Assembly: GCA_026169375.1 (NCBI GenBank)
Contig: JAPFCR010000008.1
Coordinates: 1 to 64,000 of the forward strand
From: Sporosarcina sp.
GTDB lineage: Bacteria > Bacillota > Bacilli > Bacillales_A > Planococcaceae
Length of the DNA: 64,000 nucleotides
Reading direction: 5' to 3'
In this document: one piece after another, positions 1-64,000 of the stretch
Layout: every line of letters starts with the position of its first letter
Position numbering within the stretch: position 1 is the first letter of the stretch
Program-made: the position numbers and the translations under genes
The notes under the pieces: generated by a model
What the model was told of the DNA's origin: nothing
Seen by the model: only the letters and a program-made list of their open reading frames with translations
Databases searched by the model: none

Positions 1-66
1 CATCATTCTTGTAATCACTTGTTCTTTAAATTCTTTATTGTATCTCGTACCATTTTTCTTATTCAC
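1..66 (-). mobile_element. N-terminus of an IS3-like transposase OrfA, truncated by the window edge
   Basis: Reverse strand reads GTG AAT AAG AAA AAT GGT ACG AGA TAC AAT AAA GAA TTT AAA GAA CAA GTG ATT... = (M)NKKNGTRYNKEFKEQVITRMM, preceded by a GGAGGG SD; typical IS3 OrfA N-terminus. Confidence 0.6.
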
Positions 67-653
67 GTCGTATTCCCTCCGTTTATTTTCTAATTATAAC
101 AGGAGAGTTCTATACGACAACTAGCCTAACATAGGGGGAAACCATCCTCTATTTGGAATCTTTCAACCAAAGGTAGATATTCTTTCAAAGGAAGCTCAAA
201 CAGTTCTACATTATACACAGATTACTTATTGACAGGGAAAAGTTCAGTTAATATTTTTGTGAAAAATACCGATCATCAATATTCATTGAAATTTAAAGTT
301 AAACGAAAAGATCTTATTTTTGATAATACAGTAGGATCATACGTAGTACCGTTAGGTAAATCTGGTTCAGTTACTTTGTCACTTAATAAGTCTTCTAATT
401 ATTACATTGAATTTACTGGACCAAATAATTTCTCTGGATATATCCAATGATTTCCCACAAAAAGCATACTGAAATTAGTATAACTATCTGATATATTCTT
501 GAAGGAAATCCAAGAAGCCGAAAAACAACTTGCAGCCACTAAACAGAAAAAAATGGTGGATATTTTGGAAATAAAAAAAGAGTGGCCGAAGCCACTCTTA
601 ATAATCCGAATCCCTATAAATATCTTCTGCCATAGGTACTGTTTTCAAACAAA

Positions 654-1085
654 TCACCCTATTGAAGCTCTCATTAAACGATATGTTCCACTTCCATAAA
701 GCCCCACTCTAATATGTGTTGTATATTCAACGGGACTATATTTCAAAGCTTTAAATTTACCAACGCTCGAAACTTCAACAACACTTGGATCTAGTCTAGT
801 AGCTTTTGTAGAATCTGTTTTCCCATAAAAAGGACCATTTAAAATAGCATCATAAGAATAATTGCCTACTTTACCTGAACCCCATAAAAAGTTACCAGTT
901 AAAATGTGATTAAAATTAAATCCAGCAGTATTCTTTACCTCTGCTCTAAAGTATTTCCCTTGTTGTGCTGCAAATAAAGTAATATGAGGTTCCTCGACTT
1001 GAAACGCCAAACTTAAAGGCTCCGCTTGAAAACTCAAATCACCATATACAGTTACATCTGTTTCTCCTTGTTCTAACTGTTGCAT
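654..1085 (-). CDS. Hypothetical protein (143 aa)
   Basis: Intact ORF from track; no family recognised. Confidence 0.4.
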   Translation of the reverse strand: MQQLEQGETDVTVYGDLSFQAEPLSLAFQVEEPHITLFAAQQGKYFRAEVKNTAGFNFNHILTGNFLWGSGKVGNYSYDAILNGPFYGKTDSTKATRLDPSVVEVSSVGKFKALKYSPVEYTTHIRVGLYGSGTYRLMRASIG

Positions 1086-1101
1086 TTGATTTTACAATGA
1101 A

Positions 1102-1233
1102 CCGAAAATTAAAATACTCAATTACGTTGCTTACGGTTATCGAAGTTTCATGAACTATAAAAACCGCATTTTAACTCATTTTAAATTTAAGCCACTTGAA
1201 CCTGGGGGAGAAACAAGGATTATCGCCTTTTGA
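1102..1233 (+). pseudogene. C-terminal remnant of an ISL3-like transposase
   Basis: Reads PKIKILNYVAYGYRSFMNYKNRILTHFKFKPLEPGGETRIIAF*, resembling ISL3 transposase C-termini; no N-terminal part present. Confidence 0.55.
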
Positions 1234-1385
1234 AGCTAGAAAGCGCCATCTGGAACGGAAAGAAACGGAGTATTGGGCTAATCTCTCTAGTATTATATCA
1301 AAATAGGTTGTATGTTCAGAAAGTTTCTTATATAATGTTAAGTATAAATGAATGGTTATTCATTCGTGGGGGAGGAGATGTGAAA

Positions 1386-2942
1386 ATGAATTTAGTGTCG
1401 ACAGTTCAACAAACGGCAGTTGAGCAACCAGAAAAAATTGCTTATCATTTTATGGGGAAAGATACGACGTACGCAGAGTTTGATGCGTCGGTTGCTCGGC
1501 TGGCTTCGGCGTTAGAAGCGTTAGGCGTTCAAAAAGGGGATCACGTCGCATTTTTACTTGGGAATACACCGCATTTTTTATTATCTCTTTATGCAACAAT
1601 GAGACTTGGGGCAATCGCAATTCCAATTAATCCAATTTATACACCTGATGAAATTTCGTACATTATACATAATAGTGATGCGAAAATCGTTGTATCGATA
1701 GGTCAATTATTGCCACTTGTTGAAAAAGCGGCGGCTGCATTTGCGACTGTGGAGCATTATGTGGTTTGTGAAACTGAAGAAGATACGAAAGACAAAGTTC
1801 ATGCCTTACCAGAAAGACTCAAAGAGAAAGTTCATTTATTCAACGAGTTGATCATGAAGAAAGATCATGAAAATGTACCTGTTGAAGTAGAAACCGATGA
1901 TACAGCGATTATTTTATATACGTCTGGCACGACAGGAAGTCCGAAAGGTGCGATGTTAACGCATGGAAATTTATATTCAAATGCGTGTGACGTGGCGAAT
2001 TATTTAGGGTTTCAAGCTGGAGATCGTGTCGTTGCGACGTTGCCCGTATTTCATGTGTTTGCTTTAACAGTTGTTGTCAATGCGCCGTTAGTAAGAGGGG
2101 CAGAAATTTTACTCATTCCACGCTTTATCCCGGCAGATGTCTTTCAAACGATTCGGGAGAAAAAGGCAACTGTTTTTGCAGGCGTGCCAACGATGTATAA
2201 TTTCTTATACCAATTTCCTGGTGGAAAGAAAGAAGATTTTGCAACTGTTCGTTTCGCGATTTCAGGGGGATCATCTTTACCTGTTGCGCTCCTTCATAAT
2301 TTTGAAGAAAAATTTGATGTGCGTATTTCAGAAGGTTACGGTTTATCCGAAGCTTCACCAGTCACTTGTTTTAACCCCATTGACCGAGAGCGAGTACCAG
2401 GTTCTATCGGGACGAGCATTATGAATGTTGAAAATAAAATTGTGAATGAACTCGGTGAAGAAGTTCCGAATGGTGAAGTAGGGGAACTCATCGTTCGCGG
2501 TCCGAATGTTATGAAAGGGTATTATAATATGCCAGAAGAAACAGAAGTTACGCTGCGGGACGGTTGGTTATATACAGGAGATTTAGCGCGGAAAGATGAA
2601 AGCGGTTACTTTTATATTGTTGACAGAAAAAAAGATTTAGTCATCGTCGGTGGTTATAATGTTTATCCGCGTGAAGTGGAAGAAGTTTTATTTGAACATC
2701 GAGATGTCGTCGAAGCGGCGGTCATCGGTGTTCCGGATATTGACTTTGGGGAAGTTGTGTATGCTTTTGTTGTGATGAAAGAAGGCGCTCGGGAAGATGA
2801 GGAAGCGTTACTCAATTATTGTTCAAAAAAACTAGCAAAATATAAAGTACCAAAGCATATCGATTTTTTAGAAGAATTACCGAAAAATACGACAGGGAAA
2901 ATCTTACGTCGTTCATTAAGTGCGCACGTGACATTGGTTTAA
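1386..2942 (+). CDS. lcfB: Long-chain fatty-acid--CoA ligase
   Basis: MNLVSTVQQTAVEQPEKIAYHF...; AMP-binding motif YTSGTTGSPKGAMLTH, GWLYTGDLARKDESGYFYIVDRKKD, NTTGKILRR; closely resembles B. subtilis LcfB. Confidence 0.85.
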   Translation: MNLVSTVQQTAVEQPEKIAYHFMGKDTTYAEFDASVARLASALEALGVQKGDHVAFLLGNTPHFLLSLYATMRLGAIAIPINPIYTPDEISYIIHNSDAKIVVSIGQLLPLVEKAAAAFATVEHYVVCETEEDTKDKVHALPERLKEKVHLFNELIMKKDHENVPVEVETDDTAIILYTSGTTGSPKGAMLTHGNLYSNACDVANYLGFQAGDRVVATLPVFHVFALTVVVNAPLVRGAEILLIPRFIPADVFQTIREKKATVFAGVPTMYNFLYQFPGGKKEDFATVRFAISGGSSLPVALLHNFEEKFDVRISEGYGLSEASPVTCFNPIDRERVPGSIGTSIMNVENKIVNELGEEVPNGEVGELIVRGPNVMKGYYNMPEETEVTLRDGWLYTGDLARKDESGYFYIVDRKKDLVIVGGYNVYPREVEEVLFEHRDVVEAAVIGVPDIDFGEVVYAFVVMKEGAREDEEALLNYCSKKLAKYKVPKHIDFLEELPKNTTGKILRRSLSAHVTLV

Positions 2943-3027
2943 GTAATGCTATTTAACTCGAATTTTACAAAGATGTCTGCTCCTGGTGCCATTTGAGAGT
3001 GTGGTGGGACTTGGCATCTCGTACTTC

Positions 3028-3061
3028 AAGGCCTTCTTATTTTGTGAAAGAAGGTCTTTTT
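3028..3061 (+). terminator. Intrinsic terminator
   Basis: AAGGCCTTCTT...AAGAAGGTCTTTTT stem-loop plus T-run. Confidence 0.7.
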
Positions 3062-3138
3062 CATATGAAAATAAAGGGGAATTGTTCCGAATGTCGAAGT
3101 AAGATTTCAAAGCGAATGATTTTAAGGAGGCATTTTTT

Positions 3139-5118
3139 ATGACAAAAAGAAAATTACGAGTAGAAGATTTATATGAATTTGTATCGGTTGCAAGTCCAAA
3201 ATTATCACCCAATCAACAGGAAGCGGTTTTTCTAAAGACTTCTATCGATGAAGAAAAAAATGATTATATTGCAAATTTATTTCACGTTCAATTAGACACG
3301 CATGAAGTAACACAATGGACATATGGGAAAGAGCGAATTTCATCACCTGCTTGGTCATATGATGGAAAACAAATTGCTTTTTTATCAAACAGAGATGAGA
3401 CAACACAATTATATGTAATGCTAGCAAATGGCGGAGAAGCCAAGCAGGTGACAGACTTTGAAAAAGGGGTGTCGAGCTTTCTTTGGTCACCGTGTGGAAA
3501 GAAAATTTGGATAAATGCTGCGGTAAAAGAAAATGAGACGTTTACATATAAGGAAGAAAAAATCGAAAATAAAAAACCAACCGCTTATCGTACAACAAAA
3601 ATGAAGTACCAAGCAGACGGTGTTGGCCTGATTCCGCAAGATACGTATCGTCAAATTGGTGTGGTCGATCTTGAAACAGGGGATGTTACCCAATTTACAG
3701 AAGGGAATCACCAATATCATTTAATGGCTGTTTCAAATAAAGGCGAACAACTTGTAATCGGTGTGAACCGTACTGAAAATCAAGACAATGAATTTAAATT
3801 ACCGCTTTATCTCGTTGATACCGGGTCAAAAGAAGAAACGACAATTATTGAAGCGAACGGCAATTATGGAAATGCTGTGTTTTCTCATGATGATGCGTAT
3901 ATTGCGTATACAGGTGCAGATCGTTCTTATGAAAATGCGACACAGCCGGAACTTTTCGTTTACAACCGTGAAGCCAAAACGAATACTTGTATAACAGAAA
4001 GTATTGATGCACCTGTTGGCGATTTAGTTGTTTCGGATGCCCAGCAAGGTATTAGCGCATCACCAGTTGTGTGGACGAAAGATCATGACCTTTATTTCCA
4101 ATTATCAACAATGGGAGATGTACGTCTTTATTATGCTTCATTAGACGGGGCGATTTTCCCAGCATCACAGGAAAATGAACATATTTATGATTATGATGTC
4201 GCAAAAGACGGCACATTTGCAGTTGTTGCAGTGAGTAACTCAGTTCATCCAGGTGAATTGTATAAACAAACGATTGCTACGGGAGAACGAGAAGCATTAA
4301 CGGCGATGAATAAAGATTTCGTTGACACAGTAGAGCTTGTGCAACCTGAAGCAATTGTTTATAAAGGACAGAAAGATTGGGATGTTCACGGTTGGTTAAT
4401 GAAACCGGCTGGATTTGAAGAAGGAAAAAAGTATCCGTTTATCGTTGAAATTCACGGCGGTCCAGCGACGATGTATGGCAATTCATTTTTCCATGAGATG
4501 CAAGTGCTTGCTGCGAAAGGATATGGTGTGCTTTACGTGAATCCGCGTGGTAGTCACGGATACAACCAAGAATTTGTCGATGCGGTGCGCGGCGATTATG
4601 GTGGCGGCGATTATGCAGATATTATGGACGGTTTGGATTATGTTCTTTCAGAAAATGACTGGATTGACACGGATAGACTGGGGGTAACAGGCGGTAGTTA
4701 TGGTGGATTTATGACGAACTGGATTGTTGGGCATACAAATCGTTTTAAAGCAGCCGTTACACAACGTTCGATTTCTAACTGGGTAAGTTTTTACGGTGTA
4801 TCCGACATCGGTTATTATTTCAGCGAATGGCAACACGGAGCGGATATGAATGATGTAGACAAATTATGGGATTTCTCACCGTTAAAGTATGCGAAAAATA
4901 TTGAAACACCGCTGTTAATTCTCCATAGTGAAGATGATTTACGATGCCCGATGGAACAAGCGGAGCAATTATTTATCACACTAAAGAGAATAGGGAAAGA
5001 AACAGAACTTGTCCGTTTCCCAGAAGCAGATCATAACTTATCGAGAACGGGAATTCCGAATTTACGAATTGAACGATTAAACGAAATGACAAATTGGTTT
5101 GAGCACTATTTAACTTGA
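3139..5118 (+). CDS. S9 family prolyl oligopeptidase-type peptidase (YuxL-like)
   Basis: N-terminal WD40-like beta-propeller, C-terminal GGSYGGFMTNW nucleophile motif, HSEDDLRCP, DHNLSRTG. Confidence 0.85.
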   Translation: MTKRKLRVEDLYEFVSVASPKLSPNQQEAVFLKTSIDEEKNDYIANLFHVQLDTHEVTQWTYGKERISSPAWSYDGKQIAFLSNRDETTQLYVMLANGGEAKQVTDFEKGVSSFLWSPCGKKIWINAAVKENETFTYKEEKIENKKPTAYRTTKMKYQADGVGLIPQDTYRQIGVVDLETGDVTQFTEGNHQYHLMAVSNKGEQLVIGVNRTENQDNEFKLPLYLVDTGSKEETTIIEANGNYGNAVFSHDDAYIAYTGADRSYENATQPELFVYNREAKTNTCITESIDAPVGDLVVSDAQQGISASPVVWTKDHDLYFQLSTMGDVRLYYASLDGAIFPASQENEHIYDYDVAKDGTFAVVAVSNSVHPGELYKQTIATGEREALTAMNKDFVDTVELVQPEAIVYKGQKDWDVHGWLMKPAGFEEGKKYPFIVEIHGGPATMYGNSFFHEMQVLAAKGYGVLYVNPRGSHGYNQEFVDAVRGDYGGGDYADIMDGLDYVLSENDWIDTDRLGVTGGSYGGFMTNWIVGHTNRFKAAVTQRSISNWVSFYGVSDIGYYFSEWQHGADMNDVDKLWDFSPLKYAKNIETPLLILHSEDDLRCPMEQAEQLFITLKRIGKETELVRFPEADHNLSRTGIPNLRIERLNEMTNWFEHYLT

Positions 5119-5266
5119 TAGAGCCACGCATCCAATTCGCAACTTGTTCACAAAAGGTTACTAGTTTGGAAATCATTTCCTTAAAAACTTTGCATCTAAA
5201 GACAAGAAAGATGTAAAATGGAGATATAAAGTAACTGTTGAAACGAAATGCGAGGAGCTGGATGGA

Positions 5267-5542
5267 ATGGCTATAAAAAATGTAATGGAGACGATTGTGC
5301 AAGACGTGCTCAAAAATAATTTAACACAATTGCGAATGACTTGTACATGTGACCGCTGTTTAGACGATGTGCGGGCGCATGCACTTAATCATTTGCCGCC
5401 AAAATATATTGTAAACCCGGAACACCAACCGTATATTCGAGCGGTTCATGAAGTAAACCAAAACGAAGCACTTAATGTATTAAAAATCGTTACACAAGCC
5501 GCAACAGTGATCTCGGACAGGCCACGATGTGGAAATATATAA
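5267..5542 (+). CDS. comFB: Late competence development protein ComFB family
   Basis: MAIKNVMETIVQDVL...MTCTCDRCLDDVRAHALNHLPPKYIV; ComFB-like cysteine motif. Confidence 0.75.
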   Translation: MAIKNVMETIVQDVLKNNLTQLRMTCTCDRCLDDVRAHALNHLPPKYIVNPEHQPYIRAVHEVNQNEALNVLKIVTQAATVISDRPRCGNI

Positions 5543-5544
5543 TA

Positions 5545-5586
5545 AAAAGGCATTTGTCGTTCAAATCAGAATGACAAATGCCTTTT
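5545..5586. terminator. Bidirectional intrinsic terminator
   Basis: AAAAGGCATTTGTC...GACAAATGCCTTTT between convergent genes. Confidence 0.75.
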
Positions 5587-5590
5587 GTAT

Positions 5591-6478
5591 TTAAAATAAT
5601 TTTAAAAACGCTGCCGGTACTTTTGATTCGAATGATAAAGCTTTACCTGTTACTGGATGTGTCAATGAAATTTTATGCGCATGTAACCCGAGTCTTCCGA
5701 GGGGGCGTGTTTCGGCGCCGTATTTTCGGTCTCCAACAATCGGGTGCTTTAAATCTTGCATATGGACACGAATTTGGTTTTTTCGACCCGTTTCTAACCG
5801 CACTTCTAATAAAGAGTTATGGCGATTCTTTTTCAGCACTTTATAATGTGTGACTGCTTTTTGTCCATCATTCGGTCGATAACTCGAATAAACGACAAAT
5901 GCTTTATTTTCTTTTAACCAAGTTGTAATCGTCCCGTCTTTTCTCACACTACCTTCAACGAGCGCCGTATACGCACGTTCTGGAACGATATTATGCCAAT
6001 CATTTTGCAAAGTTTGCTGTACGTCTTTATTTTTCGCGAATATCATCACACCAGACGTATCACGGTCAAGACGGTGTACGATGAAAACACGATTTCTTGG
6101 ATCGACTGTTTTTACATAATCCATTAATTGGCGATATGCGGTGATGTGACGTTCATTTTTAGACGCAACAGTGAGAAGCCCAGCATCTTTTTCAATAACA
6201 AGTAAATCATCATCTTCGAATAAAATCCGAATCCCTGATAACTTTACCGTCTCCGTCGCAACGCGCGAATGAATTTGAACGACATCTCCTGGGTGAAGCG
6301 GGTCGTCGAATTGTGTCGACGCTTTTCCGTTAATGACAACTTGTCCACGGCTCAGAATTCCTTTTACTGTATTTCGACTACGGTTTGGTATCCTTTCATA
6401 TAAAAATGCGAGTAATTTATGCGGCGTTTCTACCGTCCACTTTTCATCCAACTCGCGTGATCTAGCTTTTCTTTTCAT
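5591..6478 (-). CDS. RluA family RNA pseudouridine synthase
   Basis: HRLDRDTSGVMIFAKN, S4-like N-terminus, GRKNQIRVHM. Confidence 0.9.
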   Translation of the reverse strand: MKRKARSRELDEKWTVETPHKLLAFLYERIPNRSRNTVKGILSRGQVVINGKASTQFDDPLHPGDVVQIHSRVATETVKLSGIRILFEDDDLLVIEKDAGLLTVASKNERHITAYRQLMDYVKTVDPRNRVFIVHRLDRDTSGVMIFAKNKDVQQTLQNDWHNIVPERAYTALVEGSVRKDGTITTWLKENKAFVVYSSYRPNDGQKAVTHYKVLKKNRHNSLLEVRLETGRKNQIRVHMQDLKHPIVGDRKYGAETRPLGRLGLHAHKISLTHPVTGKALSFESKVPAAFLKLF

Positions 6479-6577
6479 ACGTAACTTCCTTTCGTAAATG
6501 TACCTGTCCCTTAACCATAATCAATCTACGGAGTGCTGTCTACTTATTCTTGCTCAAGTAGCCAGTCACGAAAACAC

Positions 6578-6640
6578 CCAGTGCCAGTCACAGACATCCA
6601 TTCACGTCCTTCTGTGAATTGTGGCTGCAGCTGGCACTGG
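6578..6640. repeat. Dispersed palindromic repeat, family A (short form)
   Basis: CCAGTGCCAGTCACAGACATCCATTCAC...GTGAATTGTGGCTGCAGCTGGCACTGG; perfect 10-bp terminal inverted repeat. Confidence 0.75.
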
Positions 6641-6649
6641 ATATAAACC

Positions 6650-7426
6650 TTATCTCCCTTTAAACTCGGGCGCTCTTTTTTCCGCGAATGCTTCTAATGC
6701 TTCGATGCGGTCTTCAGTCGGTATTGTTAATTCATACGCTTTTCGTTCAATGGCGAGGCCTGTTTGTAAGTCTACGTTCATGCCGTTTCGAACGGCGAAT
6801 TTCGCTTGTTGTAACGCAATCGGGCCATTTTTCAGCATTTCATCCGCGAAAGCAATCGTTTCATCTTCTACATTTTCATCTAGTACAACTTTTGTTAATA
6901 TGCCGTACCCATGGGCTTCATCAGCACTTAAACGACGTGCGGTTAAAATTAACTCAAGCGCTTTCGTTTCGCCGATTAAACGGGGAAGACGTTGCGTTCC
7001 TCCAGCACCTGGAATAATGGCGAGCCCTGTTTCGGTAAGGCCCATTTTTGCAGATTGTGCTGCAATCCGGAAATCGCAAGAAAGTGCCAGCTCAATACCC
7101 CCGCCAAATGCAAAGCCGTTAATCATCGCAATGGTTGGTTGTGGAAGTTGTTCAATCGCTGAAAAAACTTCCCCAATTTTATATAAATTCCGTTTTACTT
7201 GTACATCTGTTAATGTTTTCCGTTCTTTTAAATCCGCCCCCACGCTAAAAGAACGTTTTCCAGATCCTGTGAAAATGACGACACGAATGTCTGGATTAAT
7301 GCGAATCGATTCAGTCACTTCCCCGAGTTCTTGAATCATTTGATAATTAAAAGCATTTAATCCTTCTGGACGATGTAATGTAATGACTGCCAAGTTTCCC
7401 CTTTGTTCGTAAATAATTGTCTCCAT
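6650..7426 (-). CDS. Enoyl-CoA hydratase
   Basis: Crotonase fold: FSVGADLKE, NGFAFGGGIELALSCDFRIAA, IPGAGGTQRLPRLIG. Confidence 0.9.
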   Translation of the reverse strand: METIIYEQRGNLAVITLHRPEGLNAFNYQMIQELGEVTESIRINPDIRVVIFTGSGKRSFSVGADLKERKTLTDVQVKRNLYKIGEVFSAIEQLPQPTIAMINGFAFGGGIELALSCDFRIAAQSAKMGLTETGLAIIPGAGGTQRLPRLIGETKALELILTARRLSADEAHGYGILTKVVLDENVEDETIAFADEMLKNGPIALQQAKFAVRNGMNVDLQTGLAIERKAYELTIPTEDRIEALEAFAEKRAPEFKGR

Positions 7427-7620
7427 AAAATCCCCCTCATTTCATTATTCAGTCTATTTAAATGTATCACGAACGGTAATCTAGTGCTAGTAGTCCAAAA
7501 TCTTAAGGCGACAGGCATCCCGTTCATGCGGGATACATCCATGCATTTTTAAAGTCGATAAAATTCTGCGTTCCAATTTTATAGAAAATTAGGTAGAATA
7601 GAGAGCAGGAGTTGATTTTG

Positions 7621-8460
7621 TTGAAAACTGTAATCGTTACAGACAGCACGGCATATTTGCCATCACATAAAATGGAAGAACTAAACATTAAAATGATTCC
7701 ACTTGCAGTTACAATCGACGGTATTTCTTATGACGAAGAAGTGGAAATTTCACCAACTGAATTTTACGACCGAGTACGCGGAAATGGTCCATTACCGAAG
7801 ACATCACAGCCTCCAGTAGGCCGGTTTGTATCTCTTTTTGATTCATTAAAGGAAGAGTATGATGCAATTATTTCGATTCACTTATCGAGTGGCATTAGTG
7901 GTACATATGACGGGGCAACACAAGCGGGTGAAATGATAGAAGGCATTGACGTTTATCCATTTGACTCAGAATTATCTTGTTATATACAAGGATTTTATGT
8001 ACTTCGTGCAGCCAAAATGGCAAAAGACGGGGCAACGCCTGAAGAAATTTTAACAGAATTAAATGAAATGAAACAGACGATGCGCGCGTATTTCATCGTA
8101 GACGACTTAGCACATTTACAACGTGGCGGTCGATTATCGAGTGCCCAGGCGATGATTGGGAGTTTACTTCAAGTAAAACCGGTTTTACACTTTGAAGAAA
8201 AAGTCATCGTGCCATTCGAGAAAATTCGAACACGTAAAAAAGCGATGAAGCGAATTGTCGATATGCTAGCTAAAGATGCAGCGAAAATGCCGTTAGAAGC
8301 GGCAATTATTCATGCGAATTGTCCTGAAGATGCAGAAAAGTGGCTGGCTGAATTACAAGCTAAACTGCCGAATGTTGACTTTACAGTAAGTCATTTCGGT
8401 CCAGTCATTGGCACACATTTAGGTGAAGGATCGCTCGGACTTGGTTGGGTGAAAAAATAA
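7621..8460 (+). CDS. DegV family fatty-acid-binding protein
   Basis: KTVIVTDSTAYLP...LSSGISGTYDGA...QRGGRLS; upstream of comFA as in B. subtilis yviA. Confidence 0.9.
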   Translation: MKTVIVTDSTAYLPSHKMEELNIKMIPLAVTIDGISYDEEVEISPTEFYDRVRGNGPLPKTSQPPVGRFVSLFDSLKEEYDAIISIHLSSGISGTYDGATQAGEMIEGIDVYPFDSELSCYIQGFYVLRAAKMAKDGATPEEILTELNEMKQTMRAYFIVDDLAHLQRGGRLSSAQAMIGSLLQVKPVLHFEEKVIVPFEKIRTRKKAMKRIVDMLAKDAAKMPLEAAIIHANCPEDAEKWLAELQAKLPNVDFTVSHFGPVIGTHLGEGSLGLGWVKK

Positions 8461-8480
8461 AAACGGGGGTATGTTCATTG

Positions 8481-9857
8481 GTGAACCATTTTAACGAAGC
8501 TGTACAACATTTTCTAGCAGGTCGGATATGGCACCGCGAACATATCCCTTTTCTAACGGACCTTATTGACGAGCAAATTAAAGCGAGATTCATTAATGTC
8601 ATTCAAGGTGTAACAACAACGAAGAATTTCCTAAATCAATCAATCTACAAGTGCAATCGCTGTGAAAATCATGCGCAATTTAAATTTACAACATTCCACT
8701 GCGCCAAATGTGAAGGACCTTGTGCGTATTGTCGACAATGTCTTAAAATGGGACGTGTTTCTAGTTGCACAGAACTCCTTATATGGAAAGGACCGCCGAT
8801 TTCATTTCATAAACAGCATGAAAATCATTGGCAAGGAAAGTTAACCTCGCTACAGAAAAAAGCATCCATTGAACTAATGGAAAGTACGAATGAGAAAAAA
8901 TCACATCTGATTTATGCAGTTTGTGGTGCAGGGAAAACGGAAATCTTATTCGACCCGATTTACGAGTTATTACAAGAAGGAAAACGCATTTGCGTCGCAG
9001 CCCCGCGTGTAGATGTCATATTAGAATTAGAACCGAGATTTAAAGCGGCATTCCCGAGAACACCTATCGCTGCTTTATACGGCGGAGCGACACCAAAAGA
9101 AGAACCGGCGCAACTCGTTCTCGCTACGACCCATCAGCTGTATCGTTTTGAAGGAGCTTTCGATGCGATCTTTGTGGATGAAGCAGATGCATTCCCGTAT
9201 ACGGCCGATGAAACATTACAACAAGCGGTACAAAAAGCAGCGAAACCAGATGCACCGATTCACTTTGTGACGGCAACCCCAACCGGAGCACTCATTGACA
9301 GAGCAACGCGCGACCAGGCGATTTCTACCATCCCCCGACGTTTTCACGGACATCCTTTACCACTTCCACAATACGAATCCTTATGGCGTTATATTGAACA
9401 AATACATAAAGGAAACCTTCCACGTAAATTAACAGAGTGGATCCAAAAATGTATAGAGAATAAGCAACCTTTTCTTGTCTTTTTTCATCAAATTGAATTA
9501 ATGGAAAAAGCTTTACCACTTATTCAACAATTCGAACCGCGTATAGAAGCAGTTCACGCAGCACATGAAAACCGGAAAGAATATGTGCAAGCATTACGAA
9601 ATGGCGAATTTAAAGGACTCCTTACAACGACTATTTTAGAACGGGGGATCACCATTTCAAATGTACAAGTGGCAGTCGTCGGTGCGGAACAATCCATTTT
9701 CACAAAAAGTGCACTCATTCAAATTGGTGGACGCGTTGGGCGTGCAAAAGAAACGCCAGGCGGCGACTTTATCCTTTTTCATCACGGAATTACCTACGCA
9801 ATGGACGAAGCTAAAAGAGAAATTAACCAATTGAATCAAACAGGAGGCAACTTATGA
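8481..9857 (+). CDS. comFA: Competence DNA helicase ComFA
   Basis: Zn-finger cysteines CNRC...CAKC...CAYCRQC, Walker A AVCGAGKTE, DEADAF, QIGGRVGRAK; GTG start. Confidence 0.9.
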   Translation: MNHFNEAVQHFLAGRIWHREHIPFLTDLIDEQIKARFINVIQGVTTTKNFLNQSIYKCNRCENHAQFKFTTFHCAKCEGPCAYCRQCLKMGRVSSCTELLIWKGPPISFHKQHENHWQGKLTSLQKKASIELMESTNEKKSHLIYAVCGAGKTEILFDPIYELLQEGKRICVAAPRVDVILELEPRFKAAFPRTPIAALYGGATPKEEPAQLVLATTHQLYRFEGAFDAIFVDEADAFPYTADETLQQAVQKAAKPDAPIHFVTATPTGALIDRATRDQAISTIPRRFHGHPLPLPQYESLWRYIEQIHKGNLPRKLTEWIQKCIENKQPFLVFFHQIELMEKALPLIQQFEPRIEAVHAAHENRKEYVQALRNGEFKGLLTTTILERGITISNVQVAVVGAEQSIFTKSALIQIGGRVGRAKETPGGDFILFHHGITYAMDEAKREINQLNQTGGNL

Positions 9858-10456
9858 AAGCATGTTTACTTTGTGAAGCGATTTTACCCGCGCTTCCGAC
9901 ATGGCAAGCGCTCATTGGCATTGATGAACAAAAGATAATTTGTGAAAGTTGTTCAAAATCATTTGAACGTGCCGATAGTATAGATAAGACGACTGATTTA
10001 TCATCTGTGACATCGCTCTATGCATATAATGAAGCGATGCAATCTTATTTACATCAGTTTAAATTTTTACAAGATATTGCACTCGCGGCGGTTTTCAAAA
10101 AGGAACTCCAAACGATTCTAAAGCATCAGAAGAACATCGTGCCGATTCCTGTACATCCTGAAAAAAGAATGACACGTACATTCGGGCAAGTGGAAGCACT
10201 TCTTGATTATGCGAAAATACCTTATTTAAATTTATTAGAAAAGCTAGATCAAACCGCAATGGGTGAAAAAACAAGACAAGAAAGACTTAGGACAAAACCA
10301 TTATTTCAACTGAAACCAAATATACAAATTAAGCATGAAACGTATACGCTCATCGATGATATTTACACGACAGGCACAACGCTGAATCATGCGGCGAAAG
10401 TTTTACGAAAAGCAGGCGCAAAACATGTAGAAGCCGTAACGTTAATACGCGCTTGA
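9854..10456 (+). CDS. comFC: ComF family protein (amidophosphoribosyltransferase-like)
   Basis: N-terminal Cys motif, PRTase motif TLIDDIYTTGTTL; overlaps comFA. Confidence 0.9.
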   Translation: MKACLLCEAILPALPTWQALIGIDEQKIICESCSKSFERADSIDKTTDLSSVTSLYAYNEAMQSYLHQFKFLQDIALAAVFKKELQTILKHQKNIVPIPVHPEKRMTRTFGQVEALLDYAKIPYLNLLEKLDQTAMGEKTRQERLRTKPLFQLKPNIQIKHETYTLIDDIYTTGTTLNHAAKVLRKAGAKHVEAVTLIRA

Positions 10457-10492
10457 CATACGAATGATGACAAAGGAAAGTAGGGAACCATT

Positions 10493-10915
10493 TTGAGGAA
10501 AAATGAACCGGAAATTAGAAATTGTCCAACATGTGGAAACTTCTTTAATTACACAGGTGTACGTGATAACTGTCTTGAATGTGCACAAAAAGAAGAAAAA
10601 GTATTTGAAGAAGTGTATCGCTTTTTAAGAAGAAGAGAAAATAGAGCTGCTTCCGTAGAGCGTATTGTAGAAGAAACAGGCGTAGACGAAGACCTACTGT
10701 ATAAATGGGTAAGAAGAGGACGTTTACAACCCGCACATTTCCCAAACTTAGGCTATCCATGTGATAAATGTGGAAAGCTCACGACAGAAGGGAAATTATG
10801 TGTTGCATGTCAAAACGAATTACAAAAGGATTTACAACAATTTGAAGCGGCGAAAGAATTTAGAGAAAGCATTCAACAATCAGAAGAGCGAACGTACTTT
10901 ACAAAACGTGACTGA
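10493..10915 (+). CDS. yvyF: Flagellar operon protein YvyF-like
   Basis: NCPTCGNFFNYTGVRDNCLECAQKEE; position between comFC and flgM. Confidence 0.85.
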   Translation: MRKNEPEIRNCPTCGNFFNYTGVRDNCLECAQKEEKVFEEVYRFLRRRENRAASVERIVEETGVDEDLLYKWVRRGRLQPAHFPNLGYPCDKCGKLTTEGKLCVACQNELQKDLQQFEAAKEFRESIQQSEERTYFTKRD

Positions 10916-10992
10916 ATGAAAGGAATCGTTCCAAAGACCTCTTCACAAAGTTGAGAAGTGGCCGACATAGGAAAGACAAACAAAAAGGAGTG

Positions 10993-11259
10993 ATGAAAAT
11001 GAAAATTAATAAACCGCATATTCCCGCGATTAACCCGTATAAAGCAAATGATTTTAACTTAAAAAAGTCAACACAGCAACAAGCTGTTCAACAAGATAAA
11101 CTTGAAATTTCAACAAAAGCAAAAGAACTTTCAGAAATCACTTCTAGCGCAACAGCGCGAAGTGAACATGTGCAAAGGATTAAAGAACAAGTCACTACAG
11201 GGAACTATGAAGTAAATCCTGAGAAAATTGCACAATCACTCGTAAAATATTATCAGTAA
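10993..11259 (+). CDS. flgM: Anti-sigma-28 factor FlgM
   Basis: DKLEISTKAKEL...RSEHVQRIKEQVTTGNYEVNPEKIAQSLVKYY. Confidence 0.9.
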   Translation: MKMKINKPHIPAINPYKANDFNLKKSTQQQAVQQDKLEISTKAKELSEITSSATARSEHVQRIKEQVTTGNYEVNPEKIAQSLVKYYQ

Positions 11260-11274
11260 GTCCAATGATTATTT

Positions 11275-11793
11275 ATGAAAGAAGTTGACAATATGTCGAT
11301 TCAACCAATACTCGCGACGCTTACAAACTTAGAAAAAATGCATACAAGTTTACTAAGCCTCGTAACTGAAAAGACAACGATGATTAAAGAAGGCGATATG
11401 CCAGCGCTCGATCAAGTATTAAAAGATGAGCAATCTCATTTAGCTGCAATCGTTCAAATTGAAAACCAGAGACAGCAGGCTGTTACAGACTATTTGAAAC
11501 AGCAAGGACGCAATGTGTTGGAAACACCAACAATTTCAGATGTCATTGAAATCGTACAGTCTGCTGATGAGAAAAAAGACCTTACGGAGGCGAAGGACCG
11601 TCTCCTGCATGTGATTCACGACTTGAAATGGCAGAATGATTTAAACCAAAAACTAACATATCAATCCCTTCAGTTCGTGAATCTGTCGCTGGACATGGTC
11701 AGACCACAACAAGATGCACTGAACTACTCAGAAACCGAAATTAAAGGATCGAAAGAAACAACTAAACGACCAACTTTCGATTCACAAGCTTAG
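11275..11793 (+). CDS. flgN: Flagellar export chaperone FlgN
   Basis: Coiled-coil small protein between flgM and flgK. Confidence 0.85.
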   Translation: MKEVDNMSIQPILATLTNLEKMHTSLLSLVTEKTTMIKEGDMPALDQVLKDEQSHLAAIVQIENQRQQAVTDYLKQQGRNVLETPTISDVIEIVQSADEKKDLTEAKDRLLHVIHDLKWQNDLNQKLTYQSLQFVNLSLDMVRPQQDALNYSETEIKGSKETTKRPTFDSQA

Positions 11794-11806
11794 GGAGGAA
11801 AACCAA

Positions 11807-13366
11807 ATGAGCTCTACTTTTATGGGATTAGAAACAAGTAAACGCGGACTCTATACACAACAATCCGCTCTTTATACAACAGGACATAATATTAGTAATG
11901 CGAACACTTTAGGGTACTCACGTCAACGTGTCAATATGGAAGCGACTGCTGGTTATCCAGGCGTTGGTTTAAACGCGGGCACAATGCCAGGGTTTCTCGG
12001 GACGGGGGTACAAGCAGGTTCGATTACCCGCATTCGTGATTCTTTTACTGATCATCAATTTCGTCAAGAATCAACGAAACTCGGTTACTGGGAATCTCAG
12101 TCAAAAGCAATTGAACAAATGGAAGACGTTTTAAACGAACCGTCGCATTATGGGCTTCAAAAATCACTCAGTGAATTTTGGCAATCGCTTCAAGACTTAG
12201 CGACGAATCCAAGCGAAAGCGGTGCACGTGCGGTGGCGGTTCGTAAAGGAGAAGCCGTGGCGGATTCGTTCAACTATATGCATAAATCACTCACTGAAAT
12301 TCAAACAAACTTAGGAACAGAAATTGGTCATACCACAACAGAAATTAATTCGTTGCTGAACCAAATTGCGAAAGTTAACGAACAAATTAAAACAGTTGAA
12401 CCGAACGGCTATATTCCGAATGATTTGTATGACCAAAGAGATTTACTGCTTGATGATTTATCTGAACTTGTGCCGATTGAAGTAAGTTATGAATCATCAG
12501 GTGGACGTGCGGTGGACGGGGAAGCCGAGGGTTGGGCTGTTGTGAAGTTGAAGCTAGATGATGGTAAGACGGAGACGCTTGTGCATGGGCATAAGGCAGT
12601 GAAGTTGGAAACTGACCCCGGAAAATTAGTAGATGACGATGGCAACATTCCAATTAAAGGGATTAAACTTGAAAACAAGTTGAATAATCAAGGGGAGTTT
12701 GAAGATGATTCTGGAACAATTGGTTTCGAAAATTTAGCAGATATCGGAAAACTAAAATCATTAATGAATTCGTATGGTACGAGTGACGGTAAAGGCTTAT
12801 ATCCGGATATGTTGGAAAAATTGGATACGCTTGCGAATGCATATTCTTCTGAATTTAATAAAATTTATGGCGGCGAAGAAAACGATAGTGATAATTATCC
12901 AGGTGGTTACCCATTAGAGGGGAATGCCGGACCGTCGACCTTTTTTGAAGGAAGTGGGGCTGGCGGTATAAAGGTAAGGCAAGAGTTAATCGATAATCCA
13001 AATAATTTCCGAGCTTCAAGTTCACAAGATGAAGCTGGTAATGGGGAAATCGCTCAACAATTAGCAGACCTCTATTTTGAGATCAACGAAGGTCTTGATG
13101 GTGCAACGTTAGAAACCTACTTCCAAGGCATCATCGGTGATTTAGGTGTTGAAGGCATGGAAGCGAATAAACTCGTTCATAACACATCCACTTTACTCGG
13201 GGCAGTTGAACACCGTCGTGCGTCGATTAGTTCAGTATCACTCGATGAAGAAATGACGGATATGATTAAGTTCCAACAAGCGTATAATGCATCTGCGCGT
13301 ATGCTTACAGTTGTAGATGAAACACTTGATAAAATTATTAACGGGATGGGCATTGTCGGTCGATAA
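11807..13366 (+). CDS. flgK: Flagellar hook-associated protein 1 FlgK
   Basis: FMGLETSKRGLYTQQSALYTTGHNISNANTLGYSRQRV; C-term EEMTDMIKFQQAYNASARMLTVVDETLDKIINGMG. Confidence 0.95.
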   Translation: MSSTFMGLETSKRGLYTQQSALYTTGHNISNANTLGYSRQRVNMEATAGYPGVGLNAGTMPGFLGTGVQAGSITRIRDSFTDHQFRQESTKLGYWESQSKAIEQMEDVLNEPSHYGLQKSLSEFWQSLQDLATNPSESGARAVAVRKGEAVADSFNYMHKSLTEIQTNLGTEIGHTTTEINSLLNQIAKVNEQIKTVEPNGYIPNDLYDQRDLLLDDLSELVPIEVSYESSGGRAVDGEAEGWAVVKLKLDDGKTETLVHGHKAVKLETDPGKLVDDDGNIPIKGIKLENKLNNQGEFEDDSGTIGFENLADIGKLKSLMNSYGTSDGKGLYPDMLEKLDTLANAYSSEFNKIYGGEENDSDNYPGGYPLEGNAGPSTFFEGSGAGGIKVRQELIDNPNNFRASSSQDEAGNGEIAQQLADLYFEINEGLDGATLETYFQGIIGDLGVEGMEANKLVHNTSTLLGAVEHRRASISSVSLDEEMTDMIKFQQAYNASARMLTVVDETLDKIINGMGIVGR

Positions 13367-13399
13367 TCTAATTAAAATGATTGTATAGGAGGAAAACAT

Positions 13400-14290
13400 A
13401 TGCGCGTAACACAATCAATGCTATCGAGCAATATGCTACGTAATTTATCGAATAGCTATAATAAAATGGGGAAATTACAAGAACAAATCGCAACAGGTAA
13501 AAAAGTTAACCGTCCCTCAGATGATCCAGTTTCAGTAATGAAAGGGCTCGGCTATCGTATGCAGGTTGATAAAGTCCACCAATTCCAACGTAATATCGGT
13601 GAAGTGCATAATTGGTTAGATAATACAGACGATGCGCTTGACCATGTTGGAAGTGCCTTGCACCGTGCGAACGAACTTGTCGTCAGCGGTTCAACGGATA
13701 CGATGACTGCAGACGATCGTGAAAAGTTAGTTGAGGAGTTAAAACAACTTCAAAATCAGATTAGAGACCTAGCAAATACAAAAGTTGGGAATAAATATAT
13801 TTTTAGTGGGACGAAAACGAATACACCGTTATTTGAAGATGGTGTGTATCAAGGTGATGATCCCGACAATCCTGGATTTGGAAGCACAGTCGAAATTGAA
13901 GTGTTTGACGGTGTAACATTAGATGTGAATACTTCTGGAGAAATCTTTAAAGATGTTGATACAGTATTTAATGATATTATTGCAGGATTAGAAGATGATA
14001 CTATTAACGGTCAAGAAGAATTTGACAAAGCAATCGGAGAAATCCAAGGAAGTTTAGACAGTGTTCTTGCAGTCCGTGCTGACGTTGGTGCGCGTCAAAA
14101 CCGTGTTGAGATGATGACGGAGCGTCTTGCTTCTCTTGAAGTAACTTCAGTCAAACAAATGTCGGATAATGAAGATGTTGACTTTGAAAAGGTTATCATT
14201 GAAATGATTACAGAAGAATCAATCCACCGTGCAGCCTTATCGGTTGGTGCACGGATTATTCAACCGTCTCTTGTAGACTTTTTACGTTAA
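13400..14290 (+). CDS. flgL: Flagellar hook-associated protein 3 FlgL
   Basis: MRVTQSMLSSNMLRNLSNSYNKMGKLQEQIATGKKVNRPSDDPV. Confidence 0.95.
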   Translation: MRVTQSMLSSNMLRNLSNSYNKMGKLQEQIATGKKVNRPSDDPVSVMKGLGYRMQVDKVHQFQRNIGEVHNWLDNTDDALDHVGSALHRANELVVSGSTDTMTADDREKLVEELKQLQNQIRDLANTKVGNKYIFSGTKTNTPLFEDGVYQGDDPDNPGFGSTVEIEVFDGVTLDVNTSGEIFKDVDTVFNDIIAGLEDDTINGQEEFDKAIGEIQGSLDSVLAVRADVGARQNRVEMMTERLASLEVTSVKQMSDNEDVDFEKVIIEMITEESIHRAALSVGARIIQPSLVDFLR

Positions 14291-14327
14291 CAGTCCAATG
14301 AGACGATTTAATTAGGAGATGATCGTA

Positions 14328-14882
14328 TTGAACTTTCCACAAATTCAAATTCAAACGACAAAAGGTTTTCTCCAATTACAAACGACAAAACCAGTACAAG
14401 AACTTTCACAACCAAAAGCAACGTTAACCCAGCAACAACCTGCGGCGATCCTTGAAATGTCTTCGACGAAATCGCAGCTCTCTCTTGATACGACAGAAGC
14501 ACGTGCTGAAGTTGATTTGAAAAGTGTGAGACGTCGTATTGAAGAGCACGCACAAAAAGGAAAACAGGCGGCACTGGAAGGCATTGGAAGACGTGCTTCA
14601 GAAGGTCAACAAATGATGAAAATCGAAAATGGTGGAAATGTGTTTGCCGGGCTCGCGAAACAAAGTACAGATAGCGGCTACCGTTCGTTAGGCATACGGT
14701 TCGTTGGCAATAAATCAGGTGTGAAAATGGGATTCGAACCAGGTGCTGTCGATATTCGCGTAACACCACAAAAGGCAGTGAACGAAGTACAAATGAATAA
14801 ACCCATTCATCATTATACACCTGGTAAAGTGACGACACACGTCAATCCAAAACCATCGATTGCCATTGATGTAAAACAGTGA
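14328..14882 (+). CDS. yviE: YviE-like DUF6470 family protein
   Basis: NFPQIQIQTTKGFLQLQT...; position between flgL and fliW; probable TTG start. Confidence 0.75.
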   Translation: MNFPQIQIQTTKGFLQLQTTKPVQELSQPKATLTQQQPAAILEMSSTKSQLSLDTTEARAEVDLKSVRRRIEEHAQKGKQAALEGIGRRASEGQQMMKIENGGNVFAGLAKQSTDSGYRSLGIRFVGNKSGVKMGFEPGAVDIRVTPQKAVNEVQMNKPIHHYTPGKVTTHVNPKPSIAIDVKQ

Positions 14883-14961
14883 AAGATTATATAAAGACCG
14901 GCGATTTAGCTGGTCTTTTCGACTATAAAAGACTCACATAATTTAGAAGGAGCGTCACATC

Positions 14962-15402
14962 ATGCAAATCAACACAAAATTCCACGGAACCGTAACAATT
15001 GAAAAAGAACAACAATGGACATTTCCAAAAGGACTTCCAGGATTTGAAGAAGAAGAATCATTCGTTTTACTTCCAATCGAAGGCAACGATTTCTTCCAAG
15101 TTCTCCAATCGACAACAACAGCAAGTATCGCGTTCATTGTCGCAAATCCATATACAATCGTAAAAGATTATACCTTTAAAATTGATGACCCAACGATGGA
15201 ACTTCTTAATATTCAAGAAGAAAAAGAGGTTATGGTGTTAAACGTATTGACGATTAAAGATCCGTTTGAAGCATCGACGATTAATTTACAAGCACCGCTT
15301 ATTTTCCAAGTGAACAATAAAAAAGCAAAGCAAATGATTTTAAATGAAACGAACCATTCTATGCGCCATCCTATCGAATCTACTGTGAAAGGGGAGGCGT
15401 AA
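14962..15402 (+). CDS. fliW: Flagellar assembly factor FliW
   Basis: FPKGLPGFEEEESFVLLPI...; next to csrA. Confidence 0.9.
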   Translation: MQINTKFHGTVTIEKEQQWTFPKGLPGFEEEESFVLLPIEGNDFFQVLQSTTTASIAFIVANPYTIVKDYTFKIDDPTMELLNIQEEKEVMVLNVLTIKDPFEASTINLQAPLIFQVNNKKAKQMILNETNHSMRHPIESTVKGEA

Positions 15403-15404
15403 CA

Positions 15405-15626
15405 ATGTTAGTACTTTCCCGAAAAGCAAATGAAACGATCAAAATCGGTGACGACATCGAACTTCGCATTATCGAAGTAAAAGGCGATACAGTAAAAATT
15501 GGCATCGACGCCCCGAAATCTGTTGATATTTTAAGAGGCGAACTCGTCCAGTCGATTTCAGAGACGAATACAGAAGCATTAACCATAGATCTCGATGTTT
15601 TTTCGAAATTGACGAGGAAGGAATAA
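15405..15626 (+). CDS. csrA: Carbon storage regulator CsrA
   Basis: MLVLSRKANETIKIGDDIELRIIEVKGDTVKIGIDAPKSVDILR. Confidence 0.97.
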   Translation: MLVLSRKANETIKIGDDIELRIIEVKGDTVKIGIDAPKSVDILRGELVQSISETNTEALTIDLDVFSKLTRKE

Positions 15627-15723
15627 ATACACATCCTCGTATAGCGGTGAGCAGTCACCGGGTGTATTTCTCTCTTCTTTTTTGTTCGTGGATTTTTTTA
15701 TAGGTATGTATCGCAAATCCTAC

Positions 15724-15843
15724 CCGGTGCCAGTTACAGACATCCATTCGTAAAAGGAAGGCATCCTACGTTCGCCGCGTCCTGCGGCAACGGATGCATG
15801 ACTAACCTCCTGTTAGCCTAATTGTGGCTGCAACTGGCACCGG
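15724..15843. repeat. Dispersed palindromic repeat, family A (long 120-bp form)
   Basis: CCGGTGCCAGTT...AACTGGCACCGG perfect 12-bp terminal inverted repeat; nearly the same as 21223-21341. Confidence 0.85.
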
Positions 15844-15927
15844 ATTATTTTGTCGTTTATACAGAGGCACACACAACAACAACAAAGTCTTTCAGATAGA
15901 GAATAATTCTATCTGAAAGACTTTGTT

Positions 15928-17622
15928 TTATATTTTAAATTCTTGGACTAACCCATTGAGTTCTTCGGCTAATTTCGCTAAGTCGTTTGAACTTGCGGTA
16001 ACGTCGATCATTGAACTACTCATTTCCTGGGAAGAAGCTGAGGTTTGCTCGATTCCTGCTGCTGATTCTTCGGAAATCGCTGCAATTTCTTGGACTGCTT
16101 TACCCATCCGTTCCGTTTCGCCCGTGATGTCAGCTAAATGGTCGGCCATTACTTGAATGCTGTCCACGACACCTTCGACTGCTGTTGTAATTTCATTAAA
16201 TGTTTCGCCCGTTTCCATAATTTGATTCGTCCCTTGTTCGACTTCTTGATACCCAGTTTCTAAAGACGTTGTTACATTGTCTGATTCTAATTGGATGTTA
16301 TCGACGATATTTGTAATATCTGTCACGGATTCTGAAACACCTTCTGCAAGCTTTCGTACTTCATCCGCCACAACCGCAAATCCTTTTCCATGTTCTCCCG
16401 CGCGCGCTGCTTCTATTGCCGCGTTTAGTGCGAGTAAGTTTGTTTGTTCGGAGATTCCTTGAATGACCGCAACTAACTTTGAAATTTCCTGAGATTGGGC
16501 ATCCAAGTTTCGGACTTTTTCTACCGCATCATGCATAATCTCATGGATAGTGTTCATTTGCTCAGTTGATTTTGTCATGAGTTGATGACCTTCTGTTGTC
16601 ATGTTCAACACTTCAGTAGAATTATGTTGAATGCTACGTCCGTTTTCACTCGTTTCATTCGCTTTTGTCGTAAATAACTCCATATTGCTCGCTAAGTCAC
16701 TTGCATGGCTCGCTTCTGATTCTGCGCCTGCTGCCAATTCTTGCATCGTGGCGGCAATCTGTTCAGAACCTAGCGTTACTTCGTTTGAAGACTGTGTCAA
16801 TTCTTCACTTTGACTGCTTACCATTTCAGAGACTCTTCGAATTTGAGCTAATAAACTCAACATATTATCATTCATATCATTGGTCGCTTCAAATAACTGA
16901 CCCGTTTCATCTTGTGCACGCGTGACTAATGGCTCTTGTGTTAAGTCACCTCTCGCGATTAAATTCATTCTTTCCATAACTGTTTTAATAGGCATAGTGA
17001 TAGATCTTGACGTAAGAAGTGCAGCAACTACGCTCACTAAAATAACTAAAATCGTGACAATGAAACTCATCATTAAGGTTGATCTACCGTCTTCTAGCAT
17101 ATGATTTGTCGTATCATCAAAAATTACTTTTCGATTTTCAGATAACTCATCAAAACCATTCATAATCTCTCTCCCAAAACTCGTCGTTTTATTTAAGTTT
17201 CTGAGTGCTAGCTCTTCATTGCCATTGTCATATTCTGCAAAAACTTGAGTTGTGATAAAATCTCTCCACTCAAGACTCTTTTCAATTAAATCATTCGTTC
17301 CTTCAGAATAATTTTGTTCTAACATTTCTTCTTGAATAAGCGCACTCTCTTCAGTGTACTTGTCAAATAAATCTCGGTATTCTTGCTCTCCAAACAACAC
17401 ATAACCTCTCGCCGCCGCCACTCTTTGCGCCATGTTAAAGGCTAATTGATTATCTGCAAGTAGGAGCGGGACTTGTTCATTGGCTAAGTTCGTTGTATTG
17501 CGATTAATTTTGTTAATAGAATAGTAGTTGTACCCTCCTAAAATGAGCAGCAAACCTAATGCAACTGAAAACCCCAGTAGTATTTTAGCTCTAATCGTTC
17601 TAAATTGAAAAATATTCTTCAT
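15928..17622 (-). CDS. Methyl-accepting chemotaxis protein (HAMP, MCP signal domain)
   Basis: Two TM segments, HAMP, hairpin tip [41 protein letters not shown]. Confidence 0.95.
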
Positions 17623-18291
17623 TGTTTTTCTCCTTTCATATTTACTGAATATGTATAAAACTAAGATGAAATAAAAAATCGAGTGATATACGAATGGTTA
17701 AAACTTTAAACCTGTATTAATTATACAAGTTTAAAAGTGAGAATTAAAATGTTACGATGAGGAAAATAGGACAAATTCCCCAGTTTAGACACAAAGTTGT
17801 TGAAAGTAAGGACGTTAAGACATGTGTTATTCTTTTGAAGTCGCTTCCTCTATATGAACTATACAAGAGGAGTTCATTTTAGGGTGAACTTGTTAATATA
17901 GACAAAATGTCCCGCTCTCAGCATAATAGACTCGTTTCGCGGTGAGCTGTCACCGGGCGTGTTTTTCTCCTGTTTTTGGGAAGAAATATACAATCAAAGG
18001 TCTGGGTAAAATGTGGAAAAGATGTTAGCGATTAGGTTTGTTCAAAATGAAGCTCTCTACCACAGGGTATGTATCAACATTGTTTTCTGAATAGAGCCCG
18101 AAATATATAGGTAATTGAGATTAATCCTTCCACGCTTGAAGACAACCCATCGAACTTATCGCTGTTTGATTGGCTGTGACTGACACCGAGGTTAGGAAAG
18201 TATCGGTACTGCTTTCGGCAGATTATTCAAAAACAATGGTAAGGCTTACGTTAGTATAGTAATATGGACAGACAGAATGGAGGGGAAGAAT

Positions 18292-18636
18292 ATGGGAAAT
18301 TTACAGTTGAAACAAGAATTAGATGCAAGACAGTTAGCAATCGTTCAAAGTGAGTTTGAAAATCAGAAAAAATCAATGGTTGTCGCCTACTTATTATGGT
18401 TTTTTCTAGGTGGACTCGGTGGACATCGTTTTTATGTCGGTAAACCAGTTTCAGCACTAATGATGACAGGTTTATGGGTACTTGGTTTTATAACAGTTTG
18501 GATTTTTATAGGTTATTTCTTTTTCTTTATCGTTTACGTATGGGTATTCATTGATGCATTTTTATTACATGGTATTATCAATAAAATAAATCAGAAAACT
18601 GAAAGAAAGATTTTAGAAAGAGTTTCGAGTACATAA
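18292..18636 (+). CDS. TM2 domain-containing protein
   Basis: VAYLLWFFLGGLGGHRFYVGKPVSALMM. Confidence 0.8.
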   Translation: MGNLQLKQELDARQLAIVQSEFENQKKSMVVAYLLWFFLGGLGGHRFYVGKPVSALMMTGLWVLGFITVWIFIGYFFFFIVYVWVFIDAFLLHGIINKINQKTERKILERVSST

Positions 18637-18810
18637 ATTAACATAAACGCTGATTCTTTTAACTCCAACACATCCAGTTGAAACTTTAAGATGGATGTGT
18701 TCTTTTATTCATATATACCTCTGAATACATCCCACACAGTGACAGTTCCAAACACCATTCTCGTGTTTGCTTGAAAAGATCGTGTCTTAATTTCTACAAA
18801 GTCCATATAA

Positions 18811-18850
18811 CTACAGCCAATCAAACCTTTCGTTGTTCGATTGGCTGTAG
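18811..18850. repeat. Hairpin repeat CTACAGCCAATC/GATTGGCTGTAG
   Basis: Perfect 12-bp inverted repeat; related sequences at 19026-19063, ~18165 and ~22133. Confidence 0.65.
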
Positions 18851-19025
18851 TTGCCCTTTGAGTTAATGCTTATCAACTAGGCATTCCGACCCTCCTAATG
18901 TGTTATATAACTATCTAACAAATCGTATGAGGTGAGGCTGTGAGGATTCAGCGCAATAGGGGGGGCATTAAATAACAATCGCCAGCAAGGGATACAGGGG
19001 AATTTTATGGTCGTTGGGATAAAAG

Positions 19026-19063
19026 AACAGCCAATCGAATTCGACATCGTTCGATTGGCTGTT
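19026..19063. repeat. Hairpin repeat AACAGCCAATCGAA/TTCGATTGGCTGTT
   Basis: Perfect 14-bp inverted repeat; same family as 18811-18850, possibly also the terminator of the Rpn-like gene. Confidence 0.65.
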
Positions 19064-19081
19064 GCTCATGTAAAATACCTT

Positions 19082-20089
19082 TTAAAAATAAGTACGCACT
19101 TCATCAAGATTTTTTATTCCGTCTTTGCTCATCAATTTTAAAATAATCGATTGTAACGCGATTGCATCTAATGTTTGAATGCCCTCGCGAATATCATCTG
19201 GTATTTTTTTGAATCGTTCAATGAGACCTTGTTCTACAATTTCAACTTGTACCGTTTTTCTTTCTTCTTCTCTGCCTTCTTTTCTGCCTTCTTCTCTACC
19301 TTCTTCTCTCCACATATCCGCTAAAGTCATTGCGATCTCACTCCCTTCTTGATAATTCCTTTCCACGTCTTGTAAAATTTTCTGAACGTCTTTTTTCGTA
19401 AGATTTCGTGCGGCACTTGCAATATAACGAATCATCGTTTCAAAATATTCTATCCCAGTTTGGCGGTCTTCAAGCTCATTCAAATAGCTTACTGAACGAT
19501 GAAATGATTGTAAAAACTTCTCATTATCGGATGTAAATATATCGCGTAAAAGTGTTAAACCGATTCGCGTTTGTGCAACGCCTTTTATTTCTTCGTCTGA
19601 GTAGTCCGTAATGTCATATAATAAATATTCAAAGTTTGGTACATAAATTTTTAAGTCTTCTGGCAGTTCATTGTATCCGTTTAGTATATCGCCTAAACTT
19701 GAAGATATGCGCCAAGATGAATTTCCATGGAAAACGACAAGTGGTAGCACAACTGGTAAGCCTCCCATTTCTTTATCCATCTTTGCTTCCCAAATTTCAA
19801 TCATGTATCGCAAAACTTGAAAGGCAACTCCTTTATCGGGATAGCTTTTATGTTCGAATAAAAAATATACGTAGCCCTCTTCGTTTGCGATATTTGCTTT
19901 AAATAATAAATCAGAAAAGTTTTCGTCTAAATTGTTATCAATGAAACTATCCTTTTGTGGATCGAGTGTGTCAATGTCGATATATTTAACGATTGAAGCA
20001 GGTAAATAATTCGTAAGAAAATCTCCAGCTACTGTTACATTTCCAAAAGTTTCCTTGAAAAACTTATCGTGTGGATTATTTATATTCAT
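19082..20089 (-). CDS. Rpn family recombination-promoting nuclease / putative transposase (PD-(D/E)XK)
   Basis: MNINNPHDKFFKETFGNVTVAGDFLTNYLP...YVYFLFEHKSYPDKGVAFQVLRYM; low-complexity EEGREEGRKEGREEERK near the C-terminus. Confidence 0.85.
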   Translation of the reverse strand: MNINNPHDKFFKETFGNVTVAGDFLTNYLPASIVKYIDIDTLDPQKDSFIDNNLDENFSDLLFKANIANEEGYVYFLFEHKSYPDKGVAFQVLRYMIEIWEAKMDKEMGGLPVVLPLVVFHGNSSWRISSSLGDILNGYNELPEDLKIYVPNFEYLLYDITDYSDEEIKGVAQTRIGLTLLRDIFTSDNEKFLQSFHRSVSYLNELEDRQTGIEYFETMIRYIASAARNLTKKDVQKILQDVERNYQEGSEIAMTLADMWREEGREEGRKEGREEERKTVQVEIVEQGLIERFKKIPDDIREGIQTLDAIALQSIILKLMSKDGIKNLDEVRTYF

Positions 20090-20306
20090 AGACGGACATT
20101 CCTTTCCAACGAACGAGTTGTTAGTTCTATTATACAATTTTTAAACAATTGAATCCAATCGTAGCGACGTTCAAATAAAAATCCATTCGTTCAAACAAGA
20201 GCGAGTGGATTTTTTGTTTTTTAAAAATGTATCCTTTTTTATTTAACGGACTATATAGCTGATGAACAGGTTATACGCTTGGTTAAAAATAAAGGGGGAA
20301 AATAAA

Positions 20307-21098
20307 ATGAATGTATTAATGTCAGCACCAACGATTCAGTTAATTCCATCGCTTGCGAAAAAGATAGGGTTAAATGAAGCAATTGTTTTACAGCAACTCC
20401 ACTTTAGACTATGTATTTCGGAAAATTGGCGAGACGGGCATAAGTGGGTGTATAAAACGTATGAGGATTGGCAAAAGAACGAGTTTCCTTTTTGGTCTGT
20501 TGATACAGTGTATCGCACGATTCGTAAGCTAGAAGCACAAGGTTATTTAGTGTCGACGAATATTTATAACAAAATGCATGTGGACAAGACAAAGTGGTAT
20601 CGAATTGACTATCCGTTTTTGCATGAGCTTACTTCGCAAATTGCCCACAGCAAGTTAGGAAAAGTAGAACTTGTGGATGCGCATCATCCAGAGACGGTTC
20701 TTGGCAATTTGCCGACACCAATAACCAAAGAAGTCCCAAATAATACAACAAATAATACTCCTAAAGAGATTGTCGAGGAGAACCTCGACGTTGTGTCGGT
20801 GATTGACTATTTGAATACGAAAGCTCATAAGCAATTTACAGCCTCTTCAAAAGCAACGATCCGATTAGTCCGTGCACGTTTTCGAGAAGGGTACCAGCTC
20901 AATGATTTTAAAAAAGTGATCGATACAAAGGTGAAAGAGTGGCTAGGTAACCCACGTTGGGAGAAATATTTACGACCGTCCACGTTGTTTAACGCAACAA
21001 GTTTTGAAAATTACTTGGAAGAATCGAAAGGGAACCAGGTGCTAAAAGAAAACATGAATGCTTCGTTTGAACTCGATTTTAGTAAGGGAGAGTTTTGA
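20307..21098 (+). CDS. Phage replisome organizer-like protein (conserved phage C-terminal domain)
   Basis: LAKKIGLNEAIVLQQLHFRL...HKWVYKTYEDWQKNEFPFWSVDTVYRTIRKLEAQGYL; C-term VIDYLNTKAHKQF...EWLGNPRWEKYLRPSTLFNATSFENYL. Confidence 0.8.
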   Translation: MNVLMSAPTIQLIPSLAKKIGLNEAIVLQQLHFRLCISENWRDGHKWVYKTYEDWQKNEFPFWSVDTVYRTIRKLEAQGYLVSTNIYNKMHVDKTKWYRIDYPFLHELTSQIAHSKLGKVELVDAHHPETVLGNLPTPITKEVPNNTTNNTPKEIVEENLDVVSVIDYLNTKAHKQFTASSKATIRLVRARFREGYQLNDFKKVIDTKVKEWLGNPRWEKYLRPSTLFNATSFENYLEESKGNQVLKENMNASFELDFSKGEF

Positions 21099-21099
21099 G

Positions 21100-21222
21100 A
21101 TGGAGAAGCATTTACAAATTGAAAAAACGGTGCTCGGAACGATGTTATTTAATCGTGGACGGCGGAGTAAGAAAAGTGTATTTCGAACAACTGTGACAGG
21201 TATGAAATGCAGTCGTTTCACT
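21100..21222 (+). pseudogene. Truncated N-terminus of a DnaB-like replicative helicase
   Basis: MEKHLQIEKTVLGTMLFNRG... resembles DnaB N-termini and follows the phage replication gene; ORF runs into repeat A at 21223. Confidence 0.5.
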
Positions 21223-21341
21223 TGGTGCCAGTTACAGACATCCATTCGCGAAAGGAAGGTATCCTACGTTCGCCGCGTCCTGCGGCAACGGATGCATGAC
21301 TAACATCCTGTTAACCCAATTGTGGCAGCAGCTGGCATCGG
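21223..21341. repeat. Dispersed palindromic repeat, family A (long form)
   Basis: TGGTGCCAGTTACAGACATCCATTCGCGAAAGGAAGGTATCCTACGTTCGCCGCGTCCTGCGGCAACGGATGCATGACTAACATCCTG..., matching 15724-15843. Confidence 0.85.
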
Positions 21342-21696
21342 ATTAATAGGGCATGCGAATGCGGGGAGCGGGGGGCTAGATGGGGGGACAGTGATTCACA
21401 AGTCTCAATGAATTCATTCATTCCCAAAGTGTGATTAGCTATAAATATTGCTAAAATTTAATGTGATAAACATCAATGTTCTTTGAATAAATTAAGAAGC
21501 TTGACGTTTTTATTTTGAAGGTTTGTATGTAATCTATCGTAAACCTACGAAAAGAGTAGTAATTAAACGAGGGGGAGAGCTTTCATAGAGATATAAAGAA
21601 ATACAGTGGTTTATCTAAGGTTTTTCAAGGCTGAGCGAGTTAGCGTTATTGAAACTGTTAATTATATAATTATTTATAAGAATTATAGAGGGAGGG

Positions 21697-22008
21697 ATGA
21701 AAATGAAGGAATTTAAAATTGATGCACATAATTTAAGTGCATCAAGAAAATATCTGAAAGATATTGAAACCATAATTTTAGATAAAAGTAATAATTATGG
21801 TTTAATGAGTAAATTTACAACTGGCTTTGGCTGGTATGGAAATTTACTTAGTCTAGATGCAAATGGAATTTTGCGCAATGATATTTTCCAACTTATCATT
21901 GAAACTCATAAATTCTTTTCAAATCTTTACCAAGGAAAATACGTATTTGTTAAGACATGGAATCATTACGTGATGAAGCAAAGGGAAGTAATTAGTTATC
22001 TAAAGTAA
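21697..22008 (+). CDS. Hypothetical protein (103 aa)
   Basis: SD GGAGGG then ATG; ORF. Confidence 0.5.
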   Translation: MKMKEFKIDAHNLSASRKYLKDIETIILDKSNNYGLMSKFTTGFGWYGNLLSLDANGILRNDIFQLIIETHKFFSNLYQGKYVFVKTWNHYVMKQREVISYLK

Positions 22009-22173
22009 TAGTAGTCAGTTTGTTATAAGCGATACTAACTTCTCACAGTGCAAGTCATATTCATAGGCCGTATCTTTCCGCGCAAAACTGATACCTTAAT
22101 AGCGTATAAATAAGACCAGTAGAACGCTTTGTTGTTTGTTTGGCTGTGACTAGCATCTAATTAAATTGTATAC

Positions 22174-22235
22174 CCTGTGCCAGCTGCAGCCATAATTCGC
22201 AAAGGACGCAAATGGATGTCTGTACCTAGCACAGG
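22174..22235. repeat. Dispersed palindromic repeat, family A (short, inverted orientation)
   Basis: CCTGTGCCAGCTGCAGCCATAATTCGC...GGATGTCTGTACCTAGCACAGG. Confidence 0.65.
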
Positions 22236-22307
22236 ATTAAGAAGCCTCTTTCAGTTCACAGTTCCTTCACAAAATAAAAAGAAAAACCAAAAAACTTTCT
22301 AAAACCC

Positions 22308-22334
22308 TAAACATCTATCGACCACCCCCGATAT
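22308..22334 (+). promoter_or_regulatory. Sigma-D promoter of hag
   Basis: TAAA-N15-CCCGATAT match to the sigma-D/sigma-28 consensus. Confidence 0.8.
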
Positions 22335-22399
22335 AAGAAATAGTAAGCGGCAGAGCGTTCGGCCGGCGCTTCTTCCGATTACGAAAAACAAACAACGGA

Positions 22400-22413
22400 T
22401 CACAAGGACGTGA
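22400..22413 (+). promoter_or_regulatory. Putative CsrA-binding hairpin in hag leader
   Basis: TCAC-AAGGAC-GTGA: perfect 4-bp stem with GGA in the loop, upstream of the SD AAGGAGG; hag-leader CsrA control is established in B. subtilis. Confidence 0.65.
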
Positions 22414-22442
22414 CCCGGCAAAACTCAAGGAGGAAATTACAC

Positions 22443-24292
22443 ATGATTATTAACAACAACATTGCGGCGTTAAACACACACCGCCAACTATCATTCAACA
22501 ACACGAACGTAGGTAAAAACATCGAGAAACTTTCTTCAGGTTTCCAAATTAACCGTGCAGGAGACGACGCAGCAGGTCTAGCGATTTCTGAGAAAATGCG
22601 TGCACAAATCAAAGGCCTAGACATGGCTCAGAAAAACGCACAAGACGGAATTTCTTTAATTCAAACTGCAGAAGGTGCACTAGCAGAAACACACTCGATT
22701 TTACAACGTATGCGTGAGTTAGCAGTACAATCTGCGAACGATACGAATATGGATGATGTTGACCGTGATGCAATGCAAGCTGAATTACAAGCATTAACGG
22801 ATGAAATTAATGATATTGCGGGAAGAACAGAATTTAACACGCAAAAATTAATTGACGGGAAATTCGATGGAGTATTCCACATCGGTGCAAACGAAGGGCA
22901 AAACTTAGCAGTATCTATTAATGCAATGGATGCAAGTGGTATTGGTTTAAATGATGAATTAACAATTACAACAGAAGTTGCTGATTATACTACAGCAAAA
23001 GCAACAGTAACTGGTTTAACAGGTTTAGGAGAAGTTAATGTTCTTAGAGATAATAACACTGCTGGTGCTGTTGTAGGTGTTGAAGTGGATGGTAAGTATT
23101 ACTCTACTAACGATGTTTCTATCGCGACAGCTGGAGATGTTACTGACGGTGTGGTAGTAGGTGATGCATTAATTACTGCAGGTGCTTCAGAACTTGATGC
23201 AAAAGCAACTACTGAAGAAACAGCTACTTTTAACGGTGTAGATATTAATAGCCGTGATGCAGCGAACGCATCGATTGAAATTATTAACAATGCTATCAAT
23301 ACAGTATCTACACAACGTGCAGACCTCGGAGCAATCCAAAACCGCCTAGAGCACACAATTAACAACCTTGGTGCATCTTCAGAAAACTTAACGGCTGCGG
23401 AATCACGTATCCGTGATACTGATCACATGCAAGTAGCAGCATAAAAACTGTGAAAGAAGCATGTAGTCGTCCAGACTGGTAACGGTCTGTGAGTATTATT
23501 GGGTGAATTGCTGGAACACCTTGCGAGAGCTTTTCTAACCACAGCGTAGTTGGAAACGACAAGCGCGATGGTTTAAAAAGAGAAAAGAGGAGGCAATCAG
23601 CAGCGAAGCCCCTGTCGGGAAACCGTGGGGAACGTTCAACGACTAGGATAGACCATCTAAAGCAGAAGCCATGATGATGAAATCCGTAGGGAAGTTAGTC
23701 TTGAGTAAACTAACGACTCGAAGCGCCCAACCCCTAATCAATAGCCACAAGTCATTGAAAGGGTGAAGAGATAGTCTAGTCATGTATGAGAGTACATGTC
23801 GCACGATGGCGAAAGAAATGATGGAGTTTACAAAGAACAACATCTTAACTCAAGCATCACAAGCAATGTTAGCTCAATCAAATCAGTTACCAAATGGAGT
23901 TCTTCAACTCTTACAGTAATTAGATTGTACGGGCGTCTATGTTAGTAATAATGTAGATGATCACTGGGTGAATTGCTGGAATATCCTGAGAGCTCTTCTA
24001 CCACAGCGGAACTGGAAACGGTAAACGCAATGGTTTGAAAAACGAAGAGATTGGACAATCAGCAGCGAAGCTCCTGTCGGGAAACCGTGGAGAACGTTCA
24101 ACGACTAGGATACACCGTCTAAGGCAAAAAGCTACGGCGATGAAATCCGTAGGGTGTTACATTGATAACATTCGAAGTGCCCAGCATCCTAACTTCTTTA
24201 GGATGAAGATATAGTCTGTACTATATTCGAAAGGTATAGTGGTATAGCAAGCTAACCAACAACCTCAGGGAGTATTACAATTACTCAACTAA
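22443..24292 (+). CDS. hag: Flagellin Hag, split gene: exon 1 22443-23423, exon 2 23806-23874 (or to stop 23919), exon 3 24248-24292
   Basis: Exon 1 MIINNNIAALNTHRQLSFNN...LTAAESRIRDTD; exon 2 MAKEMMEFTKNNILTQASQAMLA(QSNQLPNGVLQLLQ*); exon 3 QANQQPQGVLQLLN*. All joins in phase 0; both isoforms 364 aa. Confidence 0.88.
23424..23805 (+). ncRNA. Group I self-splicing intron 1 (382 nt, no ORF)
   Basis: P1: exon TGAT pairs with GTCG (23466-23469) with U.G at the splice site; P1 extension ACATGC/GCATGT. Core AATCAGCAGCGAAGCCCCTGTCGGGAAACCGTGGGGAACGTTCAACGACTAGGA. P7 GACTA (23641-23645)/TAGTC (23772-23776); P9 CATGTA/TACATG; terminal G. Precise removal restores RDTD|MAKEMM. Confidence 0.9.
23875..24247 (+). 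ncRNA. Group I self-splicing intron 2 (373 nt) containing an alternative flagellin C-terminal coding tail
   Basis: Core near-identical to intron 1 (AATTGCTGGAA..., CAATCAGCAGCGAAGCTCCTGTCGGGAAACCGTGGAGAACGTTCAACGACTAGGA); P7 GACTA (24103)/TAGTC (24212); P2 TCTATGTT/AATGTAGA; P9 ACTAT/ATAGT. 3' end GGTATAG lies 7 nt after P9, as in intron 1. P1 extension CAATC (23875)/GATTG (23923); U.G at GCT|. Confidence 0.85.
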
Positions 24293-24302
24293 TCGAGGGG
24301 AT

Positions 24303-24340
24303 AAAAACACGGTCCGCGCAAGCGACCGTGTTTTTGTTTT
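24303..24340 (+). terminator. Intrinsic terminator of hag
   Basis: AAAAACACGGTC...GACCGTGTTTTTGTTTT, directly after exon 3 stop. Confidence 0.85.
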
Positions 24341-24364
24341 GAGAAAAGAAAAAATATCGTCACA

Positions 24365-24428
24365 CAGTGACAAGTACAGACATCCATTTGTGCCCTTCCG
24401 CGAACTGTGGCTGTACCTGTTCCACTGG
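24365..24428. repeat. Dispersed palindromic repeat, family A (degenerate short form)
   Basis: CAGTGACAAGTACAGACATCCATTTGTGCCCTTCCGCGAACTGTGGCTGTACCTGTTCCACTGG. Confidence 0.55.
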
Positions 24429-24531
24429 ATTAAGTCTTATTCCTCAAATCTCTTTAATTTCTTATGAAATAACCGATAATACAGTTATGAATCTTTGTTG
24501 TGTGATTTATTAATGAATAGGAAGTGAAAAA

Positions 24532-27500
24532 ATGAAACAGTTTTCAATAAATGAGATGTTAGAAAATCTATATAAAGATATAAAAAAGAAAAAAAGTACA
24601 ACTGTCTCTAATGTACACCATTTTTTAGAACAGAAACATCAGTATATTGTTTTTCTTTCAGCAACAGATCAGCATCAACAAGCACTGGTCACCGTTGGAA
24701 AAGCAGAGACATTAGAGTCGAGTTGGCAACAAGCTGTTCAAGCTTTAAAGAAACGGTTGTATCTTGAAAGAACAAAACCAGTATGGTTAAAAGCAGATTT
24801 AATAACGAATGTAGAGCCTGTTACATTTCATGAATTGATGGAAGAGATTTCAATTATGACATTAAATAATTTTAGAAAAGGAGTTTCATTTGACAAGTAT
24901 TTTCGAATTGCTTTTTTAAATGAAGAAATGATTGCTAATGATTTAATTCATTACAAAGAGAGAAATAATATTGTTGTGTCCACTTCATTAATTCAAGCTT
25001 ACTTGAAGAATGAAAGAAAATCTAATTTAAAATTTAGTATGAGTGGACTATCAGAAGTATACCTTTTTGATACTATTCATTCATTTCATGATGAATATGG
25101 GGTACAAGAACAATCTTTTCATGAATTTAGTCGTAGGCCGAATAGTAACAAAGAACAGAAGTTGAATGAAGTCTATGAAATGATTCAGAAAACAGCCGAA
25201 CATTTATCTAAAAGAGTCCTTGAAAATGGTCAATTCCGATACATTTATTATCCAACAACGCATCGAGAGAGTGTTTCATATAACATATTACAACATGCCA
25301 GCACAGTGTTTACAATGCTTGAAGCATATGAAGTGACAAAGGAAAAAGAATTATTAGAAGCAATTGAGAAAGCACTTGATTTTATCATGAATGATTCGAT
25401 TATTTATTATCAAATACAAGAACAAGATTGTGCTTTTGTTATTGAAAAAAACAATGATGAAATTAAACTTGGGGCAAATGCGTTTGCTTTATTAGCTTTT
25501 ATAAAATATAAAGAGATAACGGAAAATCCAAAATATGGTTTACTAATCGATTCATTAGCGATTGGAACATTAGTATTTCAAAATGAAGATGGCTCGTTTC
25601 TCCATGTACTGAGTAAAGATTTACAAGTAAAAGAAGCGTTTAGAACGGCTTTTTATGATGGACAAGCAATGTTAGCTTTCGTCGCATACTATAGAAAGAC
25701 TCAAAACGCTTATTTATTAAGCCAAATAGAGAAAAGTTTTCATTATTTTATAGAAAATAAATATTGGAAGCAAGGAAACTCTTGGTTGAACAAAGCTGTA
25801 AACTTATTATTTAAATACACTGGAGATCGGAAGTATGCAGAGTTTATCTTAGAAGGGGTTGCTTATCATTTAAACAATGCATTAACGCACAGTACAACTG
25901 CTACGACTTTATTGGATTTTCTCTTGTCGTCGAAAGATACGATAACACTTATGAAAAGCGAACGATTACATAATGACTTACTTTCAATGATTGATGAGAA
26001 GAAGTTAAATCGTGCAATTACTTATCGTTTAAATTACCAATTAAACAATTATTTATCGCCAGAAAAAGCGATGTATTTTAAAGTACCTAACGATGCAGTG
26101 TATAGTTTTTATCAGTATGCACCGACACTCCAAATCCAAATCGATGATGTTGCTACTAATTTATCAGGCTATTGTCATTATTATCAAATGGTTCAGCAAG
26201 ATGCAGATGTAGAAATGGAAGATGATACGAGATTAAATATGCAAGAAATTTCAACTCTTTCAAAAGCAAAACGTTATCAAAAGAACGGAAAATGGGAGCA
26301 AGCAGTGCGGATTTTCAATGAGAACATCGATGAAAGTTATCAGTATATGGATGTTACGTATATTTCTTACGCTGAAAGTTTGCGGATGGTAGGAGAAACA
26401 AATAAAGCACGGCATATTTTAATGGTTGGAAATAAAATATACCCTAGTAATGAAGATATACTACTTGAATACTTAATTTTATGCAGCTTTATCAATGACT
26501 GGCAATCGATATTAGCCATTGTCGGAGACTTGATTAAAATAAAGCCAAAAGAAGCCAAATATTATTTTGAGTTAGGCAGAGCTTATGCGGAAACTCAACA
26601 AGGAGAAAAAGCGAAAGCTGCTTTCAAAATCGGGTTAATTTATCAACAAGATATGGGGACTGAACAATTAGCGGAAACAATTCAGAAGAGAATTACAAAG
26701 GAACCTGGGGGCATGATCTCAGATTATACATTTTTGGGCGGTAGAAATAATTTAGGAATGTTTACTCATAGCATTCATGGATTAGAATATGTAACCAAAA
26801 TTATACGGATTGGAAAAGGTATATTGCCTGAAAAGATGTATTACGAAGAAATTCTTAAAGAATATGAATCATTACAAAAAATCGTTCCTGAATTTAAAGA
26901 TGCCTATATATTAAACGATACATTGTTTATTACTATGGAAAAAATGGAGAAAATAACTAGAAAAATAGGGATAGATGAGATTATTCAAGCTTCTACTGAA
27001 ATTAGTAAGATTGGCTATCAGGATATAATCCAAAGCCATCCAAACCCTCGATATGAATTTGTATTGAAAAATGGGATTGGAGATAGTGTTGTTAAATTCT
27101 TCACACTGATTCATAAAAAAGAACAAAATGAAGATTTGTTTAAAACGGCAAAAGTATATGCAGAACAAAATGGTTTACAAGGAGTAGGCGGGGACATTAT
27201 TGACCGTTTAGAAAATATCTTTATGAATCGTCAACTGTATGAATACCTCTTACCTGAAAAACATTATTCTTTATTGCATGGGGATTTTAAAACTGATAAC
27301 ATGGCCCTTAAAAAAGATGGAGCTTTACAAATTATTGATTGGGGAAGCTATGTAGTTGGTCCGTCATTTATGGATATGGCAAACTTCTTTACAACGTTGC
27401 CTATTCCAATTGAAGGAATTAAAGAAAGTTATTTGGATAACGAAACTATCGAAAAAAAGTTAAGTACAATCGAACAAATGTTTTTCCTTTATGGGTATAT

Positions 27501-27618
27501 TATGATTCAATTTGTTAAAATTAAGCCCGAAAATCAAGAGTCACTTATTGCGGATTTTATTATGCCTGCATTAGCTGAATTAGAGGCATTAGTGGAAGAA
27601 TTTGAATCTCTTAAATAA
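24532..27618 (+). CDS. Large multidomain protein: alpha/alpha toroid-like region, TPR-like repeats, C-terminal aminoglycoside/choline-kinase-like domain
   Basis: C-terminal kinase motif LLHGDFKTDNMALKKDGALQIIDWGSYVVGPSFMDMANFF; TPR-like AKYYFELGRAYAETQQGEKAKAAFKIGL. Confidence 0.65.
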   Translation: MKQFSINEMLENLYKDIKKKKSTTVSNVHHFLEQKHQYIVFLSATDQHQQALVTVGKAETLESSWQQAVQALKKRLYLERTKPVWLKADLITNVEPVTFHELMEEISIMTLNNFRKGVSFDKYFRIAFLNEEMIANDLIHYKERNNIVVSTSLIQAYLKNERKSNLKFSMSGLSEVYLFDTIHSFHDEYGVQEQSFHEFSRRPNSNKEQKLNEVYEMIQKTAEHLSKRVLENGQFRYIYYPTTHRESVSYNILQHASTVFTMLEAYEVTKEKELLEAIEKALDFIMNDSIIYYQIQEQDCAFVIEKNNDEIKLGANAFALLAFIKYKEITENPKYGLLIDSLAIGTLVFQNEDGSFLHVLSKDLQVKEAFRTAFYDGQAMLAFVAYYRKTQNAYLLSQIEKSFHYFIENKYWKQGNSWLNKAVNLLFKYTGDRKYAEFILEGVAYHLNNALTHSTTATTLLDFLLSSKDTITLMKSERLHNDLLSMIDEKKLNRAITYRLNYQLNNYLSPEKAMYFKVPNDAVYSFYQYAPTLQIQIDDVATNLSGYCHYYQMVQQDADVEMEDDTRLNMQEISTLSKAKRYQKNGKWEQAVRIFNENIDESYQYMDVTYISYAESLRMVGETNKARHILMVGNKIYPSNEDILLEYLILCSFINDWQSILAIVGDLIKIKPKEAKYYFELGRAYAETQQGEKAKAAFKIGLIYQQDMGTEQLAETIQKRITKEPGGMISDYTFLGGRNNLGMFTHSIHGLEYVTKIIRIGKGILPEKMYYEEILKEYESLQKIVPEFKDAYILNDTLFITMEKMEKITRKIGIDEIIQASTEISKIGYQDIIQSHPNPRYEFVLKNGIGDSVVKFFTLIHKKEQNEDLFKTAKVYAEQNGLQGVGGDIIDRLENIFMNRQLYEYLLPEKHYSLLHGDFKTDNMALKKDGALQIIDWGSYVVGPSFMDMANFFTTLPIPIEGIKESYLDNETIEKKLSTIEQMFFLYGYIMIQFVKIKPENQESLIADFIMPALAELEALVEEFESLK

Positions 27619-27688
27619 AAGTTAATGCGAAGCTTGATATAAAGTTTTAAGAGTAGTTAGAGATAATAGAAACTAAGGAGGAGTTTTA

Positions 27689-28291
27689 ATGAAAATTTAT
27701 TTTAATGAAAAAGTTGAACAATTGAATAATCCAACTACTGTAGAAAAAGTAATTACAGAAATTAATAGTCTTTTACAAAACACGTATTATTTTAGTCATT
27801 TAATTGTCGATGGGGTAGAGATTCATAACGACGTAGAAAGTTTTTTAGAAGACCGTTTAGATACGATTCAAGAGATAGAAGTTATTGCCATTCCTGCAAA
27901 AGAATTTATCAATGGTTTGTTGCTGTCTACTGAAGATTATATTACAAGAGCATCACACCATCTGACTGATCTTGCGCATTCATTTTCAGAACCAAAGACA
28001 GAAGAAGGTTGGACAGACTTAGCTGATTTATTTGAAGGCGTACAATGGCTGCTCTCTATGGCGGCTACAATCGAAGAATCCATCGCACGTCCCTCAACAT
28101 GGGAGCAAGTAACGAATCAAATGGCAGTGTTAGAAAGTAATTTACCAGAACTTGAACAAGCGCTAGTGAACCAAGACAAAAATAAAATCTCTTTAATTAT
28201 AAAGGAAAATCTTCAACCTGTTTTTGAAAAGTTAAAAATAGAGATTACAAAAATCATCGATCGTGAAGGCGAGAGAGCGTTGTTAAATTGA
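27689..28291 (+). CDS. Hypothetical protein (200 aa), likely same operon as upstream gene
   Basis: ORF with SD AAGGAGGAG; no family recognised. Confidence 0.6.
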   Translation: MKIYFNEKVEQLNNPTTVEKVITEINSLLQNTYYFSHLIVDGVEIHNDVESFLEDRLDTIQEIEVIAIPAKEFINGLLLSTEDYITRASHHLTDLAHSFSEPKTEEGWTDLADLFEGVQWLLSMAATIEESIARPSTWEQVTNQMAVLESNLPELEQALVNQDKNKISLIIKENLQPVFEKLKIEITKIIDREGERALLN

Positions 28292-28517
28292 GCAAGTATA
28301 GATTTTATTTATAAGTTAGACCGCCGGAAAATGATTACTATACAGATAGATATTTTAAGTTGAGCGGGCTAGTTGATTATCAAGAAGAGAGTAAGGTTTA
28401 TGAGTTGCAACAACAGACGTTAGACTTAATAACACTTATTGAATGTAGTTTTTAAACACCCATTCATCGTTGAAAGAACTTCATGATGAATGAGTGTTTT
28501 GTTTTCGGGAACTAGGA

Positions 28518-28874
28518 TTAAATATATTGTTTCATATTTTCACTAAAACACCACCTCACCAAGTCACTCACCGTTAACCCCGTCCTTTGTCGAATAACGG
28601 CAAGTTTTTTGCGGTGTTCTTGTTGAATGACAATTTGATAACTGTTCATCTCAGATTTTGTTTCAAGAATAGGAGAAAAGAGTTTATGAATTGTCGCGAT
28701 ACAAATCTGTTCTTCCGAAGTGCTCAATAAATCATGAAGGTGTTTTAGATGTTCATTAATTTCTGCTGTTGGTTTCGTTAGTTTGATTGTTGCAGGCAAG
28801 TAAATCGTCGTTCGCTTGGCGATTGGACGTAAAGGTTGCACAGGCATCGCCTTTCGCCCCATCGCTTCATTCAA
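28518..28874 (-). CDS. Hypothetical protein (118 aa), possible RHH-like C-terminus
   Basis: ORF; C-terminal KLAVIRQRTGLTVSDLVRWCFSENM. Confidence 0.4.
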   Translation of the reverse strand: MNEAMGRKAMPVQPLRPIAKRTTIYLPATIKLTKPTAEINEHLKHLHDLLSTSEEQICIATIHKLFSPILETKSEMNSYQIVIQQEHRKKLAVIRQRTGLTVSDLVRWCFSENMKQYI

Positions 28875-28951
28875 CCAAGGCGATACGAGATGTAAAAAGT
28901 AAATGATTTGAAACTGGTCATAAAGTAAAAGTCTGTTTTGCCCATCAAGTT

Positions 28952-28977
28952 AAAGTTTGAGTGCCTGTCACTTTTAT
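28952..28977 (+). repeat. Repeat family B: AAAGTTTGAGTGCCTGTCACTTTTAT
   Basis: Same string at 30690-30715 and about 31593-31617. Confidence 0.8.
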
Positions 28978-30603
28978 TCATTTTCCGAGCGTAAAAGACT
29001 TCCGCAAGCCATCACGAATATTCTTGAACAATTAGGTCCGCAACTAGGAATTACTCAAATCGATTTCTTCGTAAAATTGGAATGGCAGAATATAGACGAG
29101 CCTATGGATCAGAATCGACTTGTATTAAATAGAGTTCACGAAATATTAAATGAAGGTATTAGTAAAGTAAAAGACATTGTTATTTTGACGATGTTTGAAA
29201 GTACGGGACTTGAAGTTTTAGAATATTTAAAAATGCATTCACCGTATAGGGTTTCTCATGTGTATGATTTATCTCGTCGGTGAAAGAAATGTATTGATCA
29301 CGTTCTATTCGAGCAGAGTGACAGGGAGAAAAAACAACGTACGCGATATTATTAAAAATTTAATCATTTACAATGAATCTAGGCTGACAGAGTTGCAGAA
29401 AAATTTCGGAGAGTTATTTGAAAATGAAGAAGCAGTCTTAGATACGATATTAATGAATAGAATTCAAATTCAAGATTGGGGAAAACGCCCACTTGGGAAA
29501 CTGACGCATGATATTTATAAGGAGTTTATGGAGCGGAAGGATTGATTGTGTTTCTGGTAGTGAAGGTCTCTTTTTACAATGGGGCGAAGAGGGTGTACAG
29601 GCATTGCTTTTCGTTCTATTGTTTCATTCAACCAAGGCGCTACAAGATATAGGAAGTAAATGATTTGAAACTGGTCTTAAAGTAAAAATCTGTTTTGTCC
29701 ATCGAGTTGGAAGAGGAGCTTGAATTTTTTGTGAAGGAATTTATTAAGAAAAATCATTTAACTTACATTATATTTAGTATGCTACATACACTATTAACGA
29801 CGATGGATTAGGCCTTTTAGAAACTAACGGACTAAAAGGAGAGAGTTGCGCATGAATTTTAAGCTTGAAATAGTTTTAAGTAGAAAAGATTTCATTTTCT
29901 TATTGTTGGCTATCCTGTATTTTTGCTGATGATTTTTAGTTTAATTATCTCATTGAAAGTTTGAATGATTACTTTATATAAATCCTCGTCTCAATAAATT
30001 TGACTAATAGGCCCCGTATTCCCGCAAAGTAATAAGGGAATACGACGGCGGAGAGTAAAAACTAAAAAACGATGTGAGATCGCGTTATCCCGAATATGAG
30101 TAGAGAAAGTCATGCTACCGTACATAAAGCACTCCATGCCTAAAACGCTCCGTTATAGAAGAAGGGTGGATAAATCTACAGTTTCAACTTTAGACATGAA
30201 ATATAAATGAATGTTTTTACCCATTGGTCTGCTCGCTAAAAACAAGGCTTTTGCTTTGTTATAAGCAGACAGCACATCCCCTACTGACTTCGTCAAACTC
30301 CCCAAACTCTTTGTAAAGCATAAAAATATCTTCAAATAACGTTTCATTAAATTTTAAGTGTCTGTTACTTTTAATGTAACAACTTATAAAATCAAATATC
30401 AATGCCTTATCCAATTTATTTTAACGTTTATAAAAACTTGATTGCCTGTCATTGTAATAATCGTATGGTGCAAAGGTATGTGTGAAATATTACTCGAGAT
30501 AAAAAATCATCAGATCCACCTTAATTTCTGGTAAAAAAAGAGAAGGTACTCTATCTTTAATGTAAGCTACCAGGCTAATACATTGCGGAAAGAGGCCTTC
30601 TCA

Positions 30604-30689
30604 TGAAATTTATTTTACCAGAAATCGTTCATTTATTAAAGGAAACCGATAATTTAATTGATTTTGAAGAACACCTTAAAATTTTGATT
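30604..30689 (+). pseudogene. N-terminal fragment of an ISLre2/UPF0236-like transposase, truncated at a family B repeat
   Basis: SD-like AAAGAGG then MKFILPEIVHLLKETDNLIDFEEHLKILI, followed immediately by AAAGTTTGAGTGCCTGTCACTTTTAT. Confidence 0.5.
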
Positions 30690-30715
30690 AAAGTTTGAGT
30701 GCCTGTCACTTTTAT
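30690..30715 (+). repeat. Repeat family B copy
   Basis: AAAGTTTGAGTGCCTGTCACTTTTAT. Confidence 0.8.
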
Positions 30716-30750
30716 CCGATTTAGCTCACCTCTCCTTACCTTCTGTTTTA

Positions 30751-31050
30751 TCATGGTGTTAATGATTCATACAACACTTTATAACATCGATCGATTTCTC
30801 TGCGTAGTGTTTCTGAAGTTTTCTCATATAATACGGTATCGATTTTAAGAAGCGTGTGTAATTCACTTTCAATTTGCTCTGTTAGTAATAGCCATTTCAT
30901 ATCGGAAAGTTTAGGTGCTTTAATCGCTAAGTCAATATCCGAGACATCGGTATAATCGTCGTATGCTCGAGAGCCGAACAAAAGAATGGCCTCCACTTCT
31001 GGATATTGAATTGCGATTTCACGCAGTTGCTTGACTAACTGATTATTCAT
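30751..31050 (-). CDS. MNT-type minimal nucleotidyltransferase (antitoxin-like)
   Basis: ILLFGSRAYDDYTDVSDIDLAI (GSxAxGxxxxxSDxDL-like); overlaps the upstream HEPN-type gene. Confidence 0.85.
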   Translation of the reverse strand: MNNQLVKQLREIAIQYPEVEAILLFGSRAYDDYTDVSDIDLAIKAPKLSDMKWLLLTEQIESELHTLLKIDTVLYEKTSETLRREIDRCYKVLYESLTP

Positions 31051-31462
31051 CGTGATCAGACCTTGTCATATATTGACTTTCTAATTTTTCAAAAGTATTC
31101 TTCATTTCAGGGAAGTATTCACTAATGTTTTTTACGATTTTACGCGCCATGGCTTCGCTATAGACATGTGAAGTTGAATTTCGATCTTTCAGCATTTGTA
31201 GCCAAGCCTGTTCATTTGAAAGCCAACCTACTTGATAGGCCTCTTTCAACGTTTGACGCGGCGTTCTAGCGTCAATACCTTCTCTAGCTAACAGTCTTTT
31301 GAGCATTTTCCAATAAAGTTCAATCGTAAATTCAAAACGTTGAATCGTTCCATCGACGATCAGGCTATTTTCCAAATCTTCTTTAAGTGCTTCTTCCAAA
31401 CGTGTTAACGCTCTTTTAAGGTTTTCAAAACTTTGGATTAGCTTGCGGTTCATCTCTTCCAT
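31043..31462 (-). CDS. HEPN/HI0074-type nucleotidyltransferase substrate-binding protein (toxin-like)
   Basis: IQRFEFTIELYWKMLKRLLAREGIDARTPRQTLKEAYQVGWL...DRNSTSHVYSEAMARKI. Confidence 0.85.
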   Translation of the reverse strand: MEEMNRKLIQSFENLKRALTRLEEALKEDLENSLIVDGTIQRFEFTIELYWKMLKRLLAREGIDARTPRQTLKEAYQVGWLSNEQAWLQMLKDRNSTSHVYSEAMARKIVKNISEYFPEMKNTFEKLESQYMTRSDHDE

Positions 31463-31531
31463 TCATCCTTCACCTCTCTTGGTGATTTTAGTAATTTTAT
31501 TATACCATTCCAACTTATGTATTGTATATAT

Positions 31532-31617
31532 AGTGACAGGTACTCAAACAAACACCTTTATTGCAATAAACGTCAAATTCATGAATTTCATGAAAGTTTG
31601 AGTGCCTGTCACTTTTA
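31532..31617. repeat. Repeat family B as an inverted pair
   Basis: AGTGACAGGTACTCAAAC...GTTTGAGTGCCTGTCACT. Confidence 0.75.
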
Positions 31618-31666
31618 CTGCAACCACTGTATACTATAGTTAACAATCGATACGGAGGTAACTAAA

Positions 31667-31858
31667 ATGACAAAATACAAACATTTCAAAGGCGCTATTT
31701 ACGAAAAACTACACACAGCAACGCATTCAGAAACAGAAGAGCAACTCGTCATTTACAAAGATCCAACCGGAAGAGTGTTCGCACGTCCGTATGACATGTT
31801 TTTTGAAGAAGTTGAAGTAGACGGGGAAATGGTGCCTAGGTTTAGTAAATTGCCGTGA
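31667..31858 (+). CDS. DUF1653 domain-containing protein
   Basis: KYKHFKGAIYEKLHTATHSETEEQLVIYKDPTGRVFARPYDMFFEEV. Confidence 0.85.
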   Translation: MTKYKHFKGAIYEKLHTATHSETEEQLVIYKDPTGRVFARPYDMFFEEVEVDGEMVPRFSKLP

Positions 31859-32021
31859 TAGCATTAAGGGGCTAGCATGGATATAAGTAGATTAATTGAA
31901 AAAATGTAGTGATTCAGCCCACGTCCCTTGCGAGCACTGGGCTGAAGTATCTGTCACTCAATAGTTTTCTGAATAGTGTTGGATTTGTATGAGTGACAGG
32001 GGCGCGCAAGGGAAAAGGACT

Positions 32022-32243
32022 TTACTTCACCTCTCTAAAATACTCCGCCAATTGAACCACTCTCACATTTGCCGTATTCAATTCATGATAAATCCCACGG
32101 CTATCGGTGAAAGAAATATATTGATCGCGTTCGCTTTGCACCAAATTTATTGCCGCCTCTCGCGTTTCCACATGGATAAATCTCCGTATGTAATGTTCTT
32201 CATCAAAAAAATACGTGATTTTAAATTCTTTCATCATGTTCAC
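32022..32243 (-). CDS. Small hypothetical protein (73 aa)
   Basis: MNMMKEFKITYFFDEEHYIRRFIHVETREAAINLVQSERDQYISFTD; frameshifted paralog at 37041-37243. Confidence 0.5.
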   Translation of the reverse strand: MNMMKEFKITYFFDEEHYIRRFIHVETREAAINLVQSERDQYISFTDSRGIYHELNTANVRVVQLAEYFREVK

Positions 32244-32469
32244 CTCCTACAGGTAGTATTCCACTTTGAGGGCTTGCTAAAACAAAGAAGAGCAGAGTGA
32301 CAGAGAGAAAAAAGGTGAAACAAATACGGACTGATGAATTAGAGTAATTGCTTTTACAAGCTTCTGAAGATCCCAAAAAAGAACAATCAACAGTTTGAGG
32401 TTGAGTGTTCTTTTTTCACGCTAATATTTAATCAACTTTTCTTTTGTTGGTCAAGCGTCATTTTATTAT

Positions 32470-32648
32470 TTATATGGAGACGTTGTTTTTTCCGAAGCAT
32501 TGTTAGCGGACTTTATTGAAAAAACGAAAAGCGCTTCAACAGCAATTGATTTGGCTGTAGATTTTAAAGAGACAAATGAAGAGGCGATGAAAGTGTCTGT
32601 AACAGGGGAAAGATGTGTTTTTTGTTATACGACCTACTTAGGGTTGAA
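32470..32648 (+). pseudogene. Fragment resembling a sugar-phosphate nucleotidylyltransferase
   Basis: Frame reads YLYGDVVFSEALLADFIEKTKSASTAIDLAVDFKETNEEAMKVSVTGE with no intact gene around it. Confidence 0.35.
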
Positions 32649-32874
32649 AATTTTACTTTGAAGATTTAGATGCAATTTAAATCTGCATAAGTGTCAAGGA
32701 TGCTTCACTCCCTTTACTTTTTATGTCCTTAACGCTACAATAAAGAAGAATTTAAATTATTGGAATAATGTGGATGGAAAATAGCTATACAATTCAATTT
32801 TTCACTTACGTTGTTAAATTCAATGCCTAATCTCTTATCAATTAAGAGAGGAACTATTAATAGAATAAAAAATG

Positions 32875-32961
32875 CACTAGGGGAGCTATTTTAAATGGCT
32901 GAGAGAAATAATTTTGACCCTTTGTACTCGAGATGGATAATACCGGCGTGGGGAAGTGCAG
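32875..32961 (+). promoter_or_regulatory. TPP riboswitch (THI-box)
   Basis: ACTAGGGGAGCTATTTTAAATGGCTGAGAGAAATAATTTTGACCCTTTGTACTCGAGATGGATAATACCGGCGTGGGGAAGTG matches the THI element consensus (GGGGAGC, GCTGAGA, ACCCTTT, GATAATACC.GCGT.GGGAAG). Confidence 0.9.
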
Positions 32962-32979
32962 TCTACTAAGCGTCCGATT

Positions 32980-33018
32980 AGACTGCATCCCTATAAAAAG
33001 GGACGTGGTCTTTTTTTA
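32980..33018 (+). terminator. Riboswitch-controlled intrinsic terminator
   Basis: AGAC TGCA TCCC-TATAAAAA-GGGA CGTG GTCT TTTTTTT; competing antiterminator TGCAGTCTA (32957)/TAGACTGCA (32979). Confidence 0.75.
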
Positions 33019-33149
33019 TTCATTACAAAGAAGGAGGGGGACAAGCATAGGCCACTGTTGGTTTCACAATGAAGTTTCTGAAAGTTGATCATAATTTTAA
33101 GATTAGAAACGAGAGAGCAACTTATTATGTAAAATAGGAAGTGTTTAAG

Positions 33150-34001
33150 ATGCAGGAAGAATGGGGATTTTTAAGTACAGGTTATCAAAACGCTGCCATT
33201 AATATGGCATTGGATGAAATGCTGTTGTATTGGCATAAAAATGGAGACATTCCGCCTACTTTACGATTTTACGGTTGGACTTCACCAAGTTTATCGGTCG
33301 GGCGTTTTCAAAAAGTAGAACGTCAAATAGACTTTGAAGCGATTAGGCGCTATCAATGCGATTTTGTTCGCCGATTAACAGGTGGGAGTGCGGTTCTTCA
33401 TGATGATGAACTTACCTATAGCATTGTTGTAACAGAAGATCATCCAAACATCCCACATACAGTTCGTGAAGCTTATCATGTGTTGACAAAGGGAATTATG
33501 GAAGGATACCGAAATTTAGGTATCAAAGCCGAGTATGCTTATCCGACTAGAAGGATAACAAAGAAAGATCGATCTTCCGTTTGTTTTGAGCAAGTCACTT
33601 ATTATGAAATGGTGATTGATGGTAAAAAATTATCTGGGAATGCCCAAACTCGAAAAGATGGAGTTCTCCTGCAACATGGTTCCATTCCAATGAGCATTGA
33701 TGAACAGATGTTATTTGACCTTTTTCTTTTTCCATCGGCAAAGATAAAAGAAGAAAAACGTGCAGCTTTTTCGAATAAAGCAATTGCAATTAACGAAATT
33801 AAAAATAAAAAACATACATATGAAATGTTAGCAGATGCCTTTTATCGTGGATTTCAAACCGGTTTAAATGTTAAATTGGTTCCCATCACATTGACAGGCG
33901 CCCAGTGGGATAAGGTTCACCAATTAGCTAAAACCAAATATGCAATAAAAGAATTAGATTCTAAAATTTCACCCTTATCAACTATTGAAGGAAGTGTATA
34001 G
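33150..34001 (+). CDS. lipM: Octanoyltransferase LipM-like (lipoate protein ligase A family)
   Basis: NMALDEMLLYWHKNGDIPPTLRFYGWTSPSLSVGRFQ...RLTGGSAVLHDDELTYS...SSVCFEQVTYYEMVIDGKKLSGNAQTRKDGVLLQHGS. Confidence 0.85.
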   Translation: MQEEWGFLSTGYQNAAINMALDEMLLYWHKNGDIPPTLRFYGWTSPSLSVGRFQKVERQIDFEAIRRYQCDFVRRLTGGSAVLHDDELTYSIVVTEDHPNIPHTVREAYHVLTKGIMEGYRNLGIKAEYAYPTRRITKKDRSSVCFEQVTYYEMVIDGKKLSGNAQTRKDGVLLQHGSIPMSIDEQMLFDLFLFPSAKIKEEKRAAFSNKAIAINEIKNKKHTYEMLADAFYRGFQTGLNVKLVPITLTGAQWDKVHQLAKTKYAIKELDSKISPLSTIEGSV

Positions 34002-34004
34002 CTC

Positions 34005-34952
34005 ATGACGAAACAAGTAGAATATATGCGTAAACCGGAATGGCTGAAAATCAAATTAAATACCAATAAATCATATACTGGCTTAAAGAAGTTAATGAGA
34101 AATAAAAAACTAAATACAGTATGTGAAGAAGCGCGTTGTCCAAATATTCATGAATGCTGGAGTGAACGTAAAACAGCTACATTTATGATACTTGGCGATA
34201 CATGTACGCGCGGGTGTCGTTTTTGTGCGGTGAAAACAGGGTTGCCAAATGAATTGGATTGGGGAGAGCCTGAACGTGTCGCTGATTCCGTACAGATTAT
34301 GGGGTTAAAACATGTGGTCGTCACTGCTGTTGCACGAGACGATTTAAAAGACGGGGGAGCTGCTGTCTTTGCTGAAACGGTTCGTGCAATTCGTCGAAAA
34401 AATCCAACCTGTACAGTTGAGATTTTGCCTTCTGATATGAAAGGGGATTATGAAAGTTTAACGACGTTAATGGCAAGTGAGCCAGACATTTTTAACCACA
34501 ATATCGAAACAGTGAGACGTCTGACGAAAAGAGTGCGTGCGCGTGCGATGTATGACCGATCGCTCACTTTACTCCAACGCGTGAAAGAAATATCTCCAAA
34601 TACCCCAACAAAATCGAGTATTATGGTAGGACTTGGAGAAGAGAAAGAGGAAATCATTCAAGCGATGGATGATTTGTTGGCGCATGATGTAAATATTATG
34701 ACGATTGGTCAATATTTGCAACCAACTAAAACTCACTTAAAAGTGGAACGTTATTACCATCCGGATGAATTTGCAGAGTTAAAAGCAATTGCACTCGCTA
34801 AAGGGTTTACACATTGTGAATCAGGTCCGCTTGTCAGGTCTTCTTACCATGCGGATGAACAAGTAAGTCAAGCAACACAACGCCGCATTCATTATATGAA
34901 AGGGTACGAAGAACAGGAAAATAAAGAAGTCGATTTTACATTTGATTCCTAA
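34005..34952 (+). CDS. lipA: Lipoyl synthase LipA
   Basis: [13 protein letters not shown] and CTRGCRFC cluster motifs; [10 protein letters not shown]. Confidence 0.95.
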
Positions 34953-35412
34953 AAGGACTGCGAAAAAGAGATGTCTTTATAAGATATCTCTTTTCTGCCA
35001 TCTGAACAATGCAGGAAAAAGGGGCGATTCGAATGAATTTCAATTATACTAGGTTATTATCATTCTGATGATTTATCTCTTCATTTGGCAGAGGAAGTTG
35101 TACATCTTAAAATTGGTAATTATCCATTTGATCAAATGATTGAATATACACTTGGCCAATCGGAACGTTCAAAGTTTGGAGAGTCTCTTTTGACGAAAGA
35201 ATCTATATAATATTTTACCAGCTGGTGAAATGTATAGAGAGCCGGTAGTCTTTGCAGTAGGACAAGATGGACTCTACTAATTACTTGGAAATCCAGATGG
35301 GGAATGTGGTCAAGAAGATCACATTTTTTTGCAGTATGGTGACTACGAAAAGTTATTTAGCTTCCGCGCCCTTGAGTATTAGGGGAGATGCGAGGGGTAT
35401 AATCTAAACTAT

Positions 35413-35450
35413 AAAAACCGCAACGTTTGTTATCAACGTTACGGTTTTTT
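35413..35450. terminator. Bidirectional terminator
   Basis: AAAAACCGCAACGTT...AACGTTACGGTTTTTT. Confidence 0.7.
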
Positions 35451-35970
35451 ATGGTTCGATAACTTTTGCTTTATATTCGTCGCCACTCATTATATAGTGG
35501 TCGATGAATTCAAAAGCAGCTTTTAATGTGCGAACATTATAATTTTCTTTTCGATATTTTCTTTCAGCTGGTACGTGATGGTGTGGTTCTGTCTCTACTT
35601 CGAATTGAACAGGCGTGTTGGGCGCATCATGTGGTTCGTTTTCCCAGGCGGAAATATGAGAAAGTGCAATTCCTTCTTTGGGAATGATTCGTTTCCAATG
35701 ATAATGATACTCCCTAACATATCCGTTATCGTCGTATTTCTCAACGGCATGTAAACCTGTAATTCCATGTATAGGATGTTCCTTTAATGGAAATAAAACA
35801 TCTAGTTTTCTAGCGGTCAATTTGAATGATGCATAAATAGAGTTTTTCTCTTTTAAATTTTGATAGGATGCTAAGAGGTGTTCAAAATTTTCTAGAATAT
35901 CTTCAATATCAGCTGGATGAAGAATTGAATTTTGCACGGGAGGTTGTTTAGACAAATCACAAACCTCCAA
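35449..35970 (-). CDS. TumE-like (DUF6516) putative toxin
   Basis: YVREYHYHWKRIIPKEGIALSHISAWENEPH...NTPVQFEVETEPHHHVPAERK; overlaps an HTH gene. Confidence 0.6.
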   Translation of the reverse strand: MEVCDLSKQPPVQNSILHPADIEDILENFEHLLASYQNLKEKNSIYASFKLTARKLDVLFPLKEHPIHGITGLHAVEKYDDNGYVREYHYHWKRIIPKEGIALSHISAWENEPHDAPNTPVQFEVETEPHHHVPAERKYRKENYNVRTLKAAFEFIDHYIMSGDEYKAKVIEP

Positions 35971-36727
35971 TCAATTCTTTTAATAAATCATCGGATTCTT
36001 CTTCTAAGTCTTGCCAATTACGTAAAATCGAAGGATCATCTAAAGCATCAAGATGACTAGCTGTAAGATTTTCGATTGCTTCACAACTTGTTTTTGCTTT
36101 ATATTCTTTTTGCAATTCCACAATCTCATCCCGTATTTCTTTTAAGCGATCTTCTGGTGTCTGATTTCGAATTTTTTGTTCTTGAGCTAACATTTGAATA
36201 CGAATCGCATATACTGGATCTCGCCATAGTTCAATTGCATGCTTTGGAATTTTATGGTGTGAAGTGGTATCGATTGTTTCTATTCCTTGTTTCATATATT
36301 TATTTAAAGTGACATGAGAAACACCTAAAGATTCGGCAGCTTCTTTCGGTGTGATCAGGTATTCTTCTTGATATTCAAAGTAAATGCCATCTCCACCCAT
36401 GTGGTAATGCCATTGCTCTAAATCTACTTTTATTTTTCCGAAATTTAAATCGGTCATCGGGAAATCTACTTGTTTGAGAAAAGCTAACATTTTTAATATA
36501 TGCTTTTTATTTTTAGCTGAAAGAAGGTAAGTTTCGTTAAACTTAAACTCGTTGGATTCGAAGGTAATCCCCTTGAGACGATTTCTTGAAGTACTTAACA
36601 TAAAATGAATGATTCGATCAAATACGTACTGTGTCTCTTTTGCAATTTTTAGAACATCATTGGCACCGTATGCTTTTTGAATATCATCATGTGTATTTTC
36701 AAGTATCGCTAAACTCATTTTGCTCAC
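35957..36727 (-). CDS. Helix-turn-helix (excisionase-like) protein, putative TumA-type antitoxin
   Basis: YLITPKEAAESLGVSHVTLNKYMKQGIETIDTTSHHKIPKHAIELW. Confidence 0.6.
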   Translation of the reverse strand: MSKMSLAILENTHDDIQKAYGANDVLKIAKETQYVFDRIIHFMLSTSRNRLKGITFESNEFKFNETYLLSAKNKKHILKMLAFLKQVDFPMTDLNFGKIKVDLEQWHYHMGGDGIYFEYQEEYLITPKEAAESLGVSHVTLNKYMKQGIETIDTTSHHKIPKHAIELWRDPVYAIRIQMLAQEQKIRNQTPEDRLKEIRDEIVELQKEYKAKTSCEAIENLTASHLDALDDPSILRNWQDLEEESDDLLKELIGGL

Positions 36728-37040
36728 CTCTTTTTACCTCCTATTTTATCATCTTGTTATGGAATTATCAATATCCGTAACTTAGGATATGAGTAATTCA
36801 TTAATAGTGTACGTAGTTTTTTGATATCTATACATTGAAAAGATAGGTAGCATACTATTTGATGAGATAACAGGTTCAAGTACTAGAGAGTAAAGTGATT
36901 CAGAACAATCTCCTAAAAGATATTGTCAATGTCTTTGACCATCCTATTACAAATGCTAAGATGAAAATGTACACATTTGACTCTTTTTCAAGTGATTATT
37001 CAATCATCAGTTTCAGCAATTAATTATTTCAATCCGCCGC

Positions 37041-37243
37041 TCTAAAATACTCTGCCACCTGCACTACTCTCACATTGCTCGTATTCAATTCATAATAAAT
37101 CCTACGACTATCCGTGAAAGAAATATATTGATCGCGTTCGCTTTGAATCAAATTTACAGCCGCCTCTCGCGTTTCCACATGGATAAATCTTCTTATGTAA
37201 TGTTCTTCATCAAAAAATAAGTGATTTTAAATTCCTTCATCTT
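37041..37243 (-). pseudogene. Frameshifted second copy of the 32022-32243 gene
   Basis: Strong nucleotide similarity; TTCATCAAAAAATAAGTGAT here versus TTCATCAAAAAAATACGTGAT in the intact copy. Confidence 0.7.
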
Positions 37244-37458
37244 GCTCAACTCCTTATGGAAAGAGCATTCCACATGAGGAAATGTTCGATTTATTGGGAG
37301 TCAAGAGTCAAGTATATGAGGTAGCGAAAAGTAGAGTAAGTGAACTAAAAGAGAATTGGGCGGACAGGAGGAATTGATTTCTCGAAAAAGAAAACGCGTA
37401 CATATTGATTGCCTCAGCCCACAAAAAAGGTGCCCCAATCAAAGGACACCTCAAAATC

Positions 37459-38268
37459 TTACAAAATACTCAACACACCTTGATTCCGCTGATTCACTTG
37501 TGAAATAAGCAGTTGGTCACCGTATTGACGAATGTCTAGGCTAATGAAGTTCATCATTTCTTCCGCTAAATCTACATCTTCTAGTAAAGAAAGTGATTCG
37601 GATAAGTTGTTTTCAAAAGTGAGTGCGTTGCGTAGGTGGAATTCGAGTGCTTCGATATGTGAACCTACTGTTGTTAAATGCATGGACGTTTGGTTAATGG
37701 CATCGTCGAGTTTTGTTAACGCTTCGTTTGCGTCTTCGTTCGACATAACCGATAAGTCGTCAATTTGAAGCGCTTCTGTACCTGTATCGATTAACTGGAT
37801 GGTTAGTTTCTGGCCAGGATTGGCACCGACCATTAAGTTTAATGATGTATTTTCACCTAAAATTTTTCGTGTGTTAAATTCTAGTTTTGACGCAGTATCA
37901 TCGATGGCTTCGAGAATTTGATCGATTTCTTGTTGGATGTTCGCGCGGTCTTCTGTCGTCATGGTATCGTTTGCGCTTTCGACTGCGAGTTCACGGGCTC
38001 TTTGCATGAGTTCGTTGACATTATTAAGACCTTCGTTTGCTGATTCTAATAAAGAAAGCCCATCTTGCATATTACTTTGTGCACGTGAAATCCCGCGAAT
38101 TTGTGCGCGCATCGTTTCAGAAATGGAAAGACCTGAAGCGTTATCACTACTCGTTGCAATTTTTTTACCTGTTGATAAATGCTGTAAGCTTTTTTGTATT
38201 TGGTTACTATTTTTCTGGTAACGGTTTACCGAAAAAGTAATTTGATCTTGGTTTTGAACTTTCATCAT
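37459..38268 (-). CDS. Divergent accessory flagellin
   Basis: SLQHLSTGKKIATSSDNASGLSISETMRAQIRGISRAQSNMQDGLSLLESANEGL; C-term ...NQRNQGVLSIL*. Confidence 0.9.
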   Translation of the reverse strand: MMKVQNQDQITFSVNRYQKNSNQIQKSLQHLSTGKKIATSSDNASGLSISETMRAQIRGISRAQSNMQDGLSLLESANEGLNNVNELMQRARELAVESANDTMTTEDRANIQQEIDQILEAIDDTASKLEFNTRKILGENTSLNLMVGANPGQKLTIQLIDTGTEALQIDDLSVMSNEDANEALTKLDDAINQTSMHLTTVGSHIEALEFHLRNALTFENNLSESLSLLEDVDLAEEMMNFISLDIRQYGDQLLISQVNQRNQGVLSIL

Positions 38269-38324
38269 TTCACCTCGTTACTTATGTAATTTTAGTTGTC
38301 TTATTTTATATCGACCAAAGTTCC

Positions 38325-38351
38325 TAAAGATGAAGAAAAAATAACCGATAT
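38325..38351 (+). promoter_or_regulatory. Sigma-D promoter for FliS-like gene
   Basis: TAAA-N15-ACCGATAT. Confidence 0.75.
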
Positions 38352-38370
38352 AAGAAAAAAGTAGTATGAG

Positions 38371-38766
38371 GTGAAAAAGGTGCAATTTGAAAGAGTTGCG
38401 AATCTCTACAAAGAGACCAATTTATTAACAATGTCTGTAGTAGAGTACACACTTTTGTTATTAAAAGAATGTTTAACAGCTGTCGAAACGGCTTTAGAAA
38501 ATGAAGACAATACGAATAACATTGAGCGCGCACAAGAAGTTTTATTTGAATTAATGTCCGTTACCAATCAAAAACATGTGAAAGGGAGAAATCTCTTCAG
38601 TTTTTATGTGCATGTAAACCAAATGCTCGTTGAATATCGGATTCAACAAGATGAAGCGCAATTAGAAAAGGTCGCGCGTTATGTAAAAGAAATGATGGCA
38701 GCGTGGGAAGCGTCAAAACCCAAAGAGAAAGGGTACAGTTATAAACGCCACGATTTAACAACTTAA
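38371..38766 (+). CDS. FliS-like flagellar chaperone paralog
   Basis: Helical pattern LLLLKECLTAVETALENEDNTNNIERAQEVLFELMSV...VHVNQMLVEYRIQQDEAQLEKVARYVKEMMAAWEA similar to FliS; sigma-D promoter. Confidence 0.65.
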   Translation: MKKVQFERVANLYKETNLLTMSVVEYTLLLLKECLTAVETALENEDNTNNIERAQEVLFELMSVTNQKHVKGRNLFSFYVHVNQMLVEYRIQQDEAQLEKVARYVKEMMAAWEASKPKEKGYSYKRHDLTT

Positions 38767-38867
38767 TATGCATTCCTATAAGCTTACTATTTGTAAAGTA
38801 AGCTTTTTATTTGAAAAATTCTAGAGACAGAGAAGGAAGTTTCTTTAAACGATGGGCGCCTTTAATA

Positions 38868-39045
38868 TTCAGAATAGTGTCCGAATTGTGTGATGCACAG
38901 GTGGCGATACAATTCGGATTTGTTCCATGCACAGGCGGCCATACAATGTTCAGAATAGTGTCCGAATTGTGTGATACACAGGCGGCGATACAATTCAGAA
39001 TTGTTCCACGCACAGGTGGCCACACAATTGCGACACAATTCAATC
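38868..39045. repeat. Two ~81-bp tandem units with nested ~40-bp palindromic subrepeats
   Basis: TTCAGAATAGTGTCCGAATTGTGTGAT.CACAGG.GGCGATACAATTC repeated at 38868 and 38949; CCGAATTGT...ACAATTCGG. Confidence 0.85.
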
Positions 39046-39167
39046 AAAGAACATTTTAGAAATGAATCATCGATTGACCTATTCATAAATTGTTTTATCA
39101 TGTAAAATATAAAGTTGGACTGAAAATAATTTAATTTTGTTGTAGTGAAGAAATGGAGCATTAGTTT

Positions 39168-40469
39168 ATGGTGAATGAAGGGACAAAAAAAGGAAGTCTT
39201 TTAGCATTCTTGCCGTTAATCCTATTTGTTTTCCTTTTTATAGGTTCGGGCATTATTGCGAATGATTTTACGAAGATGCCATTAAACGTTGCGGTGTTAA
39301 TCGCGTCAGCCGTCGCACTTTTAATGAATCGAAAAGAATCATTCGGTAAAAAAGTAGACGTTTTTATGAAAAATGCAGGGCATCCGAATATTATTTTAAT
39401 GGCTGTTATTTTTATTTTGGCTGGTGCTTTTTCTGCTGTGGCTAAAGGAATGGGCGCGGTTGAATCGACGGTGAATTTAGGACTGTCTTTATTACCCGCC
39501 AACTTATTAATGGTTGGCTTGTTTGTCATCGGTTGTTTCATTTCGATTTCAATGGGGACATCGATGGGAACCATTGTAGCACTTGCGCCGATTGGTGTTG
39601 GAATTTCTGGAGAAACGGGGATTCCGATTGCTTTAGCGATGGCAACAGTTGTGGGTGGGGCAATGTTTGGCGATAATTTGTCGATGATTTCAGATACGAC
39701 AATCGCAGCAGTTCGTACCCAGCATACGAAGATGAAAGATAAATTTAAAGTGAATTTCTGGATTGTTCTTCCAGGTGCGTTACTTACGATGTTTATTCTT
39801 GGCGTTTTAACAAGCGGAGCAGAGACAACACTTGCAGCGGAATATCCATATGAATTTGTAAAAATTCTCCCGTATGTAGCAGTCTTAATTGCAGCGTTAT
39901 CAGGTGCGCATGTGTTAGTTGTTTTAGTTGGAGGGACGGTATTTGCAGGTGCGATTGGACTTGTGGATGGTTCTTACCAAATGGGAAGTTTATTGGAAGT
40001 GACAGCTGAAGGCATTATGTCGATGGAAGATTTGGCAATCGTTGCGATTTTAATCGGCGGGATTGTCGGGATGATTCAACATAATGGCGGGATCGAATAT
40101 TTACTGCGTGTCATTACGCGAAAAGTGAAGACGAAAAAAGGTGCTGAATTTGGCATTGCGGGATTAGTAAGCGCGGCAGATATTGCGACGGCGAATAATA
40201 CGATTGCGATTATTATTACAGGGCCGATTGTGAAGGAAATTGCGGATGAATATGACATTGATCCGAGAAAGTCAGCGAGTTTACTTGATACATTTTCGAG
40301 TTGCTGGCAAGGAATTTTACCTTATGGACCACAATTATTAATAGCAGCAGGACTTGCGGCGATTTCACCTATTAGTATTATTGCTTATTCCTTTTACCCT
40401 ATATTGATGGGGATTTGCTGTGTCATTGCAATTTTGATTGGCTATCCAAAATTGAAAAAGAATGTATGA
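39168..40469 (+). CDS. Na+/H+ antiporter NhaC family protein
   Basis: Multi-TM; SMGTSMGTIVALAPIGVGIS, FGDNLSMISDTTIAA. Confidence 0.85.
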   Translation: MVNEGTKKGSLLAFLPLILFVFLFIGSGIIANDFTKMPLNVAVLIASAVALLMNRKESFGKKVDVFMKNAGHPNIILMAVIFILAGAFSAVAKGMGAVESTVNLGLSLLPANLLMVGLFVIGCFISISMGTSMGTIVALAPIGVGISGETGIPIALAMATVVGGAMFGDNLSMISDTTIAAVRTQHTKMKDKFKVNFWIVLPGALLTMFILGVLTSGAETTLAAEYPYEFVKILPYVAVLIAALSGAHVLVVLVGGTVFAGAIGLVDGSYQMGSLLEVTAEGIMSMEDLAIVAILIGGIVGMIQHNGGIEYLLRVITRKVKTKKGAEFGIAGLVSAADIATANNTIAIIITGPIVKEIADEYDIDPRKSASLLDTFSSCWQGILPYGPQLLIAAGLAAISPISIIAYSFYPILMGICCVIAILIGYPKLKKNV

Positions 40470-40731
40470 AAAATACTAAATTCTCATTTGAGGGTTTAGT
40501 ATTTTTTTACACTAAATTGTGGCATCTATGATTCACAATGAAAGATATTAGTCGATATAAGTGATAGGATAATAGATAAATTAACTTTTTAGTTGAAATT
40601 GTCGGTTTATGATAGTTGGATCATTATCGGGTTTTCGTTATGGTTTGGAGATTAATTTGATATTAATATAGATGAAATTGTTCGAAGAAAATGGTAGTTT
40701 CTACAAGATCATGAAAAGGAGAGGATTGGCG

Positions 40732-42696
40732 ATGAAATCATTAAGTTTGCGTACAAAACTCATTGTATCTTTTATGTTGCTATTAATTGTACCATCTGTT
40801 TTAGTTGGAGCATTTGCTTATATGTCATCAAAAGATGCAGTGGAATCAGAAATTATGACAGGATTTCAAGAGAACATTGATGTATTAAACCAAACAATCG
40901 ATCAAACATTGCAACTAAAAGTACATGATATGGCTTACTTTTCGGGGCAAGTTCATTCAGGTTTACACAAAGAGGAAGATACTTCGAACTTACAAGGGAT
41001 TTTAGCACAGTATATGGAATTACATGCAGAAGTTGACTATATTTATACAGGAACTTCGGATGGGAAGTTTATTCAAGAACCATCTACTGATTTGCCTAGT
41101 GATTTTGATCCAAGGGAAAGAGGTTGGTATCAAGAGGCAATGACAAATACAGGGGAAACGATTATTTCAGATCCTTATGAAACAGCAGTAGGTGAAGGAG
41201 ATCTTGTTGTTACAATTTCTCAGGCTCTACAAGATGGTTCAGGTGTAGTTGCAGTTGATATTAACTTGAATTATTTACAAGGTTTAATCAACCAAGTCGA
41301 AATTGGTGAAACGGGTTATGTGATGCTGCTAGACCATAATCAATCTTATATCGCCCACGCAGATGATGTAGTTGGGGAGAAAGTAGAAACAGATGTAAGT
41401 GATCAACTTTATGCGTCTGAAAGTGGCGAACTAGAATTGGTTTATAATGATGAGAATCGGCTATTTTCATTCGAAACAAATGAGACGACAGGATGGAAGT
41501 TAGCAGGCACAATTACAACGCAAGAAATTAATGATGCAGCAATGCCGATTTTAAAAAGAACAGCACTCATTATCGGAATTGCAATCGTCATTGGAGTCAC
41601 GGCAGTATATTTCATCATTCGCTCTATTGTTGCGCCGATTGTTCGGTTAAGAGAACAGGCATTATTTATGAGTGAAGGAGATTTAACACAAAAGATTGAT
41701 GTGCAAACAACGGATGAAATTGGTGCACTAGGTGAAGCGTTTAGTACAATGCAAAGTAATTTGCGGACAATTATTCGAAGTGTTGAAGAGAATGCGGAAG
41801 TTGTTGCAAGTTCAGCTGCTGAGTTATCGGCAAGTGCGGAACAGACGAGCGATGCGACAGAGCAAGTGGCAACGTCGATTCAAGAAGTTGCGCACAGTGC
41901 TGAAGTACAAACGGATAGTGTTCACTCAACTACACAATCAATCGAAGAATTAACGACAGGCATTATGCAAATTGCAGATCATACTGCAGGGGTGACGGAG
42001 TTAACTGAACATGCAACAGAAGAAGCTGTAGAAGGTGGCAGAACAGTTGCGAATACGGTTGCGCAAATGACGCATATCCATGAATCAGTGAAAGAGTCGA
42101 ATGTGATTACAGAGTCTTTATTTGAACGTTCACAAGAAGTGAGTTCGATTTTAAATGTTGTAACAGAAATTGCAGGTCAGACAAATCTACTCGCGTTAAA
42201 CGCAGCGATTGAAGCGGCAAGAGCAGGAGAACATGGACAAGGTTTTGCTGTTGTTGCTGATGAAGTTCGCCGCCTCGCAGAACAATCGGAAGAGTCTGTT
42301 GGTGAAATCCAAGACATTGTAGAAGGCATTCAAGTGGATACGAGAAATTCTGTTCAAATTATGGAAGAAATTACAAAAAATGTACTCGGTGGGATGGAAG
42401 TAACAGAAGAATCTAGCGATAAGTTTGCACAAATTCTAGATCGTTTGCAAACAATTTTACCGCAAATGGAAGAGATTGCGAACACGGCAGAAGCGGCTTC
42501 TAGTACGGTGCAAAGTGTGACGGGAAGTGCGAATGCGATTGCAAACAGTGCAGAAGGAAATGCGGCAGCTTCTCAACAAGTTGCGGCATCTTCAGAGGAG
42601 CAACTTGCTTCAATGGGAGAAATCCGTTCAGCAGCTGAATCCTTATCGATGATGGCCGATGATTTAAAGAGCGTCATTTCAAGTTTTAAATATTGA
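40732..42696 (+). CDS. Methyl-accepting chemotaxis protein with dCache sensor domain
   Basis: TM-dCache-TM-HAMP-MCP; [41 protein letters not shown]. Confidence 0.95.
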
Positions 42697-42726
42697 GTTT
42701 TCTTCATGAAAGGAGGAGACGGCATC

Positions 42727-43542
42727 ATGTTAGGAACATGGTATGCAGGTGGCTTGAACATTATGAACAATATGTACCAGCACCAAAATCAAATGTCGAT
42801 TTCAATGGAAAGACTTTCTTCAGGAATGCGCATTAACCGCGCAGCGGATGATCCAGCAGGTTTGGCGATTTCAGAGAAGATGCGTGGCCAAATTCGAGGG
42901 CTTCAAGTAGCCCAGCGAAATATTCAAGATAGTATTTCCATGTATCAAACGGCGGAAGGGGCACTTCATGAAACGCATGCGATTTTACATCGTTTACGTG
43001 AATTAAGTGTGGAAGCAGCAACAGATACATTAACAGATGCTGACCGGGAATTGATTGAATATGAATTTCAAGAGTTAAAAGAAGAAATTGAGCGTATTTC
43101 TAAAGATACAAATTTCAATACAATGCCGTTATTAGATGGTTCCCGGACTTCCTTGACAACACAAGTCGGAGCAAATACAGGACAATCAATTCAGTTTTCG
43201 ATTAACGATATAGGTGTTGATGCGATTGGACTGGCGGATACGTCAATTGCGACACGAGAGTCTGCAGAAGAAGCACTTGAACAATTAGATTATGCGATTC
43301 GTCGTGTTTCTACAGAACGCGCTCGAATTGGTGCACATACGAATCGGCTTGAACATGCGTATAATAATGCAACAACGATGGAAATCAACTTAACAGAAGC
43401 AGAGTCGCGTATTAGGGATACCGATATCGCGAAAGAAATGATGGCATTGACGAAAGCAAATATACTGCATCAAGCCAGCCAGTATGTACTCGCCATGCAT
43501 ATGCAACAAGCTCAATCTGTTTTACAGTTATTAAAACAATAA
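42727..43542 (+). CDS. Flagellin paralog (third flagellin)
   Basis: MSISMERLSSGMRINRAADDPAGLAISEKMRGQIRGLQVAQRNIQDSISMYQTAEGAL...RIRDTDIAKEMMALTKANILHQASQYVLAMHMQQAQSVLQLLKQ; uninterrupted. Confidence 0.95.
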   Translation: MLGTWYAGGLNIMNNMYQHQNQMSISMERLSSGMRINRAADDPAGLAISEKMRGQIRGLQVAQRNIQDSISMYQTAEGALHETHAILHRLRELSVEAATDTLTDADRELIEYEFQELKEEIERISKDTNFNTMPLLDGSRTSLTTQVGANTGQSIQFSINDIGVDAIGLADTSIATRESAEEALEQLDYAIRRVSTERARIGAHTNRLEHAYNNATTMEINLTEAESRIRDTDIAKEMMALTKANILHQASQYVLAMHMQQAQSVLQLLKQ

Positions 43543-43613
43543 GAGAAACATAAAAATGCCAGACTCCTTATCGAGTCTGGCGTTTCGTATTTACTAGGAT
43601 CTTTCAATTTTAG

Positions 43614-45623
43614 TTAAATTTTAAATTGGTTTACAGCTTCTGTCAGTTTATCACTGAGTTCTGTTAATTGTTCAGCTGCATCTGTGACAGATTGGATTGC
43701 ACGAACTTGTTCATCCGTTGATGCACTTACTTCTTCAGAGGCCGCGGCTGTTTCTTGTGAAGTGGCAGCCATTGTTTCAATCGTTTCAGCAACAACTTCT
43801 TTTAAGTTGTCCACTTGAGAAATTTCGCCTGTGACTGCATCGATTGATTGTTGCATCGTTAATAATAAGTTGGAAATATCACTAAATGTTGTTTCAGTTT
43901 CTGTAACGACGAGACCTTGGCTTTCAAAGTTTTGACGCGTGTTGTCCAGTTGTTGTGCAACGAGTTGTGATTCTTGTTGTAACTCTTCAACTGTGACGCG
44001 TACTTCATCAGTTGCTTCAGCTGATTGTTCCGCAAGCTTACGTACTTCTTCTGCAACAACCGCAAAGCCTTTTCCGTGTTCGCCAGCACGTGCCGCTTCA
44101 ATGCTTGCGTTTAGTGCTAGTAAATTCGTTTGGGCAGATATTTCGGTAATCGTGTTCATCACTGTCCCGATTGCGCCAACTTTCTCTTCTAGCGTACCAA
44201 TAACAGATCCCATTGTTTCTAGCGTGTTTTCAGAATCTGCGAAGGAATCTTTTAAGGCAACCATTTGTGTTTGTCCTTCTGCATTCATCGTGTCGGCTTT
44301 AGTCGCAATGTCTGACATGGTTTTGGCTTGCTCTGTGATTGTGTTAATTTGTGTGCCAAGTATATTTGACTGTTCTGTTACGATTTCTGCATCTTCTGCT
44401 GATTTTGAAGCGCCTTCTGCAATTTCTGCAATTGCATGTGCAACTTCTTCACTAGAGGCATTCGTTTCTTCAGAGACAGCACTTAGACTTTCTGAATTGG
44501 CGCGTACATTATTCGCGGATTCGTTCACAACACGAATCACTTCATTCGTATTTTCTACCATTTGGTTGAAGCTATCGGATAATTGTTCGAGCTCATCATT
44601 TGTTTTGATATTTGAGCGTACTGTTAAATCTCCATTTGCGATTTCTTGCATTAAATTATTCAATGTGCCAATTGGAACCATCATACGACGAATGACGAAA
44701 TATAAAATAACTGCGAGTAAAAAGATTGTCGCAAGCGCTACGATAAACATTGAGTTACGCAAATCATTCGCTGTTTGATTGATATTTTTTTCATCGTAAA
44801 TGAGTCCAACTTTCCAGCCGAGTTGATCTAAAGTGGAATAAACATTCATACGTTTAACGCCGTCACGTTCATAGGAAATGACGCCACTGCGGTTGGCTCC
44901 TTCATACATAGGCGTTGCATAATCGTATTCCATATAATTTTCGCCAACTGATGTCGGGTGTGCGATTGCAATTCCTTGGTCGTCCAAAATGAACGGTGAA
45001 CCGTCATGACTCACTTCGCTTTGTGCAATATGGTTTGTTAACGTTTCAAGCTCAACGTCAAAAGCGACAACGCCTAAAAATTGTCCGTTTTCTTCAACAG
45101 TTGTAGAAGCGGTAATGACATAATCACCAATCGTGTCATCGATATAAGGACTTGTCCATCTCACTTCACCTGGATGTTCAACCGCATCTTTATACCAATC
45201 GCGTGTCGCCGCGTTGTAATCGTCATCATCGTCTTCAGCTGTGTAAGGTGCACCGATAAATTCTTTTTCGCGCGCATAATAAACGCTAAACGCATTGTCA
45301 TATAACGGTAACACTCTCTCTACCTCATTTTCTAGAGAAGTGCGTAATTCATTGGTCGGTGCTTCCTTCGTTTCGTTTAGTTCAGTCGAAAACGCCAATA
45401 CAGGAGGTGAAGTTGCGAGTTGAAGCAATCCATTTTCAAATTGCTCGAAAAACCCAGAAATAGAAAAAGTCATTTCATTTGTGAATGCTTTACTTTGTTC
45501 TAACAAGACATCTTTTGTTTTTGTTTGAACTTGTGAACTGCTTAATAATGTCATCACCGTAACACCAATCAAAATTAATACAGTTACAAGCATAATGATT
45601 TTTGTTCTAATTGATTTAAACAA
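43614..45623 (-). CDS. Methyl-accepting chemotaxis protein (dCache)
   Basis: [13 protein letters not shown]...; [39 protein letters not shown]. Confidence 0.95.
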
Positions 45624-45878
45624 ATAAATCTACCTTTCTTCATTTATTACTAAATATATTTCAAAATCAAACGTCTATAAATAAAATAGGCGAGATTGTT
45701 GACACCAAAAGGTGAGATTAAGAAACAAATTTAGACCACTTTGCTATTTTCGGGTATTCCATCAAAAAGTTTAGGGAGAAGAAAAATGTTAGAAATGTTA
45801 GAAAGAAGTGACGTCTTTGGTTTACTTAAAAAAATCCATTCAGCACTGTCAATGCTGAATGGATTTGAGGTAAGTGAT

Positions 45879-47870
45879 TTACACGGTGAAATGTTGTACT
45901 GCTTCCGTCAGTTCATCACTTAGTTCTGTTAATTGTTCTGCTGCATCTGTTACGGACTGAATTGCGCGTAATTGTTCATCATTCGATGCGCTTACTTCTT
46001 CAGCCGCCGCCGCTGTTTCTTGTGAAGTAGCAGCCATTGTTTCAATTGTTTCAGCAACAACTGTTTTCAAGTTGTCGACGGTTGTAATTTCGGCTGTAAC
46101 AGCGTCAATTTCTTGTTGCATCGTTGTCATTAATTCAGAGATGTCAGTAAAAGTAAGTTCTGTTTCATTTACTACATTTCCTTGATTCTCGAAGTTTTGA
46201 CGTGTGTTTTTAAGTTGTTCTGAAACGAGTCTGGATTCTTCTTGTAACTCTTCAACAGTCACACGAACTTCATCCGTTGCATTTGCAGATTGCTCAGCAA
46301 GTTTACGTACTTCTTCAGCAACAACAGCGAAGCCTTTTCCATGTTCACCTGCACGCGCTGCTTCAATACTTGCATTTAATGCGAGTAAATTTGTTTGTGC
46401 TGATATTTCTGTAATGGTATTCATAACAGTGCCAATTGCGCTTACTTTTTCGCCTAATGTTCCGATGACATTTGCCATGGTTTCAAGTGTTTCTTCCGAT
46501 TCTACGAAAGAATTTTTTAATTCGTTCATTTGAGTTCGGCCGCTCGTATTCATTGTTCCTGCTTGTGTCGCAATGGTTGTCATGGTTTCTGCTTGAACGG
46601 TTATTTTTTGAATTTCGAGACCGAGTGCATCTGATTGTTCTGTTACCAATTCTGCATCTTCCGCAGATTTCGCCGCACCTTCCGCAATTTCATTCACCGC
46701 ATGTGCCACTTCTTCACTTGAAGCACTTGTTTCTTCCGAGACGGCACTTAAGCTTTCAGAGCTCACTTGAACGTTATCCGTCGAATTTGTCACGACGCGA
46801 ATAATGCCATTTACACTCTCTACCATTCGGTTAAAGTTGCTTGATAATTGGCCGATTTCATCATTCGATTCAACATCAGAATGCACGGTTAAGTCACCGT
46901 CCGCAATTTGATTCATTAATCCATTTAGTTTTTCAAGTGGATTCATCATGTGTCGAATGACAATGTATAAAATGATGAAAAATAAAATCAATGTAATGAA
47001 TGTTACAATTAGCATAGAATTTCGTAAGTCAGTAGCTGTTTGATTGATGTTTTTTTCGTCATAAACTAAGCCGATTTTCCAACCCAGTTTATCTAAAGTA
47101 GCGTAAATATTCATCCGGTCAATGCCTTCATGATTATAATGGATGATCCCATTTGATTGACCGTCCTCATACATTTGTGCGACATATGGTAAATCGATCA
47201 TACTTTCTCCTTGTAATGTTGGATGTACAATCCCATTGCCTAAATTATCTATAAGCATAGCGTACCCGTCATGACTCACTTCACTTTGTGCTAAATGATT
47301 CATTATTGTGTCGAGTCCAATGTCAAAAGAGATAACACCATTAAACTCTCCATTTTTTTCAACGACTGTTGAAGCAGTGATCGTCAAGTTATCTGTTGCA
47401 GCGTCAACGTATGGATTTGACCAAGTAACTTCACCACGATTTTCTACCGCGTTTTCATACCAAGGACGACTTGTTGGGTCGTAATCATCGCCAAGATCTG
47501 TAAAAGGCATATTTACATATTGCGTTGGATGTGCATAATACACAGTGAATACACCTTCATATAAATCGAGTGTATTCGAAAAATGAGTGTTTAGAGAATT
47601 AAGTAACTGTTGACTATTCTCTTCATTATCAGCTGTGAAATTTAGCACTTCACTAGAAATCGCGAGCTGCTGTAATCCCTTTTCAAATTGCTCGAAAAAA
47701 GCCGAGATGGCATAATTCATTTCATTAACAAAAGCAGTACTTTGTTCAATAAGTACGTCTTCTGTTTTATTTTTTACTTGTAAACTAGAAATGATTGTCA
47801 TCGTAATCACGCTTATAAGAAATAAAACGGAAACTATTCCTATGATTTTCGATCTAACTGTTTTAAACAA
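45879..47870 (-). CDS. Methyl-accepting chemotaxis protein (dCache), paralog
   Basis: Probable TTG start ([12 protein letters not shown]...) after an SD; same architecture as neighbours. Confidence 0.9.
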
Positions 47871-47926
47871 ATAATAACCCCTTTCACCTAATTGTACTTG
47901 ATATTGTCTGTTCATTATCTTTTAAG

Positions 47927-47953
47927 ATATCGGTGATTTATTGTCGAAGTTTA
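47927..47953 (-). promoter_or_regulatory. Sigma-D promoter for MCP
   Basis: Reverse strand TAAA-CTTCGACAATAAATC-ACCGATAT. Confidence 0.75.
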
Positions 47954-48014
47954 GCGGAAAAAAGAAGACTAAGACTTCGGCAAATTGTGATTTGTCTGAA
48001 GTCCTAGTCTTCGG

Positions 48015-50012
48015 TTATACTTTGAAACGATTAACGGCAGTTGTCAATTCTTCACTTAAATTTGTTAATTGTTCCGCTTCATCTGTCACGGATTGAATGG
48101 CATGAACTTGTTCAGTTGTTGACGCATTAACCTCTTCACATGCAGCTGCTGTTTCTTCAGATGTGGCTGACATTGTTTGAATGGTTTCTGCCACAAGATC
48201 TTTGAGGGTAGAAACTTCACCAATATCCGTTGAAACTGTATCAATCGCTTGTTGCATGGCTGTCATGAGTGTAGAGATTTCCGAAAATGTCGTTTCTGTT
48301 TCTGTCACGACAATTCCTTGGCATTCAAAGTTTTGACGCGTATTTTCTAGTTGTGCTAATACAAGATGAGATTCTGACTGAAGTTCCTCAACCGTCATTC
48401 GTACTTCTTCCGTTGCATTTCGAGATTGTTCAGCAAGCTTGCGAACTTCTTCTGCAACGACGGCAAAACCTTGCCCATATTCTCCTGCACGAGCTGCTTC
48501 GATACTGGCGTTTAACGCGAGTAAATTCGTTTGTGAGGAAATTTCTGTAATTGTATTCATCACGTTATCGATTGCGTTCACTTTAGCTGCGAGTGTGCCA
48601 ATGACCGTTCCCATTGTATTCAATGTCGTATCAGACTCGGCGAAGGAAGATTTCAGTTCATTCATCTGAACTTGTCCATTCGTGTTCATCGTATCTGCCT
48701 TGGTTGCAATTTCAATCATCGTTGTCGTTTGTTCAGAAATTTTATTGATTTGTGCATTTAACAACTCCGAGTGTTCGGCAACATTTTCGGCATTCTCTGC
48801 TGATTTTGCAGCACCTGTTGCAATTTCATTCACCGCGTAAGCAATTTCTCCACTGACTGCATTGGTTTCTTCAGAAACAGCAGTTAAGCTTTCTGAACTA
48901 TCTCGAACTTCTTTAGAGGAAGAATTAACGACTTGAATAATTTGATTCATATTTTCAATCATTAAATCAAAATTCGTTGACAGTTGTCCAATTTCATCTT
49001 CTGCATCATAAGCGGAACGCACGGTTAAATTACCATTGGATACATCATCCATTAATTTGTTTAAAGTGGCTAATGGGCGAATTGCATGACTGATAAATAT
49101 GTATAATGCGATACAAAATAAAAGTAACACAACAAGTGCAATGCCAATCATGATCATTTGGATATTGCTCGCCACTTGTTTAATTTGTTTCATGTCATAA
49201 ACTGTTGCCATTTTCCAATTAAAATCCGGCACCGTTGTGTAAATTAATACACGATCTATTCCATTTTCCGTAAAATGAACAACTCCATCTTGACTATTCT
49301 CATGATAGAGTTGTTGAATGTGAGACTCTTCTATTAAAGACTCACCTTGAAGTTCAGGGTGAACGAGTGCCACGCCGTTTTCGTCTAGTAAAATTGCGTG
49401 ACCCTCATGACTGATTTCTCTTTCTGCAAACACATCTGTTAAGTGGTTTAATTGAACATCTAATCCAATGACACTTGTAATTTTCGTTGACGGTTGGACA
49501 GCTTTAGAAGCGGTAATGACAATATCACCTGTCGCTGCATCTATATAAGGTGAAGTCCACTGTACTTGATCGGGTTCACTGACTGCGCTTTGAAACCAGT
49601 CTCGTTCTCTTGCATCAAAATCTTCGCCGAGATCTACAGCGGGAAGAATACTTAACTGGCCGTTTTGTGTTGAGAAATACGCGGAAGATGCATAGGTATA
49701 CAAGTCTATAAAATGAGATAGTTCTTGTTCCGCATTTACACGCGCAGTACTCTTGTCATCAATTCTATCATCAGCTTCAAGTTGTTGAATTGCTGAAGAG
49801 TTTGCTAGTTGTATCGTTCCTTTATTGAACTGTTCTAAAAAGTTTGAAGTAGCGTGACTCATTTCTTCTACGAGTACTGAACTTTGCTCGATAACATTTT
49901 CTTCTGTTTTCTTATTCACTTGAATGCCACTCAGCGTTGTCATTAACACCATACCAAGTGTGAAAAGGGTAATGACAATAAAAATAATCTTCGTTCTAAT
50001 CGATTTAAACAT
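48015..50012 (-). CDS. Methyl-accepting chemotaxis protein (dCache), paralog
   Basis: [13 protein letters not shown]...; [39 protein letters not shown]. Confidence 0.95.
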
Positions 50013-50117
50013 TGATTCGGCTCCTTGTTTTTTTATTGAAAATTGTCGGTTATTGCCAATTGTATAATAGTTTCATGAATTTAGACAATGTGTTTTTGAA
50101 AACGATAGTAAAAAAAT

Positions 50118-50144
50118 TAAACATTTTTGGAAAAGAACCGATAT
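50118..50144 (+). promoter_or_regulatory. Sigma-D promoter for flaG-fliDST
   Basis: TAAA-N15-ACCGATAT. Confidence 0.8.
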
Positions 50145-50198
50145 AAAAGTCAAATAGAGCCAAAAGATAGACATGAAGACGTGAGGAGGATTAAGTGA

Positions 50199-50561
50199 AT
50201 GGTAAATCGGGTTGATCACCAACATACGTCATCGGAACAGACAACAATGGGAAGTATTGAAACAAATCGGACGATGACTGTAAAGAAAACAGATAACCAC
50301 GTAAAAGAAGAAAAGGAAAACAATGAGGAAAAATTATCCCTAAAAGAAGCAGAAGATATGGTAGGAAGTTTAAATAAATTCTTAAAAAGTGCAGATTCAC
50401 GTTTAAAGTTTGTCTTACACGATAAGCTAGAAACGTATTATGTCACAATTATAGATAATGAAACAGATGAAGTGATTCAAGAAATCCCATCTGAAAAATT
50501 GATGAATATTCGTGCGGCAATGAAAGAGTTTGTAGGTCTGTTAATAGACCAAAAGATTTAA
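50199..50561 (+). CDS. flaG: Flagellar protein FlaG
   Basis: LKFVLHDKLETYYVTIIDNETDEVIQEIPSEKLMNIRAAMKEFVGLLIDQKI. Confidence 0.9.
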   Translation: MVNRVDHQHTSSEQTTMGSIETNRTMTVKKTDNHVKEEKENNEEKLSLKEAEDMVGSLNKFLKSADSRLKFVLHDKLETYYVTIIDNETDEVIQEIPSEKLMNIRAAMKEFVGLLIDQKI

Positions 50562-50578
50562 GGAAGGCGTGAAGGAAC

Positions 50579-52069
50579 ATGAGAATAGGTGGATTAGCTT
50601 CAGGAATCGATACAGAGTCAATTATTAACGATATGATGCGAGCACATCGAATCCCGTTAAATAAAATTACACAGAAAAAACAATATGCAGAGTGGCAATT
50701 AGATGATTATAGAAGCGTCAATAGAGACATCCGTTCAATGCGAGATGATTTATTCGACATGACGAGACAAAGCACGTACATGGCGAAAACTGTGAGTGTT
50801 TCGAATGAAAATGCGGTTGGAATGCGTGCGTTAAGTGCTAGTTCGGAGCTTACAGGAGAAATTGAAATTGAACAGTTAGCAAAGGCTGCATCGTGGCAAA
50901 GTGCAGAAAAAAAAGGACTCACTCAAGATTCTAAAATGTCTGAGTTACTAGGGAATAACGAGGACGGAGAAATTACCATTGCATTTCATGATGTAGGCGA
51001 AGATGGGAAGTCTATAGGGGATGCTTTAAGTAGTAAGGCAATTTCTTATGAAGCGGGCGACTCGATTGAGACGATTATTAATAAAATCAATAAAGACCCA
51101 GACGCTGGCGTAACTGCTTTTTTTGATGAGCATACTGGAAAGATTGCGATGACAGCAAGAAATTCCGGTGAAAAAGCGATTACTGTCGATGGGCTGGGTG
51201 ACACTAGTACTCAAACGGCAGGACAAAATGCGAAGTTTACGTTTAATGGTCTTAAAACAGAGAGAGAGTCTAACACATTTGAAATCAACGGCTTCGAAAT
51301 TACATTAAAAGAAAAAACTAAGGAAGGTGCACCTGTCACATTCAGTTCAGCACCAGATGTTGATAAAGTGTTCGACGCTGTTAAGTCATTTGTCGATGAT
51401 TATAACAAGCTAATCGAAGACTTAAATAGTAAATTACGAGAACCATTACATCGTGACTACCACCCATTATCTGAAGAAGAAAAAGCGGAGATGAAAGAAC
51501 GAGAAATTGAATTATGGGAAGAAAAGGCGATGAGCGGTACACTTCGAAATGATCCCACAATTCAAAGTCTCCTTCAGAAGATGCGTCTCACATTAAGTAA
51601 TGGCGTTAGCGATGGTCAAGTTGATGAAAATGGTAAAACAGGTCGTATTGTTTTATCGGAAATAGGCATTACAACATCTAAAGATTTCTTAGCAAACGGT
51701 AAACTTGAAATTGATGAAGATAAATTACGAGAAGCAATTACAGCAGATCCAAACAAAATCTATGATTTACTTGGGAAAAGTAGTGGTCCAGATGATGAAA
51801 AAGGACTCGTTCCTCGTCTTCGTGACGCGATGAAAGAAGCAAACGATACGATTTCAAGACGTGCAGGTAACGCTGGTGCAGCAAATGAAAGCTTCACACT
51901 CGGTCGTAACATTAAAGAAATGGACAACCAAATCGAACGTTTTGAAGAGCGTATGCAAAAAATGGAAGAACGTTATTGGAGAGAATTCACGGCAATGGAA
52001 CAAGCGATGAGTCGTGCACAATCGCAAGCAGAACAAATGATGAATGCACTTGGTGGCGGGATGATGTAA
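50579..52069 (+). CDS. fliD: Flagellar cap protein FliD
   Basis: MRIGGLASGIDTESIINDMMRAHRIPLNKITQKKQYAEWQLDDYRSVN. Confidence 0.95.
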   Translation: MRIGGLASGIDTESIINDMMRAHRIPLNKITQKKQYAEWQLDDYRSVNRDIRSMRDDLFDMTRQSTYMAKTVSVSNENAVGMRALSASSELTGEIEIEQLAKAASWQSAEKKGLTQDSKMSELLGNNEDGEITIAFHDVGEDGKSIGDALSSKAISYEAGDSIETIINKINKDPDAGVTAFFDEHTGKIAMTARNSGEKAITVDGLGDTSTQTAGQNAKFTFNGLKTERESNTFEINGFEITLKEKTKEGAPVTFSSAPDVDKVFDAVKSFVDDYNKLIEDLNSKLREPLHRDYHPLSEEEKAEMKEREIELWEEKAMSGTLRNDPTIQSLLQKMRLTLSNGVSDGQVDENGKTGRIVLSEIGITTSKDFLANGKLEIDEDKLREAITADPNKIYDLLGKSSGPDDEKGLVPRLRDAMKEANDTISRRAGNAGAANESFTLGRNIKEMDNQIERFEERMQKMEERYWREFTAMEQAMSRAQSQAEQMMNALGGGMM

Positions 52070-52122
52070 GGATTACTCAGTTAGAGAATGATTCAATTAC
52101 ACATATAAAAGGAGATATTTAA

Positions 52123-52524
52123 TTGGCTATTAACAACCCTTACGCAGCATATAAAAATAACTCAGTGAATACTTCTTCACCGGGTGAACTAACGCTCATG
52201 CTTTACAACGGTTGCTTGAAGTTTATTGAACAAGCAAAGCGTGCGTTAGAAGAGAATAAGGTTGAAGAAAAGAATATCGCAATTCAAAAAGCGCAGGCTA
52301 TTATTACAGAGCTTATGCTTACGTTAGATACATCTGTGCCTGTTGCTGAAAACATGATGACCCTTTATGATTTTGCGAATAGTCGTCTAATCGATGGGAA
52401 TATTAAAAATGATCCAGAGATGTTCGATGAAGCGGCAGACATTATTCGAGAGTTCCGCGATACATGGAAACAAGTCATTCAAATTAACCGTCAAAAGCAA
52501 TATGCAGATGTGGACGGCGTATGA
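52123..52524 (+). CDS. fliS: Flagellar export chaperone FliS
   Basis: NPYAAYKNNSVNTSSPGELTLMLYNGCLKFIEQAKRAL; probable TTG start. Confidence 0.95.
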   Translation: MAINNPYAAYKNNSVNTSSPGELTLMLYNGCLKFIEQAKRALEENKVEEKNIAIQKAQAIITELMLTLDTSVPVAENMMTLYDFANSRLIDGNIKNDPEMFDEAADIIREFRDTWKQVIQINRQKQYADVDGV

Positions 52525-52874
52525 TTAGACGAGAAATGATAGACTGGAAAAGAGCAACGGAATCTTTACTTGTCACAATAGAAAAACAGCAAGCAGATAA
52601 AAGGAGTGAAGTAATTGAACGAGTAGAAAAACTACTCGATGTTCGAGAACAACTTCAAAAAAATTTCCAAGCACCTTTTACGAAAGAAGAAGAAGCTTTT
52701 GGGAAAGAAATCGTTCAATTAGAGCAACAACTTCAAACAAAGATGAAAGATTTTTTTGAAGTGATTCAACAAGATATTTCAGTGACCCAGTCTAAAAAGA
52801 CCAATATGAAAAGTTATGTGAATCCGTACCGTAATCTTGCACAAGACGGTGCTTATTATGACACAAAACAGTAA
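52521..52874 (+). CDS. fliT: FliT-like flagellar protein
   Basis: Small helical protein overlapping fliS. Confidence 0.7.
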   Translation: MIRREMIDWKRATESLLVTIEKQQADKRSEVIERVEKLLDVREQLQKNFQAPFTKEEEAFGKEIVQLEQQLQTKMKDFFEVIQQDISVTQSKKTNMKSYVNPYRNLAQDGAYYDTKQ

Positions 52875-53303
52875 TTCAACTTAATATATTTAAATAAACA
52901 GGTGAAGGAATAGATGTATTTCTTCACCTGTTTTTCTTTTTACGGCTTATCAAAACCTGATTTATTTCCAGAACGAAAAGATGGATTTTCAAGAACATGT
53001 ATTGATCGTTATAGTTAGGGAACCTTTGAAGAGGGGCTTGCATTGCCTACGAGTCACTCAAGATAAAAACAAACTGAAGAAAAATGCCGACAAATCAGAT
53101 AGTTCATCTAAAATGCCCAAATAAACAGGAAACTATGTTATAATTAAGGCAATAATAGATAATGTTTTTCAATCAGCCATACCTTTACAATTTGAAAAAA
53201 TAAAAAATTGAACGAAATAGATTATCTATTTGTTTAAGAATTATTTTTTTAGGGAAGTAGCAAAGTATACTATTAATGAAGAGGTTAAGAAGGAGGAGTT
53301 TAT

Positions 53304-53855
53304 ATGTTAAACTTTAACATCCGAGGCGAAAATTTAGAGGTGACTCCAGCAATTCGTGAACACGTGGAGAGTAAAGTAAGTAAACTTGAAAGGTACTTCA
53401 CGGATGAAGTAAATGCAACGGCACATACTAATTTGAAAGTTTATAATGACAAACAAACAAAAGTTGAAATCACGATTCCGATGAAAAATTTAACATTGCG
53501 TGCAGAAGAGCGTCACGATGATATGTACGCAGCAATTGATTTAATTGTTGATAAACTAGAAAGACAAATCCGTAAATACAAAACAAGAGTAAACCGCAGA
53601 TTCCGTGAGCGTGAAGGTGTTGCAGCATTCTTTGCATCTGTTGCACAAGAAAATGCACCAGAAGAAAATGAAGATGAGTTCCAAGTTGTCCGTACAAAGC
53701 GTTTCGATTTAAAACCAATGGACGAAGAAGAAGCAATTCTTCAAATGAACATGCTTGGTCATAATTTCTTCGTTTTCACAGATGCAGAATCTGATGACAC
53801 GAACATCGTCTACAAGCGTAGAGATGGAAAGTACGGTCTTATTGAAACGAGCTAA
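53304..53855 (+). CDS. hpf: Long-form ribosome hibernation promoting factor
   Basis: MLNFNIRGENLEVTPAIREHVESKVSKLERYF...VVRTKRFDLKPMDEEEAILQMNMLGHNFFVFTDAE. Confidence 0.95.
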   Translation: MLNFNIRGENLEVTPAIREHVESKVSKLERYFTDEVNATAHTNLKVYNDKQTKVEITIPMKNLTLRAEERHDDMYAAIDLIVDKLERQIRKYKTRVNRRFREREGVAAFFASVAQENAPEENEDEFQVVRTKRFDLKPMDEEEAILQMNMLGHNFFVFTDAESDDTNIVYKRRDGKYGLIETS

Positions 53856-53866
53856 CTGAATAAAAG

Positions 53867-53906
53867 GATTCTCCGTGTGCGAAATTACACGGAGAATCTT
53901 TTTTTG
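53867..53906 (+). terminator. Intrinsic terminator of hpf
   Basis: GATTCTCCGTGT...ACACGGAGAATCTTTTTTTG. Confidence 0.8.
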
Positions 53907-54050
53907 TTAGAAAATATCACTGAAGGCATTGTATTGTTCGCGTTTTTAGTGGCGAGCAGTGTGAGGATGTAAAATAACACAGTGTGACATTTGCACCGCG
54001 CATTTTGCAGTGTTAAACTGAAGGGTGAACTAAATGAGGATGTGACTTAC

Positions 54051-56558
54051 ATGCTAAAAGTATTAAGTAAAATATTCGATTCAAATAAAAGAGATTTAAA
54101 ACGTTTAGAACGTATTGCAAATAATGTTGAAGCGCTTGAAAGTGACATCGAACCCCTTTCTGATGAGCAGTTAGCTGCCAAAACAGAAGAGTTTAAAGAG
54201 CGTTATCAAAACGGAGAAACCTTGGAAGATCTTCAGGTAGAGGCTTTCACTGTTGTACGAGAAGCATCACGTCGTGTACTTGGTTTACACCCTTTCCGCG
54301 TACAAATTATTGGTGCTGCAGCTCTACATGAAGGAAATATTGCAGAGATGAAAACAGGTGAAGGAAAGACGTTAACTTCCACACTCGCTGTTTATTTAAA
54401 TGCATTGACAGGAAAAGGCGTTCATGTCATTACGGTGAACGAGTATTTAGCGAGCCGTGATGCTGAAGAAATGGGCGTCCTTTATGAGTTTTTAGGAATG
54501 ACAGTCGGTTTAAACTTAAACAGTATGACAAAAGAAGAAAAACGTGAAGCGTATGAAGCAGATATTACGTATAGTACAAATAACGAGTTAGGTTTTGACT
54601 ATTTACGAGATAATATGGTGCTTTACAATCATGAAAAAGTTCAACGTCCGCTTCATTTTGCGGTCATTGACGAGGTTGACTCGATTTTAATTGACGAAGC
54701 GAGAACGCCGCTTATTATTTCAGGTCAAGCTGCAAAAGCTGCGAACTTATATCGTTTAGCGAATACATTTGTGACGACTTTAAAAGAAGAGGAAGATTAC
54801 TCTTATGATGAGTCGACAAAAGGTGTCGTTTTAACAGAATCAGGTGTTGAAAAAGCAGAGAAAGCATTCAAAATCGACAACTTATTCGATTTAGATCATG
54901 TGACGCTTTTACACGGCATTAACCAGGCGTTAAAAGCACAAGTAAGTATGCATGTTGACGTAGATTATGTTGTGGATGACGGAAACGTTGTCATTGTTGA
55001 CTCTTTCACAGGACGTCTTATGAAAGGCCGACGTTATAGTGATGGACTTCACCAAGCAATTGAAGCGAAAGAAGGTCTAGAAGTTCAAAACGAATCGATG
55101 ACACTCGCGACGATTACATTCCAGAACTATTTCCGTATGTATGAGAAATTATCAGGAATGACAGGAACAGCGAAAACGGAAGAAGAAGAGTTCCGTAATA
55201 TTTACAATATGCAAGTTATTGAAATTCCAACGAATCGCCCGATTATTCGTGATGACCGTGCAGATTTAATTTACGCGTCGATGGACGGGAAATATAAAGC
55301 TGTTGCTGAGGAAATTAAAGAGCGTTATGAAAAAGGACAACCTGTACTTGTTGGTACTGTAGCGATTGAGACGTCTGAAATTATTTCAGGGTACTTGAAG
55401 CAATTCGGTGTAAAACATGATGTGTTAAACGCTAAAAATCATGAACGAGAAGCCGATATTATTTTAAATGCAGGTCAAAAAGGTGCAGTGACAATTGCGA
55501 CGAATATGGCCGGTCGAGGTACGGATATTAAGCTTGGCGAAGGGGTTATCGAAGCGGGTGGTCTTGCGGTTATCGGTACAGAAAGACATGAATCACGTCG
55601 TATAGATAATCAGTTACGTGGACGTTCTGGTCGGCAAGGAGACCCTGGAATTACGCAGTTTTATTTATCTTTAGAAGATGACTTAATGCGTCGTTTCGGT
55701 TCAGATCAGATGAAGTCTATGATGACGAAACTTGGGATGGATGATACAACGCCAATTCAATCGAAAATGGTCTCACGTTCAGTTGAATCTGCACAGCGCC
55801 GTGTGGAAGGAAATAACTTCGACGCGCGTAAACGACTCTTACAATATGATGATGTCTTACGTCAACAACGTGAAGTGATTTATGAAGAGCGAAATGAAGT
55901 ATTAGAGTCTGATGATATTCGTTCGGTTGTTGAAAAGATGATTGCATCCGTCATTGAAAGAACAGTCGCAGCACATACGAGTGAAGAAAACCAAGACGAG
56001 TGGCATTTAAAAGGACTCGAAGATTTTGTTGGAGCAAATTTATTGCCAGAAGATCGTTTAACAGTTGCTGACTTTGAAGGCAAATCTGCTGATGAAATTG
56101 AAAAAACAATTCAAGATGCAGTGACAACACGTTATAATGAAAAAGAAGAAGAAATGACAGAAGAAAGAATGCGTGAATTTGAGAAAGTTATTTTACTTCG
56201 CGCAATTGATACAAAATGGACAGACCATATCGATGCGATGGATCAACTCCGTCACGGTATCCATTTACGTGCATACGGTCAAACAGATCCACTTCGCGAA
56301 TACCAAAGTGAAGGGTTCACAATGTTTGAAGATATGGTGCTTGCGATTGAAAATGACGCAGCTCGTTTTGCGATGAAAGCAGAAATTCGCGAAAATCTTG
56401 AGCGTGAAGAAGTTGTCAAAGGCCAAGCGGTCAATCCAGGCGATGGTGAAGAAAAGAAAAAACCTCAGCCAGTTCGCCGTAGAGTCAATGTTGGTCGAAA
56501 TGATCCATGTCCTTGTGGCAGTGGAAAAAAATATAAACATTGTCATGGTAGAAACTAA
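54051..56558 (+). CDS. secA: Preprotein translocase SecA
   Basis: [19 protein letters not shown]...[13 protein letters not shown]...C-terminal Zn site [14 protein letters not shown]. Confidence 0.97.
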
Positions 56559-56590
56559 TTGGTCGCTATGATTTTGGGAGGAAAAAATGA

Positions 56591-57695
56591 ATGATTGAAT
56601 TATCAGAAGTACGTAATGAGCTTGACAATACAGCTAAGAAATTAGTGGATTTCAGGGGGTCTCTTTGACTTAGAAAACAAAGAGGCACGAATTCAAGAAT
56701 TAGATGAAATGATGGCTGATCCCAGTTTTTGGAATGACCAAGAAACAGCGCAAAAAGTTATTAACGAATCAAATGGATTGAAAGAAATTGTAGATGACTT
56801 CAATGAATTAAGTGAAGCGCAGGAAAATTTAGAAATGACACTTGAACTTCTAAGAGAAGAGTATGATGAAGACTTACAAAATGAACTCACGGAGGAACTT
56901 CAACCATTCCAACAACAACTAGAAGAATTTGAGTTACATTTATTATTAGGCGGCGAGTTTGACCGCCATAATGCGGTGCTTGAACTTCACTCGGGTGCAG
57001 GTGGAACAGAGTCACAAGACTGGGCATCGATGCTACTACGTATGTATACGCGATGGGCAGAGAAGCATAAGTTTGCGGTTGAGACAATCGATTACCAAGC
57101 AGGCGATGAGGCAGGTGTGAAATCAGTTGCATTGTCGATTAAAGGACATAATGCATTCGGTTATTTAAAAGCTGAAAAAGGCGTTCACCGTCTCGTTCGT
57201 ATTTCACCGTTCGATTCATCAGGGCGTCGTCACACATCTTTCGTATCGTGTGAAATTATGCCTGAGTTTGACGGAGATATTGATATTGAAATCCGTACTG
57301 AAGATTTAAAAATTGATACGTATCGTTCAAGTGGTGCAGGTGGACAGCACGTTAACGTAACGGACTCAGCTGTTCGAATTACACACGTACCAACAGGAAC
57401 AATTGTGACTTGTCAAACTGAACGTTCACAAATTAAAAACCGTGAACGTGCCATGAATTTACTTAAGTCAAAGCTTTATCAGTTAAAAGTTGAAGAAGAA
57501 GAAGAACGTTTAAGAGAAATTCGTGGTGAACAAAAAGAAATCGGATGGGGAAGTCAAATTCGTTCTTACGTTTTCCACCCTTATTCGATGGTAAAAGATC
57601 ACCGAACAGACGTAGAAACAGGAAACGTTGGTGCAGTGATGGATGGAGAGTTAGATTCGTTCATTAACGCTTATTTACGTTCACAAATTAATTAA
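56591..57695 (+). CDS. prfB: Peptide chain release factor 2, programmed +1 frameshift at 56663-56669
   Basis: ATG ATT GAA TTA TCA ... GAT TTC AGG GGG TCT CTT TGA C: AGGGGG SD-like stimulator plus CTT TGA C; downstream GGQ motif [16 protein letters not shown]. Confidence 0.93.
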
Positions 57696-57952
57696 AAGGT
57701 TTAATCTGTTTAAAAATCGTGTATATATACTGTATAAGATATTGTGAATGGCACAAAATAAGTGATGAATGTTTGTTCACAAAGACTTCACAGAATAGAC
57801 AAGGATTGTTAACTTACATCTGTCGTATATTTTTTTATGTGAACCAAGCTTTTTATAACTCAAAAGGTTTTAAAATGGTATACTGTATTTTGGGATTATG
57901 GTAATATAAGATTCCTGAAATAAATTTTTAAATATTTAAAGGAGGAAACAAA

Positions 57953-58291
57953 ATGAAAAAGAAATTATTAGCAGCAATTTTCGGCGCTACATTAGTACTC
58001 GGTGCATGTGGTGGCGGTGGAGACACAGACACAGGTACAGATGATGGTGCTACAGGTGACGATACAGCATCAGCAGTAGACGCTGAAGCGGTATTCCAAC
58101 AAAGCTGTGCATCATGTCACGGTGGTAACTTAGAAGGGGCAAGTGCTCCAGCATTAGATACAGTTGGCGCTGATTTAAGTGAAGATGAAATCCATGACAT
58201 CATTGAAAATGGACAAGGCGGTATGCCACCAGGACTCATCAAAGGTGATGACGCAGACGCTGTTGCAGCTTGGTTAGCAGATAAACAATAA
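57953..58291 (+). CDS. cccB: Cytochrome c-551, lipoprotein type
   Basis: Lipobox [10 protein letters not shown], haem motif CASCH. Confidence 0.85.
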
Positions 58292-58305
58292 GAATGATTA
58301 AAAGT

Positions 58306-58340
58306 AGCTTGTAGACGAATTTGTCTACAAGCTTTTTTTT
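58306..58340 (+). terminator. Intrinsic terminator
   Basis: AGCTTGTAGAC...GTCTACAAGCTTTTTTTT. Confidence 0.8.
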
Positions 58341-58573
58341 GCGTTTTTATGCATTTCTTTTGACGTTGGGATTATTTTCAGGAAAAATGTTTGAGAACAT
58401 TCTGCTGAAATTTGTATAAAATGAAAGAAGTTTAGATGATTACATAAAAAAAGTAAGTAATAGGTTGGTTTATTACTAGATTGAAATATAACTGTAATAA
58501 CTTTTGACAAGAAAACATGTTATACTCTATAAGGTAAGAAAATAAAGGTCTAAATAGTTCAGGTGGGTTTAAA

Positions 58574-59257
58574 TTGATAAAAATGAAAAACGTATATAAA
58601 AAATATGCGAATGGTGTCGTTGCCTCAAATGGGATTAATATCGACATACATCGAGGCGAATTTGTTTATGTAGTAGGACCCAGTGGTGCTGGTAAGTCTA
58701 CTTTTATAAAAATGATATATAGAGAAGAAGTGCCAACGAATGGAGAAGTCCATTTTGACAACATTAACGTTGGGCAATTGCAACAAAAAGAAGTCCCCAA
58801 ACTGCGACGTCGAATTGGTGTTGTGTTTCAAGACTTTAAATTATTACCGAAGTTAAATGTTTATGAAAACATTGCTTTCGCGTTAGAAGTGATTGAAGAA
58901 ACACCTGCAGAAATAAGAAAAAAAGTTAACGAGGTTTTGAAACTCGTTGGATTAACACAAAAAGCGCGTATGTTTCCGAATGAGCTATCTGGTGGCGAGC
59001 AACAACGTGTTTCAATTGCACGGTCTATTGTCAACCAGCCGGAACTTGTGATAGCGGATGAGCCGACAGGAAATTTAGATCCGGAAACATCATGGGATAT
59101 TATGGATATATTTGAAAAAATTAATGCGCGTGGTACGACAATTATTATGGCAACGCATAATAAAGAAGTTGTAAATACGATTCGTCACCGCGTGATTGCG
59201 ATTGAAGGCGGAATCATCATCCGAGATGAAATTGGAGGTGATTACGGCTATGAATAG
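58574..59257 (+). CDS. ftsE: Cell division ATP-binding protein FtsE
   Basis: GPSGAGKSTFIK, LSGGEQQRVSIARSIVNQPELVIADEPTGNLDP; TTG start. Confidence 0.95.
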   Translation: MIKMKNVYKKYANGVVASNGINIDIHRGEFVYVVGPSGAGKSTFIKMIYREEVPTNGEVHFDNINVGQLQQKEVPKLRRRIGVVFQDFKLLPKLNVYENIAFALEVIEETPAEIRKKVNEVLKLVGLTQKARMFPNELSGGEQQRVSIARSIVNQPELVIADEPTGNLDPETSWDIMDIFEKINARGTTIIMATHNKEVVNTIRHRVIAIEGGIIIRDEIGGDYGYE

Positions 59258-60134
59258 TGAGACGTTAAAACGGCATTTTCGTGAGAGTTTTAAAAGTATT
59301 GGTCGTAATCGATGGATGACATTTGCTTCAATTAGTGCAGTGACTGTTACATTGATAATTGTTGGCGTTTTTATGACGATGATGATGAATTTAGATAAAA
59401 TTGCCACGAATTTAGAAGAAGATGTTGAAATAAAAGTACTTGTTGATCTTGCAGCAGATGACGCAGCAATTAAAGAATTAGAAAAACAATTAAAAGACAA
59501 TCCTAAACTCACCGAAATTGAGTTTTCTTCCAATGAAGAAGAACTTGAAATTATGATTAAAGGATACGGTGAAGAGTTCGCCTTATATAAACAAGGGAAC
59601 CCATTACGACATGTCTTTTATGTCAAAGCAACAGACCCACAAGATACAATCAAAGTGGCGAAAGAAATTGAAGGTTATGACTACGCCTTCGAAGTGAAAT
59701 ACGGAGAAGGAAAAGTCGAAAAGCTGTTCAATATTCTAAATACCGGTCGTAATGTTGGGATTGTATTAATGATCGCCTTAGTATTTACAGCGATGTTCTT
59801 AATCTCTAATACGATTCGAATTACAATTGTGGCACGTAAACAAGAAATAGAGATTATGAAACTAGTAGGTGCAACCAATAGTTTTGTTCGTATTCCATTC
59901 ATTTTAGAAGGCATATGGCTCGGAATACTAGGTGCAATATTACCAATGATTTTAATAACACTTGCTTATTTTAATCTTTATGATTATATACAACCAAAGT
60001 TAGAGGGGGAGTTATTTCAACCTCTATCTAAAACGCCGTTCATTTATCAGTTAAATGGCTTATTATTATTAATTGGTATCTTTATCGGTGCGTGGGGAAG
60101 TTTTATGTCTGTACGAAAATTTTTAAAAGTTTAA
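59250..60134 (+). CDS. ftsX: Cell division protein FtsX
   Basis: MNSETLKRHFRESFKSIGRNRWMTFASISAVTVTLIIVG. Confidence 0.95.
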   Translation: MNSETLKRHFRESFKSIGRNRWMTFASISAVTVTLIIVGVFMTMMMNLDKIATNLEEDVEIKVLVDLAADDAAIKELEKQLKDNPKLTEIEFSSNEEELEIMIKGYGEEFALYKQGNPLRHVFYVKATDPQDTIKVAKEIEGYDYAFEVKYGEGKVEKLFNILNTGRNVGIVLMIALVFTAMFLISNTIRITIVARKQEIEIMKLVGATNSFVRIPFILEGIWLGILGAILPMILITLAYFNLYDYIQPKLEGELFQPLSKTPFIYQLNGLLLLIGIFIGAWGSFMSVRKFLKV

Positions 60135-60169
60135 TCACAAAAGTGTGAAATGAGAGGGGAACGTTTACG

Positions 60170-61492
60170 TTGAGAATGTCAAAATGGATGCTATCGGTTT
60201 TGATAGCTACTCTTGTGCTGTCTTTTGGTACAGGAAATCCACAAGTCTTAGCAGCTTCACTGAAAGATATGAAAGATGAGAAGAATACACTCGAAAAAAA
60301 GAAAAAGAATTTAAATAGTAATATTCAAGTAAAAGAAAAAGAGATATCAACAAATCAATCAAAAGTTGAACAAATTCAAGAGAAAATTAATCAATTAAAC
60401 AATGAAGTAGAAAAAACGAACAGCAAGATTACGGCATTGCAAAATGAAATTTCAGAAACAATCGCAGAAATCGATGCGTTAAAAGAATCGATTGCAGACT
60501 TAGAAAAGAAAATTCAAGAGCGTGATGAAGTATTACGTGAACGTGCTCGTGCTATGCAAGCAAATGGTGGTACAGTAAATTATATCGATGTATTGCTTGG
60601 CGCAAATAGTTTCGCAGATTTTATTGATAGAATCTCAGCGGTCAATACATTAGTTGACGCTGACCGTAAAATTATGCAGAAACAAGCGGAGGATCAAAAA
60701 CAACTAGAAGAAGAGAAGAAACTTGTTGAACAGAAATTAGCGAAATTGGAAGCAGATAAAAGTGAATTAGAAGAGTTAAAAGCATCCCTTCAATCACAAA
60801 AAGCAGAACAAGATCGTCTCGTCGCTCAGTTAACTAAAGAACTAGAGAAACTTAACACAGAAAAAACAAGTTTAGAAACTGATTTACATGAAGTTCATGA
60901 GTTAAGTGCTGAACTAACGCAAGAAATTGAAGCGGAAGAAAGTCGTCTAGCAGAGCTTGCACGTCAAGCAGAAATTGAAAGACAAAAGCGTGCACAAGCG
61001 AAAGCAAAGGCAAATACAAGCTCAAACACTGGTTCAAGTAACAGCACTTCATCAAATGCAGGAAGTGCACCATCTGTTTCAAATGGGACTTGGACAAGAC
61101 CTACATCTGGTCGTGTGTCTTCTGAATTTGGAGGAAGAAATATCGGTTTCGCTTCAAGTAATCACAGAGGAATCGATATCGCGAACCCAGTTGGTACACC
61201 AGTTGTCGCAGCTGGCGATGGAGTCGTTGGACGTACAGGTGTTATTGGTACATACGGAAATGTGGTCATGGTTACACATTCTGTAAACGGTAAGATTTAT
61301 ACGACGTTGTATGCACACCTTTCAAGCATTAACGTGAGTCCTGGGCAAACAGTTTCAAAAGGACAAACAATTGGACGAATTGGTATGACTGGAAGAACTT
61401 CTGGTCCACATTTACACTTTGAATTTCATGTAGGTGGATGGACAGGCTTTGGTCCTTCAGCAGTGAATCCTAGAAGTCACGTTCCAATTTAA
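60170..61492 (+). CDS. Murein hydrolase activator / M23 family peptidase with N-terminal coiled coil
   Basis: PcsB-like coiled coil; M23 motifs SNHRGIDIANPVGTPVVAAGDGVV, GPHLHFEFHVGG. Confidence 0.9.
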   Translation: MRMSKWMLSVLIATLVLSFGTGNPQVLAASLKDMKDEKNTLEKKKKNLNSNIQVKEKEISTNQSKVEQIQEKINQLNNEVEKTNSKITALQNEISETIAEIDALKESIADLEKKIQERDEVLRERARAMQANGGTVNYIDVLLGANSFADFIDRISAVNTLVDADRKIMQKQAEDQKQLEEEKKLVEQKLAKLEADKSELEELKASLQSQKAEQDRLVAQLTKELEKLNTEKTSLETDLHEVHELSAELTQEIEAEESRLAELARQAEIERQKRAQAKAKANTSSNTGSSNSTSSNAGSAPSVSNGTWTRPTSGRVSSEFGGRNIGFASSNHRGIDIANPVGTPVVAAGDGVVGRTGVIGTYGNVVMVTHSVNGKIYTTLYAHLSSINVSPGQTVSKGQTIGRIGMTGRTSGPHLHFEFHVGGWTGFGPSAVNPRSHVPI

Positions 61493-61513
61493 TTAATATG
61501 CACAAAAACGACG

Positions 61514-61560
61514 ACCGCAAGTAAAATTGGGAGGATTTCTCATTTTACTTGCGGTTTTTT
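61514..61560 (+). terminator. Intrinsic terminator
   Basis: ACCGCAAGTAAAA...TTTTACTTGCGGTTTTTT. Confidence 0.75.
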
Positions 61561-61649
61561 AATTGGTTCATTCAATAAGCTCCGTTGCTAGTCAAACCGA
61601 AGTCAGTTCAGTACAATATGACATAGATGCCAAATGGAGGTGTTTTTGT

Positions 61650-62294
61650 ATGTTTATTACGAAGTATTTTCAAGTGATCAACTTAACAATGCCATCTTCA
61701 TGGGTTGCACTTCTACTCTCTTTTCTGATTACCTACATGATTGTAAGAGTAAAGTTTGGAAAAGAACTGGCTCACTTTTTAGGAGATGCTATGTTTTATT
61801 TTGTCATCGTTTGGAAGTTCTCTGTTGTCTTAACTGATTTTAAAACAATTCTCCAATTTCCATTATCCGTTCTATATTTCAATGGTGGGAAAGTTGGCGT
61901 TTATTTAGGTGTAGTGGCCGTGATTCTACATGTATTCTTTTCATTCAAGAAGAAGCGTATTATGAAAGAAGATGTATTCGGTTTACTTATAGGAAGTATC
62001 GTTACTTTATCGATGTATCAAGTGTGGGTCGCGCTATTTAATACAGGACCGTTTGGTATTCGCATTGTGACAGTACTGACATTTCTTATTTTTTTACTGA
62101 CAGTTTTATTGATTAATCAATTCAAAAAAATGCCGAAAGAGCTCATCTTTTTGACAATTGGTTTACATCTTTTTATAAGCGCATTACAACCAGCAGGAAT
62201 ATTCCAAACATCAACAATTGTTATGGGAATCATCGGTGGAATTTTGATGATTGTCATGCATAAAGAGAAATCGAATATGGAGGCAAAACATTGA
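61650..62294 (+). CDS. Polytopic membrane protein
   Basis: Multiple hydrophobic segments; start codon after GGAGG. Confidence 0.7.
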   Translation: MFITKYFQVINLTMPSSWVALLLSFLITYMIVRVKFGKELAHFLGDAMFYFVIVWKFSVVLTDFKTILQFPLSVLYFNGGKVGVYLGVVAVILHVFFSFKKKRIMKEDVFGLLIGSIVTLSMYQVWVALFNTGPFGIRIVTVLTFLIFLLTVLLINQFKKMPKELIFLTIGLHLFISALQPAGIFQTSTIVMGIIGGILMIVMHKEKSNMEAKH

Positions 62295-62884
62295 AAAAGA
62301 TTATTGGTTATGTCATTGCAGCACTTATTGTCGGCACACTCGTTGTGCTCATGTTTAATAAAGATTCTGATGATGATGTCATTACATCTTCAGAAGGACT
62401 TGAAGAGCAAAGTGACACAGTCGAAAATTCAAATGCACAACCAGTTGAAGGGTTGGAACAAGGAGACACACCACCTGATTTTGAACTAACAACATTAGAT
62501 GGTGAAGTGTATAAGCTTTCTGATATGAAAGGGAAAAAGGTTATCCTAAACTTCTGGGCATCATGGTGTGGCCCGTGTAAAGCAGAAATGCCACATATGC
62601 AAAACTACTATGAAACGTATGCTGAAGAAGATAATGTGGAAATTCTTGCGGTGAATATGTCAACGCAAGAGCGAAGAGGAATGGAAGGCATTGAAGAGTT
62701 TATCGATTCTTATGGGCTTACGTTCCCAATTCCTTTAGATGAAGAAGGCGAAGCGATTGATGACTATCGTGTGATGACCATTCCAACAACGTATCTGTTA
62801 AATACAGACGGCACACTTGCACAAAAAATCATTGGTCCAATGGATGAGAAAACAATTCGCACGTTGGTGGAGCAATTAAACTAA
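62291..62884 (+). CDS. TlpA/ResA-like membrane-anchored thioredoxin family protein
   Basis: ASWCGPCKAEMPHMQ; N-terminal TM; TTG start. Confidence 0.9.
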   Translation: MKKIIGYVIAALIVGTLVVLMFNKDSDDDVITSSEGLEEQSDTVENSNAQPVEGLEQGDTPPDFELTTLDGEVYKLSDMKGKKVILNFWASWCGPCKAEMPHMQNYYETYAEEDNVEILAVNMSTQERRGMEGIEEFIDSYGLTFPIPLDEEGEAIDDYRVMTIPTTYLLNTDGTLAQKIIGPMDEKTIRTLVEQLN

Positions 62885-62971
62885 TCTCTTTTTTTAATTA
62901 AATAACAAAACCGGCTAATCGTGTTGTAATCTTTCACCACGGTTCATATAGTGAACCAAGGGAGGGGTAGG

Positions 62972-64000
62972 ATGCGGAAAGGCCGGTTTTTCTTTGCAAT
63001 TTTAATAGTTGCCGCGATCGGCGGCGGGAGTGTATTCGGATTCAATTTCTTGAAAGGAAAAGAGAAGAAAATTGACGTCGTTTCTCCGGATGCATTTGAT
63101 GTGATTGATGAAGCTTATCATATTATTCAACAAGAAGGCGTACATCCTGTAAAAGGACCAGCTTTAATTGAAGGAGCATTACGGGGAATGACGGATGTTA
63201 TTAACGATCCGTATAGTACGTATTTATCGAAAGAAGAAGCCGCCGCTCACCGTGAATCACTTGCAAGTGAACGGGTAGGCATTGGTGCTGAAATTACACG
63301 ATCAAACGGCAAGTTTATTATTGTTGCGCCTATCAAATCATCACCAGCTGATAAAGCGGGATTACAACCTTATGATGAGATTATTCGAATTGACGGGGAG
63401 AATATTGCTGGGTTGTCCTTACAAGAAATTGTAAAAAAGATTCGTGGAAAAAAAGGAACCACTTTACAATTAACAATTTATCGACCAGATATGAATAAAC
63501 ATCTTGAAGTGTCGGTCGAAAGAGATGCGATTCCAGTGAAGACAGTTGAAAGTGATGTCATTGAATTTAAAAATCGAAAAGTTGGGTACATATCGATTGC
63601 GACATTTGGCGAAGAAACAGCTGAAGAATGGAAAGTTGCGACAGATGCCCTAATGAGCGATCAGTCTGAAGCGCTTTTAATCGATGTACGCGGAAATCCT
63701 GGTGGTTATTTGTATAGCGTTTCCCAAATTGTGAGTAGTTTAGTAGAAGAAGGTACAGTATTTGCTTATATGGAAGATGCGAATGGTGCGCTGACGCCAT
63801 TAGTTGCAGAAAACGGAGAAGACATCCAGTTTAATGAGCAACTGAAAAAAATACCAATTGCGATTTTACAAGATAAAGGAAGCGCTTCAGCGAGTGAAGT
63901 ATTAAGTGGTGCTTTACAAGATAATGAACGAGCGATGCTTATTGGAACAGATAGTTTTGGAAAAGGAACTGTACAGGATACATTTGATTTGTCAAATGGT
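62972..64000 (+). CDS. S41 family C-terminal processing peptidase (CtpB-like), truncated by window end
   Basis: MRKGRFFFAILIVAAIGGGSVFGFNFL...DPYSTYLSKEE, PDZ GAEITRSNGKFIIVAPIKSSPADKAGLQPYDEI, DVRGNPGG, GSASASEV. Confidence 0.9.
   Translation, partial: MRKGRFFFAILIVAAIGGGSVFGFNFLKGKEKKIDVVSPDAFDVIDEAYHIIQQEGVHPVKGPALIEGALRGMTDVINDPYSTYLSKEEAAAHRESLASERVGIGAEITRSNGKFIIVAPIKSSPADKAGLQPYDEIIRIDGENIAGLSLQEIVKKIRGKKGTTLQLTIYRPDMNKHLEVSVERDAIPVKTVESDVIEFKNRKVGYISIATFGEETAEEWKVATDALMSDQSEALLIDVRGNPGGYLYSVSQIVSSLVEEGTVFAYMEDANGALTPLVAENGEDIQFNEQLKKIPIAILQDKGSASASEVLSGALQDNERAMLIGTDSFGKGTVQDTFDLSNG

Follow-up and report, generated by a model that had tools for sequence, protein, structure and literature searches.

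Two group I introns of a Sporosarcina flagellin gene contain conserved coding ends in their P1 loops

The window analyzed here is a stretch of 64,000 nucleotides from a Sporosarcina genome (contig JAPFCR010000008.1), and it carries on its plus strand a flagellin gene (hag) that is interrupted twice. Exon 1 (22443..23423, 327 codons, ending in ESRIRDTD) keeps an unbroken flagellin frame up to the GAT that provides the U of the 5' splice site. Intron 1 (23424..23805, 382 bases, omega-G at 23805) is inserted between RDTD and MAKEMM, and its first bases (23424..23444), which lie in the P1 hairpin and loop, extend the frame by HMQVAA and a stop, an end that resembles a C-terminal ssrA tag. Exon 2 (23806..23874) has 23 codons, MAKEMMEFTKNNILTQASQAMLA, and is followed by intron 2 (23875..24247, 373 bases, omega-G at 24247), which is inserted between MLA and Q. 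Within the P1 hairpin and loop of intron 2 lies a spare version of the last 14 codons of the gene plus TAA (23875..23919), here called tail A, which reads QSNQLPNGVLQLLQ. Exon 3 (24248..24292) is tail B, QANQQPQGVLQLLN and a stop; in-frame stops lie upstream, so it is translated only after splicing. As read from the sequence, a terminator-like hairpin, ACACGGTC...GACCGTGT, with a T-run is located 3' of exon 3 at about 24307..24340.

The joins were translated. With intron 2 kept, the product is a protein of 364 aa ending in QSNQLPNGVLQLLQ; with intron 2 removed, it is again a protein of 364 aa, now ending in QANQQPQGVLQLLN. Two complete, conserved, in-frame C-termini can be reached from one flagellin gene, and the tails are near-equivalent: 10 of 14 residues are identical, and both end in xLQLLx. 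If intron 1 is kept, a truncated flagellin of 333 aa ending in RDTDHMQVAA results. An earlier reading of the locus, made from the letters alone (the sequence-only reading), had described the tandem introns, the two alternative C-termini of equal length and the single terminator, and all of its coordinates, frames and peptides proved exact when the joins were reread and translated; the conserved coding end of intron 1 was absent from it.

Both introns match the group I covariance model RF00028, intron 1 with 72.7 bits (23453-23798) and intron 2 with 80.1 bits (23916-24239). The gathering score of this model is 50, and the conserved core (P3 to P8 with the GTP site) is accordingly present in both, as the sequence-only reading had proposed. 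A U.G pair at the 5' splice site within P1 and an omega-G at the 3' end are also found in both. In intron 1, P1 is formed by GAU (23421-23423) and GUC (23466-23468), with U23423.G23466 as the splice-site pair, and is extended by ACAUGC (23425-23430) with GCAUGU (23459-23464); in intron 2, GCU (23872-23874) pairs with GGC (23932-23934), with U23874.G23932 at the splice site, and the extension is CAAUC (23875-23879) with GAUUG (23923-23927). Inside either intron, no open reading frame of 60 aa or more was found on the coding strand, so neither contains the homing endonuclease gene of a mobile intron. Both introns of the window are presumably self-splicing in this organism. Exon skipping is known for tandem group I introns (PMC10136302), and here it would join RDTD of exon 1 to QANQ of exon 3 with loss of exon 2, which is unlikely. 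Elsewhere in the window are two Bacillaceae-1 RNAs of unknown function (RF01690; 15750-15816 and 21248-21314, 68.4 and 62.7 bits) and a TPP riboswitch (RF00059; 32869-32971, 74.1 bits). The 351-aa open reading frame at 19082-20137 on the minus strand appears to resemble the Rpn (recombination-promoting nuclease) family.

P1 pairing was then compared across loci. The exon triplet and the internal guide sequence (IGS) of intron 2 co-vary: exon GCT is found with GGGC or GGGT, and exon TCT, which encodes Ser in place of Ala, is found with GGGA. The position of the 5' splice site directly after MLA is thereby fixed. The P1 extensions also follow their partners. At the intron 2 site (site 2), the mean duplex energy over 139 loci was -5.68 with the own partner and -3.72 (standard deviation, 0.14) with re-dealt partners, and for intron 1 (39 loci) the values were -5.48 and -3.63 (standard deviation, 0.26). 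The opening codons of tail A are paired with a segment 3' of its stop, and since this pairing co-varies, the tail A codons must lie inside the P1 hairpin and loop. Pairing with the guide region places a constraint on codons 3 and 4 of tail A.

The sequence-only reading had treated the two-tail layout as a case unique to this genome. This was not borne out, since the layout recurs in more than 100 genomes of Bacilli and Clostridia. A whole-region search of 264 family genomes, with inspection of the loci, gave 58 family loci with two tails; a search of the order to which the window belongs covered the same 264 genomes. The loci inspected have both introns, intron 2 alone or intron 1 alone, and the intron 1 site between RDTD and MAKEMM is shared by many relatives. 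GTDB species genomes were scanned for a flagellin tail, a stop and an intron core 38 to 66 bases further on. At least 119 stretches matched, at least 103 of which are true flagellin loci of named genomes. Among the matches listed are, from the Bacilli, several Sporosarcina as well as Geobacillus, Parageobacillus, Anoxybacillus, Heyndrickxia, Exiguobacterium, Planococcus, Oceanobacillus, Brevibacillus, Paenibacillus and many others and, from the Clostridia, Clostridium, Fusibacter and Caloranaerobacter; the base before tail B is G, the omega-G, in all 99 readable loci among these listed matches. A pattern that knew only the 3' end of the intron and exon 3, and was therefore blind to tail A, was run on two sets of 401 genomes each, one from the class and one from the phylum. 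The 35 loci fetched comprised 29 with a complete tail A, 5 with short (A/V)A-stop ends and 1 decayed remnant without exon 2. Since 29 of 35 loci have both tails in this blind test, the two-tail layout is the rule at site 2 and not an effect of pattern selection. Sampling of the order of genome G833 revealed nothing new. The occurrence of the same layout in the 58 family loci, the at least 103 loci of named genomes and the 29 blind loci is far beyond chance, and recurrence in the family, GTDB species and class and phylum scans rules out an oddity of a lone genome.

Selection was measured by pooling all pairs of the 58 family loci, with kinship ignored and 14 codons per tail. On this basis, tail A (47 distinct sequences) has a pS of 0.67, a pN of 0.17 and a dN/dS of about 0.11, and tail B (40 distinct sequences) has a pS of 0.67, a pN of 0.06 and a dN/dS of 0.035; exon 2 has a dN/dS of 0.14. 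Judged from these ratios, purifying selection is acting on both tails, and tail B is the more conserved one, which agrees with the selection on both tails argued for in the sequence-only reading. Tail A consists of 14 codons plus TAA in all 58 family loci, and the 15 bases after its stop show no codon periodicity. Within loci, tail A and tail B differ with a pS of 0.85 and a pN of 0.19. Synonymous sites are thus saturated, and the two copies must be old and independently maintained; a recent tandem duplication of the tail, against which the sequence-only reading had argued from codon usage, is excluded. Tail B is conserved behind in-frame stops and, therefore, in-frame splicing between MLA and Q is required.

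These data bear on the idea that only one of the two outcomes matters, either with intron 2 as a passenger at the 3' end of the gene, tail A as the real C-terminus and exon 3 as a remnant or, in reverse, with tail A as a nonfunctional P1 loop. In genes that have intron 2 only, the tail A frame alone resembles an intact flagellin gene, and splicing may therefore seem dispensable. But strong purifying selection on both tails speaks against either version, as do the greater conservation of tail B, which is readable only after in-frame splicing, and the decay of tails in degenerate flagellin copies, one with a frameshift in tail A (L014, genome G184) and one with a stop in tail B (L064, genome G227). 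We regard a single relevant outcome as highly improbable.

Intron 1 does not contain a spare tail. In 75 distinct intron 1 starts, the frame after RDxD is kept and gives 5 to 6 residues and then a stop. Each of the 75 starts has Ala as its final residue, preceded by another Ala in 73 of them and by Val in 2. The most common peptide is YALAA (34 of 75), and others include YALVA and the HMQVAA of the window. All four Ala codons are used in the last position (GCT, 25; GCG, 23; GCA, 15; GCC, 12). ssrA tags commonly end in LAA, with LVA, AAV and SVA as variants in use (PMC9382460), and the genome's own tmRNA encodes the tag GKTNNNLAFAA. All 75 starts have an ssrA-like end of the LAA type with Ala as the last residue. 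By analogy, ClpXP or a protease of this kind probably degrades truncated flagellin with such a tag.

In intron 1, the Ala codons are often part of a small hairpin with an NUAA loop, and part of the GC-GC-UAA conservation could thus be due to RNA structure. If the hairpin (GC-GC-NUAA-GC) were needed for folding of P1, the AA-stop ends would be by-products without a role in proteolysis. Indeed, the two Ala codons pair with each other and the stop lies in the loop in 49 of the 75 starts. However, the pairing register varies in intron 1 and the peptide end is kept all the same, and other insertion sites have, as read from their sequences, other loops (GCAU, GCCUAA and CGCGUA) with the same peptide end. 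Moreover, the same ribozyme family works at site 2 with an end that reads LLR-UAA, and introns of the nrdE type end differently. An origin of these ends in hairpin folding alone is therefore doubtful.

The (A/V)A end recurs at three sites of the flagellin gene. Apart from intron 1, tail-less introns were seen at site 2 and at a third site between ML and A, after ATGCT and four bases upstream of the intron 2 site, and all 19 of them end in (A/V)A-stop. At site 2, two Bacilli have introns without tail A whose retained ends are MLAQFEQVA-stop and MLAQLLVA-stop. Three Clostridia (L271, L272 and L273) have introns at the third site, with the retained ends MLEGLAA-stop, MLEVRWAA-stop and MLEVLAA-stop. 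All five introns belong to RF00028. Metagenomes were scanned for flagellin introns with a short distance from exon to core and without any constraint on the peptide, and 14 of the 14 true flagellin loci found in this way end in (A/V)A-stop. As controls, we used 30 group I introns of the family that interrupt genes other than flagellin, which by sequence are mostly those of ribonucleotide reductase, and only 2 of the 30 have an (A/V)A-stop end. This excludes AA-stop as a general trait of bacterial group I introns. It is also unlikely to be a requirement of the ribozyme, since the tail-bearing introns end in LLR-stop. Many group I introns of the family reside in apparent ribonucleotide reductase genes (within L276 to L304), some of which have two (L289); the intron of L276 resides in an unnamed gene, and its retained end is WPVA. 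In a tree of the intron cores, in which deep support is modest, three changes among the tail-bearing introns are required to explain the degron form at site 2. Because of these three changes, spare tail and degron appear to replace each other, but with recombination between the 5' part and the core of the intron, the degron form could have arisen independently on fewer occasions.

Since site 2 carries a spare tail in some lineages and an (A/V)A end in others, the simplest purpose common to both is that translation of unspliced mRNA is made harmless. We therefore favor, at odds of roughly two to one, the explanation that the P1 loops encode fail-safe ends, a spare tail or a degron, for the translation of unspliced mRNA. 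P1 loops of self-splicing group I introns would have been converted to coding ends that are used whenever the ribosome outruns intron removal. Intron 2 lies 14 codons before the end of flagellin, where a full spare copy with its stop would fit into the P1 loop. Flagellin would then be full-length in either case, with tail A from unspliced and tail B from spliced mRNA, and both tails would be incorporated into filaments. Intron 1, at 37 codons from the end, is presumably too far away for a spare tail. Its P1 loop would cap the truncated flagellin with a peptide that ends in (A/V)A-stop, similar to the ssrA (tmRNA) tag, and the tagged product would probably be destroyed by ClpXP-type proteases before it poisons export or filament growth. 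On balance, we also lean toward a rule that would apply generally to the group I introns of flagellin genes in Bacillota and by which their P1 loop would be a translated quality-control cassette that holds a complete spare exon where the remaining exon is short, which would make splicing optional for the host, and a built-in degron of the ssrA type otherwise, with the two solutions interchanging at the same site during evolution.

The sequence-only reading had seen in the two tails a switch of the flagellin D0 tail. Its two C-termini, both under selection, stand, but a regulated D0 switch fits less well than protection against translation of unspliced mRNA, given the alternation of degron and tail at site 2 and the constant (A/V)A end of intron 1. 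A regulated switch would make the retention of intron 2 depend on temperature, growth phase or the rate of translation, and the tails would differ in D0 or chaperone-binding properties. It would account for two distinct tails that are both selected and were never homogenized. Flagellin introns are reportedly spliced in a temperature-dependent manner, going by the title of Hayakawa and Ishizuka 2012. There is also a precedent in Clostridium tetani, in which distinct isoforms of an S-layer protein are encoded by the spliced and the unspliced transcripts of a gene with a group II intron, although apparently constitutively (PMC3919590). However, the near-equivalence of the tails, the differences in tail A among lineages at codons 2 to 8 and the presence of a degron-like end instead of tail A at the same site in other lineages make regulation unlikely. 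A switch of tails is possible, but it is not needed to explain the data, which the fail-safe ends accommodate.

A literature search, beyond whose reach Hayakawa and Ishizuka 2009 and 2012 lay, revealed no description of the spare tail or of the intron 1 end. The flagellin introns of thermophilic Bacillaceae (Hayakawa and Ishizuka 2009, 2012; cited in PMC3984707) share host gene and intron class with those described here, and the two-tail layout likewise includes Geobacillus, Parageobacillus and Anoxybacillus; as far as the citing paper (PMC3984707) conveys, they were described as self-splicing introns only. In the S-layer gene of C. tetani, unspliced and spliced transcripts also differ in the C-terminal parts they encode, but C.te.I1, a group II ribozyme for which several 3' exons serve as alternatives, has neither a spare copy in a group I P1 loop nor a degron (PMC3919590). 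A stop just inside a bacterial group I intron keeps ribosomes off the ribozyme core (PMC3073962, PMC3984707), and the early in-frame stop is the same here. The novelty lies in the conservation, at the protein level, of the codons that precede the stop in the flagellin introns, whether a whole tail or the (A/V)A end. Like the proposed intron tag, the C-terminal LAA-like ends added in ssrA tagging mark incomplete proteins for proteolysis (PMC9382460), but tmRNA acts in trans, whereas the tag here would be encoded in the DNA of the intron and added by ordinary translation.

In the flagellin gene, where ribosomes trail the polymerase, splicing cannot always come first. If the proposed explanation is true, it shows how selfish ribozymes persist in a gene that ranks among the most heavily translated in bacteria. 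To our knowledge, a fail-safe at the protein level would be a first for group I introns, and a degron encoded by an intron would be a first for bacteria. It would also reveal a widespread hidden exon that can be overlooked in annotation because the tail A frame resembles an intact flagellin gene, and in harmless laboratory species a direct test would become possible of how group I splicing can coexist with translation, which is an old question.

Follow-up and report, generated by a model that had tools for sequence, protein, structure and literature searches.

A group I intron in a Sporosarcina flagellin gene holds a conserved copy of the flagellin C-terminus in its predicted P1 stem-loop, a probable fail-safe for incomplete splicing

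Group I introns in bacterial protein-coding genes are usually deemed tolerable only if they splice well. When group I introns interrupt protein genes, an early in-frame stop codon past the 5' splice site is a general feature, and translation of the upstream exon can hinder their splicing or assist it (reviewed in PMC3073962). The T4 td and nrdB introns, as presented in PMC3073962, offer the parallel of an in-frame stop near the 5' splice site and of ribosomes that affect splicing. Inserted elements that bring their own in-frame copy of a C-terminus are represented by the mobile ORFs of Allomyces and Glomus mitochondria (atp6, atp9, cox2 and nad3; PMC3630166). In two C. difficile systems, a c-di-GMP-controlled intron and the IStron CdISt1, group I introns have alternative outcomes that bear on the expression of genes or on the protein variants made (PMC8987985, PMC4853749). 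Flagellin genes of thermophilic Bacillus and Geobacillus carry group I introns with reported temperature-dependent self-splicing (Hayakawa and Ishizuka 2009, 2012, as cited in passages of PMC3984707 and PMC4853749).

Here we describe a hag (flagellin) gene that is split by two group I introns (Rfam RF00028, cut-off 50 bits) in a stretch of 64,000 nucleotides from Sporosarcina sp. (contig JAPFCR010000008.1), referred to below as the window. The exon/intron boundaries were fixed through the reading frame and homologues (see Table 1). Intron 2 has its 5' splice site between GCT and CAA (23874/23875) and opens with an in-frame 14-codon tail and a TAA that duplicate exon 3; the TAA that closes QSNQLPNGVLQLLQ, read in frame from exon 2, is located at 23917-23919. 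The window also contains two further, intron-free flagellin-family genes (42706-43542 on the + strand and 37459-38268 on the - strand), two Bacillaceae-1 RNAs (RF01690; 15750-15816 and 21248-21314, 5.5 kb apart) and a TPP riboswitch (RF00059; 32869-32971).

Table 1. Coordinates of hag, its introns and the associated features in the window
Feature	Coordinates	Strand	Basis or remarks
fliW	14962..15402	+	ORF, by resemblance
csrA	15405..15626	+	ORF, by resemblance
Putative CsrA-like site in hag leader; hexaloop AAGGAC on UCAC/GUGA stem, GGA in loop	22400..22413	+	read from sequence, resemblance
hag exon 1	22443..23423	+	Pfam Flagellin_N and part of Flagellin_C
Group I intron 1, 382 nt, between ...RIRDTD and MAKEMM...	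23424..23805	+	RF00028, 72.7 bits at 23453-23798
Unspliced frame of intron 1, HMQVAA and stop; ssrA-like C-terminus	23424..23444	+	Ala-Ala-stop in 48/49 homologous loci
hag exon 2, 23 codons, MAKEMMEFTKNNILTQASQAMLA	23806..23874	+	
Group I intron 2, 373 nt, final base G	23875..24247	+	RF00028, 80.1 bits
Intronic copy of flagellin C-terminus, QSNQLPNGVLQLLQ and TAA	23875..23919	+	14 codons and stop in 107/110 distinct loci; pN/pS 0.22
P1 core, 5' strand, GCU/C (GCU from exon 2, C from intron 2)	23872..23875	+	
P1 core, 3' strand, IGS GGGC, wobble G at 23932	23931..23934	+	
P1 extension, 5' strand, AAUCAGUUAC (tail codons 3-6)	23881..23890	+	fold; +7 to +11 paired in 95-104/107 loci
P1 extension, 3' strand, GUAAUU(A)GAUU, including stop codon	23916..23926	+	fold and homologues
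Inner hairpin inside tail coding sequence	23896..23911	+	fold; native vs. synonymous codons 6-14
P2 hairpin, immediately 3' of IGS	23936..23957	+	fold; pairs in 109/110 loci
hag exon 3, spliced C-terminus QANQQPQGVLQLLN and TAA	24248..24292	+	14 codons and stop conserved; pN/pS 0.11

In the window, the spliced and unspliced hag products comprise 364 residues each and differ at 4 residues; the C-terminal peptides of the two predicted isoforms are NNILTQASQAMLAQANQQPQGVLQLLN and NNILTQASQAMLAQSNQLPNGVLQLLQ. Both isoforms contain Pfam Flagellin_N and match Flagellin_C over its whole length (positions 1-86 of 86), while the product with intron 1 retained covers only 52 of the 86 Flagellin_C positions. 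Across loci, the tail usually differs from exon 3 at 2 of 14 residues, and these departures are systematic, with S at residue 2 in 84 of 107 tails and a residue other than Q usually found at position 5. Tail residues 9 and 10 are invariant (107/107 tails) and correspond to V299 and L300 of B. subtilis Hag (in our own numbering, counted back from the last residue of the 304-residue protein); B. subtilis strains with the hag substitutions V299D, L300E or R304E form almost no filaments (PMC6070490).

The comparison covered 110 distinct homologous loci, which are mutually related rather than independent, drawn from relatives, from a sample across the class and from a named collection of genomes. 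Such introns occur in many genera of Bacillales, including Sporosarcina, Planococcus, Exiguobacterium, Oceanobacillus, Geobacillus, Anoxybacillus and Peribacillus. Of the 110 loci, 107 have an intronic tail of exactly 14 codons followed by a stop, and exon 3 was intact, likewise with 14 codons plus stop, in all 106 loci where it was found. In both copies synonymous sites are near saturation and the amino acids are conserved (pN/pS = 0.22 with pS of about 0.70 for the tail; pN/pS = 0.11 for exon 3). Third-position identity of the tail was 0.41 to exon 3 of its own genome and 0.39 to exon 3 of other genomes, which argues against gene conversion between the two copies. The two copies also covary; residue 8 matched in 97 of 103 loci (75 expected) and residue 14 in 100 (78 expected), as one would predict for two C-termini that have to work with the same host machinery.

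A single broken tail was observed, with two in-frame stops, in Oceanobacillus arenosus, where hag is a fragment that lacks its 5' part. A tail-bearing hag intron was also found outside the Bacillales, in Caloranaerobacter azorensis, which suggests horizontal transfer. Three versions of intron 2 (L023, L031 and L090) have no tail and show the degron-like ends QLLVA, QFEQVA and QFEQIAA. In the core tree, in which several supports are weak and introns 1 and 2 are not separately monophyletic, these tail-less introns nest among tail-bearing ones, suggesting that the tail was lost and arguing against its recent acquisition.

The splice-site U.G expected of a group I P1 and the GCU/GGGC pairing were found in 110 of 110 parsed loci, in agreement with an earlier sequence-only reading of the window, which had paired exon GCT with GGC at 23932-23934; in two more distinct loci exon UCU goes with IGS GGGA, a compensatory change. 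The same reading had extended P1 by a helix between the first intron bases, CAATC (+1 to +5), and GATTG. While GATTG (23923-23927) is present, as is GGC, this helix was not borne out. In the favoured fold of the window, 23881-23890 (AAUCAGUUAC) pairs with 23916-23921 and 23923-23926, i.e., AAUC (23881-23884) with GAUU and then AGUUAC with GUAAUU, at -15.9 kcal/mol as compared to -11.7 kcal/mol with the CAATC/GATTG register enforced. Among the 107 homologues, the extension always comprises 5 to 13 pairs, located mostly at intron positions +7 to +11 (paired in 95-104 loci), and positions +2 and +3 are almost never paired. The register error can be traced to CAATCAAATC, which contains AATC twice. 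The tail does lie inside the P1 stem-loop, as had been proposed; its stop codon, which had been assigned to the loop, is in the fold itself part of the helix, and it is often paired within P1 among homologues.

To find a GATTG 5-mer by chance in the post-stop segment has a probability of about 3%, and it is the comparative tests, not this 5-mer alone, that make the predicted pairing of the P1 extension convincing. Among 59 representatives, native P1 had a mean of -18.3 kcal/mol, as compared to -14.2 kcal/mol (standard deviation of the shuffled mean, 0.29) when post-stop strands were swapped, and none of 1000 shuffles reached the native value. Recoding with synonymous codons also gave a less stable P1 than the native one in 58 of the 59 representatives. 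TTG, which had been suggested to form P10, is present in the post-stop segment of 74 of 103 loci, whereas shuffling predicts 27; as it lies anywhere from 1 to 8 nt away from the IGS, a P10 via TTG is doubtful, and pairing of TTG with the CAA codons in P1 accounts better for its presence. A P2 hairpin can form in 109 of the 110 loci, built from a wide variety of pair types. As GUCUA (23935-23939) belongs to the P2 strand, its placement as IGS in the Rfam alignment represents a misalignment; an alternative 5' splice site at 23925/23926 (UAGAU/GUCUA), which would put the intron wholly into the 3' UTR, uses the same P2 strand and was rejected.

The initial proposal that P1 of intron 2 doubles as coding sequence is supported, and across the homologous loci this segment is conserved and under selection at both levels. 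Residue changes of the tail cluster in codons 1-5, which overlap P1 and show the greatest departure from exon 3 (pN/pS of 0.36, as compared to 0.05 for codons 1-5 of exon 3). These comparisons identify the segment as dual coding and reveal a compromise between RNA pairing and protein. One could suppose that the frame in the P1 loop is kept as RNA structure only, its likeness to the flagellin C-terminus being an accident of intron origin, and codons 6-14 do form the inner hairpin better than synonymous versions (57 of 59 representatives). However, these same codons show a pN/pS of 0.14 at about 0.72 synonymous divergence, and length and stop are fixed and residues 8 and 14 covary with exon 3; this reading is disfavoured and, in our judgement, scarcely credible.

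The RF00028 score of intron 2, well above the cut-off, indicates a conserved catalytic core (P3-P9), and in each of 106 homologues the intron ends in G, as is typical of group I introns. This conservation suggests that intron 2 is spliced. If, conversely, intron 2 no longer spliced and the tail were the real C-terminus, as in replacement of the atp6 type, exon 3 would be a relic. The intact in-frame tail would suffice for full-length flagellin under such a scenario, but purifying selection is stronger on exon 3 than on the tail, the native C-terminus is maintained (pN/pS = 0.11; intact in 106/106 loci), and the intron keeps its final G, its P1 core and its P2, with compensatory changes, alongside a ribozyme score that exceeds the Rfam cut-off. 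We therefore regard replacement as very improbable.

We consider it probable that intron 2 represents a fail-safe, in which P1 holds a selectively maintained spare C-terminus and both messages would yield full-length flagellin. On a transcript from which intron 1 is spliced and in which intron 2 is retained, translation would proceed via GCT into the tail and terminate at the stop in P1; when intron 2 is spliced, the end would be supplied by exon 3, and in either case complete flagellin would result. The intron would then be cheap for the host however slow or incomplete its splicing, and removal of the cost of slow splicing, with flagellin made either way, could explain the wide spread of the intron. 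The tail with its amino acid conservation, the P1 pairing in the same nucleotides and the conservation of exon 3 and the splice sites are documented by the sequence comparisons; we infer that the two flagellins are both produced and functional, and that the tail is retained for buffering and not as part of a regulated switch. Tail-less introns exist, i.e., the tail is not indispensable, and the intron-bearing hag is not the sole flagellin-family gene of the genome; both points count against a fail-safe. The systematic differences between tail and exon 3 could also reflect a separate function instead of a spare copy.

An alternative would be a translation-coupled kinetic switch, as the sequence-only reading had envisaged, in which ribosomes reaching the TAA would melt P1 and delay the first step of splicing; with hag translation repressed by CsrA, free RNA would splice, so that the isoform ratio would report translation. 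This is geometrically possible. The stop lies 12-17 nt (21 nt in two loci) upstream of the IGS wobble G, such that a terminating ribosome is expected to cover the P1 3' strand, and the frequent pairing of the stop codon in P1 also favours a switch, as does the location of fliW and csrA upstream of hag; CsrA/FliW control is a plausible premise for hag as judged from these two genes and from the CsrA-like site of the leader. Moreover, translation that runs across the 5' splice site has been described to interfere with the splicing of group I introns (Ohman-Heden 1993, as cited in PMC3073962). On the other hand, this stop/IGS spacing is found in tail-less introns too and is hence generic, upstream translation can promote splicing too (PMC3073962), and the products usually differ at 2 residues, with little obvious effect. 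A switch is less compelling because both products look equivalent, and we judge it unlikely; the fail-safe reading needs fewer assumptions.

The unspliced frame of intron 1 comprises 5 or 6 codons and ends in Ala-Ala-stop, an ssrA-like C-terminus, in all but one of 49 homologous loci (among those numbered L001 to L171); 30 of the endings are LAA, most often as YALAA. All four Ala codons are used for the last Ala. An inverted repeat of at least 4 bases spans the stop in 38 of the 49 loci, yet the ending is retained in the 11 loci that lack such a repeat (Ala-Ala in ten, Val-Ala in one), which argues against an origin of the Ala-Ala end from RNA structure alone. The genome's own tmRNA tag ends in LAFAA, and the addition of YALAA alone makes GFP a substrate for degradation by E. 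coli ClpXP (PMC7652416). The intron 1 tail, which in the window reads HMQVAA, may act as a degron. In the titles and abstracts of the literature found, no group I intron with an ssrA-like tag was described. More tentatively, and with some doubt, one might propose opposite fates for the two retention products, in that retention of intron 1 would append the Ala-Ala degron and lead to destruction of an export-incompetent fragment, while retention of intron 2 would provide a working C-terminus and the protein would be kept; splicing of intron 2 would then be free to vary, even under control of translation, giving two isoforms from one gene. Were the tail of intron 1 to act as a degron, these introns would also manage the fate of splicing failures.

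Overall, intron 2 represents a clean natural case in which ribozyme and protein sequence constrain each other, as the same nucleotides set the splice site. A maintained spare copy of the severed exon also makes testable how introns persist in a highly expressed gene. As gene callers take the unspliced tail as C-terminus, many Bacillales flagellin entries probably show one of two products.

Among the introns closest to those described here, Geobacillus jurassicus has a tail-bearing intron as in the window. The passages of PMC3984707 and PMC4853749 that deal with the introns of Hayakawa and Ishizuka contain no reference to a C-terminus within the intron or to a degron; these authors may nevertheless have priority for parts of our findings. 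For the T4 td and nrdB introns, the unspliced product is truncated, and the portion of PMC3073962 consulted describes no copy of the missing exon. In the mitochondrial mobile ORFs the native C-terminus is displaced, being absent from the mRNA for atp6 and cox2, and no ribozyme P1 shared with coding sequence is described (PMC3630166); both C-terminus copies of hag, in contrast, remain under selection. The C. difficile systems act through a ribosome-binding site or through alternative splice sites, whereas the alternative at hag intron 2 would be intron retention, with a C-terminus encoded within the intron.
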